This document shows, piece by piece, positions 1 to 64,000 of a DNA stretch of 64,000 bases (positions within the stretch are counted from its first letter, which is position 1; the number at the start of each line of letters is the position of its first letter). Position numbers and translations under genes: made by a program. A model generated the notes under the pieces. The model saw only the letters and a list, made by a program, of their open reading frames with translations, made no database searches and was not told the DNA's origin. This DNA is from Blastocatellia bacterium (lineage in GTDB: Bacteria; Acidobacteriota; Blastocatellia; Chloracidobacteriales; JADJPF01): assembly GCA_025057015.1 (NCBI GenBank), contig JANWYG010000003.1:62001-126000 (forward strand). Reading direction: 5' to 3'.

Positions 1-1173
1 GCCTATTGCCAGTCCTGAACCATTGAGGGTGTGGACGTATTCGGGTTTTTGACCAGGGGCACGTCTAAAGCGTATTTGAGCCCGACGAGCTTGGAAGTCA
101 GCACAGTTTGAGCATGAAGATATCTCACGGTATGCCTGCTGACTTGGTAACCAGACCTCTAAGTCGTATGTTTTTGCTGCAGAAAAGCCCATGTCTCCGG
201 TAGATAGCACTACTACTCTGTAAGGCAGTTCTAGCCGTTGCAGAATGGATTCAGCATCTCGCGTCAATCGTTCTAGGTCTTCGTAGGAGTTGTCTGGGTG
301 CGAGATCTTGACCAACTCGACTTTGTCAAACTGATGCTGTCGGATAAGCCCTCGCACATCACGGCCATAACTGCCTGCTTCAGAACGAAAACATGGTGTA
401 TACGCAGTGAGGCTAATAGGGAGTTGGGAAGCTTCCAGTATCTCTTCACGGTAAAGGTTGGTAAGAGGAACTTCAGCTGTTGGGATAAGCCAGTAATCGG
501 TAGCCTCAATTTTAAAGAGATCCGAGGCAAACTTCGGCAATTGACCCGTGCCTTTCATGGCAGCACTGTTGACCATAAATGGCGGCAAAACTTCTATATA
601 GCCGTTTTCTGTGGTATGTATGTCCAGCATAAAGTTGATCAGTGCTCGTTCGAGTTTTGCCCCAAGGCCTCGCAGTACTACAAAGCGAGCTCCGGCAAGT
701 TTAGTAGCTCGCTCGAAGTCTACTAATCCTAGCTTTTCTCCAAGTTCTACGTGGTCTTTAGGCTCGAAGTTAAATTCGCGGGGCATACCCCAGCGGCGAA
801 CTTCTACGTTAGCCGATTCGTCAGGACCTATAGGTACTGACTCATGTGGTAGGTTTGGTACGGCAAGCAGTACCTCTGCAAGTCTTGTTTCTACTTGTTC
901 TATTTGTATTTCTAGCTGCTTGATTCGAGCTTTTGCTGCAGCCACTTCTTGCTGTTTTGGTTGTGCTTCATGTCTCTTACCTGCTTTCATGAGCTCGCCT
1001 ATCTCAAGGCTTGCTTTGTTGCAGAAAGCCCTTAGGTTGTCTCTTTCTGTGATGGCGGAACGTCTTTCCGAGTCAAGGTTTTCGAAGTCATCTAGGGAAA
1101 TCTTGCTGTTACGATCTTGCAAACTCTTCTTGACTAAATCTAGGTTTTTACGAACAAACTCTATGCTTAGCAT
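1..1173 (-). CDS. serS: Seryl-tRNA synthetase, partial (3' end outside window)
   Basis: Charges tRNA-Ser (and tRNA-Sec, whose gene lies at 56752-56851) with serine in the cytoplasm. Translation of the minus strand from the ATG at 1173 begins [20 protein letters not shown], a typical SerRS start. An N-terminal coiled-coil arm follows over roughly residues 30-100, then the class II catalytic core. Motif 2 is visible as [15 protein letters not shown] followed by [10 protein letters not shown]. The reading frame stays open to base 1, where motif 3 begins (NGSGLAIG). A GAGGAG ribosome-binding site lies 4 bases before the ATG. The last few dozen residues lie beyond the window edge. Identification is firm. 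Confidence 0.96.
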
Positions 1174-1182
1174 AAAACTCCT

Positions 1183-1557
1183 CTATTTGTTTTGTTCTAA
1201 CAAAGCTGCCATAGCACGCAGTGCGGCAAGTCGGGGCGTGGAGCCTTCAGCAAAGCCACCGACCGTCCAAGTTAGCCTCCACTTTCCTTTGGTGAAATAT
1301 TCAAGTACGGGGGCATAGTCGCGCTGGATCAGAAAAGCCAGTACATCTTCGACCGAAGGTATAAAGAAGCAAGATTCGTCCATGTATTCACCGTCGTATC
1401 TGAAAATCTCCGGCCGAAACTTGTCTGTGTAAGTGACAAGAGTGTCTCTGCAATATTCGTCGTAGCGTTGCCATTCGCGCCTTACTCCGAGTTGGTAAAG
1501 GCGCTTAGCTTCCTCGGTTAACTCTTTTTGCTCCAAATCTCTAAAAAATCCGCTCAT
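1183..1557 (-). CDS. Hypothetical protein, 124 aa, upstream of serS
   Basis: I do not recognise this family. The protein is soluble and mixed in charge, with no signal peptide or membrane segment. It is rich in aromatic residues in the middle (region around FRPEIFRYDGEYMDES) and ends in a short alanine/leucine-rich helix. It starts 9 bases upstream of serS on the same strand with a GAGG ribosome-binding site, so the two are probably co-transcribed. That neighbourhood does not by itself give a function. Reading-frame quality and spacing support a real gene. Confidence 0.75.
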   Translation of the reverse strand: MSGFFRDLEQKELTEEAKRLYQLGVRREWQRYDEYCRDTLVTYTDKFRPEIFRYDGEYMDESCFFIPSVEDVLAFLIQRDYAPVLEYFTKGKWRLTWTVGGFAEGSTPRLAALRAMAALLEQNK

Positions 1558-1648
1558 TCTTTTTTCCTCTTTTACAGGCTTTCGGTTTTGTTAAGTTAAT
1601 TCTCAGACTATGCTAGTATACAGTTTAAGGTCAAGGAGAGTACAAAAA

Positions 1649-2539
1649 ATGATGAAGTTCAAGCGTAATTGCGATGGTTGTAATGCCACGTTTTTCACTG
1701 CTGATCGTAAGAGCTGTTATTGTCCCAAGTGTAGAAGGAGAGCTTACAACAAGTCAATCGGGCTACCTACAAAGCCGCAAATCACTTGCTTTCCGAGGGC
1801 GCTGCAAGTAGCTAGGGTAGCTAGCCGATCTCATAGGCCTGCAAAGGCTACCGAAGTGACACCAGAACTACGTCAGAAAATCTTAGCAGCTTACGAAAGG
1901 TATAAAGGTAGTGACAAGAGGATGCGTGTTTTACATGCGCTGATCTCGCAGGAAGTTTGGGCAAAGCCTTGTGTTATTGTCAAAGTGCTTAAAGATGAGA
2001 GATACTGTCAATTTCAGGAGGAGCATAAGCAGCGGATAATAGATTTGTATCTCGACATGATGAATGCTGGTGTTCGTCCTGCGGAAGGGCGTCGGCGACA
2101 TATAGCGCAGTGGCTAGGACTTCCTAGGCGTAAGGTAAATGCGGTTATTCATGAGTGGTTGCAGAAAACTCTCTCTGGTCTTACTCGAGAACAGCTCTTT
2201 GAGATAGAAAAAGCTTGCTGGCATTTTGCTACTTGCGGTAGGTATCGTTTTACAGAACTTGTTAAGCGTGTTGCTACAGAGGTTAAATTTGCTTCTGCTG
2301 AGCAGGTGCTATGTTGGATAGATAAGTTGCTTGATAGTACTAAGTTGGCTGCTGTTGAGCTAGACCTTGATTTGGGAACCATAGAGCAGATAAGGGCTGA
2401 GTATAGGAGATACTTACAGCAGCCTGCACCACCGCCTAGACCTTTACACCAGATTTTGGCAGAAGAGTTCGACACCTCACCTGGCAAAGTTCACAGGGTA
2501 TTGTGTGAATATAGGCTACAGACGATTCGTTGTTTTTAG
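1649..2539 (+). CDS. Zinc-ribbon protein with tandem helix-turn-helix-like units
   Basis: About 296 residues. The N-terminus has two CxxC pairs (CDGC and CPKC, about residues 8-30), a likely zinc ribbon. A basic linker follows. Then come about four units of similar layout (roughly residues 65-110, 130-175, 180-220 and 235-285), each with a leading helix such as LRQKILAAYERY or KQRIIDLYLDMM and ending in a recognition-helix-like stretch (for example LPRRKVNAVIHEWL and SPGKVHRVLCEYR). I read these as degenerate HTH repeats, so the protein probably binds DNA or RNA; this is inference. The start at 1649 is chosen because AAGGAG lies 10 bases upstream; an in-frame ATG at 1610 lacks such a site. 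No family name is known to me. Confidence 0.72.
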   Translation: MMKFKRNCDGCNATFFTADRKSCYCPKCRRRAYNKSIGLPTKPQITCFPRALQVARVASRSHRPAKATEVTPELRQKILAAYERYKGSDKRMRVLHALISQEVWAKPCVIVKVLKDERYCQFQEEHKQRIIDLYLDMMNAGVRPAEGRRRHIAQWLGLPRRKVNAVIHEWLQKTLSGLTREQLFEIEKACWHFATCGRYRFTELVKRVATEVKFASAEQVLCWIDKLLDSTKLAAVELDLDLGTIEQIRAEYRRYLQQPAPPPRPLHQILAEEFDTSPGKVHRVLCEYRLQTIRCF

Positions 2540-2628
2540 TATCTGGCTTACTTTGCTACATTCTTGACACACCAAAGTGTATTAGCTACTCTTTACCAGA
2601 TTTAAAGCCCTACCTTCAGGAGAAGACG

Positions 2629-3201
2629 ATGGGGTATAAAGAGGCCGCCATAGAGGTGTTGCGTAAAGAGCAGCGACCTATGACTGCGAGGGAAATAGTA
2701 GCGAGAGCGACCCAGCTAGGTCTTCTTCAAGTGAGCGGTCGTACTCCGGACGCTTCGCTAGCTGGCCGTATATACACAGATATCCAGAGGCATGGCGAAG
2801 ACTCTTTATTTGTTCAAGTAGGTCCTCGTACATACGCGCTGCGGGAATGGATGAAGAAAGAGCCAAAGCCTTCTCAATCCAAACTTAGAGAGTACTTGTT
2901 TAAGCTAAGTTTTGAAAAGCTGCGCGAGCGACTCTATATGTCTATAATCTCACTTGCAGAAGAGGACCGCAGCACCTTCATAGATGACTTGCTGAGAAAG
3001 TTACGCTTGTCTGGTGCAAACGTTACAAATCATTTGCTATTACTAGGCGTTCACTCAGGAGCAACTGAAGCTGCTTCGGCAAGCGATATAGCTTTGCTGC
3101 TGCGTTACTACCGGATAAATTATCCTAACATTTTTGATGTAGCTGTCGATGTCATAGAAAAATATCCAGAGCTTGTAGTAAACTTGCTTCCCTCAGAATG
3201 A
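2629..3201 (+). CDS. HARE-HTH domain protein
   Basis: About 190 residues. Residues 1-75 match the HARE-HTH (HB1/ASXL, RpoE-delta-like) winged helix: the AAIEVLRKEQRPMTAREIV segment, then GLLQVSGRTPDASLAGRIY, then a hydrophobic wing ending FVQVGPRTYALREW. Known members occur in restriction enzymes, RNA polymerase delta and chromatin proteins, where the domain links DNA recognition to other activities. The C-terminal 110 residues are helical and not recognised. The ATG at 2629 follows CAGGAGAAG at good spacing; an upstream in-frame start at 2530 would overlap the previous gene and has no ribosome-binding site. The two genes lie in the same orientation about 90 bases apart and may form one unit. 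Confidence 0.78.
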   Translation: MGYKEAAIEVLRKEQRPMTAREIVARATQLGLLQVSGRTPDASLAGRIYTDIQRHGEDSLFVQVGPRTYALREWMKKEPKPSQSKLREYLFKLSFEKLRERLYMSIISLAEEDRSTFIDDLLRKLRLSGANVTNHLLLLGVHSGATEAASASDIALLLRYYRINYPNIFDVAVDVIEKYPELVVNLLPSE

Positions 3202-3534
3202 CGGCTTCGCAAGGTAGTTGGGAGTGTAAGTACTTTTTTATCTTGGGGAAGTTCGTCAAAAGTCGAAAATTTTTACAAATTCAGTCAGATAGGTAGAGAC
3301 TAACTGTCATTTGCAGTAATAGTGTTGTCGATTGCTTGTGAGAGCAAACTGCAGACCTAGCGTTACTAGCTTTAGAAGGTTTTATAGCTTTTCGGATTAG
3401 TAGAGAGTGCCTGCTGACGGTCATTAGCTCAGATTGAGCACGAAGCTAGCTGCTCATCAGGCAAATCAGTACTGCCGTGTGTTAGTTAGACTGTCTGTCA
3501 AATAGTTAGGGGAGGAGTTCTTCTCGGATAGAGT
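3202..3534. other. Intergenic region without recognised gene
   Basis: About 330 bases between the HARE-HTH gene and the converging thioesterase gene. I see no convincing ORF, tRNA or terminator hairpin. The only clear structure is the perfect 26-base palindrome at its right edge (3535-3560), listed separately. Confidence 0.5.
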
Positions 3535-3535
3535 G

Positions 3536-3559
3536 TTGAATCACAACGTTGTGATTCAA
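3536..3559. promoter_or_regulatory. Candidate parS-like site 1
   Basis: Inverted repeat TTGAATCACA-ACGT-TGTGATTCAA. Here the palindrome extends one base on each side, making 26 perfect bases (3535-3560). The same 10-base arms with a different 4-base spacer recur at 7496-7519 and 9419-9442, immediately around parAB. The site overlaps the stop codon of the thioesterase gene. It does not resemble the common chromosomal parS (TGTTTCACGTGAAACA). Confidence 0.6.
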
Positions 3560-3993
3560 CAAGGCGGGAAGGAGAGCTTAATCAGATTAGAGCTAGCGCG
3601 CGAGATGAGTGAATCGCCTTTGTAGAGTGAGCATTCAGCGTGAACGATTTGCTTTCCGTCTCGCAGTATGCGGGAACGAGCGGTTACCGTGTCACCTATG
3701 CGCGCCTGTCCTAAGTAGTCGACAGTTAAGTTTACTGATACGGTTGGGTAGGCATCTACAAGTCCGAATACGGTCATTCCTATTACTTCGTCCAGGATGG
3801 CAGCATGAAGTCCTCCATGCAGTATGCCTAGTGGGTTTGTCATTTCCCGGCGTACTACGAAGTCTACCACTAACCCGTCAGAGAGTATTTCGCGTAGCTT
3901 GCCGTCGAGCCAGCGAGTAAATGGTGGTGCATCTTCTGAAGGCTTTTGCCCTAGGTTTGCTTTCAACAGCTGCAATCGATCTTGTTGCTTCAT
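3556..3993 (-). CDS. PaaI/YdiI-like hotdog-fold thioesterase
   Basis: 145 residues, the usual length of a single hotdog domain. The conserved segment NPLGILHGGLHAAILDEV (around residues 52-70) contains the HGG turn and the following helix with its acidic residue, as in PaaI/YdiI-type acyl-CoA thioesterases. VSVNLTVDYLGQARIGDTV is the typical central strand pair. Likely hydrolyses acyl- or aryl-CoA esters in the cytoplasm; the substrate cannot be told from sequence. It lies 1 base downstream of the end of the lipoprotein gene on the same strand. Its stop codon lies inside the parS-like palindrome. Confidence 0.85.
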   Translation of the reverse strand: MKQQDRLQLLKANLGQKPSEDAPPFTRWLDGKLREILSDGLVVDFVVRREMTNPLGILHGGLHAAILDEVIGMTVFGLVDAYPTVSVNLTVDYLGQARIGDTVTARSRILRDGKQIVHAECSLYKGDSLISRASSNLIKLSFPPC

Positions 3994-3994
3994 A

Positions 3995-5167
3995 TCAGTT
4001 TAGTCCCATCCAGTATCTAGCACGTTCGCCGCTGGACTGCATTTGCTTCATGTTGGTAAGTACCGTCGATGCGTTTACAGCCATTTGTGAGAGTGTCTTG
4101 TCTGGAATAGACTTTAGCTTATCAAGCGCTGCTATTCGTTGTTCAGAAGGAGGAGCGTATTTAGAAGTATCCGGATTCCGGCCTGAATGTTGTACTACCA
4201 TATAGCGGAATACATAGCCGTAGAAGAGGTGTTCGACAGCAGCAGAACGTATTGCTAACGGCAGGCGTTCATCTAGAGCTATTCGCAGTAGTGAATCTAT
4301 CCCTTCATCAAAATATCCTAAAGCTTTGATTGGGTTGACTGGTTGGCCGGTTTCATCTCGGAAAGCAAGTGAGCCAGCCTTTTGGGCTTGATTTTTGATC
4401 GACTCAGCTAGTTTTTCCACCGCTTCTATCTTGCTGGCTTGCTTATTGCGATTGTAAAAAGATTTTAATAAGTAGCATCCAAACTCCATCAAAACTTGGC
4501 CGTTAAAGTAGTTTTCATACTTTGGATCAGCAGCAAAATGTCCTCCCATAGCTACTATCGTTTGCAAAAGCCTTTCGGCAGAAGAGATGTCCCTAGAGTT
4601 TTCTCTTTCAAGTGCTTTTGCCATCAGTGCTACGGAGTAAGCTCTTAGCAGGGTCATGGGTATAAGGTTAACAGTGAGCTTTGCAGATATCGGAACTACT
4701 TCGCCGGTCAGTCGGAAATAGCGTAACTGTGCTGCTTGTTCGATTTTTTCCAGTTCAGGCAGCCTTGCTGCTTTTTGTAGATCTGCTTTTATCGACTCTG
4801 CTTTCTGTGGACTTATTTCTAAGTTTTCCTTTATTGATAGATCAACAAACTGCATGATAGGCTCAACCGTTTCGAGCAGCTGTTGACGAGATTCGGATCT
4901 TGAGTCTAGCTTGTCTTTGAAAACTTCCCAATAAAGTTCTGCAGCGTTACCTTGACTCTTTTGCTCGAAGATCACGTTGCTGTGGTCTATCGGAGTAAAG
5001 ATTTCTTCTATCTTTACTGTGTCCATCTTAGACTTGGCTGTAGCGAACTGTTTTTCTAGAGTGAATCTAAAAAGTTCTTCAGTAAGAGGCCCATCGTCTA
5101 CTCGTTTGCAACTGAATAAGCAAATTAGGCATATCAGGAGCATTGGTATATGTCTCATTGCGAACAT
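3995..5167 (-). CDS. Putative lipoprotein of unknown function
   Basis: The N-terminus MRHIPMLLICLICLFSC is a lipoprotein signal peptide with the lipobox LFSC, so the mature protein should be membrane-anchored through its cysteine. The rest (about 370 residues) is helical with repeated amphipathic segments that could form a TPR-like solenoid, but I find no clear family. The start is uncertain: GGAG precedes an ATG at 5167, and the ATG at 5158 begins the signal peptide proper; a longer frame opens at 5209. The thioesterase gene follows directly. Confidence 0.7.
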   Translation of the reverse strand: MFAMRHIPMLLICLICLFSCKRVDDGPLTEELFRFTLEKQFATAKSKMDTVKIEEIFTPIDHSNVIFEQKSQGNAAELYWEVFKDKLDSRSESRQQLLETVEPIMQFVDLSIKENLEISPQKAESIKADLQKAARLPELEKIEQAAQLRYFRLTGEVVPISAKLTVNLIPMTLLRAYSVALMAKALERENSRDISSAERLLQTIVAMGGHFAADPKYENYFNGQVLMEFGCYLLKSFYNRNKQASKIEAVEKLAESIKNQAQKAGSLAFRDETGQPVNPIKALGYFDEGIDSLLRIALDERLPLAIRSAAVEHLFYGYVFRYMVVQHSGRNPDTSKYAPPSEQRIAALDKLKSIPDKTLSQMAVNASTVLTNMKQMQSSGERARYWMGLN

Positions 5168-5244
5168 GGTACTCCGAAACTTGAGGTAAAGGTTGGCATA
5201 TGATAACACAGCAATACCCTTGACAAAAGCTGACTATAGAGGTT

Positions 5245-7335
5245 TCATATTTTGATTACTACGACATTAGAGGCATTTCCAGAAGCATCTATCACTTGGA
5301 TAGTATTGTCTCCCGCTGTCAATCCAAGTTTACTTTGCTTACCTTTAAGCTGTATCTGAGTATCGCTTGCACTCTTTATTTTGCTTGATCGGTCAGTGTT
5401 GTTTATGAGCACTTTTGGTGAGGTACCGAATCTGGTTCCTATGATAGTGAGGGTCTTCTTGCCGTCAAACGAGGCACTTTGTATTAGGGGAGCAGGAGGG
5501 ATTACCGTCAGAGCAAAATCTACGGTGGCGGAAAGAGGAGGATTGCCGTTGTCTGTAGCACGAACTCGCACAGTGTAAGTGCCACGGCTATTTGCTGGAG
5601 GTGAGATAGTTATCCTTCCGGTGCCGTTGCCAAAGTCAGTCAATGTGACGAAACTTGGAGTGGGTGGGTTTATCAAGGACAAGGTGACCCGTCCATCCGG
5701 GTCTACTGCAGCGACGTCTACGGTAGCGGTTGTAGTTTCAGGTACTGTTTGGCTTGGTATTGGCGTAATTGTAGGTGGTTGGTTGTTGCCAGTTGAGCCT
5801 TGATTAAATTTGGAGATGGAATAAATCATCCCGGCGCGGCTACGGTTGCCTACTAACCCACTAGCATTCGGTGCTCCTATTACTAAGTCACGTTTGCCAT
5901 CATTGTTGATATCACCTGCAGCAATTCGTGTCCCTATTTGATCGAGTGCTCTAGCACCTAGGATAGTGACATCTGCGGGCTTGGTTTGTAAGTCTCGCTG
6001 TTCGAACCTACCACCACCTTTAAGCAAGATATAAACTTGTCCGTTTCGAGCTCTGTCAGCAGGGTTAGTTGAATTAGAGGCAGAGACCAGTAGATCAAGG
6101 AGGTTATCCTTGTCGATGTCGGTGATTAGTAATGATTGACCGGAGCCTAGCTGATCACCGGCATTTACTCCGCCTACTGAAGCGTCAGCTGGAAGTGTAG
6201 CTAGGTCTCGTGAGCCAATGAGGGGGGCGCTACCATACATGATGAAAGCTTGGCCTGCACTGGTGCGATTATTAAAGGTATTTCCAGGTGCAGTGGCTAT
6301 AAGATCGTCTATTCTGTCTCCGTCAACGTCACCTATAGCTACAGCTTCGCCTAGCCTGCTGTTGGTATTCGGGCCTATAAGGGTAAAGCCTGCGCTGGTT
6401 CTCGAAAGGTCTATAACGGTGCCGGTGGAGAATGGCCCATAGAGGACGTTGACACTGCCAGCAAGAGATCTGCTTCCAGAGGAGCTGTTTGGAGCACCAA
6501 CTATGAGATCGCGCCTACCGTCGCGGTTAAGATCTGCTGTGGCGACACTAGTACCAAACTTGTCACCGCTGGCAGCACCAAAGATTGTCACCGAGACTTG
6601 TTCGGGGTTACCTAGGTCGACGGTGAATGGAGGCGTGATGTTAAAGGTAAAGAAGATGAAAACGGCGCCGCGTTGCGGACCGCCCACCGTTGATGAAGCG
6701 TCGGCAGCTCCAACTATGAGATCTTCGCCACCGTCACCGTTAAAATCGCCACCTGCTAGGCTCGTGCCTATAAAAGAGTTTATGCGAGGGCCTATTATGA
6801 ACATATCGGGCTGTGTAGCGGCAAAATCTCGCGACTGTATGGGATTTCTGCTGCCTAGAATGACGTACAATGCACCTGCATCTGTTCTAGACTGGTTAAT
6901 ATCGCTGCTTGGGGCAGCAATGACTAGGTCTTTAATTTGATCTCTATTGACGTCTATGAAGGCAAGATTGCTACCGAGTGCGTCGTTGGGTTGTGCTCCT
7001 ACATAACGTGCATCTGGAGTCACGGTAGACAAATCTATAGTTCCACTAAATCCAGCCTTGCCAAAGAAAACGAGAACTTCTCCGCAGTTTAGACGTTGTC
7101 CGCTAGGGCTGTCGCTTCCCGGAATGCCTATTGCTAAGTCGTCTATGTTGTCGGCATTGAGATCCCCTACGGCAATAGCAGTTCCTGCAAGATCATCGGG
7201 TCTTGCACCGGTAATTACTATGTCAGCAGAGTTATTTGTGGAAAGATCCACTACAGTGTTGGTAGCTTTTGTAACTATATCAGTGATAAGAGCTCCTGCT
7301 ATGAAAACAGCTAGAAAGTATAACTTTCTTTTCAT
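5245..7335 (-). CDS. Exported FG-GAP (integrin-alpha-like) repeat protein
   Basis: About 696 residues. A signal peptide (MKRKLYFLAVFIAGALITD) is followed by seven FG-GAP repeats, each with a calcium-loop motif of the type DxNxDxxxDL (for example DLNADNIDDLAIG, DFNGDGGEDLIVG, DINNDGKRDLVIG). Seven copies are what a single integrin-type beta-propeller needs. Behind it come a proline-rich linker, a cadherin/Ig-like domain (about residues 510-610) and a C-terminal IPT/TIG-like domain (LIQSASFDGKKTLTIIGTRF). Predicted surface or secreted protein; the binding partner is unknown. The start at 7335 is chosen for AAAGGA 7 bases upstream; an ATG at 7365 is also in frame. Confidence 0.88.
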   Translation of the reverse strand: MKRKLYFLAVFIAGALITDIVTKATNTVVDLSTNNSADIVITGARPDDLAGTAIAVGDLNADNIDDLAIGIPGSDSPSGQRLNCGEVLVFFGKAGFSGTIDLSTVTPDARYVGAQPNDALGSNLAFIDVNRDQIKDLVIAAPSSDINQSRTDAGALYVILGSRNPIQSRDFAATQPDMFIIGPRINSFIGTSLAGGDFNGDGGEDLIVGAADASSTVGGPQRGAVFIFFTFNITPPFTVDLGNPEQVSVTIFGAASGDKFGTSVATADLNRDGRRDLIVGAPNSSSGSRSLAGSVNVLYGPFSTGTVIDLSRTSAGFTLIGPNTNSRLGEAVAIGDVDGDRIDDLIATAPGNTFNNRTSAGQAFIMYGSAPLIGSRDLATLPADASVGGVNAGDQLGSGQSLLITDIDKDNLLDLLVSASNSTNPADRARNGQVYILLKGGGRFEQRDLQTKPADVTILGARALDQIGTRIAAGDINNDGKRDLVIGAPNASGLVGNRSRAGMIYSISKFNQGSTGNNQPPTITPIPSQTVPETTTATVDVAAVDPDGRVTLSLINPPTPSFVTLTDFGNGTGRITISPPANSRGTYTVRVRATDNGNPPLSATVDFALTVIPPAPLIQSASFDGKKTLTIIGTRFGTSPKVLINNTDRSSKIKSASDTQIQLKGKQSKLGLTAGDNTIQVIDASGNASNVVVIKI

Positions 7336-7495
7336 CGTTTTTTCCTTTATGGGCATATGTTGCATAGTCTAGCAAAGTCTGTGTAGTTCATCTAGTTTCA
7401 ACTTTTGCTATGCAGATTCGATTCGAGTCTCTACAACTATAGATAGGGTGGGTCAGCACTTTAAAGGTTTTGTCGAGCAGGCCATTTGGAGGAGT

Positions 7496-7519
7496 TTGAA
7501 TCACATTGCTGTGATTCAA
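7496..7519. promoter_or_regulatory. Candidate parS-like site 2, upstream of parA
   Basis: TTGAATCACA-TTGC-TGTGATTCAA, with arms identical to the sites at 3536 and 9419. It lies about 140 bases before the parA start, where an autoregulatory operator or centromere site is expected. Confidence 0.65.
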
Positions 7520-7569
7520 CTGTTGACAGCTAGGAGTCAGTTTTAAGTTCCGGCAAAAAAATGTAGAAT

Positions 7570-7625
7570 ACTTCGTTTAAAAATCAGCAACTTGCGTTTA
7601 TTACATAGTGAGTGACTTGCATTTA
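7570..7625 (+). repeat. Short iteron-like direct repeats before parA
   Basis: Three related decamers/undecamers occur in the parA leader: ACTTCGTTTA (7570-7579), ACTTGCGTTTA (7590-7600) and ACTTGCATTTA (7615-7625), at 20- and 25-base steps. They could be binding sites for a regulator or overlap the promoter. With only three short imperfect copies, chance is not excluded. Confidence 0.3.
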
Positions 7626-7659
7626 CATTCAGCTCTAGAGCACTAAATCGAAGTAAAGA

Positions 7660-8424
7660 GTGGAGGGCTTTTTGAAAGATCCGCGTACGATAGCGATTTT
7701 CAACCAAGCGGGTGGTGTAGGCAAATCTACACTTGCTCGTGATCTGGGTTACGAACTTTCTAGTCGAGGCAGGTCAGTCTTGCTTGTGGATGCTGATCCT
7801 CAGGCCTCGCTTACGGAGTTCTTGGGGCTTGATTCACAGCAGCTTGAGAAAAGTCTTTTTGAGGCGTTGGTATATAGAGAACCAGTCCCGATTCATCGAG
7901 TCTACGGGCTGGATTTGATACCTTCAACTATAGATCTTGCCACGGCTGACTTCTTGCTCAACGCTGAGATAGGTAGGGAGTTGAGGCTACGTGAAGTGCT
8001 TAGGACCGTAAAAAGGAATTACCAGATAATCTTAATAGATGCTCCTCCATCTCTGGGAAACATATCGATTAATGTTCTCGTAGCTGCTGATGAGGTTCTT
8101 ATCCCTGTGCAGTGTGAGATTAAGGCGCTTCGTGGAGCAAAGCATCTATTTGCGACGGTTGAGAAAGTTAGGATGCTTAATCCAGAGCTCAGAATAACAG
8201 GTGTAGTACCTACTTTGCTTGATGCGAGAACTAGACTTAATCAGGAGACCTACGAGGTAATTAGGACTCGTTTTGGAACTAATCTGAGAGTTTTTCCGCC
8301 TATAAGGCGTGGAATTGCTTTTGCTGAAGCATCTGCTCGTGCAATGCCGGTGCAACTTCATGCACCAAGGTACGATGGATGTTCAGATATTCGTAAACTA
8401 GCAGAGGAGTTGTTGGATGGCTAA
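7660..8424 (+). CDS. parA: ParA-family partition ATPase, plasmid/cyanobacterial type
   Basis: About 254 residues, a small ParA without N-terminal DNA-binding extension. The P-loop reads NQAGGVGKST (residues 15-24). In the common deviant Walker A motif (KGGVGKT) the first lysine is the signature residue, and here it is alanine. VLLVDADPQASLTEFLG is the Walker A' region and IILIDAPPS the Walker B. The NQ-GGV start is the form I associate with ParA proteins of cyanobacterial plasmids. ParA gradients move ParB-bound DNA. Start is GTG at 7660 or TTG at 7672 (GGAGGG 4 bases before it). It overlaps parB by 8 bases, so they form an operon. Confidence 0.9.
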   Translation: MEGFLKDPRTIAIFNQAGGVGKSTLARDLGYELSSRGRSVLLVDADPQASLTEFLGLDSQQLEKSLFEALVYREPVPIHRVYGLDLIPSTIDLATADFLLNAEIGRELRLREVLRTVKRNYQIILIDAPPSLGNISINVLVAADEVLIPVQCEIKALRGAKHLFATVEKVRMLNPELRITGVVPTLLDARTRLNQETYEVIRTRFGTNLRVFPPIRRGIAFAEASARAMPVQLHAPRYDGCSDIRKLAEELLDG

Positions 8425-9409
8425 GAAAAGATTCGGAATAGATGAGCTTTTCAAAAGTACTGTAATACCTGCTGTGTCATTAGAAGGAGGAATTGCTCAG
8501 GTAGAACTTGACAAGGTTTTTTCTAATACTGGACAGCCTAGGCGCTACTTTGACGAAGCCAGTCTGCAAAGACTGGTGGAGTCAATAAAGAAGAATGGAG
8601 TCCTGCAGCCGATTCTAGTAAGGGAAAAAGAGCAAGGTTATGAGATAGTTGCCGGAGAACGTAGGTTTTTAGCTGCGCGTTTGGCAGGGTTGCGGCGCAT
8701 ACCTGCAATAATTCGTAATCTAAGTGATGAAGAAGCAGCTCGGCTGGCGTTGGTAGAAAACCTGCAAAGAGAGGATCTAAATCCGATAGAAGAAACCGAG
8801 GGATATCTAGCGCTTTTACGTTACCGCTTGCAGCAAGAGCCTGACTTCTTTCTGTTTTCTTGTCCGAATGATGAAGATCCGTACGGCGACGTTGTCAGGT
8901 TATTGTTTGCTATGAACAATCTACGCAATCCTAAACGCCGAAAGGATGATAGCCTGGCTATTAAGTTTATTCCTGTCATAGAGGAAGTTTTCAATTCTGT
9001 TGGAAAGATTTCTTGGGTGTCATTTGTACAACATAAGCTGCCGCTTAGGAAACTTCCGGCAGATGTCTTGGATGCTTTAAGAAGTGGCCGTCTAGAGTAC
9101 ACTAAGGCTAAACAGATAAGCCGACTGACAGCACGAGTATTTGGGAATGATGCCAAAGCCGCTCTACAAGCTCGCTCTGAAATGCTGGAGCTTGCAATGG
9201 AAAAGAAAGTATCTGCTTCAGAATTGCAGAGGTTAGTAGAAGAAAAGCTTTACGGGAAGCGCAATCTTCATCTTGTTAAAGATCGTCTTGTAAAGCTTCT
9301 CAAAATCACGAAATCCCTAAAATCCCTTTCTCTGGAACAAGAAGCAGAGTTGTTGAGACGTCTTGAAGAGCTAGAAACTTATGTAAGCTCGATAGAAGCT
9401 GCCATGTGA
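8417..9409 (+). CDS. parB: ParB-family partition protein
   Basis: About 330 residues. The N-terminal ParB/Srx-type nucleotide-binding domain is complete: QPRRYFDEASLQRLVESIK, GVLQPILVRE, the GERR motif (residues 80-83), and ENLQREDLNPIEETEGY. The middle (about 120-240) carries the DNA-binding part in an unusual form. The segment FNSVGKISWVSFVQHKLPLR, followed by LPADVLDALRSGRLEYTKA, resembles ParB proteins of cyanobacterial plasmids rather than the chromosomal KorB-like HTH. The C-terminus is a leucine-rich helix suited to dimerisation. It follows parA with an 8-base overlap and is followed 9 bases later by parS-like site 3. Likely binds those sites. Confidence 0.92.
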   Translation: MAKKRFGIDELFKSTVIPAVSLEGGIAQVELDKVFSNTGQPRRYFDEASLQRLVESIKKNGVLQPILVREKEQGYEIVAGERRFLAARLAGLRRIPAIIRNLSDEEAARLALVENLQREDLNPIEETEGYLALLRYRLQQEPDFFLFSCPNDEDPYGDVVRLLFAMNNLRNPKRRKDDSLAIKFIPVIEEVFNSVGKISWVSFVQHKLPLRKLPADVLDALRSGRLEYTKAKQISRLTARVFGNDAKAALQARSEMLELAMEKKVSASELQRLVEEKLYGKRNLHLVKDRLVKLLKITKSLKSLSLEQEAELLRRLEELETYVSSIEAAM

Positions 9410-9418
9410 GCTGTCAAA

Positions 9419-9442
9419 TTGAATCACAACAATGTGATTCAA
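9419..9442. promoter_or_regulatory. Candidate parS-like site 3, just after parB
   Basis: TTGAATCACA-ACAA-TGTGATTCAA, with the same arms as the sites at 3536 and 7496. It starts 9 bases after the parB stop codon. A transcription terminator is a weaker explanation because the arms are conserved in identity, not just complementarity, and no T-run follows. Confidence 0.65.
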
Positions 9443-9510
9443 ATCCTGTATGTTACTGAAACTTGGGGCTAGCTCTTCTATTTGCTTTTCTTCAAGTAAC
9501 CGTAACTGCT

Positions 9511-10557
9511 TTAGTATTGCTCTGATAACTCTACGGTGATAGTGGAAAATGACTTGCGCTGCTTTTCTGTGGGTTCTGTATAGCGTCCATCAGTTATAGT
9601 AACTCTTGTTCGACTTTGCGTGGTGTCAATCTCTACGATTGGATATCGACAAAAGTCAAACGCCACCATCCCTTCAGAGGTCATCCTTGCTTTGACTGCC
9701 GCAGGGTGCCTAATATAGGAAGCTATCTTGGAGATTGTCTGGCCGGTAGAATTTCTCAAGACGTTGACTCTCCCGTAGTAAAACCAGTCGCTGTCTTGTG
9801 CATAAACTCTCCATTCGAAGGGATTAGCTACAGTGGGCGATACAGAAAATCGTGCTTGTGACGGCATAGTGCTTGCTGCCAGCAAGAGAGCTTTCTGCTG
9901 CATAGCTGCTAGTAACAGCAAATAGCAAAGCAATAGTCCTGTAACGACGGTGTAAGTGGTACTTGGTTGTGGGCGCTTCGTGATTACTACAACTAAAAAT
10001 AAGGCTGTCCAGATCAGCTTGAATAGACCTGTAGGCTGTGGAGCTGACAGTACGAGTAACCAGATTAGTGTTCCTATAAAGCCGTAGAAAAGCTTTGTTC
10101 TAAAAGAATTTTTGCTTGTAAGGTATAATCCTGCTCCTAGCAATAGCCAAATTAGAGGATCTACTACGAAGAGCAAGTCTCCGTAGTACCATCTGTTGTC
10201 AAATGGTAGCCAGGGTCGTATCCCATAGTCGTTTAGCCAGTCAAGTAGTGGATGTGTTGCTAGAGTTATAAGTGATGAGAATAATAGGTAAGTATAGCTT
10301 AGTGGCTTTTTTTGCCGCCTCGACCATAAGTAAAAGGCGAGCGCAAGTATCGGTGCTTCTAGCAGTATTCCGACAACCGAGTGCGTAATGCCGCGATGGT
10401 GTTCTAGATAAGCACTTCTGCTCCAAAACAGAGAAACAATGTCTATGTCAGGTAGGTTTGCACCTACAATCCAGAGGGATAAATTAGTGCGCATCCGAGA
10501 TTCGAAATAAGCTCGGTAGAGAAAGCTGCTGAAAAGAGAGTGTGTGAGGTTGTCCAT
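9511..10557 (-). CDS. YdjM/DUF457-type membrane-bound metal-dependent hydrolase
   Basis: 348 residues. It opens with MDNLTHSLFSSF, the typical start of this family, and continues with LPDIDIV, HHRGITHSVVG and THPLLDWLNDYG. These His/Asp clusters in the first 130 residues are the presumed metal ligands. About eight hydrophobic segments make it an integral membrane protein. The C-terminal 110 residues form a soluble, strand-rich tail. The family is related to E. coli YdjM (a LexA-regulated gene); the reaction is not established. It converges with parB; no operon partner is evident. Confidence 0.85.
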   Translation of the reverse strand: MDNLTHSLFSSFLYRAYFESRMRTNLSLWIVGANLPDIDIVSLFWSRSAYLEHHRGITHSVVGILLEAPILALAFYLWSRRQKKPLSYTYLLFSSLITLATHPLLDWLNDYGIRPWLPFDNRWYYGDLLFVVDPLIWLLLGAGLYLTSKNSFRTKLFYGFIGTLIWLLVLSAPQPTGLFKLIWTALFLVVVITKRPQPSTTYTVVTGLLLCYLLLLAAMQQKALLLAASTMPSQARFSVSPTVANPFEWRVYAQDSDWFYYGRVNVLRNSTGQTISKIASYIRHPAAVKARMTSEGMVAFDFCRYPIVEIDTTQSRTRVTITDGRYTEPTEKQRKSFSTITVELSEQY

Positions 10558-10606
10558 AATACTAAATTATCGCTAAGATCTCTTGAAAACAATCTGGAGC
10601 AAGTGA

Positions 10607-11203
10607 ATGCAAAAGTGCTCGGTGTGTGAAAGCTATTCCTGCATTTGTGCAGAAAAGAAGATTGATAAAAGAACCTTCCTCTTGATAGGGCTTGTGACGA
10701 TGCTCGCCCTGTTAGGGATTGCGGGAATTCTAAGTATGCTGTTTGTGTTTCTTCAAAACGAACAGCAAAGCCCAGTGGTACAGCCTGAGACTAGACAGCC
10801 TGTTGACTATGAACACGCTCTGCTACTACAGATAGACAAAGTGCTTTTGCTGTTACAAACTGTCCGTAAAGACCTACGGGCTTTCCTAAAAGAAGTTAAT
10901 GCTACGGATAAGCCCAAAGAGGTCATAGACGTTTTTAGAAGTCAATTGGAGTCTCATGCAGGGCAGCTGAGACAGTGTGAGGAAACTTTAAGCCTGCTCA
11001 AGCCTCCTCAGGAAGCTACCTCCGAACTCCACTCAAAGCTGTTGGTTGGTTTAATCAAGTATAGGCGAGCAGTTGAAACTTACGCTGAGGGGCTTGCTGC
11101 ATATGATTTTAATGTAGTTAAGCAAAGTCAGTTAGAGCTGGAGCAAGCTGACTCGGAGATCCACCTTGCCGTTGAACGTATCACGAGCAACTTTGCGAAA
11201 TAG
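10607..11203 (+). CDS. Membrane-anchored hypothetical protein with Cys-rich N-terminus
   Basis: 198 residues. The first 16 residues contain four cysteines (CSVCESYSCIC), possibly a small metal site on the cytoplasmic side. A single transmembrane helix follows (about residues 24-48, TFLLIGLVTMLALLGIAGIL). The remaining 150 residues are a charged helical, coiled-coil-like domain presumably outside. I do not recognise the family. GGAG lies before the ATG. It is followed 59 bases later by the DUF4388/J-domain gene in the same direction. Confidence 0.72.
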   Translation: MQKCSVCESYSCICAEKKIDKRTFLLIGLVTMLALLGIAGILSMLFVFLQNEQQSPVVQPETRQPVDYEHALLLQIDKVLLLLQTVRKDLRAFLKEVNATDKPKEVIDVFRSQLESHAGQLRQCEETLSLLKPPQEATSELHSKLLVGLIKYRRAVETYAEGLAAYDFNVVKQSQLELEQADSEIHLAVERITSNFAK

Positions 11204-11262
11204 TTATCTTCACTTTGTGTGATGTGCTAATATTGTACACTATGTAAGCTTGCGGAGTCTAT

Positions 11263-12942
11263 ATGCAACTTAAAGGGTCCCTTACTGTTGCTACTTTACC
11301 TGAGTTAATGCGGCAAATTTATGTCGAAAGACGTACAGGTGAGTTAATTCTTAGACAAGAAAGGATAAGGAAACAGATCTATTTCGAGCTAGGGCAAGTT
11401 GTCTTTGCGGCAAGCAATCAGCGCGAAGATAAGCTCGGAGAGACGCTCGTTAGGCATGGTAGGCTTGCTCGACAGCAGCTAGAGGAGTTATTGCCTACAT
11501 TAGGAAGTACCCGCCGTTTGGGTAGGACGCTGGTGGAGAAAGGCATACTAACTGAACGTGAGCTTGTCACCTATGTCACCTTTCAGATTATAGACATCAT
11601 CTATTCTCTCTTTAGCTGGACAGTAGGTGAGTATGAGTTTGCCGAAGGCGACTACAACCGAGCCCCAGAAGAGCTAAAGCTGAAGTTTTCTACTGCTACG
11701 ATTATTCTGGAAGGTGTGCGTAAAATAGAGGATCTTGATCTCATAAGGCGGGGTTTGGGAGACTTGAACCGATTGATAGCGCCAACTCAATCGCCGTTAC
11801 TCAGAATGCAATCGCTGGTGCTGAAACCTGTAGAGCGGCAGGTGTTAGACCTAGTTACTGAGCCTATGGACATATTGCGGCTGTTGATTCTTGCAGCTCC
11901 AGAGCCGCCGAAACGGATAATACAGAGTCTATATGGGTTAATATGTGTAGGGCTTCTGCAACAAACTGCTGCTCCAGAACTGTCTTCTGAAACAGGTAAG
12001 TTTGTAATACCTCAGGAAATAAGGCAGCAAGTAGAGATGGTGCCACCTCTAGATTATCGTGCACCCCAGTCAAGAAGCGTTCAAAACTGGCCAGGCTCAG
12101 AAGCTTTGCTTGCTGAAATATCTGAAATGAAGCGCAGGTTGTCTACGAATGATCCGTATATTATTCTGGGAGTACATCTGCAATCGACGGCTTTGGAAAT
12201 TCGTGATGCCTACTATGCCTTAGCTGCTAGGTTTCATCCAGACAAGTTCATACAGATGCCGAAAGCTGTACGAGCAGATGTGGATATGATTTTTTCTAAA
12301 CTGACAGAAAGTTACAATAGGCTAAGGACGCAGTTAGCTCTGTCTCAAAGTACAGGCGCGGAGCTATCTGCAGCAGGAGCGTTCTCAATTCAACAGAGTA
12401 AGCAAGGGCTATATCGCGCAGACTCTGCGTCAATTCCAAAGGATCCGTTGCTTGTACAAGAACCATATATGGAGTTGCCTAAAAAGCAGGTTGCTTCTCA
12501 GCAATCAGCAGCTCAGTCTGCAAAAGAGGAGATAATCTACCCTGGCTATGAGATGCACAAGCTACCGCCCAGATCTGCAGCAACGCCCAGCTTAGAGACT
12601 GCCTTTACTGACTTGATAGACTATCTTGAAGATCGCAGAGCGCCGCTTTTTGTTACAGACTCGTTGACTATGCTATTTAGGACTCGCCCGCCTATATATG
12701 TAGATCGTAGGAAAGTAGTTGAGACAATAGTTACTTGGGCAAGGCAAAAGGCTAGCTGGACCGGCAAACCTGTCCATGAACTACTAATCAGTGCTCTAAG
12801 TTCTATTAAGCATGCAGAGCAAGCACGGGTCATACGGGACTTCGATGCACAAAGCTTCTATCCTAGTTTTATTCAGGAAATGGCTGCTTATTGTCCTCCC
12901 GGAGAGACTCAGGAATTTTTGCTGAAAGCTCGCAGTATTTGA
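11263..12942 (+). CDS. DUF4388 / J-domain-like signalling protein
   Basis: 559 residues. Residues 1-90 are a DUF4388 (PatA-like N-terminal) domain: LKGSLTVATLPELMRQIYVE with TGELILRQ, then IYFELGQVVFAASN. A helical region follows (EDKLGETLVRHGRL). Around residues 295-365 lies a J-domain-like segment with an intact HPD triplet (residues 325-327). The remainder is low-complexity then helical. DUF4388 proteins are frequent in Myxococcota, Acidobacteriota and cyanobacteria and are thought to act in signalling. The protein shares its architecture with the product at 18973-20910, so the two are paralogues. Its 3' end overlaps the converging plsC gene by 74 bases. Confidence 0.82.
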   Translation: MQLKGSLTVATLPELMRQIYVERRTGELILRQERIRKQIYFELGQVVFAASNQREDKLGETLVRHGRLARQQLEELLPTLGSTRRLGRTLVEKGILTERELVTYVTFQIIDIIYSLFSWTVGEYEFAEGDYNRAPEELKLKFSTATIILEGVRKIEDLDLIRRGLGDLNRLIAPTQSPLLRMQSLVLKPVERQVLDLVTEPMDILRLLILAAPEPPKRIIQSLYGLICVGLLQQTAAPELSSETGKFVIPQEIRQQVEMVPPLDYRAPQSRSVQNWPGSEALLAEISEMKRRLSTNDPYIILGVHLQSTALEIRDAYYALAARFHPDKFIQMPKAVRADVDMIFSKLTESYNRLRTQLALSQSTGAELSAAGAFSIQQSKQGLYRADSASIPKDPLLVQEPYMELPKKQVASQQSAAQSAKEEIIYPGYEMHKLPPRSAATPSLETAFTDLIDYLEDRRAPLFVTDSLTMLFRTRPPIYVDRRKVVETIVTWARQKASWTGKPVHELLISALSSIKHAEQARVIRDFDAQSFYPSFIQEMAAYCPPGETQEFLLKARSI

Positions 12943-13690
12943 GCTTTGAAGCAGCAACTTCAGCTTCTAGGTCAGCTTTAGCTTTGCTGTGGAGTTCTAA
13001 AACTTGTTGCCAGCAGTGCTCAGCAAAAACTTTGTCATCAGGAAAGTTGCTGGTATCGACTACTTTTCCTATATGTATGTGCACAGGATAACCGCTATGC
13101 GTTTGTGGCTGGTGTCCTATGACTAGGTGCGAACCATGTAAGCCTAAAGGGACGACGTTTATTCGCCGTCGCCAGGCTGCGCGCAAAACAGCTTGAAAAA
13201 TCTGTTTTTGTGGCTGTCCAGTGCGACTGCGAGTCCCTTCAGGGAAAACGTACAAGGATGTGATATTTTCTATTCTGTCAAGTACCTTTTTGATGGCCTT
13301 AAGTCGATCGCAGTTGCTGCTTCTGTCTACTGTAACACTTCCGGCCATTAGCCCTGCTAGGCCTAAGAAGGGAATCCATAAGTTTTGCTGCTTGGTCAAG
13401 AACGGTATCGTGAAAACTGATACAAGGATAGGTATATCCAGAGCGCTTTGGTGGTTACAGATAAACAAGTGACGTTTTTCATAACCTTGCCGAATATTCT
13501 CTTGGCCGGTTACGTTTACTCGCAGCCTGAAGACTAAGCATACTAGTACTGAGAACAGCTTCCATGGCCAATAGAAAATGCTCCTGCGACAGCGCATCGG
13601 AAAGAAAGCTCCAATTAGAATCAGCGGCGTAAACAAAATAGCTGCTAAGCAGAACCCTATGAAAATTCTAAAAGCATCTACGATCCGCAT
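12869..13690 (-). CDS. plsC: Lysophospholipid acyltransferase (1-acyl-G3P acyltransferase family)
   Basis: 273 residues. The acyltransferase motifs are visible: motif I as NHQSALDIP (catalytic NHxxxxD with Gln and Ser inside), and motif III as FPEGTRSRTGQ. An N-terminal hydrophobic stretch (FIGFCLAAILFTPLILIGAF) anchors it in the membrane. Members acylate lysophosphatidic acid to phosphatidic acid in phospholipid synthesis. The ATG at 13690 lies inside a 19-base tandem duplication (13682-13719). The gene lies 25 bases after the stop of the upstream hypothetical gene, so the two are likely co-transcribed. Confidence 0.9.
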   Translation of the reverse strand: MRIVDAFRIFIGFCLAAILFTPLILIGAFFPMRCRRSIFYWPWKLFSVLVCLVFRLRVNVTGQENIRQGYEKRHLFICNHQSALDIPILVSVFTIPFLTKQQNLWIPFLGLAGLMAGSVTVDRSSNCDRLKAIKKVLDRIENITSLYVFPEGTRSRTGQPQKQIFQAVLRAAWRRRINVVPLGLHGSHLVIGHQPQTHSGYPVHIHIGKVVDTSNFPDDKVFAEHCWQQVLELHSKAKADLEAEVAASKLKYCELSAKIPESLREDNKQPFPE

Positions 13691-13719
13691 AGCTGTTTAA
13701 GATCCGCATAGCTGTTTAA
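13682..13719. repeat. Perfect 19-base tandem duplication at the plsC start
   Basis: The unit GATCCGCATAGCTGTTTAA occurs twice head to tail (13682-13700 and 13701-13719). It contains the plsC start codon and the stop codon of the upstream gene. The second ATG created by the copy (13707-13709) is in a different frame because 19 is not a multiple of three. Confidence 0.9.
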
Positions 13720-14567
13720 CGGTCAAGAGATGGAAAGGCTATTTCGACTACCTTGCCGCACTCGCTTTCTAGAATACCTTTCGCAACGGAAAATTTATAA
13801 ATATAAAAGTCTTCTAAAAATTTACGTAGGCGTGGTTGTTGTGGTGAAGCTATTTTTGGATCGTAAAGCAAGCTGCGGCCACCTATGATAATGCGTCCTG
13901 CCTCGGTACGTAGGAAACCACCGCCAATGATGAAAAATTCTACTAACTGCTCTTCATACCGTTCTCCTAAACTTTCTCTGAGATAGTTTTCTAACCTAGC
14001 CACGGCATTTTCTACTGTGGCGCGGGCGGCAAGCAAGACGACAAAAGGCTGGTCAGCTAGTATTATCAGCAAGAACTTACAACCTTCTAGCGTGGTGCCT
14101 GCGTCGAGGTACCACCTTAAAGCTTGGCTGTCTTGAGGAATCATTGCCGGTAGTTTGCTTAATAACCCATCTATGTCAAGTCGAAACATTTCTGTGCAGT
14201 CAAGGAACTCTACGGATTGCTGAGACAATAATCTGTGCGGAGTCTCTCCGCCTTCAAGATAGACTTTAGAAAAATCAAATATCAGGTCATAGACATTTTT
14301 TATCGTAGATGGAAAGCTAAGTAGGATATCTCGATAGCGTTTATTGCCGAGCAATCTTCCGATAACCACTCGATACATGGCGTATCGGTGTACGTATCCT
14401 CTAAGGTCTGGTCTTGATAAGATGTAGGCTGCCTTAAGAAAGGATAGCTGGTCGTGCGGTTTCTTTCCCAAGAAGTCCAAGTAGAATGCCTGAAAGGCAT
14501 CAAGATCGGCTTCTTCTAATGGTATGTAAGGGGGCAAGTTGGAGAATGTATCCGTATTCTGTTGCAT
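13716..14567 (-). CDS. Hypothetical protein, 283 aa
   Basis: I do not recognise this protein. It is soluble with no signal peptide. A helical N-terminal half (about residues 15-130) is followed by a mixed alpha/beta half with a glycine-rich stretch (FFIIGGGFLRTEAGRIIIGG, about residues 212-232) that looks like a pair of beta strands with a tight turn. It lies directly upstream of plsC on the same strand. The stop codon lies within the tandem duplication noted at 13682-13719. Confidence 0.7.
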   Translation of the reverse strand: MQQNTDTFSNLPPYIPLEEADLDAFQAFYLDFLGKKPHDQLSFLKAAYILSRPDLRGYVHRYAMYRVVIGRLLGNKRYRDILLSFPSTIKNVYDLIFDFSKVYLEGGETPHRLLSQQSVEFLDCTEMFRLDIDGLLSKLPAMIPQDSQALRWYLDAGTTLEGCKFLLIILADQPFVVLLAARATVENAVARLENYLRESLGERYEEQLVEFFIIGGGFLRTEAGRIIIGGRSLLYDPKIASPQQPRLRKFLEDFYIYKFSVAKGILESECGKVVEIAFPSLDR

Positions 14568-14823
14568 TTCTTAAAGATAGTATTCGAACTCCTGGATAAA
14601 GCAATACTCCTCAAACAGTAGCAACTCTCCAGGGTAAAAATTATACTCCCAGATACTTAACTTGCAATTCATAAAGCTCGCGTGGTCGGTCTAAAAAGTT
14701 CGGAATAATGAGATTTAGAAATTGTGCTAGACAGCTTTGCCTAGCAAACCTAATAATTTTTCCGATTTTTAGTGTTGAAGTAATTTTGGGAAAGCCTCGC
14801 AAAAAGCGATGAGGAAGGACAGT

Positions 14824-15600
14824 ATGCGGGGAGATTTTGGGTGCATTGCGACGCTGTTATGTATGATAGCTGTGTTTTTGCTGGGATTGTACTTGCTGCG
14901 ATGGCCATCTTTGCCAATCGAGGGATCGACCATTTTAGACCTGGTAGGTGGAATTGTCTGCTTTTTCTGGTTGCTTGTCGTTTTAAAAGTTCCTTGGGAC
15001 CTTCACTTTGAGGCGGAAAGGGTATTGTTTGAGCTACGCCGAGCACAGGAACGGGGAATAGCAGTTAACGTTGCAAGACAGGACTACGTGAGACGTCTGA
15101 GCCGCCGGATGATAGTTGCTGCTATAGGAGCACATGTCGGGTCTGCTGCTGTAGTGGCAGCAGCGACTTATTGGAGTGGGGGTCGAATAGGATACTTATT
15201 TGCTTTCTTCTATCTAGTAACTACGTTCTTGCGTCCTGCTTCACAGGGCTATAGAGCTATCAAAAATAGGTTAACTGAAATAGAAAGCGAAGCGAAGTAT
15301 CCACGGGAAGATGTGGTCAAACTAAAGGCCAAGGTTGAAGAAGTTTGTAGTCGAGTCGAAGTTCTCGAAAAAAGTTTAGAAGCTATTAAAAGCGCTCAGG
15401 TACGACTCGATGAGCAAATGGAGCAGTTGGGTAGGGAAATCAGAGACTTGCGGCAAGTGATTGAAAGTTGTGAATTGAGTTATGCTCGCCGGATCAATGA
15501 CTTGCGTATCGAGGTTGAGCAGGCAGTGACGAAGGCGGTAGACAGGCAGGAGATAATTTCCGGTTTGCAATCTCTTGTGAAGCTGTTCAAAGAGGCTTAG
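14824..15600 (+). CDS. Membrane protein with C-terminal coiled coil
   Basis: About 258 residues. Two hydrophobic segments near the N-terminus (IATLLCMIAVFLLGLYLL and DLVGGIVCFFWLLVVL), further hydrophobic stretches around residues 100-145, then a long charged coiled coil (about 160-258, with heptad-like LEKSLEAIKSAQVRLDEQMEQ). The function is unknown. The ATG at 14824 has GAGGAAGGA just upstream; an in-frame ATG at 14809 has no site. Its stop overlaps the end of the converging kinase gene by 4 bases. Confidence 0.72.
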   Translation: MRGDFGCIATLLCMIAVFLLGLYLLRWPSLPIEGSTILDLVGGIVCFFWLLVVLKVPWDLHFEAERVLFELRRAQERGIAVNVARQDYVRRLSRRMIVAAIGAHVGSAAVVAAATYWSGGRIGYLFAFFYLVTTFLRPASQGYRAIKNRLTEIESEAKYPREDVVKLKAKVEEVCSRVEVLEKSLEAIKSAQVRLDEQMEQLGREIRDLRQVIESCELSYARRINDLRIEVEQAVTKAVDRQEIISGLQSLVKLFKEA

Positions 15601-17399
15601 TATTCTTCGACGATACGTATTTGCTCTGTAGACAGTAGCACGGTCAATATACGGAAAGTCTTGGCATTGCAGCAAGGGACGCGAGCAAGAATAGTGCTAA
15701 GGTTCATGTCAGGTTGGTTTAGCAAGTACCAGACTGTTTCGGCTAAATCTCGATTAATGCGATCTTGCCATTGCAAGGTCTTGCTCACTACTTCGAAGCA
15801 AATCGTGAGATCGGGAAATATTTCTTCGTACTCTTTAAGTTCAGCCTTGAGTGCAAGGGCTTCTTTGATTAGAGCTTCACCGGTAGCCACTATAGGCTCT
15901 AATATGCGCAGTTCGTCGTAAAAGAGGGCAGGTTTAAAGATGTAGCTGCCTTCTACTGGCATTTGTAGCAGTTGGAAGAAGGCTTCTTGTCCAACACGTA
16001 CGCCCAGTTTTGCGCGCTCTATGTTGCCTCTTTCGATATAGATAGAGCAGAAGGGAGGAGGCATTTCTGTGTCGATTCGGCCCTTTGCAAGTTCTTTTGC
16101 TGTGCCTTTAGCTGTGTAGACTAACAGCGAGCCGGTGAGTTCAAGTCCTACAAGAGTGTGTATTACGCTAGCTAGGTCGCATTCGGGAAAGTGACCGTGC
16201 AAAAAGTTCATCGTCATTTGCATAGGATCTTTGGATGGGGGCAACTTTAACTCACCGGTACGGATCTTTTGCACTGCTTGTATCTCTCCTGTGCCTACCC
16301 TGCGCCACTTTCCAGTCACAGGGTCAGTTATGAAGCGCCCTGACTTAGAATCCAGTGCATAGCCCGAAGGGTCTAGGGTGAGGAGCACTGCTGCTTCAAG
16401 GTCTTGATCGGTGGCGTCCAGAAATACTTTCTTGAACTCTTGCTCGGTGATAGCTTGTACAGCCGCAGCAAGTTCACGGGCGAAAGTTGTGACGTCTTGC
16501 GGGCGTTTTTCTGGATCTTTTTCCATAGCATGCATGACTACGGCGTTAATTATTGCTGGAATCTCTGGGTCTATTTCATACAAAGGTCTAGGAGTTTCAG
16601 TCACTTGCTTGTAGATAAGCGCCATAGAGGTTGGTGCTTCGAACGGCAGCTTGCCGGTAAGCAGTCTATATAGTATGACTCCTAGCGAGTAGATGTCTGA
16701 GCGAGCGTCTACAGTTCGTGCGGTACACTGCTCGGGGGAGATGTAATGAGGAGTGCCTATGACAGCGCCCACGCCAGTGAGATTGCTTGGCGGGCCGTCT
16801 ATAGCTTGTATTAATTTAGCTATGCCGAAGTCTACTACCTTGACTATTTCTTGACCATCCTCTTGGTGTAGGAAAATATTGTCTGGTTTAAGATCCCTGT
16901 GCACTATACCTCTGTTGTGTGCTACGGAGAGCACAGAACAGACTTGTTGTATGATATTGTTAGCTTCTAGCAGGCTGAGTTTGCCTTGGCGTGCGAGCTT
17001 TGCTGAGAGCGGTTCGCCGATTAAGTATTCCATTACTACGTAGACTAGATCTTCGCTGGTAATGCCGAAGTCCATTACTGCTATGGCGTTAGGGTGGCGG
17101 ATCTTCATGGCGGCGTAGGCTTCGCGTCGGAAGCGTTCTATAGCCGTGGGATTATTGACCAGATCGCGACGCATCAACTTAACTGCGACCGGAGCTTCGA
17201 GTTGCAGATGTACTGCACGATAGATTGTGCCGGTAGCTCCCTCAGCTAGACGTTCCTCTAGTTGGTATTTGTTGTCGAGTATGTAACCTATGTAGTCGTC
17301 TCGTTCTCTAGCTTCTATAAGGGGACTACCGTCAAACGAGCAGAAGCGTTTGTCGGGCTGAAAGAGCCTGTGGCAAGTTGGGCACTCCATCATCGACAT
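15597..17399 (-). CDS. Ser/Thr protein kinase with N-terminal zinc ribbon and C-terminal DUF4388
   Basis: 600 residues. N-terminal ribbon with CPTC and a later cysteine (CHRLFQPDKRFC, residues 6-20). The kinase domain spans about 45-320 with lysine 74 (VAVKLM), HRDLKPDN (167-174) and DFG (190-192), all intact, so it should be active. A DUF4388-like domain follows (about 395-500; FHGHFPECDLASVIHTL, then GNIERAKLGVRVGQEAFFQL). No transmembrane helix, so cytoplasmic. Kinase and DUF4388 in one chain ties this to the DUF4388 proteins at 11263 and 18973. AAGGAG lies 6 bases before the ATG. The STAS gene lies 77 bases upstream on the same strand. Confidence 0.9.
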   Translation of the reverse strand: MSMMECPTCHRLFQPDKRFCSFDGSPLIEARERDDYIGYILDNKYQLEERLAEGATGTIYRAVHLQLEAPVAVKLMRRDLVNNPTAIERFRREAYAAMKIRHPNAIAVMDFGITSEDLVYVVMEYLIGEPLSAKLARQGKLSLLEANNIIQQVCSVLSVAHNRGIVHRDLKPDNIFLHQEDGQEIVKVVDFGIAKLIQAIDGPPSNLTGVGAVIGTPHYISPEQCTARTVDARSDIYSLGVILYRLLTGKLPFEAPTSMALIYKQVTETPRPLYEIDPEIPAIINAVVMHAMEKDPEKRPQDVTTFARELAAAVQAITEQEFKKVFLDATDQDLEAAVLLTLDPSGYALDSKSGRFITDPVTGKWRRVGTGEIQAVQKIRTGELKLPPSKDPMQMTMNFLHGHFPECDLASVIHTLVGLELTGSLLVYTAKGTAKELAKGRIDTEMPPPFCSIYIERGNIERAKLGVRVGQEAFFQLLQMPVEGSYIFKPALFYDELRILEPIVATGEALIKEALALKAELKEYEEIFPDLTICFEVVSKTLQWQDRINRDLAETVWYLLNQPDMNLSTILARVPCCNAKTFRILTVLLSTEQIRIVEEY

Positions 17400-17476
17400 C
17401 GGCTACTCCTTGGTGCTTAGTGCACAACTTTATAATAGCCGTGTTTGATGTAAAAGGCTAATCATATCCGGGATGT

Positions 17477-17821
17477 CTAGTGTCCAAAACTACGTAGCGC
17501 TGACTGCTCAGATGGATATATCTCAAAAATTCGTTCCAAGTTGGTTATGCGCATCAGGCTTTCTAGTTTCTGTGACGGACTTGCAAGCTTCAGATCTCCG
17601 CCCCGCTCTTTGACGCGGCGTAAGCACAGTATGAGCTCTCCTATGCCAGTACTATCGGCATTAACTACGCGGCTGAGATTAATGACGAAAAGCGCTTCTC
17701 CACGCATTAGCAATTCGGAGAGTTTTTCAGAAAGCGAAGAATAATTCTCTCCTCCGCTCAACTTTCCTTCTACATCAAGTACGGTAATCTTTCCTGCCTT
17801 GCGTTCTGTAACTAAGACCAT
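17477..17821 (-). CDS. STAS-domain anti-sigma-factor antagonist
   Basis: 114 residues, a single STAS domain. ITVLDVEGKLSGGENYSSL is the usual first strand-turn, and the conserved loop reads DSTGIGEL (about residue 56), whose Ser/Thr is the phosphorylation site in SpoIIAA/RsbV proteins. Such proteins bind anti-sigma kinases when unphosphorylated. Neighbours include a Ser/Thr kinase immediately downstream; a SpoIIE-type phosphatase lies far away at 62072-62980. The partner kinase is not certain. Confidence 0.9.
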   Translation of the reverse strand: MVLVTERKAGKITVLDVEGKLSGGENYSSLSEKLSELLMRGEALFVINLSRVVNADSTGIGELILCLRRVKERGGDLKLASPSQKLESLMRITNLERIFEIYPSEQSALRSFGH

Positions 17822-18048
17822 AGCTTGCTTTTATATTAACATCTCGTTAGAGGATGGCAAAGTCGGACTGGCCGGCTGTATGCCTCGCAGTGAAGAGTGG
17901 CGGACTGATCCGTATTCAGGCAAGATCTTTAAACAGCGTTTACTAGATGTGAGATTTTGTCGCTAAGATAGTAAGATAGTGATTGACTTACGTTGCTTTG
18001 GGTTTATCTTAGTAGCTGCACGGGTAATATGTTATGAGGAAGTATCCA

Positions 18049-18960
18049 ATGTTAGACAGATTTGACAGATTCAGAAGGAAAGATTATTGCGAATATCAGC
18101 CTATAGTGCCCAAGATAGATGCCATGAGCGTCATCATCGTAGACAACTTGCTTCGATCAGAAAGCGATCTGTCGCCTACAGCAGTAAAGGAACCGGATTT
18201 CAATCCGATGAAATGGCTGAGTGAGGAGCGACACATAGCTGGACTGGCGCTTGAAAATATAACACAGAATATACTGAAGCTGGTTAAACAACCACGGGTG
18301 AAAATAGTTCATTTGTCGGAGTTATGCGAAGGAGTAATAGAAGCCTTCAATCCAGACGCTTTGGTCATCAGCGGCACGCTTCGAGATTTTGACTTGTATA
18401 ATCCTCGTTTGCTTGCTGATTTCGAACGACTAATCAAGAAACTGACTGTTCCTGTGCTCGGAATTTGTGGAGGGCATCAGTTAGTAGGGCTGGCTTATGG
18501 TGCGCGTATAGTGACTATGGATGGTTTAGAACCTTGGCAAAAACGTACTGGGCGAATAAGAGAATATGAATATAAGTACATTAAGGTGATAGATCCTGAC
18601 GATCCTATCTTCGAAGGTTTGAAAGATGAACGCAGTTATTTTTGGAATGCTGGAGGCAAGCAGCATGTCCTACGCGTCTGGCAAAACCACGGTTTGATGG
18701 TAGATCGTGTGCCTATTGGTTTCAAAAATCTTGCTAAGAGCTATCTCTGCCCTTATCAGATGATGGTCAGGCGTGACGAAGAGCAACTGATCTATACCGT
18801 GCAATATCATTTGGAGAAGTCTTTTGAAGACTGGAACAAGCTACCTACTAGATGGGAGCATAGAATAGAAAGTCGGGATGGTCGAATCGTCTTTGAGAAT
18901 TTTCTCATAGAAGCTCTTAAGCATAGAGCTAAGGTAAAGAATCTCTTAAAGATAGCTTAG
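18049..18960 (+). CDS. Class I glutamine amidotransferase
   Basis: About 303 residues. The catalytic triad is visible: the nucleophile in GICGGHQ and the His-Glu pair in VQYHLE (in place of the more common HPE). The glutaminase domain spans about residues 85-290. The synthetase partner is not fused and not adjacent, so the acceptor is unknown. The start at 18049 is preferred because GAGGAAG ends 6 bases upstream; an ATG at 18034 is also in frame. The next gene (18973) follows 12 bases later, suggesting co-transcription. Confidence 0.82.
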   Translation: MLDRFDRFRRKDYCEYQPIVPKIDAMSVIIVDNLLRSESDLSPTAVKEPDFNPMKWLSEERHIAGLALENITQNILKLVKQPRVKIVHLSELCEGVIEAFNPDALVISGTLRDFDLYNPRLLADFERLIKKLTVPVLGICGGHQLVGLAYGARIVTMDGLEPWQKRTGRIREYEYKYIKVIDPDDPIFEGLKDERSYFWNAGGKQHVLRVWQNHGLMVDRVPIGFKNLAKSYLCPYQMMVRRDEEQLIYTVQYHLEKSFEDWNKLPTRWEHRIESRDGRIVFENFLIEALKHRAKVKNLLKIA

Positions 18961-18972
18961 ACCCGCTGGGGT

Positions 18973-20910
18973 ATGGGAATATTTAAAAAGTTATTTGAGG
19001 CAGAAGTACAGTCCCGCAAGCCGGCCGCACTGCTTGTAGAGTCTAATGATAGGCAAGCTGAGATGCGGCTTCGGGTGCTTAGTGATGCAGGTTACGCTGC
19101 TGATAGGAGCGCTAATCTGCAAGAAGCAAAATCGCGCGTAGACGAAGGTAGCTATGTTGCAGTCTTGATAGGATTAGAGTCTGTAGGTAACTCGTGTGTT
19201 GAGCTGGTTCAAACTGCGAGAGAGAAATTCGGCAAGGCAGTTATTATCGTTTATGCGGACGAACAAGATGAGGTGGTACTGCTTGAAATCCTAAAGGCTG
19301 GGGCCAACTACTGTATACCTGCTTTAGAGCAATATATTTCCCAGATACCAGTCTTGATAGATCTTGTGGTTCGCAGGGATCCTTCTCAAAAGAAGGAGCC
19401 GGTAGAAAACTTACAGGATAAGAGAGAGTATCGCGGGAGTCTGAAGGTAATTTCTGTACCTCGTCTTTTGCGGTCACTTTATCAGCAGAACCTAACAGGA
19501 GCGTTACAGCTTCGTAAAGACATTGAGATAACTTTGTATCTATCGGAAGGATCGCTAGTTTTTGCCACAAGCAATGCAAGTGAAATGCGGCTTGGTGAGC
19601 AGATGTTGCGCAATGGTCAGATTACCGAGGATGAACTAGCCGCTGCGCGCCGGCTGATGGAGCGTTCTGGCGTACGTTTTGCGACGGCGCTTACTATGCT
19701 CGGCATAATCTCCCTTGAAGAGCTAAAACCGTTAGTAATTCAGCATGTATTGTCAATAGTCTATTTAGCCTTTGGGTGGACTGAAGGGGAGTTTGTCTTC
19801 GAGCGTGGAGTGACGCTGAAAAATGAGGTGGTTCTTTCTTTGTCCACGGCGGATGTAATATTTACTGGGATACGCCGTTTGCCCGATAGAGCATTGATAG
19901 ACTCATGGCTAGGTGATTGCGATCGAATATTGATACCTACTAGCGACCCTTTTTCGTTATTTCAAGCCGTTACGCTCAGCAAAAGAGAGCTTGAGGTAAT
20001 CGAACGTATAGTCGAGCCTATGTCGATAAATCAAATACGTGCCGTATCGACTGTGGACGAGGACACTGTGGTACGGACGCTGTGCGGACTGATAGAGACC
20101 GGTATGCTTGTTCCTTTTGAAGAGCAGCAGGGTAAGCTGGTCATAGACATGCCGAAGTTTTCTGAGCTTTTTACTTCTTATCCTGAACTGTCTAGTATGG
20201 AAACCCAGACGGCCATGGAGTTTTGCTACGAGGTTGAGTCTACGCTGCAGCGGATGAGAGACTGTAGTCATTATGCTGTACTTGGAGTGTATCCTAACGC
20301 TCGACCGCATCGCATACTGGAGGCTTATTACCAGCTAGCAAAGAAGTTTCATCCTGATCGACATTCGCAGCTTGCAAGTTACCACTTAAATCTGCGTAGG
20401 GATTTGAAGGAAATCTTCGAGCGTATTTCGCAAGCCTACTATGTCTTAAGTGATGAACGAAGGCGTGCTGCATATGATCGGGAGTTGTCAGCCGCGCCTA
20501 AGCCAGGGTTTGTGCCGGAAGTGCCAAGGCGTGCAACGATGCCTTTGCCGCAGATAGATGTAACCAGGTTGGGATTTCAGTACTACCATGCTGCATTGCA
20601 AAGTTATAACAAGCGGCAGTATGAAGAGGCGCGCGATGAACTAATTAAAGCTATAGCTGAGGATCCATCGAACCCCGAGTATCGGATAGCAATGGCTCGA
20701 GTGATGTTGAAATTGCCGAATCATTTGCGCCATGCAGAAAATGCCTACCTTATGGCTATAGAGCTTTTTCCTGACAATGCTGATTACTATGCTGAGCTGG
20801 GCTTGCTCTATCAGCAGCTAGCCCAGATGGATCTTGCGCGACAGATGATGCAGAAAGCTCTGGAGATAGATCCTAAAAATCCTGTAGCGTTACGTGCAGA
20901 ACTAGGTTGA
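18973..20910 (+). CDS. Receiver-like / DUF4388 / J-domain / TPR protein
   Basis: 645 residues with four parts. Residues 15-130 look like a degenerate response-regulator receiver (PAALLVESNDRQAEMRLRVL; no clear phospho-acceptor aspartate in the usual setting). Residues about 150-260 are DUF4388 (SLKVISVPRLLRSLYQQNL, then GSLVFATSN). About 430-510 is a J-domain with HPD (460-462) and the helix ending RRRAAYDREL. The C-terminus (about 535-640) holds TPRs (YYAELGLLYQQLAQMDLARQ). A paralogue without the receiver and TPR parts lies at 11263. Likely a cytoplasmic signalling or chaperone-recruiting scaffold; this is inference. Confidence 0.85.
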   Translation: MGIFKKLFEAEVQSRKPAALLVESNDRQAEMRLRVLSDAGYAADRSANLQEAKSRVDEGSYVAVLIGLESVGNSCVELVQTAREKFGKAVIIVYADEQDEVVLLEILKAGANYCIPALEQYISQIPVLIDLVVRRDPSQKKEPVENLQDKREYRGSLKVISVPRLLRSLYQQNLTGALQLRKDIEITLYLSEGSLVFATSNASEMRLGEQMLRNGQITEDELAAARRLMERSGVRFATALTMLGIISLEELKPLVIQHVLSIVYLAFGWTEGEFVFERGVTLKNEVVLSLSTADVIFTGIRRLPDRALIDSWLGDCDRILIPTSDPFSLFQAVTLSKRELEVIERIVEPMSINQIRAVSTVDEDTVVRTLCGLIETGMLVPFEEQQGKLVIDMPKFSELFTSYPELSSMETQTAMEFCYEVESTLQRMRDCSHYAVLGVYPNARPHRILEAYYQLAKKFHPDRHSQLASYHLNLRRDLKEIFERISQAYYVLSDERRRAAYDRELSAAPKPGFVPEVPRRATMPLPQIDVTRLGFQYYHAALQSYNKRQYEEARDELIKAIAEDPSNPEYRIAMARVMLKLPNHLRHAENAYLMAIELFPDNADYYAELGLLYQQLAQMDLARQMMQKALEIDPKNPVALRAELG

Positions 20911-20914
20911 CGAT

Positions 20915-21616
20915 ATGCTGCTTGATGACTTTGAAAAGCTAGTACTTGCAAGACGTGCTACGCGACATTTCAAGCCCGATCCAATACCTGAAGAACTTTT
21001 GCTAAGGCTTCTGGATATCTCGCGTTGGGCGCCTAGCGGTTACAACTTGCAGCCAACGCATATTACTGTGGTAAACGATGCCGCGCTTAAGAAGGCCCTG
21101 AAGCGGGCTTGTATGGATCAAGCGCAGGTAGAAGAAGCTCCTGTGACGATGGTGTTCTCAGGAGACAAGCGCGTTTATGAAAACAACTTTGAGAAAGTAC
21201 TTGCCTGCGAACGTGCTATAGGTAGCATAGATGAGGGCTATGAACGGTTGCTTCGTCGGATAGTACCTTTGGCTTTCGACAAGGGGCTATTGGGTCTTGG
21301 GTTATTATGGAAGGCCCTTTTGCCACCTTTTGCTAGGCTGTTTGTTCCTATACCGGACATACCGGCTGTGAACAAAAGGTATTGGTTAGCTAAACAAACT
21401 TTGCTACGTGCTATGATCTTTATGTTGGCTGCACAAGCGGCGGGGCTATCTACAGTACCTATGGAAGGTTTTGATGAGCGAAGGGTGCGTAGAGTGCTGA
21501 AGATCCCTTCAACTCATCTGGTTACGCTTGTGATGCCTGTCGGGTATTCTGCTTGCGGGCCGTTAAAGAAGAGCCGGTTACCTCTAAAAGACAGCTTGCA
21601 TTTCAATCAGTGGTGA
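20915..21616 (+). CDS. Nitroreductase-family oxidoreductase
   Basis: 233 residues, a typical length for FMN-dependent nitroreductases. The N-terminal ARRATRHFKPDPIPEE and SRWAPSGYNLQPTHITVV (about residues 10-50) are the family's FMN-binding start. AMIFMLAAQAAGLSTVPMEGF followed by LVTLVMPVGY is its C-terminal counterpart. The natural substrate is unknown. It follows the J-domain gene by 4 bases and overlaps lpxI by 4 bases, so the three are in one operon. Confidence 0.88.
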   Translation: MLLDDFEKLVLARRATRHFKPDPIPEELLLRLLDISRWAPSGYNLQPTHITVVNDAALKKALKRACMDQAQVEEAPVTMVFSGDKRVYENNFEKVLACERAIGSIDEGYERLLRRIVPLAFDKGLLGLGLLWKALLPPFARLFVPIPDIPAVNKRYWLAKQTLLRAMIFMLAAQAAGLSTVPMEGFDERRVRRVLKIPSTHLVTLVMPVGYSACGPLKKSRLPLKDSLHFNQW

Positions 21617-22482
21617 TAGGTTTTTTCAAGCGCTCTAAATCGTCGACATTTTCTAGCAGCGAGCCGGATCGCTATGGGCTGATAGCTGGCAACGGTCAGT
21701 TTCCGTTGCTGATACTTGACGCTGCGCGCAAGCAAGGAGTGGAGATGGTAGTTGCCGCTATCAAAGGTGAAACTAGTACGCAAGTCGAGTCGCGGGCCCT
21801 TGCGGTCGAATGGCTAGGTGTGGGGCAGTTGGGCAAGCTCATAAAGTATTTCAAACGCGAAGGAGTTAAAAAGGCAATAATGGCTGGACAAGTAAAGCAT
21901 ACGCAGATTTTTAGCGATGCTTTACCAGACCTGCGGATGTTAAAAGTGCTTACCAGCCTCAAAACTAAAAATACGAGCGCACTGATAGTAGCTGTAGCTG
22001 ATGAACTTGCTGCCGAAGGGATAGAGCTCATCGACTCAACTGTATTTCTTGAACCCCTGCTTGCTACTAGTGGTGTGATGACACGCCGACGGCCAAACAG
22101 GTATGAACAAGCTGACATAGATTATGGATTACGCATAGCTACAGAGATAGCCCGCCTAGATCTAGGACAGACTGTAGTAGTGAGCGACCGAGCTGTAGTG
22201 GCTGTAGAGGCGATGGAAGGAACCGACGCTACTATCTTACGTGCTGGTGAAATTGTACGGAGGCGGCGACCGCTTACCGTAATAAAGGTAGCTCGTCCGA
22301 GTCAGGATATGCGGTTTGATGTACCGGTAATAGGCCTTCCTACGCTGGAGACTATGCTACGAGCTGGTGCCACGGCGCTTTCTATAACTGCTGCAAAAAC
22401 TCTGATATTCGATCGAGATGAAGTAATCAGATTTGCGAATGAGCATAAGATAACGATAATAGGCTGTAAACTGTCAAGCTAG
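21613..22482 (+). CDS. lpxI: UDP-2,3-diacylglucosamine pyrophosphatase LpxI
   Basis: About 290 residues. LpxI cleaves UDP-2,3-diacylglucosamine to lipid X in lipid A synthesis, in species that lack LpxH. Diagnostic segments: YGLIAGNGQFPLLILDAAR near the start, GQLGKLIKYFKREGVKKAIM, MAGQVKHTQIF, and the C-terminal GLPTLETMLRAGATALSITA. The start is unclear: GTG at 21613 gives a GTGA overlap with the nitroreductase stop, GTG 21610 is equally possible, and an ATG at 21553 lies inside the upstream gene. Presence of lpxI implies a lipid-A-type outer membrane. Confidence 0.93.
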   Translation: MIGFFKRSKSSTFSSSEPDRYGLIAGNGQFPLLILDAARKQGVEMVVAAIKGETSTQVESRALAVEWLGVGQLGKLIKYFKREGVKKAIMAGQVKHTQIFSDALPDLRMLKVLTSLKTKNTSALIVAVADELAAEGIELIDSTVFLEPLLATSGVMTRRRPNRYEQADIDYGLRIATEIARLDLGQTVVVSDRAVVAVEAMEGTDATILRAGEIVRRRRPLTVIKVARPSQDMRFDVPVIGLPTLETMLRAGATALSITAAKTLIFDRDEVIRFANEHKITIIGCKLSS

Positions 22483-22609
22483 CTTATTTTGTCCATTGCA
22501 GAATTTTTTTGTTTTATTGCCGATGAATAGTTGAAAAATAAAATTGAAATATTAGGGGGAAATCTCTGTTAAAGATAGGAAATTGCTTTGTTTCACAGGA
22601 GGCCTGTAG

Positions 22610-25600
22610 ATGAACATACGCTTTTTGCTTTTGGTGCTGCTTTTGTCTACATCTGCCTTTGCAGAAATAACCGGCACTATTACTGGTATGGTGATTGATA
22701 GTAGCGGTGCTGCTTTAGCAGGAGCAGCCGTGACGGTGCGCAACATCGGAACAAATCTGACAAGGAACTTGTCTACTGGCGAGGATGGTAGTTTCCAAGT
22801 TGTTTATTTGCCGGTAGGAGAATATGAGATTACAGCGAAGGCCGAAGGTTTTAACCAAGGCATGGAGCGTGTGGTATTACAGGTAAACCAAGTAGTTCGG
22901 GTAGTATTTCAGCTTTCTGTGGCCGATTTAGGCGAGGTGATTGAGATAGCTGGCCAAGAGTCACTGGTCACGGTAGATAATTCTACTATATCGACTGTGA
23001 TAGATAACCGCAAGGTTGTCGACTTGCCGCTCAATGGTCGAAACTTCCTGCAGCTAGGAACTCTTGTGCCAGGGGTAGCAGGAGCTCCAGGTGGTGGTAG
23101 TGCCGAAGGAGCTACCGAAGCGGGACCTTTTTCCGTATGTGGCCAACGAGACCGCGCTATAAATTACTACATTGACGGTGCAGATAACAATCAGGTGATC
23201 AACAATAATGCTGCGGCGACGGCTAGCGTCGATGCGATACAGGAGTTCACCATCTTGACAAGTTCCTACAGTGCTGAGTATGGGCGTAACTCTGGTGCAG
23301 TGATAAATGTAGTGACCAAGTCTGGCACGAATGATCTGCGCGGCACGTTGTTTCACTTCCTGCGTCATGATGCCCTCGACGCTAACGGTTTTTTTGACAA
23401 TGCCGCTGGACAAGGTAAGGCAAAATTTCGCAACAATCAATTTGGCGTCACGCTCGGAGGAGCTATCAAGCGTGACTCTACGTTTTTCTTTCTTAACTAT
23501 GAGGGACAACGTACACGCGTAGGCAACACGATATTTACAAACGTGCCAACTCTGCTTGAGCGGCAGGGAATAGTTACCGATCCGCAGACGGGACGCCAAG
23601 TTCGCGTGAAAATAGATCCGGTTGCTGCAAATCTGCTGAAACTTTTTCCGTTACCTAATGTTGAATCGCAGTTTGGTAACTATGTCTCTTCGGACGTAAT
23701 TAAGCTCAGGCGGGATAACGGGCTGCTCAAGATAGATCACAAGCTTACTTCGAATGACCAATTGAGTTTTCGTTACATAATCAACGATCGGTTTACTTTG
23801 CTGCCAGTGTTATCAAGCTCTGGTGTGGCACAAGATTCTACGCAGGTACCAGGCTATGGTTTGAAGATAGACGCTAGACTACAGAACTTTACAGCTTCGC
23901 ATCTACGTTTCTTTTCTGGCAACGTGATAAACGAGTTTCGTTTTGGTTATAATCGGTTTGTAGATGTACAGCTTGGTATAGACACTACTGATCCGGCAAC
24001 GCTGGGGCTTCCTAATTTCAATCAATCAGCTCTTGGTAAGGGTATACCGCAGATCTTGATTTCTGGCATTTCTGGTATAGGAAATTCAAACCAATTTCCT
24101 TTCACAGACAATCTAGATACTTTTCAGTTCAGCGATAACCTAAGCTTTGCCAAGGGACGACATAATTTCAAGACTGGCTTTGATATTAGATATCTACAGA
24201 TCGATGGTTTGCAGGACTACAGCTTTGCCGGGACGATCATTTTTGACGGTTCCCAGAGTGGCATTAGCGCAGTAGCTGATTTTCTACAAGGCACGCCGCA
24301 AAGCGCGTTCATTACGCGTGGTTTTACTGCTCCGCCGATAAGGCTTTCGAATTACTATTTCTACTTCTTGGACGACTTAAGGGTTAACTCGCGGCTTACA
24401 ATAAATGCCGGGGTACGCTATGAGCTTAATACCGTACCTACAGCTTCTGGCAAACTGTTTAATTTCACTCCAGATCGGGGTTTCTTTAACGAACCACTTT
24501 ATGAAGGTGATAAGAACAATTTTGCCCCGCGCTTCGGCTTTGCTTACACACCTTTTGGCCATACTAAGACAGTTGTAAGAGGCGGTTTTGGAGTGTTTTA
24601 CGATTTACCGTTTCAGAACGTTACTTTCAACTTGACTTTTAATCCGCCGACTGCACGGGTACTTTATAATTTCGGCCCTTTTGTTGCGGGTAAGTTAGGA
24701 GACATTTTTAAACCTGGGAAGCTCGATCCGAACGGCCCGTCGCTTGTGACGATAGATCCGCGACTGCGCATGCCGTACAGCTACCAGTATAATCTGAACA
24801 TACAGCAAGAGCTGCCTGGCAAGATTGCGCTGGAAGTGGCTTACGTAGGTACTCGAGCACTCAAGCTGATAGGTAACATAGAAGTAAACCAGCCGATATA
24901 TTTTGCTGGCGCAAGTCTTGAAGACATTTTCGAGCGCAGACCGACACAACTTGCTGGCAGAGATTATGGCGTGGGTGGTGTAGATAGTGTCCAACAGCAG
25001 ACCGGAGTAGGTAGCTCTATCTATCACGGACTACAGACTCGATTGCAGCGGTCTGTCGGAGACGACTTTGCACTTCTTGCCTCTTATACCTACTCTAAGT
25101 CGATAGATAACATTTCCGACATATTCGGTTTTAAGGGAAGTGCGGGGCTACCCCAAGATTCACGCAATCTGCGTGCTGAGCGCGGTCGCTCACCTTTTGA
25201 CATAACTCATAGGTTCACCTTTAGTTACACTTGGAACTTGCCGTTTGGTGATGGAAAGCGTTATCTGAATAGTCTTGGCAAGCTTGGTAAGCTTCTGTCC
25301 GGTTGGCAGATGAACGGTATAGGCACGTTACAGACGGGCAATCCGTTTACTGTTTTTCTGGGAATAGACCGTGCGCTTACGGGAAATTTGTTCAACGAAC
25401 AGCGCCCTAACTTTGTGCCTGGAGTGTTCATTCAAAGGAGTAATGGTCAAGTTGTGCTGGCGCCACAATACTTAAATAGCGACGGGACACCTAACTTTGC
25501 CGCTTTATCTGCTGCAGGTGTAATTCCTGCCGAAGGGCAGTTTGGTACGCTTGGTCGCAATACTTTTGTAGGCCCAGGATTTAAGAATTTCGACCTGTCG

Positions 25601-25819
25601 TTGCTCAAGCGTACTTGGCTGAGCGAAGATGTGCAGCTTGAGTTTCGAGCTGAATTTTTCAACGTATTCAATCATCCAGCTTTTGCTCTACCCGACAATA
25701 CCTTGAGTTCTCCTACTTTTGGGCAGTTTTCTCGTACTCCAGATGTAGCAAGCGGTATACCACGCCTTACTTCTGGCTCACCTCGCGTGATTCAATTTGG
25801 TCTGAAGCTGCTGTTCTAA
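22610..25819 (+). CDS. Oar-like TonB-dependent outer-membrane receptor
   Basis: 1069 residues. Signal peptide MNIRFLLLVLLLSTSAFA, then a carboxypeptidase-regulatory-like domain (residues about 20-105; ITGMVIDSSGAALAGAAV), a plug region (DLPLNGRNFLQLGTLVPGV and INYYIDGADNN) and a long barrel rich in aromatic/polar strands ending in FGLKLLF. Oar-like receptors of this layout are very numerous in Acidobacteriota. Probably imports an oligosaccharide, siderophore or other large ligand with TonB energy; the ligand is unknown. GGAGG (in ACAGGAGGCC) precedes the ATG. It stands alone, with an intergenic hairpin at its 3' end. Confidence 0.9.
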   Translation: MNIRFLLLVLLLSTSAFAEITGTITGMVIDSSGAALAGAAVTVRNIGTNLTRNLSTGEDGSFQVVYLPVGEYEITAKAEGFNQGMERVVLQVNQVVRVVFQLSVADLGEVIEIAGQESLVTVDNSTISTVIDNRKVVDLPLNGRNFLQLGTLVPGVAGAPGGGSAEGATEAGPFSVCGQRDRAINYYIDGADNNQVINNNAAATASVDAIQEFTILTSSYSAEYGRNSGAVINVVTKSGTNDLRGTLFHFLRHDALDANGFFDNAAGQGKAKFRNNQFGVTLGGAIKRDSTFFFLNYEGQRTRVGNTIFTNVPTLLERQGIVTDPQTGRQVRVKIDPVAANLLKLFPLPNVESQFGNYVSSDVIKLRRDNGLLKIDHKLTSNDQLSFRYIINDRFTLLPVLSSSGVAQDSTQVPGYGLKIDARLQNFTASHLRFFSGNVINEFRFGYNRFVDVQLGIDTTDPATLGLPNFNQSALGKGIPQILISGISGIGNSNQFPFTDNLDTFQFSDNLSFAKGRHNFKTGFDIRYLQIDGLQDYSFAGTIIFDGSQSGISAVADFLQGTPQSAFITRGFTAPPIRLSNYYFYFLDDLRVNSRLTINAGVRYELNTVPTASGKLFNFTPDRGFFNEPLYEGDKNNFAPRFGFAYTPFGHTKTVVRGGFGVFYDLPFQNVTFNLTFNPPTARVLYNFGPFVAGKLGDIFKPGKLDPNGPSLVTIDPRLRMPYSYQYNLNIQQELPGKIALEVAYVGTRALKLIGNIEVNQPIYFAGASLEDIFERRPTQLAGRDYGVGGVDSVQQQTGVGSSIYHGLQTRLQRSVGDDFALLASYTYSKSIDNISDIFGFKGSAGLPQDSRNLRAERGRSPFDITHRFTFSYTWNLPFGDGKRYLNSLGKLGKLLSGWQMNGIGTLQTGNPFTVFLGIDRALTGNLFNEQRPNFVPGVFIQRSNGQVVLAPQYLNSDGTPNFAALSAAGVIPAEGQFGTLGRNTFVGPGFKNFDLSLLKRTWLSEDVQLEFRAEFFNVFNHPAFALPDNTLSSPTFGQFSRTPDVASGIPRLTSGSPRVIQFGLKLLF

Positions 25820-25830
25820 AGTCTAAGTGA

Positions 25831-25865
25831 GGTCGGCCTTAGTTGCGTTTTTGCAAAGGCCGGCC
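25831..25865. terminator. Intergenic hairpin, candidate bidirectional terminator
   Basis: GGTCGGCCTT (25831-25840) pairs with AAGGCCGGCC (25856-25865) across a 15-base loop that includes a run of five Ts. It lies between the receptor gene and the converging TM2 gene and overlaps the end of the latter. Confidence 0.55.
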
Positions 25866-26060
25866 TTGGGCATCTCTATAAGTACCGTTGATGATTTTTA
25901 TCATATCTATGATTGCCCAAATAAAACATCCTCCAAGAGTAATTAACTGAAGAATTGCTATTAAATGGTGCCCAGTGTAGAACCTATGCGCCCCAAAGCC
26001 GCCAAGATAGACACATAATTGCAACGTTTTTGCCCAGTCTTTTGGTTCGTCTTGTTGCAT
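25839..26060 (-). CDS. TM2-domain membrane protein
   Basis: About 73 residues. The TM2 domain is evident: LCVYLGGFGAHRFYTGHHL, a hydrophobic helix, a short turn, then FIWAIIDMIKIINGTYRD. TM2 proteins have two membrane helices joined by a short loop; their function in bacteria is unknown. The start at 26060 is chosen because GAGAGGA lies just upstream and because it avoids overlapping the antiporter gene, which ends at 26069. Confidence 0.85.
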   Translation of the reverse strand: MQQDEPKDWAKTLQLCVYLGGFGAHRFYTGHHLIAILQLITLGGCFIWAIIDMIKIINGTYRDAQGRPLQKRN

Positions 26061-26068
26061 TTTTCCTC

Positions 26069-28027
26069 TCAAGTTAGTTGTCTGTTGCACAGCAGTTCTA
26101 TTGCTTTTTCTATGCTTTCCGGGCTACCAAGAAGCACTACAGCGTCGCCGCTAGTCAGCCTATAATCGGGTTCAGGACTAATTATGGTCTCGCCTTGGTG
26201 TACGACAGCCACTATGGATGCTCCGGTGCGTTTTCTTATGTCTAGGTTGCTAATGGTTTTCATATGAGCGGCACAGCCTTCTGGTAGCTGTATGGTTTCT
26301 GTCGACGAGAGTGCAACAAGTGGTGCGATGTCGCTTTCTCTATCAGTAGTACTACGACGTAGCATTTGATAGCCTTTGCTTCTGATGGCTGACACTTCTC
26401 GCAGGATCTCGCGGTGTGCTATGCCGTAGTGTCTGAGGACGAGGCTGAAGATTTCTATACTTGTTTCAAACTCTTCCGAGACGACTTGGTTTGCACCTAT
26501 GTCTAACAGTTCTTGTATCTCGCTCATAAAGCGCGTCCGTACGATTATCTCAAGCTGTGGGTTCATTTCTCTTGCGATTGCTACTGCTCTACGTGTTGCC
26601 GCGGCATCAGAGATGGCGATGACGAAAATTCTCGCATGTTCTATGCCTATGGCATGTAGTACCTCTCGTTGCGTGCAGTCTCCATATTTTACAGGCTCGC
26701 CTTTTTGTCGTGCCGAGGCAACTTGGTCAGGATTGAAATCTATTGCTACGTGTGGAATTTTTGCGCGCCTGAGCACTAGGGAAAGGTGCTTGCCATTCAG
26801 CCCATAACCTGCGATGACGACATGGCCGGCCAGAGTTCTTCCTACTTTGCTCGTATCTTCATCGATTTTGACCGATAGTAACGATTGTAGACGGTAACCA
26901 ACAAGCGGGGCAATTTGGATAAGGAACGGAGTAATTATCATGGAAAGTATCGATAAGCCGAGAAACGTTTGATAGCCGTTTGCGTCAAGTAACCCACCTT
27001 TGAGGCCGACTTTTGCTACTATAAACGAGAATTCTCCTATCTGAGCCAGCCCTAGTCCTGAAATGAGTGCAGAACGTAAAGGGCTGCCCACAACAATAGC
27101 TGAGCCTGTTATGACAACTGTCTTTACGACTATAAGTATCGCAAGTAGAGGTGGAATTAGATCTAGTCTGTGCAGAAGCTCGCGTAAGTCAAGTAGCATA
27201 CCTACGGAGATAAAGAAGATGCTGCTTGCTACATCCCTGAATGGTAGGATGTCAGCTACTATCTGATGGCTGTACTCGGACTCAGATAAAACTAATCCGG
27301 CCAGGAATGCTCCCAAGGCGAGTGATAATCCGAACATAGAGGTTATCCAAGCAGTACCTAAACAGACCAGGATGCTAAAGCCGACGAATACCTCTCGACT
27401 TCGTAGTCGTACCACTTGTTCTAGAGCTTTCGGAACCAGTTTCTGTGCCGTAATTATCGTGACTGCTATGCCGGCAATAGCCGCAGCAAGTTTTGCAAGT
27501 AATGCGCTTAATCTATCACTGTCTGTTCCCCCAAGTATAGGCACGATTACCATTATCGGCAGCACGCATAAGTCTTGGAAAAGAAGTATTCCTAGTGATA
27601 GCTGTCCGTGGTAAGTATCAGTTTCAGCTCTAGTAGCATAGCTTTTAAGCACTATTGCCGTAGAAGATAGGGCAAGTAGCATTCCCCAAAAAGATGCCGT
27701 TTGTAATTTAAGACCAGCCTGTTTCGCGGCTAACGCCACAATGACTGTGGTCAAAACAACCTGTATAGTACCTGCACCAAAAACAAATTTCTTTATTCTG
27801 AATAAGCTCTGTAGGGAGAATTCCAGTCCTATGGTAAATAGCAGCAGCACAACGCCGATCTCAGATAAAACTTCTACGGCTTCAAGGTCGCGTATGAGGC
27901 CAAGGGCGTAAGGACCTATGAATACTCCAGTCAAAATAAAACCCACTATGACTGGTAGCCTTAGCCGTCCTGCAACATAGGCTATTAGGATGGAACTGGC
28001 AAGCAGCACTACCAGATCTCGTAGCAA
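26069..28027 (-). CDS. CPA2-family K+/H+ antiporter with RCK domains
   Basis: 652 residues. Twelve or so hydrophobic segments (1-385) form the antiporter (LRLPVIVGFILTGVFIGPYA, LLLFTIGLEFSL, FQDLCVLPIM). A cytoplasmic RCK/TrkA-N domain follows with the nucleotide motif GYGLNG (VIAGYGLNGKHLSLVL, about 398-520), then a TrkA-C domain (about 570-650). This is the KefB/KefC/YbaL layout: potassium or sodium efflux against protons, gated by a bound nucleotide. No KefF/KefG-type ancillary gene is adjacent. The TM2 gene follows by 8 bases. Confidence 0.9.
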   Translation of the reverse strand: MLRDLVVLLASSILIAYVAGRLRLPVIVGFILTGVFIGPYALGLIRDLEAVEVLSEIGVVLLLFTIGLEFSLQSLFRIKKFVFGAGTIQVVLTTVIVALAAKQAGLKLQTASFWGMLLALSSTAIVLKSYATRAETDTYHGQLSLGILLFQDLCVLPIMVIVPILGGTDSDRLSALLAKLAAAIAGIAVTIITAQKLVPKALEQVVRLRSREVFVGFSILVCLGTAWITSMFGLSLALGAFLAGLVLSESEYSHQIVADILPFRDVASSIFFISVGMLLDLRELLHRLDLIPPLLAILIVVKTVVITGSAIVVGSPLRSALISGLGLAQIGEFSFIVAKVGLKGGLLDANGYQTFLGLSILSMIITPFLIQIAPLVGYRLQSLLSVKIDEDTSKVGRTLAGHVVIAGYGLNGKHLSLVLRRAKIPHVAIDFNPDQVASARQKGEPVKYGDCTQREVLHAIGIEHARIFVIAISDAAATRRAVAIAREMNPQLEIIVRTRFMSEIQELLDIGANQVVSEEFETSIEIFSLVLRHYGIAHREILREVSAIRSKGYQMLRRSTTDRESDIAPLVALSSTETIQLPEGCAAHMKTISNLDIRKRTGASIVAVVHQGETIISPEPDYRLTSGDAVVLLGSPESIEKAIELLCNRQLT

Positions 28028-28222
28028 GGTAAACTCGCTGTGCAGAGTTTGTTCCTCCTAATCAGCTATAATTGATCAAGGTCAGAGTAGATTACGTCGA
28101 TTATATTATCGATGCTTTAGAGGCTCTAGCTTGTTTTTCCGATGAAAGAATTAACTTTGGGGTGCGCTTGTAGGCTTTTCTGCTATACTGTGGCACTCTA
28201 ATTCCTTTTCGGCAGGCTTGTT

Positions 28223-29422
28223 ATGAAAACGGTGCTTTGCTTAGCAAGTTTGATAGCAGGTAGCGAGTTTATGCGCGAGCTGCATCGGCTTGGGCATAAA
28301 GTGTATCTGTTGACGAAGGAAAAGTCGCTCAACGAAGACTGGCCGCGCGAGTGTATAGAAGAGGTATTGGCTCTGCCAAATGAAACTGAGATGGCACTCT
28401 ACGTAACTGCTGCATGCCACATTGCTGCGTCACAGAAGATAGACCTTGTTGTAGCTCTTCATGAGTTTGACGTTTTAGCTGCTGCTATGATTCGCGAACA
28501 TATGCATCTGCCGGGAATGGGGCTTTCGCAAGTGCGATTGTTTCGCGATAAGCTTTCTATGAGAATAGCGGCGAAAAATGCAGGCCTATCAGTGCCGAGC
28601 TTTAGTCCAGTGATTAACAGGGACGAGATAAAACATTTTCTTTCTTCAACAACACCTCCGTGGATGCTGAAACCTCGTCAAAGTGCAGGGGGGATAGGTA
28701 TAAAGAAGTTGACCAGCGAAGAAGCTCTCTGGCAACGGCTCGGTGAGTTGGAGCAACGCCAGTATCTGCATGAGCGGCCTTCTTACCATTTGTTGGAAAC
28801 CTATATCGAAGGTGAAGTTTACCATGTAGATACTTTGCTTCGTCGAGGCCGCATCAGGTTTGTCTCTGCTAGCAAGTATCGACGACCACCTTTCGAAATA
28901 TACGCCGGCGGTGGTATTTATAGCAGTCATACTTTGTTGCACGGCTCTGAGGAAGAGAAGGAACTGTTGGAGATGAACTCACGGCTACTTAAAGCATTCG
29001 GTCTTAAACAAGGTCCAGCACATGCAGAGTTTATAAGAGATAGAGATGGTAAATTGTACTTCTTAGAAGTAGCGGCACGCATAGGAGGTGCCCATATAGC
29101 TGAGACAATAGAGGCTGCTTACGGAGTGAATCCTTGGATAGAGTGGGCCAGAATAGAGATTGACGCAGACACTAAGCTTAAAAAGCTGCGCAACCATCAT
29201 GCAGGTGTGATCATCTCGCTTGCGCGCTACGAATGGCCTGATACTTCGAGCTTCACTGACTCAGAAATATACTACCGCGTCAAAAAGAAGAATCACATAG
29301 GCTTTGTGGTGTCTTCTCCTAGCTACGATCGCGTCATAGAGTTGTTAGAAGACTATGAAAAGAGAATCAGGGAAGATTACAACGCTGTAGCACCTCCTCT
29401 TGAGAGGCCAGAAGAACTTTAG
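28223..29422 (+). CDS. ATP-grasp enzyme
   Basis: 399 residues. ATP-grasp fold: a pre-grasp N-terminal domain (residues 1-105), then PPWMLKPRQSAGGIGIKKL (lysine and glycine-rich loop), a catalytic tail FLEVAARIGGAHI (metal-binding Glu and Asn-like position) around residues 280-300. Such enzymes join a carboxylate to an amine or thiol with ATP; they resemble biotin-carboxylase and CarB-like ligases. The acceptor cannot be deduced. It stands alone between divergent and convergent neighbours. Confidence 0.85.
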   Translation: MKTVLCLASLIAGSEFMRELHRLGHKVYLLTKEKSLNEDWPRECIEEVLALPNETEMALYVTAACHIAASQKIDLVVALHEFDVLAAAMIREHMHLPGMGLSQVRLFRDKLSMRIAAKNAGLSVPSFSPVINRDEIKHFLSSTTPPWMLKPRQSAGGIGIKKLTSEEALWQRLGELEQRQYLHERPSYHLLETYIEGEVYHVDTLLRRGRIRFVSASKYRRPPFEIYAGGGIYSSHTLLHGSEEEKELLEMNSRLLKAFGLKQGPAHAEFIRDRDGKLYFLEVAARIGGAHIAETIEAAYGVNPWIEWARIEIDADTKLKKLRNHHAGVIISLARYEWPDTSSFTDSEIYYRVKKKNHIGFVVSSPSYDRVIELLEDYEKRIREDYNAVAPPLERPEEL

Positions 29423-29432
29423 CTGTGGGCGT

Positions 29433-29822
29433 TCATTCGAGCAGCTTCCACTCCACATCTTTAAGCACGATGCGCACTTCGTGTTCTTCTCCAAGTATAC
29501 CAGCTCGTTGCTCATCATTTGGAGTGAGATTGTCGATGACCGGACCGTAATCTTTAAATGTAACCGTACCAGTAACTCTAACCTTTTTGCCTTTTTTTTC
29601 GCCCAAGTAATATCCCTCAGGCCAGCTTTCTAGCCCGTCTATCCACACTAGTTCTTCGCCGTTATAAACAGCTGCCCCTAGCTTCGAATTTACTGCTAAA
29701 CCTTCAAGTTCAACTCGCTTGCAGACATATTCTGACCAAACTTCTGGCCACTTATCTAACTTGTACGTTTGTTGTGTCATGATGACTGCCGTAAATAAAG
29801 AAATAAGACCTATGGTGAGCAT
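29433..29822 (-). CDS. Small hypothetical protein with N-terminal hydrophobic segment
   Basis: About 129 residues if it starts at the ATG at 29822 (MLTIGLISLFTAVIM as a short hydrophobic start); an in-frame ATG at 29780 gives a shorter cytoplasmic form and a longer frame opens at 29918. The core (VCKRVELEGLAVNSKLGAAV, then WIDGLESWPEGY and KKVRVTGTVTF) is strand-rich and looks OB-fold-like. I have seen this type annotated only as hypothetical. Confidence 0.6.
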   Translation of the reverse strand: MLTIGLISLFTAVIMTQQTYKLDKWPEVWSEYVCKRVELEGLAVNSKLGAAVYNGEELVWIDGLESWPEGYYLGEKKGKKVRVTGTVTFKDYGPVIDNLTPNDEQRAGILGEEHEVRIVLKDVEWKLLE

Positions 29823-30052
29823 GTGTACCCCGTGTCGTTTGTGGTGATGAGTATAGCACCTTATTAGCGGTATTGGTAAATACTCGTTTTGCACGTACTG
29901 CCTTTCGTTTATCGCCAATAATCCTTGTTGTAGGTAGTGCCTGAGTGCGAACTTATTGAGTTTCTCAGATAAAGCAGGTAAACTAATTGCTCTTGGTTTT
30001 TTGAGCGGCTTGACTGTTACGGTAGGCAGGAAGTTTTTTTAAGGAGTGAAGT

Positions 30053-33000
30053 ATGCCGTTCTCTAAACCAAGTAAGTATATTATCTTACTTACTATCTTC
30101 TTACTAAACTCAACTGGGATTTCATTAACCTTTACTCAACGGGATAGTATATTACCTTTAGCTGCTCCTTGTCCGACCGTGAGGTTTAGGGCTTCTAGAT
30201 CTTTTGCCGTGGGAGACGGACCTACGCCGGTTGTCGTTGGTGACTTTAACGAAGATGGGCGAGAAGACCTGGCGGTCGGCAATTTTGATGCAAGTACTTT
30301 GTCTGTACTACTTGGTAACGGTAGTGGAGGCTTTTCTACGGTAGCAACCATTTCAGTGGGCGCCTATCCTCACGGACTAGCTATAGGGGATTTTAATGAA
30401 GACGGAAATCAAGATCTGGTCACGGCAAACTACGGATCAAATAATGTCTCTGTCCTTTTAGGAAACGGAACTGGAGGCTTTTCTTCTCCTACTAACTTTG
30501 CATCAGCCAGTGTACCACTAGGAGTAGTCGTAGGGGATTTCAACGAGGATGATAATCAAGACCTAGCCGTAGTTAATCTAGGATCAGGGAATGTAGCTCT
30601 TTTGTTTGGAAACGGTGCAGGAAGTTTTTCCGCACCAACGTTCCTCACTGTAGGCAGCTTGCCGCGAGGTATAGCCTTAGCTGACTTTAATAATGACGCT
30701 AATCAAGATCTCATAGTTGCTAATGCAGGTAGCAACAATGTCTCAGTCTTGCTTGGTAATGGCAATGGTACCTTTTTAGCAGCAGTTAATTTCTCGGTTG
30801 GTGCTTTTCCTCTTGCCGTGCAAGTTGGTGATTTCAATGGTGATGGTAGGCAAGACTTTGCTGCTGCCAACTATTTCGGTAACAGTGTTTCCGTTAGGTT
30901 AGGAAATGGACTAGGTGGCTTCGGAGCTGTTGCTAATTTTATAGTAGGAACCTATCCGTATGCTTTGGTGGTAAGTGATGTTAATTCAGACAATAGGCAG
31001 GATCTAGCGGTAGCGAACTATCTGTCACACAATGTTTCTGTATTGCTGGGTAATGGCCTTGGAGGATTTGCGCCTGCTGCTAATTTTGCTACTGGAGTTC
31101 GTCCTGATGGAATAGCAGCCGGTGATTTTAATTCAGACGGGAACAAAGATCTTGCTACTGCAAATTATTATTCAGATTCAGTCTCTATTCTGTTGGGAGA
31201 TGGACTAGGTAGTTTCATAGCTGGGACGAATATAGGCAGTGGAGGTAGCAGGCCGAGAGCTGTAGCTGCTGCGGACTTTGATCTGGATGGAGATCAAGAT
31301 TTTGTACTAGCAAATGAAGTTTCTGACAATGTGTCAGTAGTGCTGGGTAATGGCGTTGGTAGCTTTGGAGCAGCAACTAACTTTAGCACTGGCGGTAGTA
31401 GACCTTACTCAGTAACTACCGGAGATTTTAACGGTGATAACGTGCCGGATATAGCTGTAACAAATTACAATTCGAATAATATATCTGTCTTTTTAGGAAA
31501 TGGAGTCGGAGGTTTTTCTTCTCCCACTACCTTTGTGGTGGGCACCAATCCTGTTGCGGTTGCTGCTGGTGACTTCAACGGTGATGGCCGACAAGACTTG
31601 GCTGTTGCTAACTTTTCTTCCAGTAACTTTTCTATACTGCTAGGAAACGGAACTGGCGGTTTTTCTTCTGCTACTAACTTTGCGGTTGGTACTGGGCCTC
31701 ACTCTATAGTGATCGGAGACTTCAATAACGATGGGCGCCAAGATGTGGCTACTGCAAATACTACTTCTAACGATGTGTCTATAAGATTGGGTAATGGTGC
31801 TGGTGGTTTTGGTTCGGCTACAAGTATCTCGGTTGGTGCTGGTACCTTGCCTAGATCAATAGCCATAGGTGATTTTAATGCCGACGGTAACCATGACTTA
31901 GCAGTGGCGAATTCAAACACAAATAACGTGTCGATTTTGTTAGGTAATGGATTGGGTGGTTTTACAGTATCCAGCTTTGCTATGGGGTTACTGCCATGGT
32001 CTGTGGTCGTCGCCGATTTTAATTCCGACGGCAGACACGATGTTGCTACTGCAGATATTGTTTCTGGTAGTGTTTCTGTAAGAGTTGGTAATGGTCTTGG
32101 TGGTTTTGGTGCGATGGTTAGTTTTGATGCCGGAGAGCCTTATGGACTAGCGGCCGCAGATTTTAATTCTGATGGGCGAGTTGATCTGATAGCTACTAAC
32201 TACCAAACTGATAACAGTGTATACCTAGAAAATCTGACGAACTGTTGCCCCGCAATACAAGTCTTTCCAGTAAGTAACGTGTTGCCTGCTGCCTCTATAG
32301 GTGCAGCGTATACACAAACTTTTTCTGCCAGCGGAGGAGTTGCTCCGATAACTTGGTCCAGACTAGGTCCTCTTCCGCCAGGTCTTAGTCTGAGCTCCAC
32401 AGGTGTTCTCTCCGGTACGCCTACATTGGCCGGTACATACAACATTACAGTAGTCGCTAGAGATGCCGATGGCTGTGCTATGGTGAGAACTTACCGTCTA
32501 TTTGTGGCAAACTGCCCACCAATAACTATTAATCCAGCTGCGTTGCCAAATGGTACTGTGGCTCTGTCTTACAGCCAGACAATTACCGCTAGCGGTGGAA
32601 CTGCTCCTTACAGTTTCGTTGTGACGTCGGGTTCTTTGCCTCCAGGGCTTACACTAAGCACGGCAGGACTACTTTCTGGTACTCCTTCTGCAATAGGTAG
32701 CTACAATTTCACTGTCAGAGCTACTGATGCAAACTCTTGTTCTGGCTTGCGGAGCTATACTCTGACGATACAGTGTCCCACAATAAACCTTCTGCCAAAT
32801 ACTTTGCCCTCGGGTACTGTAGGAACTTCCTACAGCCAATCCTTTACTGCAAGCGGTAGTACCGGGCCTTACACGTATAGCGTAAGTGCAGGAACACTAC
32901 CACCAGGATTGAGTCTGTCTGCGGCCGGGCTACTGTCTGGTATACCGACTGCTGCCGGTAGTTATGCGTTCACCGTCAGAGCTACTGACATTTACGGTTG

Positions 33001-34195
33001 TTCGGGCACTCGGAGCTATACTGTGACTATGGTTTGTCCTACTATAACAATAACTCCTACAACCTTGCCACCCTTTACTGTAAGTCTAGCTTATAGCCAA
33101 ACGCTTACAGCAAGCGGTGGTACTGCGCCTTACAGCTTTGTGAGATCAAGCGGAACTCTGCCTCCGGGAATTACTCTATCAACTAGCGGAGTGCTCTCTG
33201 GTACTGCTACGGCTGGTGGTAATTATACATTTACCGTTACTGCTACCGACGCTTATGGTTGCTCAGGGAGTATTACACTCGTGCTTAGAAGTAGCTTGGA
33301 ACACCTAGCAATCTACGTGGCAGATACTGACAACCATAGGATACAGCGGAGTACCGATGATGGGGCTACTTGGCAAGTGGTGGCAGGAGGATTAGGTGTT
33401 ACTGCTGGCAAGTTTAACAAACCTCAAGCAATAGCTACAGATAGTGCAGGCAACATCATCTTTGTAGCAGATACTCACAATTACCGCGTGCAGCGCAGTA
33501 CGGATGGAGGCAACAGCTGGGAGATAATCTCTGCCGGAGTAGGTGTTTGTAGTGGCTGCTTTAACCAGCCGCAGGGAATAGCTTATGATGAAAGAACCGG
33601 GGTTTTGTATGTAACGGACACAGCTAATAACCGTGTTCAAAAGCTTGAAAACGCCAGTACAGTACCAGCTTCTGTGGCAGCGGCCAGCTGGACGGTAATT
33701 GCCGGTGGGTTCGGTGTGGCTATAGGTCATTTCCGCCAGCCTACAGGAATCGCTCTGGATATGCAGGGCAATCTTTATGTGGCAGATACGAACAACAATA
33801 GGATACAAAAATACGATGTTTCAACTAACAGCTGGAGTCTGTTCGAGAATACGTCATTTGGCGTTGCTCCGGGTAAGGTTAACCTTCCAAAAGGCATCTT
33901 CGTGGACTCGCAAGGGAGAGTGTGGATAGCTGACACGGCTAATCACAGGATACAGTGTTTCGATCCATCGAAGCCTGATCCAAATAAATGGTCAACGTTC
34001 ATGGCTTTTGGAGGAGCCCCTGGTAGACTGCATTCTCCAGAAGGTATTACCGCTTCAGGCAGAGGGGAACTGTTTGTGGCCGATACTCTAAACCATAGAA
34101 TACAGAAGATGCCTATTTCAGGAGGCCCGGCTGTCGTAGTTGGAGGACAGGGCAAGACTGAAGGTAAGTTCTGGCTCCCTGGAGGTATAAGGTAA
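30053..34195 (+). CDS. Giant VCBS/FG-GAP, Ig-like and NHL repeat surface protein
   Basis: 1380 residues. A hydrophobic signal segment (residues about 8-25) is followed by 14 VCBS-type repeats with calcium loops of the form GDFNxDGxxDL (about residues 50-725). Next are four He_PIG-type Ig-like repeats (each containing LPPGLSLS and LSGTP, about 735-1080). The C-terminus holds six NHL-type repeats (VADTDNHRIQ, VADTNNNRIQ, IADTANHRIQ and others). Predicted to be exported. VCBS and NHL propellers usually bind protein or carbohydrate ligands, but the ligand here is unknown. AAGGAG precedes the ATG; a strong hairpin follows the stop. Confidence 0.87.
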   Translation: MPFSKPSKYIILLTIFLLNSTGISLTFTQRDSILPLAAPCPTVRFRASRSFAVGDGPTPVVVGDFNEDGREDLAVGNFDASTLSVLLGNGSGGFSTVATISVGAYPHGLAIGDFNEDGNQDLVTANYGSNNVSVLLGNGTGGFSSPTNFASASVPLGVVVGDFNEDDNQDLAVVNLGSGNVALLFGNGAGSFSAPTFLTVGSLPRGIALADFNNDANQDLIVANAGSNNVSVLLGNGNGTFLAAVNFSVGAFPLAVQVGDFNGDGRQDFAAANYFGNSVSVRLGNGLGGFGAVANFIVGTYPYALVVSDVNSDNRQDLAVANYLSHNVSVLLGNGLGGFAPAANFATGVRPDGIAAGDFNSDGNKDLATANYYSDSVSILLGDGLGSFIAGTNIGSGGSRPRAVAAADFDLDGDQDFVLANEVSDNVSVVLGNGVGSFGAATNFSTGGSRPYSVTTGDFNGDNVPDIAVTNYNSNNISVFLGNGVGGFSSPTTFVVGTNPVAVAAGDFNGDGRQDLAVANFSSSNFSILLGNGTGGFSSATNFAVGTGPHSIVIGDFNNDGRQDVATANTTSNDVSIRLGNGAGGFGSATSISVGAGTLPRSIAIGDFNADGNHDLAVANSNTNNVSILLGNGLGGFTVSSFAMGLLPWSVVVADFNSDGRHDVATADIVSGSVSVRVGNGLGGFGAMVSFDAGEPYGLAAADFNSDGRVDLIATNYQTDNSVYLENLTNCCPAIQVFPVSNVLPAASIGAAYTQTFSASGGVAPITWSRLGPLPPGLSLSSTGVLSGTPTLAGTYNITVVARDADGCAMVRTYRLFVANCPPITINPAALPNGTVALSYSQTITASGGTAPYSFVVTSGSLPPGLTLSTAGLLSGTPSAIGSYNFTVRATDANSCSGLRSYTLTIQCPTINLLPNTLPSGTVGTSYSQSFTASGSTGPYTYSVSAGTLPPGLSLSAAGLLSGIPTAAGSYAFTVRATDIYGCSGTRSYTVTMVCPTITITPTTLPPFTVSLAYSQTLTASGGTAPYSFVRSSGTLPPGITLSTSGVLSGTATAGGNYTFTVTATDAYGCSGSITLVLRSSLEHLAIYVADTDNHRIQRSTDDGATWQVVAGGLGVTAGKFNKPQAIATDSAGNIIFVADTHNYRVQRSTDGGNSWEIISAGVGVCSGCFNQPQGIAYDERTGVLYVTDTANNRVQKLENASTVPASVAAASWTVIAGGFGVAIGHFRQPTGIALDMQGNLYVADTNNNRIQKYDVSTNSWSLFENTSFGVAPGKVNLPKGIFVDSQGRVWIADTANHRIQCFDPSKPDPNKWSTFMAFGGAPGRLHSPEGITASGRGELFVADTLNHRIQKMPISGGPAVVVGGQGKTEGKFWLPGGIR

Positions 34196-34200
34196 CTTTT

Positions 34201-34220
34201 TGGGCCTGGAAACAGGCCCA
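34201..34220 (+). terminator. Hairpin terminator after the VCBS/NHL gene
   Basis: TGGGCCTG (34201-34208) pairs with CAGGCCCA (34213-34220) around the GNRA-type loop GAAA. A T-containing stretch follows (CTTACTATTTTC). It starts 5 bases after the stop codon. Confidence 0.75.
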
Positions 34221-34284
34221 GCCTTACTATTTTCGTGTAGTTATGGTAAGCTAGCCAAAAATTTTTCTGGATAGGGGCAATCAC

Positions 34285-34800
34285 ATGAAAAGTCTAGCCT
34301 TTATAAGCATTCTCCTAGTTGCTACGGCTGCTTATGGCCAAAAGAAGCGATTGTCAAACGAAGACTTTTATGTCCCATCGAAAAACGTGACTTCTACAGA
34401 AAAGCCTACATCTTTCGGTTGGCTTACTGGCGCATCAGGCTTTCGAGAGGTTGTCAACCACCACAAGCAGCTTAGCTTGCCGATGATAGTCTATTTCTAT
34501 ACTGATTGGTGTGGATATTGCAAAGCTCTGGACGGTAGGCTGCTCAATTCTGAGCAGGTGGAGAGCTTTCTCAAAGCTATTCCAAGGGTCAGGATTAATC
34601 CTGAGTCAGGTAAGGATGAAAACGAGCTAGCGAGAGGATTTTCTATTACAGGCTATCCGTCATTCTTCGTCATCTCTGCTAGTGGACACAAGGAGCGTAT
34701 AAATCCCTTCCGGCGCACCGCCTCAGGCGTCACAACTACTATGACTCCTGAAGAGTTCATAGATGCAGTAAAAACAGTAGCATACAAGTCAACGCCGTAG
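34285..34800 (+). CDS. Exported thioredoxin-fold protein
   Basis: 171 residues. Signal peptide (MKSLAFISILLVATAAYGQ), then a thioredoxin domain with active-site CGYC (in FYTDWCGYCKALD, about residue 75) and the cis-proline region GYPSFFV. Resembles the DUF255/thioredoxin-like proteins that reduce or isomerise disulfides in the periplasm. It lies between the terminator of the VCBS gene and the CRISPR array; not part of the cas operon. Confidence 0.87.
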   Translation: MKSLAFISILLVATAAYGQKKRLSNEDFYVPSKNVTSTEKPTSFGWLTGASGFREVVNHHKQLSLPMIVYFYTDWCGYCKALDGRLLNSEQVESFLKAIPRVRINPESGKDENELARGFSITGYPSFFVISASGHKERINPFRRTASGVTTTMTPEEFIDAVKTVAYKSTP

Positions 34801-34855
34801 GTTTAGCCCTCGCTGCCTTACAGCATTACTGGAATCTGCGCTCGTCCTAGCGTCA

Positions 34856-35006
34856 ATTCAACCCAAACCACGCGTGGGGACAATCTTTCATGCATCATTT
34901 TCGTTCTCCTTTGGTGCGGTTCACCCCCACGCGCGTGGGGACAATACGTCACAGGCGTAAGTGCTTTGGGCTCAATGCGGTTCACCCCCACGCGCGTGGG
35001 GACAAT
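34856..35006 (-). CRISPR. Type I-E CRISPR array with three repeats and two spacers
   Basis: Two identical 29-base repeats (34917-34945, 34978-35006) and one degenerate repeat (34856-34884), separated by two 32-base spacers (34885-34916 and 34946-34977). In the minus-strand sense the repeat runs ATTGTCCCC...GTGAACCG, the usual I-E polarity, so the array is transcribed leftwards from a leader on the right. The divergent repeat then sits at the distal (oldest) end, where degeneration is normal: its last 14 bases match, the first half does not. Repeat and spacer lengths are those expected for I-E. Confidence 0.92.
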
Positions 35007-35102
35007 ACTGGAAAATAAAAGACTTACGGCTCGGATCCTTGTTTATGTATGGATCCTGCCTGGTGTTTCAGCTACCAGCTTTGTTTATTTGAGGCTTTTG
35101 AG
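35007..35102 (-). promoter_or_regulatory. CRISPR leader
   Basis: About 96 bases between the cas2 stop and the first repeat, AT-rich next to the repeat (TTTTATTTTCCAGT on the minus strand). In I-E systems the leader carries the array promoter and the integration signals. No clear promoter hexamers or IHF site were verified. Confidence 0.6.
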
Positions 35103-35402
35103 TTAGCTAAGCTTATGCTCATCACTGGCAGACCTAACGCGGATCAGCTGTAGTCCGTCAAAGTTTACCACTTCTCTAGAGGTATCTCCAAACATTTCTA
35201 TGGAAAAACCTTGTTCGCTAGCTGCCTTGCAGATCAGAATAGCTCCGCCGTCCTTGACTTTTGTTTTAATCATCTTCCACAGGGTGTCTTGGACAAGGGC
35301 GGAGAGGTTACCGACGAAAACGCCAGTTTTAACTTCTAGCATCCATCTAGTTAGCTCTCCTCGGACGCTAGCTGGCACTTTTTCAAGTATTATGACTAAC
35401 AT
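35103..35402 (-). CDS. cas2: Type I-E Cas2
   Basis: 99 residues. Matches the I-E Cas2 (CT1978 type): MLVIILEKVPASVRGELTRW, GVFVGNLSALVQDTLWK and a C-terminal tail. Works with Cas1 as the spacer integrase, where Cas2 is the central dimer. It overlaps the cas1 end by 7 bases and is the last gene before the leader. Confidence 0.95.
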   Translation of the reverse strand: MLVIILEKVPASVRGELTRWMLEVKTGVFVGNLSALVQDTLWKMIKTKVKDGGAILICKAASEQGFSIEMFGDTSREVVNFDGLQLIRVRSASDEHKLS

Positions 35403-36346
35403 TTTTCTTCCTCGAAGTCCTCAGCAAAGTTTGTTCCGCCCTTGACTTCTCCCTCTGGATCCCAGAGGTTACTAGCAGCAGCAGGGTTTTGGTTAAATTC
35501 GGCTTCTTGTGCGGTAACGGGATTGGTGTCTAGACCTAGAGCTTTTTCTATGTCCGGGATGATTCTTTGCAAGAGTTTTGTCTGATAGAACTTATCGCGG
35601 CAAGCGTGACGAACGCGTGTCTCTACATCTTGGGTTCCTTCTGCAGCTGTTTGAAAAGCTATGGGTACGGTCACGTCTACTTTGTAGAGGTCAGCTATGT
35701 CGTATACGAAAGAGAGCATCTTACCCGTATGGATGAAGCCTAGAGCTGGAGAGAAGCCTGCTGCCACTATAGCGGCGTGGCATATGCCGTAGAGGCAGCT
35801 ATTTGCGGCAGAAAGTGCACGGTTAATTGGGTCAGACTTATTCCAATCGTGAGTGCTGAAGCTACGGCCCTTCCATTTAACGCCATACAATTGGCTATAT
35901 TTGAAGTAGGCTTCGCGTACTCGTATACCTTCTTTGCCGCGTATTTGGCGCAGGCTAAGGTTAGGTTCGAGGGGTTCAGGAAAGCGCATTTCATACATGC
36001 GTCTAACTACCTGCATTCGCAGTTCTGGGTAAGAGACCATTCTTGCCTGGTGCAACAGCCTATGTGATGAGCGGGTTTCTCCTAGACCTTGGGCGTAGAA
36101 CCTAACTGAAGCTTCTCCTACCCATGAGATAAGGCATCCATTTTCGGCTAATGTTAGCACTGCGGCATGGGTAATTGAAGTGCCAGGACCTAGCATTAAC
36201 AAGTTTAGTGAGGAGCAAGGAACAGTGGTTTTACCTTCCTTGTCATGCAAAGCGATTGCTTTACTATCTCTATCTACCTTTTTATGTTCGATGTAGAGGT
36301 AGCTTAGGCTATCTCTGACTTTTGGAAGAATGTGTAGGTCATCCAT
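35396..36346 (-). CDS. cas1: Type I-E Cas1 integrase
   Basis: 316 residues. The catalytic residues can be placed by comparison with the E. coli protein: Glu139 (in RGKEGIRVRE), His206 (in GFIHTGK) and Asp216/Asp219 (in FVYDIAD). All are intact, so spacer acquisition should be possible. The C-terminal 40 residues are charged and variable. It starts 3 bases after cas6e and overlaps cas2 by 7 bases. Confidence 0.96.
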   Translation of the reverse strand: MDDLHILPKVRDSLSYLYIEHKKVDRDSKAIALHDKEGKTTVPCSSLNLLMLGPGTSITHAAVLTLAENGCLISWVGEASVRFYAQGLGETRSSHRLLHQARMVSYPELRMQVVRRMYEMRFPEPLEPNLSLRQIRGKEGIRVREAYFKYSQLYGVKWKGRSFSTHDWNKSDPINRALSAANSCLYGICHAAIVAAGFSPALGFIHTGKMLSFVYDIADLYKVDVTVPIAFQTAAEGTQDVETRVRHACRDKFYQTKLLQRIIPDIEKALGLDTNPVTAQEAEFNQNPAAASNLWDPEGEVKGGTNFAEDFEEEKC

Positions 36347-36349
36347 ATA

Positions 36350-37054
36350 CTAGCTCCTTTCGTAGGCATTGGCTATTGAAAGTAGGCCAAATCCGTAGGC
36401 TTTACCACTTCCGATTCCGTTTTCTAGGCATTTTTTGAACTGCTGTGGATTTGTTATTTGCAACTCTCCCTCGAAGAGGACTGAGCCGAAGGTCAGTTTC
36501 TTATTTTTACCGGATATCTTGTCGTAGCGCACGCCATAAATTTTCGCTTCAGGGTTGACATTTAAGTTAGGTGTGTCTTTCCTAATTTTCAGCGAGCACA
36601 CTCTAAACCCGTTGGCTGCTGCTTTTCTTTGTAGCCAAGCTACTTGCTCTTCTTTTCTATACAGCTCTACGCGTCTGCCGTTTTGCTTTATGCTGTTAGG
36701 TAGCGATTTAGTCTCTATTTTGCGCGTGGGATTTGCGCGCAGTCGAAAGGCGAGGTATCTATTTTCATATAGGACCTCTTCTGTGTAGAGCTTCGAGACA
36801 TCTTTACAGAGTGGTTCTTGTAGAAGGTATCCTTGGGGCAAGTTCGACCAATCTGGGAGTATCTTTGATTGAGCTAAGATGTAGAGCTGTCCAGGGTTAT
36901 TCTCGATGCGAAAAAGCAGACCGAACTCTGCTCTAGCGCTGCTTTCCGCTTTAGGGAAAGCGGAAAGCAAGCGTTGGTGTATTTGCTGGCAGTCATTTAG
37001 GTCACGCTGCACAAACTTATTTCGTGGGTTTAGGAGAAGTTTAGACAGATACAT
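36350..37054 (-). CDS. cas6e: Type I-E crRNA endonuclease Cas6e
   Basis: 234 residues; the E. coli protein has 199. Cas6e cleaves the array transcript at the repeat hairpin and stays bound to the 3' handle. A conserved early histidine is present (CQQIHQRLLSAFP, residue 26), matching the catalytic His of the family, and the glycine-rich end loop reads GIGSGKAYGFG. The cas5 stop overlaps its start by 14 bases. Confidence 0.93.
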   Translation of the reverse strand: MYLSKLLLNPRNKFVQRDLNDCQQIHQRLLSAFPKAESSARAEFGLLFRIENNPGQLYILAQSKILPDWSNLPQGYLLQEPLCKDVSKLYTEEVLYENRYLAFRLRANPTRKIETKSLPNSIKQNGRRVELYRKEEQVAWLQRKAAANGFRVCSLKIRKDTPNLNVNPEAKIYGVRYDKISGKNKKLTFGSVLFEGELQITNPQQFKKCLENGIGSGKAYGFGLLSIANAYERS

Positions 37055-37736
37055 ATTTTCCTCCTTTGAGGTTAATGAACTTGGTGCTGCAGTAGCGTGG
37101 CAGAAAGGTACGCTTGCTGAGAGAGAATGGTTGGTCGTAGCGCATTTCCGGACCTTTAGGATCTTCTAAGACTACCCGTAAGTGCTCAGGCGGTTCCGCT
37201 TTTCTACCATCTGCGATGCCTTGCCAACTACAGAAATTCAGATCCAGCAGGGACTCCTCCAGATTTCCAGGGTACAGCTCATCTTTGAAGCTTACAGGCA
37301 GGCTGGGAACGAAAGCTTTGCGACCCAAGTACAGTTGCCACTTAGGAAACTTTAGGGCATGGTTCAATTGATGTAGGAGATTAGGGTCTTTTCCTTCTAA
37401 TCCAACTACGAAGCAGGCATCGCTTAAATAGTACTTAGGGGAGGTTTCGGTTTCTTTCGGTTGACCACCTGATACCTGAGCTATATTTTGCGCTGTCTGG
37501 TAGTCATATTTGACTATTCCTTCACGGTCGACTCGCACGGCCATTCGCAATGTAGCGATGCTACGGAACTCCTCGTCGTCTATCGTGGATTGGTCGCGGG
37601 GTTTGCCAAGGGCAGCGCATAAAAGACCTATTACGCCGCTCTTAGAAGGTTCTGTAGAAGTTTCCCGGATGGAGAATCTTGATAAGGTTCCCCAGGATTG
37701 CATCGGGCCTACGAGTCTTATAAGTAGAGTTGGCAT
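37041..37736 (-). CDS. cas5e: Type I-E Cascade subunit Cas5e (CasD)
   Basis: 231 residues. Begins MPTLLIRLVGPMQSWGTLSR, the typical I-E Cas5 start, followed by TEPSKSGVIGLLCAALG. Caps the 5' handle of crRNA in Cascade. It follows cas7 by 14 bases and overlaps cas6e. Confidence 0.94.
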   Translation of the reverse strand: MPTLLIRLVGPMQSWGTLSRFSIRETSTEPSKSGVIGLLCAALGKPRDQSTIDDEEFRSIATLRMAVRVDREGIVKYDYQTAQNIAQVSGGQPKETETSPKYYLSDACFVVGLEGKDPNLLHQLNHALKFPKWQLYLGRKAFVPSLPVSFKDELYPGNLEESLLDLNFCSWQGIADGRKAEPPEHLRVVLEDPKGPEMRYDQPFSLSKRTFLPRYCSTKFINLKGGKYVSV

Positions 37737-37750
37737 GGCCTATCTCCTTA

Positions 37751-38926
37751 CTACTGAGTTTCTAGGTATTTGAGGGTTTTGGCTAATAGCTCCTTGACGT
37801 TATCGACGCGACTATCTCCGAGGTTTGGCAGATCTTCCTCATAGAGGTTGACGTAGACTTTTTGTATGTTTTCTTCTCCGTAGGCGTGGGCTAACTGTCC
37901 CCAGTACCTGTCGAGCCTTTTGATAGACTCGTTAACTATATCGCTGCCTTTGACAGGGTTGACGAAGGCGTTAGCGAGGGACCAGAAGCCTCTCGGACGG
38001 ACAGTGACTAGGATAAAAGAGGGCAAGTTGTGTGCTGCCATGCTATTTTGTTTGCCTGTGGGTATGGCATGAACGGCAGCATCTATGAAGGCAGCGACGG
38101 TAGCTTTCGCAAGTTCTGTATCACCTTGAAGGTTCTCGTTTAGTTGTTCTACGTCGATGTTTGCGTAGCGGTAGAAGCAAGCCGAGTTGAACTCTATTGT
38201 ACCCATCATACCTGCGCCGGCCTGGCCTAGTGGTTGTAGATCATCCACAGCAGTATAGAAGTCAAACTCTACACCGACTTTATGTGTAGATATTGCGTGG
38301 GCTACTTGGGAGGCGGCACTTATTTTTTTTGTTGGCAAGTCGGCGAGCATTCTTCCAAAGAGTGCTAAGTCGGCTGCCCTACCGCCGTCTAACACACTTT
38401 GGATTGCTTCTTTTAGGTCCTTTGGCAGCTTCTCTTCTGATTTTTCCTTGGTTTTTTTGGATTTGGACTCTTTCGGGTTAGCGTCTTCGTCCTTCTTCAG
38501 CTGCGAGGCGACTGCCTCAAGTTGATCCCAGTAAGAGAGGCATTTATCGACGAGGTTTTCGATTTCCTTTGCACCTAGGAAGACAAGGTACTCTAGTTCA
38601 TTTTCTTTTTCCCTTATTTTTAAACCCAGGCCCTTGAGGAGAGCTTGTACTACTTTTTGAGCTTGGTTACGGTCTTGTCCTTTCTTTTCTAGCGTTTCTA
38701 CCAGAGTATCTGGCAGTAGCCGAGTGCGCTTTGCGAAGAGGGCTTTTTGTTCGTTGGTAAATATTTCTCCTTTAGCAAAGTATTCGCGTATTGCGCGTTT
38801 GAGACATTGACTAGAAATACGAGCGCGTCTTACTGCTCCGAATTCGCAGTCTTTGGGTGTTCCTGTGTCGCTACGGTTTAAGTTGGAAGGTGCGAAATTC
38901 TGTATTAGGTGTAGTTCTACTTTCAT
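37751..38926 (-). CDS. cas7e: Type I-E Cascade backbone subunit Cas7e (CasC/Cse4)
   Basis: 391 residues, slightly longer than E. coli CasC (363). The start (HLIQNFAPSNLNRSDTGTPK) and ARISSQCLKRAIREYF are diagnostic of Cse4. The extra length includes a lysine/glutamate-rich insert around residues 148-175 (PKESKSKKTKEKSEEKLPKD). Six copies form the crRNA-binding backbone. Nine bases separate it from cse2. Confidence 0.95.
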   Translation of the reverse strand: MKVELHLIQNFAPSNLNRSDTGTPKDCEFGAVRRARISSQCLKRAIREYFAKGEIFTNEQKALFAKRTRLLPDTLVETLEKKGQDRNQAQKVVQALLKGLGLKIREKENELEYLVFLGAKEIENLVDKCLSYWDQLEAVASQLKKDEDANPKESKSKKTKEKSEEKLPKDLKEAIQSVLDGGRAADLALFGRMLADLPTKKISAASQVAHAISTHKVGVEFDFYTAVDDLQPLGQAGAGMMGTIEFNSACFYRYANIDVEQLNENLQGDTELAKATVAAFIDAAVHAIPTGKQNSMAAHNLPSFILVTVRPRGFWSLANAFVNPVKGSDIVNESIKRLDRYWGQLAHAYGEENIQKVYVNLYEEDLPNLGDSRVDNVKELLAKTLKYLETQ

Positions 38927-38935
38927 TTTTCCTCC

Positions 38936-39454
38936 TTAAATTTCTTCAGTTTTTTCAGCTTGTCTGGTTTCTTCAGTTTCAATTTCTTTCCAGAAAGATG
39001 TCGCCCACTGGCGTTGGACTTTGTAGTCGTCTCGTTGCCAGTCTAGGATGTCGTTTAGCAGTTGAAGCCAGTTGATATGTACTTCTTTGGATTTGAGTAG
39101 GTTGACTGCCTGCCTAAGGTGTTGTGGTAAGTCTTCGAAATTTGAGTTGAGAATTGCCACGAATCGTCTTTCAGTGCTCTCGCTTTCTTGTCGCAGTCGT
39201 AACTGAGCAAAAGATGCACCGAAGTTATATTTTTCTGCGCTTTCTGACGGGTATAGGCCATATAGAGTAGCGACCAAGTACAGCGCGTATTCTTCAAGCT
39301 CGCTTTTGGCTTCTGCTATAAAGCGACCTATTACGCTATATACTTCCATGCTTTCTCCAGGTGGTTTGCCTACTCCGCGTCTGAGCTTTGCCAGCGAGCC
39401 GCGGTCTTCCTTCTTGTGGAGTTCGAGCAAGAAGTCTATGAAGTCTTTTTTCAT
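38936..39454 (-). CDS. cse2: Type I-E Cascade small subunit Cse2 (CasB)
   Basis: 172 residues, all-helical, as expected for CasB. Recognised from position and from the segments DRGSLAKLRRGVGKPPG and LPQHLRQAVNLLKSKEVHINW. Two copies stabilise the R-loop. It lies between cse1 (12-base gap) and cas7. Confidence 0.92.
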   Translation of the reverse strand: MKKDFIDFLLELHKKEDRGSLAKLRRGVGKPPGESMEVYSVIGRFIAEAKSELEEYALYLVATLYGLYPSESAEKYNFGASFAQLRLRQESESTERRFVAILNSNFEDLPQHLRQAVNLLKSKEVHINWLQLLNDILDWQRDDYKVQRQWATSFWKEIETEETRQAEKTEEI

Positions 39455-39466
39455 AGTTTTCTCCTT

Positions 39467-41035
39467 TTAGGGTGTTTGCTGTGAATCAAAGTAGTTGATG
39501 TACTGCTTTTTTACAGCTGCGAGCGCCATATTGAACTTGCTTTCGGCCTGAACTACGGCCTTTAGGTCTTTGGCTGTAGACCCTAGACTGCTTGTTACGT
39601 GTCTAAGTGCTTGTCTTGCTGTTTTCTCGAGTAGCTTCGCCCATAGCGGCAACTGTTTTCTCCCGAATATGGTTGTTTCTTCTTCAAGGTCAAGGACTAG
39701 ATCGTTTGGTAGATCGACAAGTAGCTGCTTGAAGTGCAGACCAAGCTTGGTCCAGTAGAAAGAGCTGGCTCCTAATCCTTTTGCAAATTTTTTGACAAGA
39801 TCTTTATCAATATTTTGTCTCTCGTCCAGCAAGGTAGCTGAAAGCTTTTCTACTGCTTGAGAGAGCAGTGTTTCCACTTCTTCGGCCAAGTTAATTGCTT
39901 CTTTGAGAGCATTTCTAAGGTTTGCGTCAGTTAAATAAACAAGTGGTAGTGGTAGCACTTCTCTAGACCATAGATAGACTTTTGCTTTGTCTGCTAGTAG
40001 GCCGACGAGCATGAAGCGGTAAGCTTTGCTGGCTACTAGCTCACCTCTGCTCTGTCGTTTTTCTATTTCAGCGAGGTGGTTAAATACGAGGGGGCGTTGG
40101 ACGGAAGCATCTTCCGCCTCGACGAAGAGCGTGTGGCTATCGCGCCAGAGTACCTTGTCTTCATTTAGCTTTTTTTCCAACATTCCCCTTTGGGGATTCT
40201 TGTAATAGCACTTGAAAGGGTCGTGGTAGAAGTCATCTTTGAGCTTTAAGTTTTGCATTAGTGCGTAGTCTGTAACGCCTGTATGGTCACCAAATACGAG
40301 GATGCGCCTGCTTTGCCAGGTTAGATAGTCAACGTAGCCGTATGGAACGTTACCGTTCTTATCAGGTTCTCTAAACTGTTCCTGTTCCCAAGCGGGTAGG
40401 TCAGGAGCTATCTGGGGCAGCGGACTTTCTTCATTGTAGGGAATCAAGTTCAAGGCAAGGGTTTCGAAAAGGTTATTCCCAAGCACCATTACGGTATAGC
40501 CTCCTGCTAATGGAGCGTTGGAAAGATTAAACGGCTTACTATTACCACCTCCTAGCGAGAAAGCTTGCCGTGCGAGCAAATACCTTGCAGTCATTGCAGG
40601 GGAGAACTTTTCCGTGGATCCTTGGAAGCTATGGTCGCACCATGTTCCGCTGGTAGCGGATTCGTTTGGTAGCAGGACTATGGATTTCTTTTCGGCATTT
40701 TCATCGAGTAACTGTTTGGATTGATAGAACGGACGCTCTTTGTCGAAGAGATCAAACCTATGTTTCCATCGATCTAGATACTCGCTGATAGCTTTTGCAT
40801 CCCACTTGCCTAATTTCCAGAGCTCTGTCCATTGGTCAAAATCTTTTGGACCAAAGACTCTGTGGAGAACTGCTAGCAATAGTCGGTGAATTGCTACGAC
40901 TACTAGTGGCGAATTATCTGTTATTTCGTTAATTTCATGCGCGTGCAGTAGAGCGTCTTTTAAGCTCACTTCACTAGCTTGGCCGTCTTTAATGCATGCG
41001 ATCCAGGGGTTATCTACTAGGTTGAAGGATTGCAT
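39467..41035 (-). CDS. cse1: Type I-E Cascade large subunit Cse1 (CasA)
   Basis: 522 residues (E. coli 502). Starts FNLVDNPWIACIKDGQASEV, the usual CasA opening; residues around LFDKERPFYQ and LARQAFSLGGGNSKPFNLSN are also typical. Cse1 recognises the PAM and recruits Cas3. It starts 3 bases after the cas3 stop, so translation is likely coupled. Confidence 0.95.
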   Translation of the reverse strand: MQSFNLVDNPWIACIKDGQASEVSLKDALLHAHEINEITDNSPLVVVAIHRLLLAVLHRVFGPKDFDQWTELWKLGKWDAKAISEYLDRWKHRFDLFDKERPFYQSKQLLDENAEKKSIVLLPNESATSGTWCDHSFQGSTEKFSPAMTARYLLARQAFSLGGGNSKPFNLSNAPLAGGYTVMVLGNNLFETLALNLIPYNEESPLPQIAPDLPAWEQEQFREPDKNGNVPYGYVDYLTWQSRRILVFGDHTGVTDYALMQNLKLKDDFYHDPFKCYYKNPQRGMLEKKLNEDKVLWRDSHTLFVEAEDASVQRPLVFNHLAEIEKRQSRGELVASKAYRFMLVGLLADKAKVYLWSREVLPLPLVYLTDANLRNALKEAINLAEEVETLLSQAVEKLSATLLDERQNIDKDLVKKFAKGLGASSFYWTKLGLHFKQLLVDLPNDLVLDLEEETTIFGRKQLPLWAKLLEKTARQALRHVTSSLGSTAKDLKAVVQAESKFNMALAAVKKQYINYFDSQQTP

Positions 41036-41038
41036 ATT

Positions 41039-43795
41039 TCATTCTCCTTTGATCACTATTCCTAGTTGATCATCTAGTTTTAGAAGGTATTTACCGACTG
41101 TAACTTCGCCTGCTGAATTGACTACTAGTAGGCGATGATGCCTTAGCAGGGCGTTCTCTTGCCATTCAGGTGGAGGACTCTGATCTATAAGCTCGTAGAC
41201 TATTCTCGGACTTGAGATTGTGACTGACCTTTGTAACAAGTACTTTGTTTCAGCAATGTTGCGGGCACACTTGCTTTCGGCTTGCTTCTCTTGCAGAATG
41301 ACTACCTGTATGCTGGGGGATTCATCATCTCGAGTGCAGGCCTGCAGGCTTTTATGAAATTCTGGATTATCTTCTTCTAGGAAGGAACTAAACTCGTTGA
41401 GGAGATTTTTATTTAGCGGAGAGGCTATTCTCTTGTTGCGGGCTCTGTGTTCTTTATCTTGTATTCTATTCCTTAATTTTTTCTCTGTTGCTTCCCAGTG
41501 ATTTGACAGTGACTCATCCGTACAGGGCTGGTTGTTGCTATAGACGTATTCTGTCAATTGGGAAACATCTTCTGGTATTCGTATCCGTTGTAGCTTGTCA
41601 ATTGCTAGTTGGGAGCGCAGCAGTATGTGTTCATCATAGATGAGGCTGCTGTTTCCAAAACCTTCTTGGCTTGAGATGATCCACAAAGTGGGTTCTGAGA
41701 GTCTTTGTGGTCGCTGTTTTCTGACGTGTCTGTGCAATCTACCTGCGCGTTGTAGTAGTAGGTCGACTGGAGCATGTTCGGATATCATCAGATCGAAGTC
41801 TAGGTCCAAGCTTTGCTCGATTACTTGGGTAGCCACTAAGATAGCTCGCTTTGGGCGGATTACGGGGTGTTCTTTGCCTTGGGAATCGACCACTGAAGAA
41901 TTTTCTTTTCCGAAGCGTATCAGGCAACGTAGCTCGCGTTTGGCTCGGTCTGTGTATAGAAACCTCGCATGCAACAGATCTACCTCAGGTAGGGAGTCAT
42001 TGGAAGTACCTGGAAAGTGCTGCCTTAGCTTTAGGAACACTTCCTGCGCTCGCTCGACTGTGTTACAGATAACCGCAACGCAACCTCCATCGGCGAGCGC
42101 TTCTTTTAGGGCTTCGCCCAAGGATTCCAAGGTGACAGAGCAAAGGTTTATGAGCTTTTGCTGTGAGGTGCGTATCTCGATTGTACCTATGTCTTGTTTA
42201 GTTGCCCAAGTAATTGAAGGATAAGAACCTGAGGTATGCCAACTGCCTTCTTCAGAAAGCCCTTTTAGATACGCTTTTACGAGGCTATTGCGCTTGTCAG
42301 CTGGTAAAGTAGCCGACAGGAGTATTACTGGAGAGCCTAACGTTGCTAGCCAGTTCAAAAGTCGTTCAAGTAGAACAGACATATATGCGTCATAGGCGTG
42401 TACTTCGTCAATTATCACCGTCTTATGAGCTAAACCGAAAAGTCTTACGAATACATGTTGGACCTGAAGGACTGCAAGTAATGCTTGATCGACTGTACCT
42501 ACTCCGAAAGGAGCTAGTAGGCCTCGCTTGCGGTGAGTGAACCATTCAGCAGCGACTACGCTTGCGAGGCAGCTATGGGTTTGCTCGTCAGCATATATTT
42601 CTGACATAGATAGTAGTTTCTCGTGTTGCTTTAGCAGAGTTTCGAATTCTGCTGAAAGCGATGCATGTCCGTGCAGTAGCTGCAGAAGGACTTTTTCGTG
42701 AGGGTAGCGGGCTGCTAGAAAGTTCTTTACTCTGGAGAACATCTGGTTACTTGTCGCTTGTGTAGGCAATGCAAAGTAGATACCGCGCTGCTTTAGGGTG
42801 GCATTCCAAAAGTCTGCTAGAAACATTGCTGCTTCGGTCTTGCCCTCGCCCATAGGGGCTTCTATTACTACTATGCCTGGTGAGCGAAGCTTTTCGGCTA
42901 GCGTCTCTACAGTGTCTTGTAGGTTGTTCTTAACTATGTTTGGAAAAAGTTCACAGAACCGCTTGTGGTATATTGCTTCTGGTTGGTCTAACCAGCCGAG
43001 TTTTGACAAAGCGGCTCTAGCATTATTGAAAGCTTCTTCTTTGTAAGAGTACAAGTCTATTTGCGGTATGTTTGCTTGATCAGTGACCTTGCACTTGAAG
43101 AACTCTGTGTTTGAACCTATCCAATCTGCTACAGATACAAGGCCAGCTAGGATCAAAGCTGAGGCATTGTCTATGTCTAATTTTGGATCAAGCGTTAAGG
43201 TAGGAACGCACAACACTTCGTGTAAGACTTTGGCAAGTTCTAGTCGAGCGGTTTTCCAACTTTTTCCTCCTAGCTTTGAGTCGTTGCCTTCTATGTCTTT
43301 TATTTCGGAAGAATTAGGAAACTTGCCGTGGTGGCTACCCGTTATAATCCCCATCTTTTCAGCTAACTTCCAGCCGAAACCAAAGTCGGTGAGTATCCGC
43401 TCAAGTGCGATTGCGGTCACGTAGCCATGAGGTGCTTGTTTTGGAGGAGGAAGTGGTAGTTGTGCTCTTTCGAACTTTGTCCCTTGGTAAATTTGGTGGA
43501 TTTGCTGTTCAGTATAGCGGTGCGCAAATGGCGGGGAAGCTTTTCCTAGATCGTGTAGACCGGCAATCCAGGAGACTATTTTGCCTGTTTGCTCTATACC
43601 CGTTATGCTCGTTAGGCCTAAAGCACAGCTGATACGCTCTTTTAATGCAGTTGATAGCACTTTGTCCCACATGGTTTGCGTAACAGCTGCCACGTCTATC
43701 ATATGGCAGAGAAGAGGATGAAATGCTTTGGGATAATTTATCTTATCGTGTGTAGTCTTTGCCCAGAACCTAAGTAGTAAATGTGTAGCAAACAT
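41039..43795 (-). CDS. cas3: Type I-E effector nuclease-helicase Cas3
   Basis: 918 residues (E. coli 888). N-terminal HD nuclease domain with HDLGKASPPFAHR (HD at about residues 82-83) and the earlier histidine region FHPLLCHMIDVA. SF2 helicase follows with Walker A MGEGKTEAA, DEVHAYD and LLSATLP. This is the DNA-degrading partner recruited by Cascade. First gene of the cas operon; AAAGGG lies close to its ATG. All key motifs look intact. Confidence 0.95.
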   Translation of the reverse strand: MFATHLLLRFWAKTTHDKINYPKAFHPLLCHMIDVAAVTQTMWDKVLSTALKERISCALGLTSITGIEQTGKIVSWIAGLHDLGKASPPFAHRYTEQQIHQIYQGTKFERAQLPLPPPKQAPHGYVTAIALERILTDFGFGWKLAEKMGIITGSHHGKFPNSSEIKDIEGNDSKLGGKSWKTARLELAKVLHEVLCVPTLTLDPKLDIDNASALILAGLVSVADWIGSNTEFFKCKVTDQANIPQIDLYSYKEEAFNNARAALSKLGWLDQPEAIYHKRFCELFPNIVKNNLQDTVETLAEKLRSPGIVVIEAPMGEGKTEAAMFLADFWNATLKQRGIYFALPTQATSNQMFSRVKNFLAARYPHEKVLLQLLHGHASLSAEFETLLKQHEKLLSMSEIYADEQTHSCLASVVAAEWFTHRKRGLLAPFGVGTVDQALLAVLQVQHVFVRLFGLAHKTVIIDEVHAYDAYMSVLLERLLNWLATLGSPVILLSATLPADKRNSLVKAYLKGLSEEGSWHTSGSYPSITWATKQDIGTIEIRTSQQKLINLCSVTLESLGEALKEALADGGCVAVICNTVERAQEVFLKLRQHFPGTSNDSLPEVDLLHARFLYTDRAKRELRCLIRFGKENSSVVDSQGKEHPVIRPKRAILVATQVIEQSLDLDFDLMISEHAPVDLLLQRAGRLHRHVRKQRPQRLSEPTLWIISSQEGFGNSSLIYDEHILLRSQLAIDKLQRIRIPEDVSQLTEYVYSNNQPCTDESLSNHWEATEKKLRNRIQDKEHRARNKRIASPLNKNLLNEFSSFLEEDNPEFHKSLQACTRDDESPSIQVVILQEKQAESKCARNIAETKYLLQRSVTISSPRIVYELIDQSPPPEWQENALLRHHRLLVVNSAGEVTVGKYLLKLDDQLGIVIKGE

Positions 43796-43944
43796 GAACC
43801 CTTTAAATACCTGTAGAAATTACACGGCATTATAGTACATAGTGATTCTCGATAAAAGGCGAAAACATTCTTAACTTAGTTAGCACTAAGAGAAGAGAAA
43901 GTTTTTAGTAAATGACGAAAGCGGTTGGAAACCCTTTCTATTGA

Positions 43945-44403
43945 CTAAATCCTATGCATAGCGTGGAAGAGGTCTTCGCGTTGGAAGTAGATGCGGACGC
44001 CTAGTTGTTGTGAGAGAGCGCGTAGCTGTTCGCGCACTTGCATCATCTCGGTGCTTTGTTCTGATGCACCAACTATCATTATCATGGCAAACTTGCCTTT
44101 AACTACTGTTTGGTTGATGTCGATGATGCTGTAGCGTGCTTCGGCAAGGAGGCTTGCTACAGCAGCTACTATACCGGGTTGATCAGTGCCAAAGACTGAA
44201 ACTACGAAATGTCTTTGAGAGTCAGGCTTTGCTGTTGTTGGTGTACTAGCTGGTTGCGAGGGTTGTTGCAGCAGCGGATAGATTACATCGACGACGTCAG
44301 TGACTATTGCTTCGACGGTCTTACGGTCAGCTTTTTCTCCTAGTCGGTTATAGACCGCACGAGTGATTTTGTATATAGTTTCCTCTATCTGTTTAGGATC
44401 CAT
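43945..44403 (-). CDS. ACT-domain protein in the BMC operon
   Basis: About 152 residues from the ATG at 44403 (TTG at 44409 is also in frame). Residues about 1-45 form a helical, amphipathic segment (PKQIEETIYKITRAVYNRLG and EAIVTDVVDVIYPLL), followed by a Ser/Pro/Thr linker. The remaining 85 residues form an ACT domain (FVVSVFGTDQPGIVAAVASL, AMIMIVGA), GcvR-like. ACT domains usually bind small ligands, often amino acids. Last gene of the BMC operon, directly after the preceding gene. The N-terminal helix resembles BMC encapsulation peptides; this is inference. Confidence 0.82.
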   Translation of the reverse strand: MDPKQIEETIYKITRAVYNRLGEKADRKTVEAIVTDVVDVIYPLLQQPSQPASTPTTAKPDSQRHFVVSVFGTDQPGIVAAVASLLAEARYSIIDINQTVVKGKFAMIMIVGASEQSTEMMQVREQLRALSQQLGVRIYFQREDLFHAMHRI

Positions 44404-44409
44404 AGTCAA

Positions 44410-45696
44410 TCAGTTCAGTCTTTTTGTAATTCGACCTTCAAGCTGGGTATTTTGCTCTTCCTCTGGCGATTTACGAGCTGCTGTAATACCGACCAGCGGA
44501 GAGCCTTTGCGCTTACGCAGCGTAAGAAGTAGTAACTCTATCTCTTGAGTTTCTTCAAGTGATTCGTCTATTTGCGAGTAGACCTTTTCTGCCTTTCTTA
44601 GAGCATTTGAGATGTGATCTAGCGTACGGCGCAGCTCCTTTAGCATCTGGCGATAGATAGTTACCGGAGTACCTAATTCATCGCTAAGCGGCTCGGTAGT
44701 ATCAAACAGCTCTGATAAGTCATCTTGGTAGAACTCTACTTCACCTTGTAGCCGTTCGCACGCAACCCGCATGTTTACAAGGGCGCGGTGAACACGTTCC
44801 AGTTCGGTGATAACGTCAATAGCCGATTGAGCATACCTCTCCAGTTCGTCTGTTATTCTTTCTACTGCGGTTATCCACCTTTCTTTTATTATGTCTGAAA
44901 CATCTGCATCTCCTGTTTTGGCAGGAAGAATGTGGCGGTTGAGGCTGGCTGTTTGACGCGTGTTTTCAAGACGTTGAACTTCACCTGAGGACCGAGGAGG
45001 AAGGGGAGAGATGGCAGCAATAGCTTGTGCTGCACAAGCTTTTAGTTTCTGAGCTGTTTCTAGATCTATGCCAGCAGTTGCTTGTATGTCTCTTGTAGCT
45101 GTGTATGCTAAATCACCCAGCTTGGTTAGGCCGACTGAAAACAGTTTCTGAAGGACTTCTGAATCTATGTCTTTGAAGTAAACAGCTAGGTCTGCGATCA
45201 TCAGTTCTGCCGCAGAGGAAGTAGTGCGGGTATCTGTTGTATCTGAGGCAACGCTACGGGATATTAACCTGGTTAGCTCCTTATAATCTGTGGAGAGGTT
45301 TCTTAGATCTTTTTTGGATAGGAGTCGCTTTTTTCCTTGGCGGAATGCTGTAAGTGGCTGCTCTATTGATTTCAGTACGTCGTAAATGTCGTTGTAATGA
45401 ATTTCTTCTGCGGCCATAATCAGCGGCTTGAGGGCTCCTATGCACATATCTATGGTACGTTCTGAGTGATCACCTGCGATGATAGAGCGGATGGACTTAC
45501 CAACTGGCGTGATGAACTGGGATACGATGGCGCGGAACATCTCCTTGAGCTCTGCTTCTACTTTGCGATCATGGGCTAGGGAAGGGCCGCTGCTAGACTC
45601 CCCCTGGTTTATAGGCAGCTCTTCTACTGCCTGAGCTACTTCTTCTTCGCGCAGGTCTTCAAGGCCAGGTAATTCTTTTTTATCCTTCTCATTCAT
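44410..45696 (-). CDS. Hypothetical protein with HhH-like motif in the BMC operon
   Basis: 428 residues, not recognised. No membrane segment. A helix-hairpin-helix-like stretch lies near residues 180-215 (LFSVGLTKLGDLAYTATRDI, then GIDLETAQKLKA). The second half is a long helical coiled coil (about 275-400, for example ITELERVHRALVNMRVACERL). It starts 1 base after the aldehyde dehydrogenase stop and ends immediately before the ACT gene, so it is part of this four-gene operon. Whether it enters the compartment is unknown. Confidence 0.7.
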   Translation of the reverse strand: MNEKDKKELPGLEDLREEEVAQAVEELPINQGESSSGPSLAHDRKVEAELKEMFRAIVSQFITPVGKSIRSIIAGDHSERTIDMCIGALKPLIMAAEEIHYNDIYDVLKSIEQPLTAFRQGKKRLLSKKDLRNLSTDYKELTRLISRSVASDTTDTRTTSSAAELMIADLAVYFKDIDSEVLQKLFSVGLTKLGDLAYTATRDIQATAGIDLETAQKLKACAAQAIAAISPLPPRSSGEVQRLENTRQTASLNRHILPAKTGDADVSDIIKERWITAVERITDELERYAQSAIDVITELERVHRALVNMRVACERLQGEVEFYQDDLSELFDTTEPLSDELGTPVTIYRQMLKELRRTLDHISNALRKAEKVYSQIDESLEETQEIELLLLTLRKRKGSPLVGITAARKSPEEEQNTQLEGRITKRLN

Positions 45697-45697
45697 T

Positions 45698-47530
45698 TCA
45701 GTCCCTATTCAATGCTGGCGACGCTATGATGTTGAAGACTCTGTTTGCTTCACCCAGTTCTCTAGCCGAAGGTGTGATAATCGTCTTGGCATTAACGTAG
45801 ATCTTCTGCTTGTCTCTTATGGCTCGCTTTACATCTTCTTCGCAAACAAAAGCTACTGGTTCGGGTTTTTGTTCTGGAGCTTGTTGCTTTTGTTCAGTTT
45901 TTTGCTCAGTTTTGACCTCAGGCTGAGCAGGAGGTGGAGGCGGCTGCTGCTGCGGTGGTTGTGCTGGGGTCTGGTGGACGGGTTCTACTGGTTGGTGACG
46001 GCGAGCTTTGCGTTCTGCTAGGAAAGCTTCTACAAGTCGCGATATCTCGGCTTCGCTGAGGTGCTCTGTTTCAGTATGATTTTTTTGTGCTGAAGCTACC
46101 TTGACTTCTTTAACTCCAGTAGCAGCTACTGCTGCTCTCGCTACGGCTGATACAGTGCTTATGGGAAGAGGCCGACTTCTTGTTACCGGCCGAGTTTCAA
46201 ACGCTATTCTTTTTATGTCCATTAAGTGGAGTGGGGAGACGTTGTCAGAGGTGACGTTTCCACCCCAACTGCCACAGCCAAGCGTCATGCTTGGCGGCAA
46301 ATCAGTTGAAAAGCCTATGGCACCGTGCGTTGTCGGTGAGTTGACTATTATTCTCGATGCCGGTTGACGCAGGCCGAACTGGCGTATTATTTCACGGTTC
46401 TGTGAATGTATGCCTATGGTATGTCCCATCCCGCCGTAGCGCAGGATCTGGTGGCATAGTTCACTGCCCAACTGCCAGTTTTCTGCCGTATAGTAGGCAA
46501 GTATGGGGGATAGTTTTTCCATTGACAGCGGATGCTCACGCCCTACACCATCCATTTCTACTATCAGCAGACGAACGTCTGCAGGGATCTTAAAGCCTGC
46601 CATTTCGGCTATGACTTGCGGAGCCTTGCCGACTATCTGCGGATTAAGTCCTCGGGTTGGAGTGACTACTATCTTTTCGAGCAGGGCTTTTTCTTGTGGT
46701 GAGCAAAAGTATGCTCCCTGAGACAGCAGTTCAGCTCGGACGCGTTTGTCTATTGCTTGTTCGCATACGATGGCTTGCTCAGAAGCACAGATAGTACCGT
46801 AGTCAAACGTCTTGCCGGCGATTACGTCTGCTACAGCTTTTGGAATATCTGCAGAGGCTTCTATAAGTACCGGCACGTTGCCTGGACCTACTCCGAAGGC
46901 TGGTTTACCAGAGCTATAGGCAGCACGGACCAGGCCAGTACCTCCTGTAGCTAAGATTACCGACGTGAGTTTATGCTTCATCAACTCTTCTGTACCTTGC
47001 AGGGTTGGGACTGACATGCAGCCTATCAAGCCGGAAGGAGCACCGGCGGCTTCGGCAGCAGCTCGCATCACGCGGGTAGTCTCATTTATGCACTGATTAG
47101 CAGAAGGATGTGGGCTAAGTACTACTCCGTTTCGAGACTTGAGAGAGATGAGAATCTTAAAAATTGCTGTTGAAGTAGGATTTGTTGAGGGAATTATTGC
47201 TGCGACTACGCCGCGTGGATCGGCTATCTCTATTAGGGTATCCGTCTCGTTTATAACTCCTACGGTCTTCAGATTACGGAAGAAGTTGTGAACATCTTCT
47301 GCAGCAAAGCGATTCTTTTCGGCTTTGTCGGCAGGTATTCCGTATCCAGTTTCCTCGTGGGCTAGTTTGCCGAGCCGATCTTTTTCTGCCAGAGCTGCTG
47401 CGGCCATTGCTGCTACTATGGCGTCTACCTTCTCTTGTGAAAAAGTGGCAAATACTTTTTGTGCTTCGTGTGCAGCCGTTACTAAATCGCGTGCTTGCTG
47501 AACTGAAATTAGATCCTTATCAGTGGGCAT
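45698..47530 (-). CDS. BMC-type CoA-acylating aldehyde dehydrogenase with C-terminal extension
   Basis: 610 residues, against about 465 for EutE/PduP-type enzymes. Residues 1-470 are the acylating aldehyde dehydrogenase core with catalytic cysteine in YGTICASEQ (about residue 257) and the nucleotide-binding region [16 protein letters not shown]. The tail has three parts: an amphipathic helix [20 protein letters not shown] (491-510), like BMC encapsulation peptides; a Pro/Gln-rich linker (about 512-558); and a short folded segment with [18 protein letters not shown], similar from memory to the TPxAR segments in EutT/EutQ proteins. Converts an aldehyde plus CoA and NAD+ to acyl-CoA inside a microcompartment. 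The BMC-H shell gene precedes it by 13 bases. Confidence 0.9.
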
Positions 47531-47543
47531 CCTAATCCCTCAA

Positions 47544-47870
47544 TTAGCTTTTATCTTTGTTGGAAGATTTTTTGCTTATGCTCTCGACGCTGATTCCGTT
47601 TTCGGCAAGTACTCGTTCTACTTCCGCATGCGGTCTTGGTATGACATGTACGCTTATAAGTTCGCCTACGCGTCGAGCGGCTGCTGCTCCGGCATCGGTA
47701 GCTGCTTTGACTGCCCCTACGTCGCCACGTACGAACACGGTGACGTAGCCGGCTCCTATATAATCTTTACCTATTAAGGTGACGTTTGCCGCTTTGACCA
47801 TGGCGTCAGCTGCCTCTACGGCTCCTACAAATCCTTTGGTCTCTATCATCCCCAAAGCTTCAAAAGACAT
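47544..47870 (-). CDS. Bacterial microcompartment hexameric shell protein (BMC-H)
   Basis: 108 residues, a single BMC domain of the PduA/EutM/CcmK type. Diagnostic: [46 protein letters not shown], then [15 protein letters not shown]. Hexamers tile the protein shell and their pores pass small metabolites. A 15-residue charged tail extends past the usual end. GGAGG lies before its ATG. It is the first gene of the operon with the aldehyde dehydrogenase, and the only shell gene in this window; no vertex (BMC-P) gene was seen. Confidence 0.95.
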
Positions 47871-48086
47871 TCTGTTCCTCCGGCAGTTAAGCGTTCAAAA
47901 ATTAAGGAGTTAAATGACTGATTACAAGCAACAAGCTAGCAAAAGCACTATGTTGAGTCAAGAACTTTATGGCAGGTCTGATTGTCTTTGCTTCCTCTGT
48001 TGCTAAAGGTAGCATCAGCTGAGAAGCAATTGTATAATTCTTTCAAAGAATGAGACCTGCTGCGGTAGGTGCAGGAGGGAGGATAA

Positions 48087-49418
48087 ATGGTTAGGGCGAA
48101 GCTAGCGATCGTCTCGCTTTCGGCAGCCATAGCGTTCTATGCTATTGTAGGCGGATTCTTGTCTGTACAGAAGAACGTCTTTGCAAAGGGTGACCCATAT
48201 GTTCAGCTAAGGATTTTCGGAGACGTTCTTAGGCATATAGTGAAGGATTACGTGGACGAGCCGGATTTAGAGAAGGTACGTATAGGTGCTTTGCGCGGTC
48301 TTGCCGAAGGGCTAGATCCGTACAGTGCCTACCTTACGCGGGAGCAGGTTAAAAAGTATAAGCCTGTTTCTATGGAACAGCCGGAAACTGGATTAGTGCT
48401 TTCCAAAGTTGCGGGATATATATATGTTGTGTCGGTACTAAGAGGCTCGGCTGCTGAGAAAGCTGGGCTGCGCAGCGGAGATTTTATAGAATATCTCTTG
48501 GGTTTTGCTACGCGTGACATTAGTCTCTATGACGCCCAAGAATTGCTTTCTTCGGCTGCTGGATCCGAAGTCGAGATGAAAGTGTTTCGTCGCGGTCGGC
48601 CTTATAAAGTCAAGTTCAAGGCTGCAAAATCAGTTCAGCCTGCTATAGAGGCTTCTGTGCTTGAACCAGGTATCGGCTATGTTCGTGTCACTTCCTTAGC
48701 AGAGGGTAAGGATTTAGAGCTTGCTGACCGACTCGAAGAGCTAAAAAGCAAAGGCATTTACAAGCTCATACTGGATCTGCGTGGTACTGCAAACGGCCGG
48801 ATATCTACTGCTGCAGCAGCGGCAAACCTATTTATAGGTAGTGGTGTGCTGGCAAAGGCTATAGGACAAAACGAGACCGTGGCAGCTTCTTTCAGTGCGG
48901 AGCGCTCAAAGTGCAGGTTCGAAGGGCAGCTTGTCTTACTGATAGATAAGAGCACGGCTGGCGGAGGTGAAGTATTGGCTGCGGCTATTGCCTCTGCTAA
49001 GCGCGGTGAGCTTGTTGGCGAACGTACCTTTGGGGCTGGCTCTGAGCAGCGACTGTTTGAGCTTAAGGATGGGTCTGGCCTGTTGCTTACTGTAGCAAAA
49101 TATGCTGATCCAAACGGTAAGCCTTTTATGGGAGAAAATCCTGGTCTGTTGCCTACTGTGGAAGTAAGATCTGCGGAGGTATCTGAAGCATTGCTGCCTG
49201 AATCCGAAGATCAGGTCATTGAAGAAGACTCTAACTATCCTCCGCTGCCCGTAGAACCAGCGCCAACAGAAGATCTGCAACTTAAGAAGGCACTTGAAGT
49301 CATTAAAAACCAAACGCAGCAGCCTGGTGAAAGGAAAGTTGCTGGCGAGCTTTCTTCACCTTACGGTGTTCCTGTGCCAGTAAACAAACGTGCAACACGC
49401 CTTGGAACCAGGCTGTAG
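48087..49418 (+). CDS. S41-family protease homologue lacking catalytic residues
   Basis: 443 residues. N-terminal signal anchor (about 5-25), an N-terminal helical region (PYVQLRIFGDVLRHI), a PDZ domain (about 100-175) and an S41 core (about 190-370). The S41 nucleophile motif SASASE is replaced by TAGGGE (residue 292 is Gly where the Ser belongs), and the Lys of FGKG is Ala (FGAG, residue 317); spacing between the two positions is 25 residues, as in CtpA/Prc. Both catalytic residues are therefore absent. Likely a non-catalytic, peptide-binding PDZ protein. AGGAGGGAGG precedes the ATG. Confidence 0.87.
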   Translation: MVRAKLAIVSLSAAIAFYAIVGGFLSVQKNVFAKGDPYVQLRIFGDVLRHIVKDYVDEPDLEKVRIGALRGLAEGLDPYSAYLTREQVKKYKPVSMEQPETGLVLSKVAGYIYVVSVLRGSAAEKAGLRSGDFIEYLLGFATRDISLYDAQELLSSAAGSEVEMKVFRRGRPYKVKFKAAKSVQPAIEASVLEPGIGYVRVTSLAEGKDLELADRLEELKSKGIYKLILDLRGTANGRISTAAAAANLFIGSGVLAKAIGQNETVAASFSAERSKCRFEGQLVLLIDKSTAGGGEVLAAAIASAKRGELVGERTFGAGSEQRLFELKDGSGLLLTVAKYADPNGKPFMGENPGLLPTVEVRSAEVSEALLPESEDQVIEEDSNYPPLPVEPAPTEDLQLKKALEVIKNQTQQPGERKVAGELSSPYGVPVPVNKRATRLGTRL

Positions 49419-49497
49419 CTGAGGATTGACAAGCGATGGACTACTTTTGCTATCCTTACAGAATCAACTCTATCTTCGTCTTAAGGAGAATCCGGAA

Positions 49498-50460
49498 TTG
49501 CAAAGCTCTATGGAAGTAGGCCTAATATGGCCTGAACAACCTAGATGGGAAACTGTGACCGAACGCTACGGTAAAGTTATAGCTGAGCCTTTCTTTAAAG
49601 GCTTTGCTACTGCTGTGGGCAATAGCTTGCGCAGAGTACTTCTATCTTCTATAGAAGGTACAGCTATTGCTGCCGTTCGTATTGAAGGGATAATGCATGA
49701 ATTTTCTCCTGTGCCAGGCGTAGTAGAAGACGCTACGGATATAATCCTCAATCTCAAGAAGATTGCTTTTCTGATGCATTCGGCAGAACCTAGAATAGTT
49801 ACTTTGTCGGTAGAAGGTCCGAAAGTAGTTACTTCTGACGATCTGCAAACTGACCATTTAGTAGAGGTTCTCTCGAAGGGTGTCTATATAGCTACTGTGT
49901 CTGAAGGTGGACGCCTCGAAGTGGAGATGATGCTCAAACGCGGTCGCAGGTATGTTCCTGCTGACCGTAATTACGATGGTTGTCCTACTGGGTTCATCCC
50001 AGTGGATTCGGCATACTCGCCTATCGAGAAGGTCAACTTCCAGGTTTATCCTGTACGGGTTGGCGATAACACGGAGGATTATGAAGGCCTCGTGCTGGAA
50101 GTTTGGACGAATGGTAGCGTTGATCCAGAGCTTTCTGTCGGTATTGCGGCAAAACTTATCAAAGACCATATGAAGATATTTAGCGGTGAAAATGACCGCA
50201 TAGAGAGCTACCTCGAGCAGGAGCAGCTACCTGAAATTAAAACAGATGATGGCCTGGATATGCCGATAGAGCAACTGGAATTGTCAGTGCGAGCTTATAA
50301 TTGCCTCAGAAATGCCGATGTACGGACACTGCGGGAACTACTTCAAAAATCAGAACGCGAGTTGCTTATGACCCGCAACTTTGGGCGTAAATCGCTTAAT
50401 GAAATCAAGGAAATCTTGAGTGCTATGGGACTGCAACTTCGCCAAGAGCCAAGCTCATAG
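49498..50460 (+). CDS. rpoA: RNA polymerase alpha subunit
   Basis: About 320 residues. N-terminal dimerisation domain with [41 protein letters not shown]-terminal domain complete with [19 protein letters not shown], then [18 protein letters not shown]. All expected contacts look intact, so it should be functional. A TTG at 49498 lies 9 bases after AAGGAG and is the likely start; ATG at 49510 is also possible, and a frame opens at 49426. Unusual location: between an S41 homologue and a protein kinase (2-base gap), not beside rpsD/rplQ. Confidence 0.95.
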
Positions 50461-50462
50461 CG

Positions 50463-51362
50463 ATGTCTACTGACGTCTTATCGACTCTTTTAGGTCAATG
50501 TCTGGCTGGTAAATACAGGCTAGCAAGACATATAGGAAACGGCGGTATGGCTATTGTTTTTGCAGCAGAGCGGCTGCATATAGGTGACCTGGCCGCCGTA
50601 AAATATTTGCACCCCGCCTTCTGTGGTGATGAGCTTAAGAAGCGTCGCTTTCAGCTAGAAGCTTATACTACTTCTGCCGTGAAGCATCCAAACGTGGTTG
50701 TCGTCTATGACTTCGACGTTACGCCTTCAGGCTGTCCTTACATGGTGCTGGAACTGTTGCGTGGTACTACGCTTGCTAGCTTGCTTAAACGTACACGCAT
50801 AATTAGCCTCAACAAAGTTCTCGCTATAATGGAGCCAGTCTGTATGGCCCTATCCCTCGCACACCAGAAGTCTATACTGCATCGCGATCTCAAACCAAGC
50901 AACGTCTTCCTCCACCAGCTCGAAGACGGTACTGAAGTAATAAAGTTAATCGATTTTGGAATAGGTAAGAATCTGGAAGCAAAGGACGGACAGTTGACTC
51001 AGGAAGGTTTCATAATAGGTACGCCAGAGTACATAGCTCCCGAACGGTATACAGGAACTAATATCGATGAGCGCTCTGATATCTACAGCCTAGGCATACT
51101 GCTTTTCAGAATGCTTACCGGGCGGGTGCCGTTTACTGGCAAAACTCCTACTGAGGTTCTTCAAAAACATCTCAAGGAACCTGTGCCTGCACCCAATACA
51201 TTTAACCCCTCTATACCGCAAGAAGTATCTGAGGTTATACTACGTGCCCTAGCTAAAAGCCCCCAAGATCGGTTTTCTAGCTGTGAGAGCTTGCTAAGTG
51301 CTCTACGGCGAGCCTGTATCAGCTCCGGCGAGACTATGGAGCATTTTCGAGTCCAGTACTAA
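50463..51362 (+). CDS. Short Ser/Thr protein kinase
   Basis: 299 residues, almost only a kinase domain: lysine 47 in [14 protein letters not shown] (140-147), DFG (164-166), and the APE-like APERYTG activation-loop end. Appears active. No sensor domain or membrane segment, so cytoplasmic. It starts 2 bases after the rpoA stop, pointing to co-transcription with rpoA. Substrates are unknown. Confidence 0.9.
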
Positions 51363-51367
51363 GCTCC

Positions 51368-54181
51368 TTATGGAGTGAAAGTAGCTTGCGCTATGCGTTG
51401 ACCGCTGCTAATGCTTACTATGCTTATGACAACCTGCTGTCCCGGCTTCAAAAGCTGCCCTAGACGTGCATCAGAACCTACTAAGCGCGAGATAGAACCA
51501 TCAGGTTGACGAAACTTCTTAGGATACTTTGTCTTCTGAAGACGCACCTTGTCAACTTCTATGACGCTGTCATTTACTTTGAATCCATCTCCATCTACGG
51601 TCAGCTTGTCTGCCGCCGAGTTGAAACTTATTCGGTCTATCCGTCCTCTGCTTGAGGAGATTGTAAACAAACCGCTTTCATCGCTGCCGACGTTGCCTGC
51701 CGCGTCATGAGCTATGACGCGTATCCTCGCCTTAGTTTCTTTTTGTGGAACCGTCCAGATGAAAGAGCTTTGGCTGCCTGAGAGCCCAGAAACTATCGTG
51801 CTACTTTCGTTATCTTCTATCAACTGTATCTCTTGGAATGCAACGCCCGTGTCGTCGCTTGATCTCCACCTTAGCTCTATCTTGTCACCGGAGAAAAACA
51901 CCTCTCCACCTCTGGGCTGTTCTAGTACTACTTGCGGAGCGGCTCTATCTTCTACTTGCAAAGCTAACTGGAACATACCTCGGCCATGCGTTGCAGCTAC
52001 TATTACTCCTGTATGGGCATTCGTAGCTAGCCCTAGTACTGCAACTTTAGGCATACCTTCACCAAGATAGACCCACTGGCCTCGGCCAGTGGAACTGAAA
52101 AATACTCCTATGTCCGTGCCGATATATACTCTGCTTGGCATGGCTGGATCTAAAACGATGGCGTTCGCTGGTATATCTGGCAAGTTGTCACTTATATCGT
52201 TCCAAGTATTACCGCCATCTGTGCTAGCGTAGACATGACCTGTGCCGAAACCTGACACTACAGCATAGACGGAGTCTGGTCTTGTTGGATCTATTGCTAT
52301 GCCAGTGATTGCTCGGTTAGGTAATCCTCGCAGTGTCTGCCAGGTTAGCCCTTCATCTGTAGACTTTGATAAGCGCCCGTCAGAACTGCCCACGAAGAGC
52401 ACTTTTGGATCAGACCTCGCAACAGCTATAGCAGAGATTGCACCGCTGCCGTTGGTCAAATCCGTGGAAACAGCACTCCACAAATCACCTCGTGAGGTCG
52501 TGCGGAAGAGCCTAGTAGATCCTGTGTACAGGATATTAGGCTCTGTAGGATGCATGGTCAGCGGGGCGTAAAAGAGGGTGCGTTCTGAAGGTAGACCGTT
52601 TGGCAATATAGGTAGACCATCGATCTTGAGTGAGAAACGCTCACCACCATCGTCGGAACGTGCAAGCAACAGATAAAAATAGAAGTGGTACAAGATAGCA
52701 GGACTGAGGTAGTCGATAGCTGTGGCACCGCCGTCTCCTAGATCAATGTTTTTCCATATTGCCGAACCGGTATAGAGAAGAGTTCCGTTATCTTGTGTGC
52801 CACCTATGGCGTATTGCTCATTAGTAGGATGTAATGCTATGGATTGAAACTGGAACGTCGACAGTCCATTGTTTAAGGACGTCCAATTTTGCCCCAGGTC
52901 AGTCGAGCGAAAAATCCCTCCGTCGTTTGCTGAGTAAACTACGTTCGTGTCGACAGGATCGAAAGTGAATGCGTGGTTGTCTGCATGTAGGCCTAAGCCA
53001 GAACCCGTAGGGCTTGACACGTCTACAAAGCTATTGCCGCCGTCAGTAGATCTGTATGCTCCGACACCTCCCAGAAAGACTACGTCGGGTCTTGCTGGAT
53101 GCACGGCTATGACGTTGTTATACCAGCATTGCGGACTACAATAATCTGGAACGTTTGGAAGCTTTGTCCAACTTAGCCCACCGTCAGTACTTTTGTATAA
53201 TGCTGCTAGAGTGAAGGGATTTGTGTTAGAAAATGATGCAAAGAGCACGTTAGGGGCTGACTTTGCTCGTCCTAGCTCTATACGTCCCACTGAGAATCCG
53301 CTAGGTAGCTGCCGAAGTAGCTGCCAACTTTCACCGCCGTCTACTGAACGATAGACGCCGTTAGCGCTGTTGCCAAAGATTGCCCCGATAGCTGCGAGCA
53401 TGGTAGATGGATTCGAGGGATCGATGGTTAGTTCCGTTGCTGTACCTTCCAAAGTTCTGCGCCAACTGTTGCCGCCATCAGTAGATTTGTATACCCCTGC
53501 TTCGCCCGTACCAGAGCTAGCCAGAGCTGCGAAGACTTGCCGAGCATCTGAAGGATTTACGGCTATAGTTGATACTCGTGCTCTTACTGGTAGTTGGCCG
53601 GCTTGTTGCCAAGTGTTACCTTCGTCGGTAGACTTGAAGATGCCAGCTCCGTAGTAAGTGCTTCCGGAAAAGTGCGCTTCTCCGGTGCCAAGATAGATCT
53701 CGTTGTTTGGGCCAAGCGCTAGTGTTCCTACTGCTAGAGAAGGCAAGTTGTCTGTTATCGGCCTCCAGCTACTACCTCCATCATCTGAACGCCAGACACC
53801 ACCTTGTGCTGTTCCAAGGTATATTCTGGACCGATCGAGTGGCCAGACTAGTACTGACGTGGCACGGCCACTTACTGGTATCCTAGGACTTCTGCTCAAA
53901 TCAAATGGCTGCCCGTTAGGCACTGCTTCAGGGCCTATTGGCTTCCAGATGCGCCCACTCTGTGACGTGATCGCTTTTAGTTTGAGACCTTGTCCGAGTT
54001 GCTTGATGGCTTTTAGTCGAGCTTGTGCGGGAATTTCTCTGCCAGGATAGGCACGAAGGGCGTAGAAATCTTTCTCGCGGTCAAACACTCGCTCGTGTTT
54101 TACTTGTTGCTCGATACTGGCATCTAAAAAAGCGACCTGCCCTAGTAGGCAGATTAGTATAACTGTTGCAAAGCCACGCAT
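51368..54181 (-). CDS. Exported BNR/sortilin-like repeat protein
   Basis: 937 residues. Signal peptide MRGFATVILICLLGQVAFLD. More than ten Asp-box/BNR-type units (for example SDDGGSSWRPI, STDEGNTWQQ, STDGGNSWRR, STDLGQNWTS) form one or two beta-propellers (about 60-700), like VPS10/Ycf48-type proteins. C-terminal Ig-like domain (RGGEVFFSGDKIELRWRSS) and a terminal IPT-like domain similar in style to that of the FG-GAP protein at 5245. Exported; ligand unknown. It converges with the kinase gene, 5 bases apart. Confidence 0.87.
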   Translation of the reverse strand: MRGFATVILICLLGQVAFLDASIEQQVKHERVFDREKDFYALRAYPGREIPAQARLKAIKQLGQGLKLKAITSQSGRIWKPIGPEAVPNGQPFDLSRSPRIPVSGRATSVLVWPLDRSRIYLGTAQGGVWRSDDGGSSWRPITDNLPSLAVGTLALGPNNEIYLGTGEAHFSGSTYYGAGIFKSTDEGNTWQQAGQLPVRARVSTIAVNPSDARQVFAALASSGTGEAGVYKSTDGGNSWRRTLEGTATELTIDPSNPSTMLAAIGAIFGNSANGVYRSVDGGESWQLLRQLPSGFSVGRIELGRAKSAPNVLFASFSNTNPFTLAALYKSTDGGLSWTKLPNVPDYCSPQCWYNNVIAVHPARPDVVFLGGVGAYRSTDGGNSFVDVSSPTGSGLGLHADNHAFTFDPVDTNVVYSANDGGIFRSTDLGQNWTSLNNGLSTFQFQSIALHPTNEQYAIGGTQDNGTLLYTGSAIWKNIDLGDGGATAIDYLSPAILYHFYFYLLLARSDDGGERFSLKIDGLPILPNGLPSERTLFYAPLTMHPTEPNILYTGSTRLFRTTSRGDLWSAVSTDLTNGSGAISAIAVARSDPKVLFVGSSDGRLSKSTDEGLTWQTLRGLPNRAITGIAIDPTRPDSVYAVVSGFGTGHVYASTDGGNTWNDISDNLPDIPANAIVLDPAMPSRVYIGTDIGVFFSSTGRGQWVYLGEGMPKVAVLGLATNAHTGVIVAATHGRGMFQLALQVEDRAAPQVVLEQPRGGEVFFSGDKIELRWRSSDDTGVAFQEIQLIEDNESSTIVSGLSGSQSSFIWTVPQKETKARIRVIAHDAAGNVGSDESGLFTISSSRGRIDRISFNSAADKLTVDGDGFKVNDSVIEVDKVRLQKTKYPKKFRQPDGSISRLVGSDARLGQLLKPGQQVVISIVSISSGQRIAQATFTP

Positions 54182-54386
54182 ACTTACTCTGAATTTGAAG
54201 AAGTATTTTTCAGTATCTTTGACTGAGAAAGCAAGCTTTTAAATTTTGTAGTGCCACCTTACGCTCTTTCAAAAGCCCATCCTTGAAGTTTACCTGGCAT
54301 ATCGGTTAGACTTTAAGAAGGGCTGAGCTAACCTATTATCTGGTGTTTGTAAAAGGTTTTCCCTCATAAATTTAGGAGAGGGAATT

Positions 54387-55349
54387 ATGTTGCTACTTCT
54401 TTTAGTGTTGCATCTTGCGTTTGCCTTTCAACGCACCTCTTCTTTAGTCTCTCATACAATCACCGTGAAGGTATACTTACCTGATGGTGTTGCTGTACCT
54501 CAAGTCGTCAAGGTGGAGCTTTATTCTGACAGGACGGGTCAACCGCTACAGATGATCAACTTGATGAAGGGAGAAACAACGGCAGTGTTTTATGGTTTGC
54601 CAAACGGTGAGTACGCCGTATCGGTTGATGCCGGACCGCAGTTTGAGCGCTTCATGGAACGTTTTTCTTTGAGAAATAACTTCTCGATGCTGAAACAGTT
54701 GGACGTCTTTCTGACAGGTAGAGTGGTCTCCAATACACCACCGGCGGTAATAGACGTTTCTCAAGCGAACGTGCCGAAAGAAGCCAGAAAAGCCTTCGAG
54801 AAAGGGCTAAGTAAGCTGCAAAGAGGCAAGGTAGACGATGCTGTGAAATCCTTCGAAGAGGCAGTCTCCATCTATCCAGACTATTTCGAGGCAGTGAATG
54901 GTCTTGCGGTGCAGTATATAGAACTTAAGCAGTATGACAAAGCTAGAAAGTACCTGGCGCGGTCAATGGAACTTGCGCCACAATCACCTTTACCTTATTT
55001 GAACCTTGGTATTTTCTTGCTCGAACAGCGTTTTTACCGCGAGGCGATAGAAACGCTTGAATATTCGCTTAAGCTAGATGGTGCTAATCCGATGACGCAT
55101 TACCAGTTGGGAATAGCTTATTTTCAGTCTGGTGACTTAGAAGCTGCGCAAAAGCGTTTTGAGACGACTGTTGAAACGGCATCTCGCAAGATACCGATGG
55201 CTAGGTTGTATTTGGCAGACGTGTATAAGAAGTTAGGACGAAAAGAAGATGCTTGTACGCAAATAGAGTATTTCTTGCGTGACGTGCCACATAGTCCGTT
55301 TACCGAAGTAGCCAAAAAAGAGCTGGCTAGCTTGCGACAGCAGAAATAG
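54387..55349 (+). CDS. TPR protein with N-terminal Ig-like domain
   Basis: 320 residues. An N-terminal hydrophobic segment (MLLLLLVLHLAFAF) is probably a signal peptide, followed by a strand-rich domain (about 25-110; TITVKVYLPDGVAVPQ, GLPNGEYAVSV), like a carboxypeptidase-regulatory fold. Then TPR repeats (about 130-310), such as AVKSFEEAVSIYPDYFEAVN. Probably a periplasmic adaptor. TAGGAGAGG precedes the ATG. Followed 14 bases later by rnpB. Confidence 0.85.
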   Translation: MLLLLLVLHLAFAFQRTSSLVSHTITVKVYLPDGVAVPQVVKVELYSDRTGQPLQMINLMKGETTAVFYGLPNGEYAVSVDAGPQFERFMERFSLRNNFSMLKQLDVFLTGRVVSNTPPAVIDVSQANVPKEARKAFEKGLSKLQRGKVDDAVKSFEEAVSIYPDYFEAVNGLAVQYIELKQYDKARKYLARSMELAPQSPLPYLNLGIFLLEQRFYREAIETLEYSLKLDGANPMTHYQLGIAYFQSGDLEAAQKRFETTVETASRKIPMARLYLADVYKKLGRKEDACTQIEYFLRDVPHSPFTEVAKKELASLRQQK

Positions 55350-55363
55350 ATATACTTTAGGAT

Positions 55364-55766
55364 TAGAAGCGGGCCGGACGGTCGCTGTCTCTTGCTTAAA
55401 GGGACAGAGGAAAGTCCGAACACCTACGGGCGACGAGCTGGCTAACAGCCAGGCGGGGTGACCCGACGACAAGTGCAACAGAGAGTAGACCAGCCGATGG
55501 CGGTACATAATACCGCACAGGTGATGGGTGAAACGGTAGGGTAAGAGCCTACCAGCGGGCGTGGTGACACTGCCCGGCTAGGCAAACTCCTCGTGGTGCA
55601 AGACCAAATAGGAAGTCGCTTTGGGGCTGCCCGTCCCCAGTCCGTTCCGCAAACGGCGCGTACTTCGGGTAGGTCGCTTGAGCCGTGTCGGTAACGACCG
55701 GCCTAGATGAATGACCGTCGTCCTGAGCTATCAGGAAACAGAATTCGGCTTATAGGCCCGCTTCCT
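55364..55766 (+). ncRNA. rnpB: RNase P RNA (bacterial type A)
   Basis: Catalytic RNA that removes tRNA 5' leaders. Ends pair as P1: GAAGCGGGCC (55366-55375) with GGCCCGCTTC (55755-55764). Conserved blocks are visible: GAGGAAAGTCCG near 55410, ACAGAGAGTAGACCAGCCGATG near 55479, and ACAGAATTCGGCTTATAGG near the 3' end. A -10-like TATACT lies at 55351-55356. Exact 5' and 3' ends are estimates. Confidence 0.96.
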
Positions 55767-55783
55767 CTAATGTGTAGACTGTG

Positions 55784-56506
55784 ATGAATCAAAATCTGTA
55801 TAGCTTTTTCTGGCTTCTTGTAGGGTTAGCTTTGGGCTTCAGCGTGGGATATGTGGGCACCACTGCCTTGAATCAGTCACAGGAAGCCGTGCAATCAACT
55901 GCCAGTCGTCTGCCAGAGGGTCATCCCGACATCTCCAACCAGGTGGATGTAGAAAAGGAAGTTCGCGCAGCTATCGAGTTTGGACGGCAAAACCTGGACT
56001 ATGAATCCCAGCTTAGGGTGGGTTCTTTCCTGTATATGGAAGCTCAGAGACTAGAAGAAGCAAAGCCCTTTTTCCTCAAGGCGCACGAGCTCCGACCAAA
56101 CGAATTTGAGCCGCTTCGCCAACTTGGTAATGTGACGTTCGATCTGAGCCAACATAAGAACGACCCAGAGTTGATGAAAGAGGCTGCCAAGTGGTACGAA
56201 AAGGCTTTGAAAATCAAACCAGACGATATCAATGTCCGTACTGATTACGGAATTACCTTTTTCTTGCGACAGCCACCAGATTATAGATCTGCCATCGCTC
56301 AGTATGATAAGTCGTTGCAGATAAACCCTGAACACGCGCCTACTTTGTACAACAAACTGCGTGCTCAAATAGCACTGGGAGAAATTACAGAAGCCTTGAC
56401 AACATTCGAGAAGCTAAAGTCGGCTAGCCCTGAGCAGCAGGAGCTCATAAGACACGCACAAGCGGAATTAGAAAATGCAAAAGGCAACAAGATACCTACT
56501 CATTAA
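55784..56506 (+). CDS. Membrane-anchored TPR protein
   Basis: About 240 residues. A transmembrane segment (LYSFFWLLVGLALGFSVGYVG) is followed by TPR-type repeats (FLKAHELRPNEFEPLRQLGN, WYEKALKIKPDDINV, QYDKSLQINPEHAPTLYNK). Orientation suggests an external adaptor. ATG 55784 and the GTG one codon earlier are equally possible. No strong ribosome-binding site. It lies just after rnpB; function unknown. Confidence 0.78.
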   Translation: MNQNLYSFFWLLVGLALGFSVGYVGTTALNQSQEAVQSTASRLPEGHPDISNQVDVEKEVRAAIEFGRQNLDYESQLRVGSFLYMEAQRLEEAKPFFLKAHELRPNEFEPLRQLGNVTFDLSQHKNDPELMKEAAKWYEKALKIKPDDINVRTDYGITFFLRQPPDYRSAIAQYDKSLQINPEHAPTLYNKLRAQIALGEITEALTTFEKLKSASPEQQELIRHAQAELENAKGNKIPTH

Positions 56507-56751
56507 GTTCGTCGATGAAAAAGGCTCCGAGCAGAGAAAGCGGAGCGCTTGAGCTTCAAATTGGCGAAGTAGGGCAGACATAGAAAAATAACGCGCTGCG
56601 TTCCAAACACTTGTCAGTAAAGCGAAGTTCTTGGCTCTATTTAAGAATGGCAGAGCAGAGGGTGTTAGGTTGAGAGTTGCCAAGAGAGCTTTACAGGTTT
56701 CATAGTCTATGTAGCGGGAAACTCAGTTTGACCGAAAAGTGGCATCAGCTT

Positions 56752-56851
56752 TGGCGGAGGCGTGTAGGAATCGAACCCACCTCGGCCTCTTACAAAAATG
56801 GCCGACTACAGATTTGAAGTCTGCGGAGACCACCAGGTCCCTTTCGCCTCC
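56752..56851 (-). tRNA. selC: tRNA-Sec (UCA anticodon)
   Basis: On the minus strand the RNA runs from GGAGGCG to CGCCTCCGCCA, with encoded CCA. The anticodon arm is CAGACTTCAAATCTG, anticodon TCA (bases 56815-56817). A long variable arm (CGGCC ... GGCCG) and the T-loop TTCGATT are present, and the 100-base length fits Sec tRNA. The eighth acceptor pair is an A-A mismatch. It shows that the organism reads UGA as selenocysteine, at least in some genes. No sel genes are next to it here. Confidence 0.93.
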
Positions 56852-57085
56852 GAAGATTTCAGAAATTGCTCGACTAAAGTACTGTTAGAGCTGGTTTCTA
56901 AATAGAGCAGATTATAGTGAGATTTGATTTTCTACATCAACTATGAAACGGCCTGCTGTGGCTAAAAGCTAGCAAATAGTTGTAGGTTGTTAGGTCGTTT
57001 GAGTACTTTACTAAAACGAAGTAGTGCTTCCCCTGAGTAGAGAAGTGATTTTTCATCAACAGCAAATTGGTTGGAGGAGTAAAAG

Positions 57086-57988
57086 ATGCTTGTTTTGTTA
57101 TTGCTGTTATTTCTTCCGACAGCGGCAAGTGCCGTAGAGACAAAGGTTGTCATTAGGGTAGTCAGTGCTGATACGCTAGTCATTGACGGTGGACAGTACG
57201 TTAAGTTGCTAGGAATAAGAGCGCCTGATGAACAGCAACAAGCGCTTGCCACTCGTAAGTTTCTTTCTTCTACTTTGTTAGGTCAGGAAGTCTCAATAGA
57301 GACTGATGGAGCTAATGCGGTGTTTGGACACAAGGACAAGTATGGTCGTTTGCTGGCTTATGTCTACCGCTTATCTGACAACCTGTTTGTTAATGGGGCA
57401 CTTATAGTTCATGGACTAGCTTTTGTTGATACGACAAATCTTCACAAGTTGCGTACAGGGCTTCTTATGTACCAGCAGCAGGCTCGTAAAGAGCGTCGCG
57501 GCATCTGGCAGACGACTGATTATAGTCCTCAGGAGCTAGCAGAGAAGAACAAAGTTCCTTTGCCAGAGCAACCTTTTACTCCTAATGAGAGGGATAAGAC
57601 ACCTGATTTGCGGCTTGAGATTTATTGGGCAAAGAGGGCCGATCCAAGGTTTCGTACTGCAAGATCAGCTGAAGAGGCAAATTTTCTTGCTTCTATCTAT
57701 CAAGAAGACGTGCTTAAAGGTACTCTTCCGGTGATGGTGCAAGTTCGGCGCAACTTAGCTAGTGCTCTCAATGAACATTTTTCTGCAGGTGGAGTACAAC
57801 TCAAGGTGGAGGCAGTAGGTGAGGAGGCCGAAATACTCAAGTTTATTGCTGAAGGCATGGATCAAAATGATGCTGAAAAATTTCTTGCTGTACCCTTCAA
57901 CAAAGAACTATTTAGCGGCCTCGAATTTAAGGAAGTTATCTTCACTGATGGGGCTAATTTTAGTTATACATACAAGGTCGAGCATTAG
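57086..57988 (+). CDS. Exported SNase-fold protein with altered active site
   Basis: 300 residues. A signal peptide (MLVLLLLLFLPTAASA) is followed by a staphylococcal-nuclease fold (about 18-145; VVSADTLVIDGGQYVKLLGI, then HKDKYGRLLAYVY). Comparing with SNase: Asp21 and Thr22 positions are kept, Arg35 is Lys40, Asp40 is Arg45, Thr41 is Ala46, Glu43 is Asp48, Arg87 is kept. Loss of a calcium ligand makes strong nuclease activity unlikely. The C-terminal 150 residues (LRLEIYWAKRADPRFR) form a separate unrecognised domain. GGAGGAG precedes the ATG. Confidence 0.83.
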   Translation: MLVLLLLLFLPTAASAVETKVVIRVVSADTLVIDGGQYVKLLGIRAPDEQQQALATRKFLSSTLLGQEVSIETDGANAVFGHKDKYGRLLAYVYRLSDNLFVNGALIVHGLAFVDTTNLHKLRTGLLMYQQQARKERRGIWQTTDYSPQELAEKNKVPLPEQPFTPNERDKTPDLRLEIYWAKRADPRFRTARSAEEANFLASIYQEDVLKGTLPVMVQVRRNLASALNEHFSAGGVQLKVEAVGEEAEILKFIAEGMDQNDAEKFLAVPFNKELFSGLEFKEVIFTDGANFSYTYKVEH

Positions 57989-58254
57989 TTGGTGTCTCCG
58001 TTGAGCAGGTTATCTAGTTTTATCTGGGAGAAAATCTTTTGACTGTTCTTGAGGAACTTATTTGCTGCACTATTGAGCAATTGAGTAGCGGCAGATTCTC
58101 GGGTCTTTGCTAATCCTTGTAGTACCATCAATTCGAGCGCGCGATCTATAATTTTGTTGCTTGTAACAGAAAGCTGACGAGTCGATTTTAGCGGTCTTCC
58201 TACACGTGAACGGCTTGCTGACGTAGACGTATTGCTGCGCGGTGTTTTAGTCAT
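57985..58254 (-). CDS. Small basic hypothetical protein
   Basis: 89 residues. The N-terminal 30 are Ser/Thr/Arg-rich with an AT-hook-like core (RVGRPLKS), the rest is helical (IIDRALELMVLQGLAKTRES). It could bind DNA; this is inference. The stop overlaps the converging SNase-fold gene by 4 bases. Its upstream region holds the inverted repeats listed at 58255-58613. Confidence 0.6.
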   Translation of the reverse strand: MTKTPRSNTSTSASRSRVGRPLKSTRQLSVTSNKIIDRALELMVLQGLAKTRESAATQLLNSAANKFLKNSQKIFSQIKLDNLLNGDTN

Positions 58255-58613
58255 TACCGTTTCTCCTCTGATTTTGTTGCTGTATACTTCTGCCCAGACT
58301 AATCTTTAGTCTTTTGTCTGGACAAGATTAACTACTGTTTTCTGCTACACTTAGTGTACAAAGATTATACACTGTGATGCTGATTTTCAAAACAGTATTT
58401 TGTGAGATTTTAGACTGCTGTTAGCTTATTTTGCTATTCGGTATTAGCCGTTACAGTGACACCATCGAATCAATTAACATACGATTTTTGATGGATTTTT
58501 GAAGCTAGTTGTCTCTAGAATGTTGATCTCTACAAGTTTTTTTTGTATATATTGCGCAATGCTGCGTATCGTGTCTTTGAAACGTGAAAAAACCTAGAGA
58601 GGAGAAAACCAGG
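58255..58613. promoter_or_regulatory. Divergent intergenic region with several inverted repeats
   Basis: About 360 AT-rich bases between the small basic protein gene (minus) and the HU gene (plus). It contains TAATCTT/AAGATTA (58300-58306 and 58324-58330) enclosing TTGTC-TG-GACAA (58314-58325), and three TACACT half-sites: palindrome TACACT-T-AGTGTA (58346-58358), then TACACT (58368-58373). This looks like an operator region for one or both genes. No coding ORF seen. Confidence 0.5.
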
Positions 58614-59075
58614 ATGGCAGAAAAGAAGACCAAAAAGGCTAAGGCAGCCAAGGCAGAACCGAAAGAAGTACCTGCACCTCCTGTCCAAGAAGTACCTGCA
58701 CCTCCTGCTCAACCGGAGCAGCCCAAGCAGGAGCCAGAACAAGTGAAGAAGGAACAAAAACAGGTCAAAGAAGTCAAATCGGCGAAGCCTGCAGTAAAGC
58801 CTATGACAAAGGCTGAAATGGTGGCAAAAATTGCTGAGAAATTAGGTCTTAAGCAGCGCCAGGTGTCTGACTTTTTTAACGAACTAGCAATGCTTGCTGT
58901 AGAGGAGCTAAACAGAGCAGGTCAGTTTCAGATCCATGGCATAGGAAAGCTGGTGAAGGGTATACGCAAAGCGCGTACTGCCGTCAATCCTAAGACAAAG
59001 GAAACGGTCAATATTCCTGAGAGAGCTGTACTGAGATTCCGTTTTGCTAAGGCTTGTAAAGAGGCTATAAAGTAG
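58614..59075 (+). CDS. HU-family DNA-binding protein with Lys/Pro-rich N-terminal extension
   Basis: About 153 residues. The first 60 are Lys/Ala/Pro/Glu-rich, with a VPAPP motif twice, unlike ordinary 90-residue HU. From about residue 64 the HU fold starts (MTKAEMVAKIAEKLGLKQRQ), with the arm ending VNPKTKETVNIPERAVLRFR. Packs or bends DNA; tails of this kind recall histone-like Lys-rich extensions. The start at 58614 has GAGAGGAG 10 bases upstream; an in-frame ATG at 58584 has none. Confidence 0.88.
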   Translation: MAEKKTKKAKAAKAEPKEVPAPPVQEVPAPPAQPEQPKQEPEQVKKEQKQVKEVKSAKPAVKPMTKAEMVAKIAEKLGLKQRQVSDFFNELAMLAVEELNRAGQFQIHGIGKLVKGIRKARTAVNPKTKETVNIPERAVLRFRFAKACKEAIK

Positions 59076-59079
59076 CCAT

Positions 59080-59108
59080 GTGAAGTCTGTGTTTCACACA
59101 GACTTCAC
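59080..59108. terminator. Perfect 12-bp hairpin between converging genes
   Basis: GTGAAGTCTGTG (59080-59091) pairs exactly with CACAGACTTCAC (59097-59108) around the 5-base loop TTTCA. It sits between the HU stop and the stop of the converging gene at 59110. No T-run follows, so the terminator role is likely but not certain. Confidence 0.6.
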
Positions 59109-59109
59109 T

Positions 59110-60042
59110 CTAGGGGCGTTCCTCACCAGCAACGATTATACAAGCCTTGCCGGCCAGGCATTCTGAGAAGTCTTTTAAGTATGCCCTTCGCAGTCGCTTG
59201 TAGTGGAGAACTATCGTTTTGACCTCTTCAAAGCTGAGAGGAGAGCCTTCTTGAAATCCTATAGCCCAGGTGGGAAAGTGCTTTGCATGTTCGAGTAGGT
59301 TCGTCAGCGACTCCATGTAACGCTCCTTTGATAGGATGTTAGCACTAGGGCTGTTTTTGATCGCTTCTTCTATGATGCTACTGTTGTTGCCTAGCCAGAC
59401 TTCGCGCCAGTACTTCTTGCTGTTGAAAAAATAGCTCATGCTGCCTGGCAGAGGTAACTTCATATATAGCAGATCTGCACGAGTTCTGATCAGAAAGTCT
59501 ACAGCTTCGAGGTTAAATGAGAAGTTAAATTTTCGGTTGTCGACTATGCGGTTGACCACGAAAAGCATTTCTCTAAAAACTTCGCTGAGAGGTCGCTTTA
59601 GGTTCCACGTCTGCTTGTCAAAACAAAGCGCATAATCGCCAACTAACACCGTAGCATAGATGGCCAGAGCCTTTAGCATAGAGCTGCCCAGCTCACATAA
59701 GTTGGCACGGATAGTAGATAGCGTTTCGACGTCTTCTGGGTGAAACCATCTTTCCAAGTCTTCTATGAAAAAAGATGCGCTACGCTTGGCAAGTAAAATG
59801 TCTACATCGCTTTGAGAAAGCTGCTCAGAATTGTTTTCTACTCGTGCACGAGCTACCCACCAAGCCCACTTACAGATGTCATTATCCACTATCTTTTTAC
59901 CTAAAGTCTTGAGTGCCCAGTCTGTCTTTGCCGAGCCTGCAAAAGGAATAGCTATTGACTCGGCTTTTATCTCTTTCAAAACAGTTACTTCAAATGCTGT
60001 CCAGTTGCGGTTTCTCATCGTCTTTTTTAGAGGAATTGCCAT
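59110..60042 (-). CDS. Hypothetical protein, about 300 aa, with FAGSA motif
   Basis: Not confidently recognised. Near the N-terminus is AIPFAGSAKTDWALKTLGKK, then VDNDICKWAW; it recalls motif I and the following loop of D12-class adenine DNA methyltransferases (for example PFAGSG and ND). However, I see no DPPY motif, and the rest is a helical domain. Start uncertain: 60042 or 60018 overlap the HD-GYP gene end at 59990, whereas a TTG at 59979 would not. Cytoplasmic, no membrane segment. Confidence 0.6.
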   Translation of the reverse strand: MAIPLKKTMRNRNWTAFEVTVLKEIKAESIAIPFAGSAKTDWALKTLGKKIVDNDICKWAWWVARARVENNSEQLSQSDVDILLAKRSASFFIEDLERWFHPEDVETLSTIRANLCELGSSMLKALAIYATVLVGDYALCFDKQTWNLKRPLSEVFREMLFVVNRIVDNRKFNFSFNLEAVDFLIRTRADLLYMKLPLPGSMSYFFNSKKYWREVWLGNNSSIIEEAIKNSPSANILSKERYMESLTNLLEHAKHFPTWAIGFQEGSPLSFEEVKTIVLHYKRLRRAYLKDFSECLAGKACIIVAGEERP

Positions 60043-60691
60043 CGAGTGCTTCTTCAGTCAGCTCTTGAGAAGCAGCAGTAGCAAAAGACTCGTCTTTCGT
60101 TGTGTCTATGATAGGGTAACTTTCCTCTTCTTCGAGCATGGACAGGAATATTTTGACTAGTTGCGGATCAAACTCTATTCCAGCAAACGCAGCGATGATG
60201 TGTCGTACCTCTGGTTTGCTGAAGGCTTCCCGGTAGGGTCGCAAAGAGGAAAGCGCATCATAAGTGTCTACCAGCCGAAGTATCCTTGCTCCTAGCGGTA
60301 TTTCTTCACCGCACAAGCAGTCTGGGTATCCAGTACCATTCCACCATTCGTGGTGCCACCTGACAAGTAGCTGTACCTGTTTGCTAATACCATGCTTTGC
60401 TATTTGCTGCTCTCCTAGTATGGAATGGGTTTGTATGTTAATTTTCGTACTGAGGTTAAATTTGACTGGTTGAGATATTAGCTCTCCATCAAGTGCTAAC
60501 TCTCCTATGTCGTGTAACAGTGCTGCTAGCTTGATGGCATCTAGATCAGCTCCGCCTAACCCTGTTCGCCGAGCTAAGGCTTCGGCTAGCTCAGCTAACT
60601 TTGAAGCATGAGGGTGCAAGTAGCGTTCGTGGTTGTCTATGGAAGAAGCTAGTTTCTGTAGCTCTGCAAGAGACTTCTGCTCACTTGGCAT
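59990..60691 (-). CDS. HD-GYP-domain phosphodiesterase-like protein
   Basis: 233 residues. HD core LHDIGELA (about residues 58-65), then HHEWWNGTGYP (about 110-120) and ARILRLVDTYDAL, DxxxDAL-type helix, RPYREAFS. The HHExxNGTGYP element is the GYP hallmark, linked to cyclic-di-GMP hydrolysis. No sensor or receiver domain, so the input is unknown. It overlaps the downstream gene by up to 53 bases and lies 15 bases after the zinc-ribbon gene. Confidence 0.87.
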   Translation of the reverse strand: MPSEQKSLAELQKLASSIDNHERYLHPHASKLAELAEALARRTGLGGADLDAIKLAALLHDIGELALDGELISQPVKFNLSTKINIQTHSILGEQQIAKHGISKQVQLLVRWHHEWWNGTGYPDCLCGEEIPLGARILRLVDTYDALSSLRPYREAFSKPEVRHIIAAFAGIEFDPQLVKIFLSMLEEEESYPIIDTTKDESFATAASQELTEEALDGNSSKKDDEKPQLDSI

Positions 60692-60706
60692 AGGCAGTTA
60701 TGTGTG

Positions 60707-61438
60707 CTACTCTGCTACCGCTCCTTTTTCAACGGCTGCCTTATAGTAAAGTATTCGACTACAGATTTCACAGCTTACTATTTCTTCACCGCGTTTTATT
60801 GTTGCTAATACCTGAGCGCGGATCGTCATGCGACAGGCTGAACAAGAAGCATCTACCACTTCGGCTAGGCCTTGACCGCTGCGCAAACGTGCTATACGTT
60901 CGTACCTGCTAAAAACGTCTTTAGAAATGTTGCTAATAAGCAGCTCGCGTTCGGTCTTTAGATTGTCGATCTGCTGTTTGTTCTGCTTGTACTCCTCGTC
61001 TAGCTGGCGTAGTTGGTCTTCTAACTTGCGGCGGCGTTCTTCTATTTCAGGCCGGCGCTTTTCGACTTCAGCATGCAGTTTGTCTATCTTATCCCCTAGC
61101 TCAAGTAGTTCTGTTTCAGTCTGCTGTATGCCTTTCTTTGCCGTATCTATTTCCCGTAGACAGGTAGAGTACTCTCGCTCGTTTTTTACCTTCATTAGGT
61201 CTTTCTTAAACTTTTCGTGCTGTTTATCTAATTCTTTAAGCTTGGCCTCTAATTCCTTTTGCTGTTTTTCTAGCTTTTCTAGGTCGAGCCTAAGCTCGTT
61301 ATATTCTGCTATGCTGGAATTAAATTCTGCTTCAAGTCTTTCTTTTTCGGCAGGTATCTGTGATAATGCCTTACTGATTTGTAGTATTTGTAAATCTATG
61401 TTCTGTAACAAAATAAGTTTTTCTAGATCTGGGTTCAC
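60707..61438 (-). CDS. Coiled-coil C4 zinc-ribbon protein
   Basis: 243 residues. About residues 15-180 are one long coiled coil (EKERLEAEFNSSIAEYNELR and on), then a zinc ribbon with two CxxC pairs (CSAC at about 198, CEIC near 221). This layout is that of the CT398/zf-RING_7 family, proposed to bind nucleic acid or to act as an accessory to RNA metabolism; its exact role is unsettled. First gene of a run with the HD-GYP gene downstream. Confidence 0.88.
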   Translation of the reverse strand: MNPDLEKLILLQNIDLQILQISKALSQIPAEKERLEAEFNSSIAEYNELRLDLEKLEKQQKELEAKLKELDKQHEKFKKDLMKVKNEREYSTCLREIDTAKKGIQQTETELLELGDKIDKLHAEVEKRRPEIEERRRKLEDQLRQLDEEYKQNKQQIDNLKTERELLISNISKDVFSRYERIARLRSGQGLAEVVDASCSACRMTIRAQVLATIKRGEEIVSCEICSRILYYKAAVEKGAVAE

Positions 61439-61577
61439 ACTGTCTCCTGAGAACTTTTTGTAGCAATTTTACACCACTACAGGCCTCAAGCTCAATTGAT
61501 AGAGCACGAGCTTAGCGCTTGCACACTTTCGCTTTGCGTCTACTGAATCTGACTAAACCGATGGCAGCCACAGCAAG

Positions 61578-62069
61578 TTACCTTACTTGGTTCAAATTTT
61601 TGCGCTTGCTCGTCGGTAAGATCAGCCTTAGTACCAAAAGCAGGAGATTGCCCATAGCCGAGCCCAATAGCACTTCTGCTCCTATGCTGAAAGATAAATG
61701 ACCGATTATGTGGCGTAAGTGGTGTGGATCGGCTGCTAAGGAGAATTCCGGTGCGGTGAAAATGTTCGGTGTACCGCTAAGTACTGAAAATACTATAGCA
61801 CTGACTATAAGAAGCTGGCTGAAAGCAGAGATGATAGCAGTGCAGATTACGACATGCAGTGCTCCGCCAAAGTGGCTAAAGTGGATGTTTACCGTAGCAA
61901 GCAACACTGCTATGGCAGAGGCTGCTGTGACGCTGAAATACTTTACTATGTCAAGCGGCACGCCTATGGCGTCGAGCAGTAATCTGAGCATCCAGATAGC
62001 AGCAATAAAGGCCAGTAAAGGTGTGAGCATTTTGAAGTAGGCTTTTAGAGAATATCCGCCAAGCTGCAT
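61578..62069 (-). CDS. Hypothetical membrane protein
   Basis: 163 residues with four predicted membrane helices (LLAFIAAIWMLRLLLD, YFSVTAASAIAVLLATVNI, VICTAIISAFSQLLIVSAIV, FSIGAEVLLGSAMGNLLLLV). I do not recognise the family. It follows the SpoIIE-type phosphatase by 2 bases on the same strand, so the two are probably co-expressed. Confidence 0.72.
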   Translation of the reverse strand: MQLGGYSLKAYFKMLTPLLAFIAAIWMLRLLLDAIGVPLDIVKYFSVTAASAIAVLLATVNIHFSHFGGALHVVICTAIISAFSQLLIVSAIVFSVLSGTPNIFTAPEFSLAADPHHLRHIIGHLSFSIGAEVLLGSAMGNLLLLVLRLILPTSKRKNLNQVR

Positions 62070-62071
62070 AA

Positions 62072-62980
62072 CTACTCCTTCACCTTGACTACAAGTAAGG
62101 TCACGTCATCTTCGGTCTTGCCCCATTTAGTTACTGCAGTAAGCACAGCATCCTTTATCTCTACGGTCTTCCTGTCCTTGTGTTGTTCGACTACGGTTTT
62201 TAGTCTTTCTATGCCAAAGTCTTCTTTGGAGTTTGTGGCTTCTATTATTCCGTCAGAGAAAAGCAGTAAAACGTCTCCCGGTAAAAGCTTTATTTCACCT
62301 GTGCTGTATATCGATTCAGCAAACAGACCGAGTGGCGGACCTCCTTGCTCGAGTTGTAAGCTTTTGCCTACTAACAGCGGAGGGTAATGTCCTGCATTGA
62401 CGTAGCGTAGCAACCTAGATGACTCTATCCATTCTGCATAAAACAGGGTGACGTATTTTGAGGGGTCAGTGACGTGGTACAGATGCAAATTCAGACGAGA
62501 ACATACCGCATCTGCTGCTAGCCCTTGTTCTACTAGTAGTCGTAAGGCTGCCTGTACGTTAGATACTAGTATTGCTGCCGAAATACCTTTGCCACTTACG
62601 TCTGCTACTACAAATACTAAGCGGTCTTTTGATGGCCTTAACACATCGTAGTAGTCACCGCTTATGCCCCTTGCTGGCAGACAAACAGCACTGATCTCTA
62701 GTTGCGAATCCTCAGGTAGTGACTTAGGAAACAGAGCTTGCTGTACTTGCAACGCAAAATGTAACTCGGCCTCCTTTTGTGCAAGCGCAAACTGGCTAGC
62801 TTTGAGTTCTAGCTGTAGTCTGTATAGCGAAGCAAGTAACACGGCTACGGCTGTCGTGCTGCCAAAAGTCAATCCCCAGGTGACTATAGCTTGGTCTCTT
62901 ATAAGCGTTCTGCCGAGAATTAAAAGAAGGCCTGCAGTCAGGAGAAAGCCAGCTAGTAGCAGCCTATCCTTGCTCTCCAC
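62072..62980 (-). CDS. SpoIIE/RsbU-type PP2C protein phosphatase
   Basis: About 302 residues. Two membrane helices at the N-terminus (about 5-60; LLLAGFLLTAGLLLILG, TFGSTTAVAVLLASLY), a short coiled linker, then a SpoIIE domain (about 90-302): GISGDYYDVLRPSKDRLVFV, DVSGKGISAAILVSNVQAAL, YVNAGHYPPLLV, LLLFSDGIIEATN. Metal-binding Asp/Gly positions are present. Dephosphorylates an anti-sigma antagonist such as the STAS protein at 17477. The start GTG at 62980 has GAGG 7 bases upstream; 63007 is an in-frame ATG. Confidence 0.9.
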   Translation of the reverse strand: MESKDRLLLAGFLLTAGLLLILGRTLIRDQAIVTWGLTFGSTTAVAVLLASLYRLQLELKASQFALAQKEAELHFALQVQQALFPKSLPEDSQLEISAVCLPARGISGDYYDVLRPSKDRLVFVVADVSGKGISAAILVSNVQAALRLLVEQGLAADAVCSRLNLHLYHVTDPSKYVTLFYAEWIESSRLLRYVNAGHYPPLLVGKSLQLEQGGPPLGLFAESIYSTGEIKLLPGDVLLLFSDGIIEATNSKEDFGIERLKTVVEQHKDRKTVEIKDAVLTAVTKWGKTEDDVTLLVVKVKE

Positions 62981-63770
62981 GAAAGTACCTCGAACAGTTA
63001 GATACATGCATGATTACCAGTAGAGCTAGCAGTATCGTAATGAATACTCCTGCCCAACCCATCGTCTTCTCGCCTATATGGAAGGTCATCGATAAGTTAA
63101 AAATCAGTATGCCAAAATAAAGCCCTACGACACCAAGCGGCTTGAACCTGTATTCAAGTATACCTGCTGTATCTGCTTTTAACTTGCTTTCTAAGAACGT
63201 GTATGTCCGAATTATGAAGACACATACGATGTACCAACCGACAAAGTTGGCTATAGTTACGCCGAAATAGTCACCTTCGTTGGGATAATAGTATATCTTG
63301 CCGAGAAACCAACGCTCGCCTTGTAGCGCTACTGGATCGATTATGATGTCTAGATAGGTCATTAGTAGCCCAGCAAGAAGGGAGGTCCAGTAGCTGCGCC
63401 TCAACTTTTCGTTAGAAATTAGCCTGACTTCCCATCGCAGTATCCTGAGCGGTGAGCGTAACAGCACGGCTAGCTCATAACTTACGTACGAGAGAAAGGT
63501 AAACGATAGAGAATCCATAAATGGTACGCCAGCTATCCATAACTCTTTGTCAATCGTAGCAGGGATATAGTAGTACTGTCCGAAGGGGAAGCCGTAGCGT
63601 ATCGAACACCACTCGCAGCTGAAAGCTATGAAATAGGCTATGCAGCTATAAAGTAGCGTTCGCTTCCATCCTATCGTGGTGATTGCCAGAAACAGATAAA
63701 CGGCTAGGAAAATAAAGACATATGGCCGCAGCGTCAGCGTGCCCCAAAGTAACCTGAGGGTTTCAGGCAT
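62964..63770 (-). CDS. CruF/DUF422-type carotenoid biosynthesis membrane protein
   Basis: 268 residues with about seven membrane helices. Diagnostic stretch FSCEWCSIRYGFPFGQYYYI and DSLSFTFLSYVSYELAVLL match the DUF422 carotenoid family, whose characterised members (CruF, bacterioruberin hydratase) add water to carotenoid ends. Its start overlaps the end of squalene-hopene cyclase by 8 bases, so the two are translationally linked; they may be isoprenoid-membrane genes acting together. Confidence 0.88.
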   Translation of the reverse strand: MPETLRLLWGTLTLRPYVFIFLAVYLFLAITTIGWKRTLLYSCIAYFIAFSCEWCSIRYGFPFGQYYYIPATIDKELWIAGVPFMDSLSFTFLSYVSYELAVLLRSPLRILRWEVRLISNEKLRRSYWTSLLAGLLMTYLDIIIDPVALQGERWFLGKIYYYPNEGDYFGVTIANFVGWYIVCVFIIRTYTFLESKLKADTAGILEYRFKPLGVVGLYFGILIFNLSMTFHIGEKTMGWAGVFITILLALLVIMHVSNCSRYFRGEQG

Positions 63771-64000
63771 TCAGGTATCTCCCCAAAGCCATCAGCGGAA
63801 AGTGGTTTCTGTACAGATGATAGTTAATATAGAAATGACCAGGAAAGCCAGTACCGGTGAACTCGCGTTCGATCCAACAGCCTTCGGGAGTTTGTGTTTC
63901 AGCTAAGTATTCTATCCCGCGCCTTACGGCTTCCGAGCGTGCTTCTCCAGCGGCTATGAGTCCGAGTATTGCCCAAGCAGTTTGTGAAGCCGTGCTTTTA
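63763..64000 (-). CDS. shc: Squalene-hopene cyclase, partial (N-terminal part outside window)
   Basis: Only the last 78 residues are in the window; translation from 63999 down to the TGA at 63763-63765 gives KSTASQTAWAILGLIAAGEA, later QTPEGCWIEREFTGTGFPGH and YHLYRNHFPLMALGRYLNA. The QxxxxxW repeat and FTGTGFP end are diagnostic of squalene/hopene cyclases. It makes hopanoids from squalene, membrane-stiffening lipids. The DxDD catalytic motif lies outside. Confidence 0.93.
   Translation of the reverse strand, partial: KSTASQTAWAILGLIAAGEARSEAVRRGIEYLAETQTPEGCWIEREFTGTGFPGHFYINYHLYRNHFPLMALGRYLNA

What the first reader, a model, noticed from the sequence alone, without database searches (positions are those of the whole stretch)
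43945..44403. ACT-domain protein with encapsulation-peptide-like N-terminus in a BMC operon
The first 45 residues form one or two amphipathic helices followed by a Ser/Pro/Thr linker, as seen in cargo proteins, then a GcvR-like ACT domain. An amino-acid or metabolite sensor inside a microcompartment would be new to me.
Basis: inference. Interest (0 to 1): 0.55.

Follow-up and report, generated by a model that had tools for sequence, protein, structure and literature searches.

The report
ACT regulatory protein with microcompartment-targeting-like tail
A small metabolite-sensing (ACT) protein that elsewhere stands alone has, in bacteria that build protein organelles, a conserved two-helix tail that probably carries it, with a partner enzyme of unknown function, into the organelle.

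Summary
The gene is real: 152 aa, minus strand 44403-43945, last of a tight operon BMC-H / acylating aldehyde dehydrogenase / 428-aa protein / ACT (gaps 13, 1, 6 nt). Residues 65-152 are a UPF0237-type ACT domain; residues 3-46 are two confidently predicted helices, then a disordered linker. The genome is a blastocatellian acidobacterium; the operon fits the aldehyde-dehydrogenase satellite of the published ACI microcompartment. Most likely the ACT subunit, through its helices, tethers a DUF711-ACT complex to the shell. Not shown: shell binding, complex formation, ligand. Open caveat: 43 genomes of another phylum carry the extension and only one could be tested for BMC (positive). New variant of a known kind.

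The parts
43945..44403 (-). Gene for the 152-aa ACT protein (ATG at 44403)
44260..44403 (-). Residues 1-48: two-helix N-terminal module, proposed shell-targeting part
   Evidence: AF2 helices 3-21 and 27-46; conserved in 66 of 66 aligned acidobacterial sequences; no Pfam or PDB relative
44212..44259 (-). Residues 49-64: Ser/Pro/Thr linker, low confidence, variable in length among relatives
43948..44211 (-). Residues 65-152: UPF0237-type ACT domain
   Evidence: Foldseek and phmmer best match 1zpv
44410..45696 (-). 428-aa protein with a NusA-C/helix-hairpin-helix-like stretch; no Pfam family; same operon
45698..47530 (-). Acylating aldehyde dehydrogenase, BMC type, 610 aa with long C-terminal tail
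45998..46057 (-). Encapsulation-peptide-like helix of the aldehyde dehydrogenase ([20 protein letters not shown]), residues 492-511
47544..47870 (-). BMC-H shell protein, 108 aa; keeps AMVKAA (23) and [10 protein letters not shown] (56), the stretches that form the cargo-peptide groove in PduA
   Evidence: groove from PMC11157265 passages

Best explanation
This is a microcompartment-dedicated form of the UPF0237 ACT protein. Its ACT domain is probably the small, ligand-sensing (regulatory) subunit of the DUF711/UPF0210 enzyme. Its N-terminal two-helix module, on a flexible linker, probably docks on the inner face of the shell and/or joins the cargo condensate, so that the DUF711-ACT pair works at or inside the ACI-type sugar/aldehyde metabolosome. 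Since DUF711 itself has no extension, the ACT subunit would act as sensor and targeting adaptor in one. Shown: gene, domains, operon, conservation of the module, co-occurrence with BMC and with DUF711. Inferred: the DUF711-ACT complex, shell docking, ligand sensing.
For: (1) Linkage: of 53 ACT loci in 52 other Blastocatellia genomes, 50 have a shell gene on the same strand of the fetched stretch, 46 the aldehyde dehydrogenase, 42 DUF711 within 1.5 kb, typically BMC-H / AldDH / BMC-P / ACT / DUF711 / BMC-H; in another acidobacterial family 6 of 6 loci are BMC-H / AldDH / ACT / DUF711. (2) Genome level: 53 of 162 class genomes have the protein and all 53 have BMC; the 9 without BMC have none; 16 of 16 extended carriers elsewhere in the phylum have BMC, while the 2 carriers without BMC have the bare ACT; the one Rhodothermia carrier found in the named scan has BMC. 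(3) 66 loci from other phyla encode ACT alone (usually 89-90 aa), and 8 of the 49 of those genomes tested have BMC. (4) On ACT-domain columns only, 108 extended rows are one side of a branch against 69 bare rows (support 90.9). (5) DUF711 co-occurrence: 49 of 53 ACT genomes, 1 DUF711 genome of that kind without ACT; adjacent in 64 of 66 bare loci; own genome has one DUF711, unlinked, 456 aa, no extension. (6) The operon's shell protein keeps the residues that bind cargo peptides in PduA. (7) In two genomes of the other phylum an aldehyde dehydrogenase of this type with a C-terminal encapsulation-peptide-like helix lies near (L285, 882 bases; L348, roughly 13 kb).
Against: No binding data. The module is about 45 residues and two helices with a conserved turn, unlike a typical single 15-20 residue helix, so it may be a folded domain with another job. 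The helix pattern is not specific: it is in 66 of 66 helix-1 and 63 of 66 helix-2 sequences, but also in 60 of 66 of an ordinary ACT helix. The hydrophobic moment is clear for helix 2 (mean z 2.87) but not helix 1 (0.60); the test also fails on the aldehyde dehydrogenase peptide (-0.76), so it decides nothing. 100 of 153 BMC-bearing Blastocatellia genomes lack the protein, so the organelle does not need it. In 10 acidobacterial genomes (families f11, f37) and in 44 loci of the other phylum no shell gene lies on the fetched stretch. Extension and BMC are both clustered on the tree, so counts are not independent.
Confidence: 0.52

Rival explanations
1. The two-helix module is not a targeting signal but an oligomerisation or partner-binding domain of a cytosolic ACT-DUF711 regulator, for instance one that senses BMC pathway intermediates and whose genes sit in the BMC locus for co-expression.
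For: The module is well conserved including the turn between the helices, is predicted with high confidence, is shared across two phyla (hhalign probability 93, E 2.9e-7), and is present in many loci with no shell gene nearby.
Against: It is absent from 66 of 66 bare loci, 64 of which have the same DUF711 partner, so it is not needed for that partnership; every extended carrier that could be tested has BMC (70 of 70).
Confidence: 0.3
2. A GcvR-like transcriptional regulator of the BMC operon, not a luminal protein.
For: ACT_6 is also the domain of GcvR (recalled); weak match to the GcvR model; Foldseek also finds 1u8s.
Against: Single ACT domain, 21.8 bits against a cut-off of 267 for GcvR; best relative is UPF0237/1zpv; no DNA-binding domain recognised.
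Confidence: 0.08
3. Bystander: an ordinary ACT-DUF711 housekeeping pair that happens to sit next to BMC genes.
For: The pair is widespread without BMC and not linked to shell genes in several lineages.
Against: Linkage in 50 of 53 blastocatellian loci and 6 of 6 in another family, and an N-terminal module that bare relatives lack.
Confidence: 0.1

Closest known systems
UPF0237 / PRK00194 ACT protein (S. pneumoniae, PDB 1zpv) with DUF711/UPF0210 (SP0239, PDB 2ha9)
   Same: ACT domain over residues 65-152 and gene pairing with DUF711. That 1zpv is the neighbour SP0238 is recalled.
   Different: The bare forms seen here lack the N-terminal module; here the pair is tied to a BMC locus.
Encapsulation peptides of metabolosome cargo (PduP, PduL and others; PMC12339742 and PMC11157265, passages)
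   Same: Terminal helix joined by a disordered linker; shell protein with the binding groove in the same operon.
   Different: Two helices in about 45 residues with a conserved turn; on an ACT regulatory domain instead of an enzyme.
ACI-type BMC of Acidobacteria (Sutter et al. 2021, PMC8217296, passages)
   Same: Acidobacteria; aldehyde dehydrogenase in a satellite locus; class II aldolase with BMC-H and BMC-P elsewhere in this genome.
   Different: The passages read do not mention ACT or DUF711; they speak of 'several proteins of unknown function', and the supplement could not be read.
Carboxysome-associated PII-like protein CPII (recalled)
   Same: A small ligand-sensing regulatory protein tied to a BMC.
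   Different: Different fold and organelle; only a search listing was seen, the original paper was not in it.

Membership tests
BMC cargo with encapsulation peptide | Terminal amphipathic helix of about 15-20 residues plus flexible linker | tested here: inconclusive
   Helices and linker predicted, but two helices; pattern and moment tests do not discriminate
BMC cargo with encapsulation peptide | Present only together with BMC shell genes | tested here: inconclusive
   70 of 70 testable carriers have BMC, but 42 further carriers could not be tested
BMC cargo with encapsulation peptide | Extension absent from non-BMC homologues | tested here: met
   Absent in 66 bare loci from other phyla, 2 acidobacteria without BMC and 1 further bare locus
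BMC cargo with encapsulation peptide | Binds shell or is packaged | not testable with these tools
   needs co-purification or imaging
UPF0237 (PRK00194) ACT family | Score over the NCBIfam cut-off of 74 bits | tested here: met
   93.8 bits, profile 3-90 of 90
UPF0237 (PRK00194) ACT family | Pairing with DUF711/UPF0210 | tested here: met
   Adjacent in 64 of 66 bare loci; DUF711 in the own genome but unlinked
GcvR (NF008612) | Model score over 267 bits | tested here: not met
   21.8 bits
ACI-type BMC | Acidobacteria; AldDH on a satellite locus; class II aldolase with BMC-H and BMC-P elsewhere | tested here: met
   with PMC8217296 passages; the class is an inference from contig lengths
ACI-type BMC | BMC-P triplet and hydroxyacid dehydrogenase in the main locus | tested here: inconclusive
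   Three BMC-P genes, on two contigs; dehydrogenase not searched for

The most novel reading that the evidence does not exclude
A PFL/ribonucleotide-reductase-fold enzyme of unknown function (DUF711) is delivered to a metabolosome in trans by its own allosteric ACT subunit, which carries a tandem encapsulation helix: sensor, regulator and targeting adaptor in one chain, present in the ACI organelles of soil Acidobacteriota and perhaps in the scattered-gene BMCs of the Rhodothermia phylum.
Probability: 0.33. Interest if true: 0.78.

Novelty: new variant of a known kind. Interest (0 to 1): 0.56.

Why it matters
Metabolosome cargo known to me is mostly enzymes; a ligand-sensing subunit that is itself targeted would mean that flux can be sensed at or inside the shell. 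It also gives a functional lead for DUF711/UPF0210, a widespread family whose function was unknown in the one paper seen that discusses it (PMC4390871, passages), and a candidate extra cargo for the uncharacterised ACI organelle of soil Acidobacteria.

Tried and rejected
Helical-moment and helix-pattern tests were tried as proof of an encapsulation peptide and rejected as not discriminating: the aldehyde dehydrogenase control fails the first, an ordinary ACT helix passes the second. A search for the N-terminal module in Pfam (best E 0.03 among 19 members), in the PDB (best E 0.068) and on other proteins of the fetched loci (nothing below E 1.8) found no other carrier. GcvR membership rejected. 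A bystander reading was considered and disfavoured because of linkage and co-occurrence. Promoter and terminator scans of 43700-48200 gave no more than shuffles. Literature: 'bacterial microcompartment' with 'ACT domain' 0 papers; 'encapsulation peptide' with 'ACT domain' 0 papers; UPF0210/DUF711/UPF0237/COG2848/COG3830/PF05167 9 papers, listing seen, one read in passages; SP0238/SP0239/2HA9/1ZPV 8 papers, listing seen. Most subscription papers and all supplements are not covered. The last flanks (10 genomes of the Rhodothermia phylum, up to 20 kb further on each side) gave no shell gene.

Full report
What is there. The finding's coordinates hold one gene on the minus strand, ATG at 44403 and stop at 43945, 152 aa. 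Residues 65-152 match ACT_6 (1.3e-17) and the UPF0237 model PRK00194 over its cut-off (93.8 bits against 74; that PRK00194 is UPF0237 is recalled). The best solved relative is 1zpv, an ACT protein of S. pneumoniae, by sequence and by fold. AlphaFold2 on 28 relatives gives helices at 3-21 and 27-46, a disordered linker and a well-defined ACT domain (mean pLDDT 89.7, pTM 0.58). The low pTM fits domains that are not fixed relative to each other.

Context. The gene ends an operon of four: BMC-H 47870-47544, acylating aldehyde dehydrogenase 47530-45698, a 428-aa protein with a weak NusA-C-like stretch, and ACT; gaps 13, 1 and 6 nt. The dehydrogenase has a long tail with an encapsulation-peptide-like helix at residues 492-511 between low-complexity linkers, kept in relatives as REEIAAIVDRFLAGR or similar. 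Elsewhere the genome has BMC-H and BMC-P next to a class II aldolase and a Rex-like repressor (L029), a double-domain BMC protein after an RnfC-like protein (L031) and two BMC-P genes (L030). Contig lengths of relatives equal those of records titled Blastocatellia or Pyrinomonadaceae, so the genome is an acidobacterium of class Blastocatellia (inference). Sutter et al. 2021 (PMC8217296, passages) describe the organelle type ACI: exclusive to Acidobacteria, class II aldolase, aldehyde dehydrogenase consistently on a satellite locus, several unknown proteins. The operon fits such a satellite.

An alignment of 12 relatives was searched in all 162 class genomes offered: 54 match, of which 53 are the full protein (one split by a frameshift in a draft, G133) and one, G003, is only a weak hit. 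All 53 have BMC genes; the 9 class genomes without BMC have none. In 396 genomes spread over the phylum, 29 match at E 1e-12; 18 are outside the class. Of these, 16 have the extension and all 16 have BMC; the 2 without BMC carry the bare ACT. The one named-collection scan (553 relatives, the best 80 kept) gave 13 acidobacterial loci, which were left out of the counts because several are evidently the same contigs as G genomes, 66 bare loci in other phyla and one Rhodothermia locus with an extension. BMC was tested in 50 of those 67 genomes: the Rhodothermia genome has it, 8 of the other 49 do. Pooled, 70 of 70 extended carriers and 8 of 51 bare carriers have BMC (Fisher p 5e-25; not corrected for relatedness). 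A tree of the ACT columns alone places 108 extended rows on one side of a branch from 69 bare rows, support 90.9, below the tool's own mark for firm support.

The gap in that test. In 394 genomes of the Rhodothermia phylum 44 match; all but one (G911) show an N-terminal extension by eye. Its profile is homologous to the acidobacterial one (probability 93, E 2.9e-7). No shell gene lies on the fetched stretches (mostly about 8 kb each side) in any of the 44, nor within up to 20 kb more in the 10 genomes looked at further; BMC was tested genome-wide in one (G512, positive). Two of these genomes have an aldehyde dehydrogenase of the same type ending in an encapsulation-peptide-like helix near the ACT gene. 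Papers seen in passages place FRAG BMCs, with scattered genes, in Ignavibacteriae and a PVM-like BMC in Melioribacter, which fits, if those taxa are among the carriers, but does not close the gap.

The partner. DUF711 (PF05167, UPF0210; 2ha9) lies within 1.5 kb on the same strand in 64 of 66 bare loci, 42 of 53 blastocatellian loci and 18 of 18 other acidobacterial loci, and on 37 of 44 stretches of the other phylum. In the class, 49 of 53 ACT genomes have it and one genome (G132) has a DUF711 of that kind without ACT; of the 4 ACT genomes without it, 3 have ACT within 1 kb of the contig end and 1 (G078) does not. Five genomes with a lower-scoring DUF711 were set aside as another subfamily. 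In the own genome DUF711 is single and unlinked, 456 aa. The family has the ten-stranded barrel of ribonucleotide reductases and glycyl radical enzymes but no radical glycine was found and its function is unknown (PMC4390871, passages). In class genomes without ACT and DUF711 the rest of the satellite (BMC-H, AldDH, often a second BMC-H) is still there (L324, L326, L327), so the pair is an accessory gained or lost together.

Mechanism. The ACT domain without extension goes with DUF711 in bacteria mostly without BMC; the extension appears in BMC carriers; the DUF711 proteins seen in the BMC loci have no obvious extension of their own. The simplest reading is that the ACT subunit has gained a module that attaches it, and DUF711 with it, to the organelle. 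The shell protein of the operon keeps AMVKAA at 23 and [10 protein letters not shown] at 56, the groove that binds cargo peptides in PduA (PMC11157265 passages). A synthetic study reports that more encapsulation-peptide repeats increase partitioning (PMC12339742 passage), which would suit a two-helix module. Against a plain encapsulation peptide are its length, two helices and conserved turn, and my pattern tests did not discriminate. I put the targeting reading at about one half and a non-targeting domain at about three tenths.

Verdict. Observation confirmed, interpretation partly supported, more interesting than stated because of DUF711 and the clean contrast between bare and extended forms, and still without any biochemical evidence.

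Noticed in passing
window 34915-43795, minus strand: Type I-E CRISPR-Cas genes (cas3, cse1, cse2, cas7, cas5, cas6, cas1) start 149 nt after the ACT gene; two copies of a 33-nt repeat with spacing 61 lie at 34915-35008.
   Followed up: partly
window 44410-45696, minus strand: 428-aa operon protein without a Pfam family, conserved in the two nearest relatives (51 and 48% identity) and hit again in the G017 locus; possible scaffold or cargo.
   Followed up: partly
window 45734-45850, minus strand: After its encapsulation-like helix the aldehyde dehydrogenase has a conserved end ([27 protein letters not shown]) present in nearly all acidobacterial relatives printed, role unknown.
   Followed up: no
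L324 5605-6021, L326 5315-5686, L327 7668-8012: In genomes without ACT and DUF711 a zinc-ribbon protein sits beside the aldehyde dehydrogenase of the same BMC satellite (Pfam run on the L324 copy only).
   Followed up: no
L030 4442-8280: Two consecutive BMC-P genes follow a gene that looks like pyruvate phosphate dikinase in the own genome (the dikinase name is from reading the sequence).
   Followed up: no
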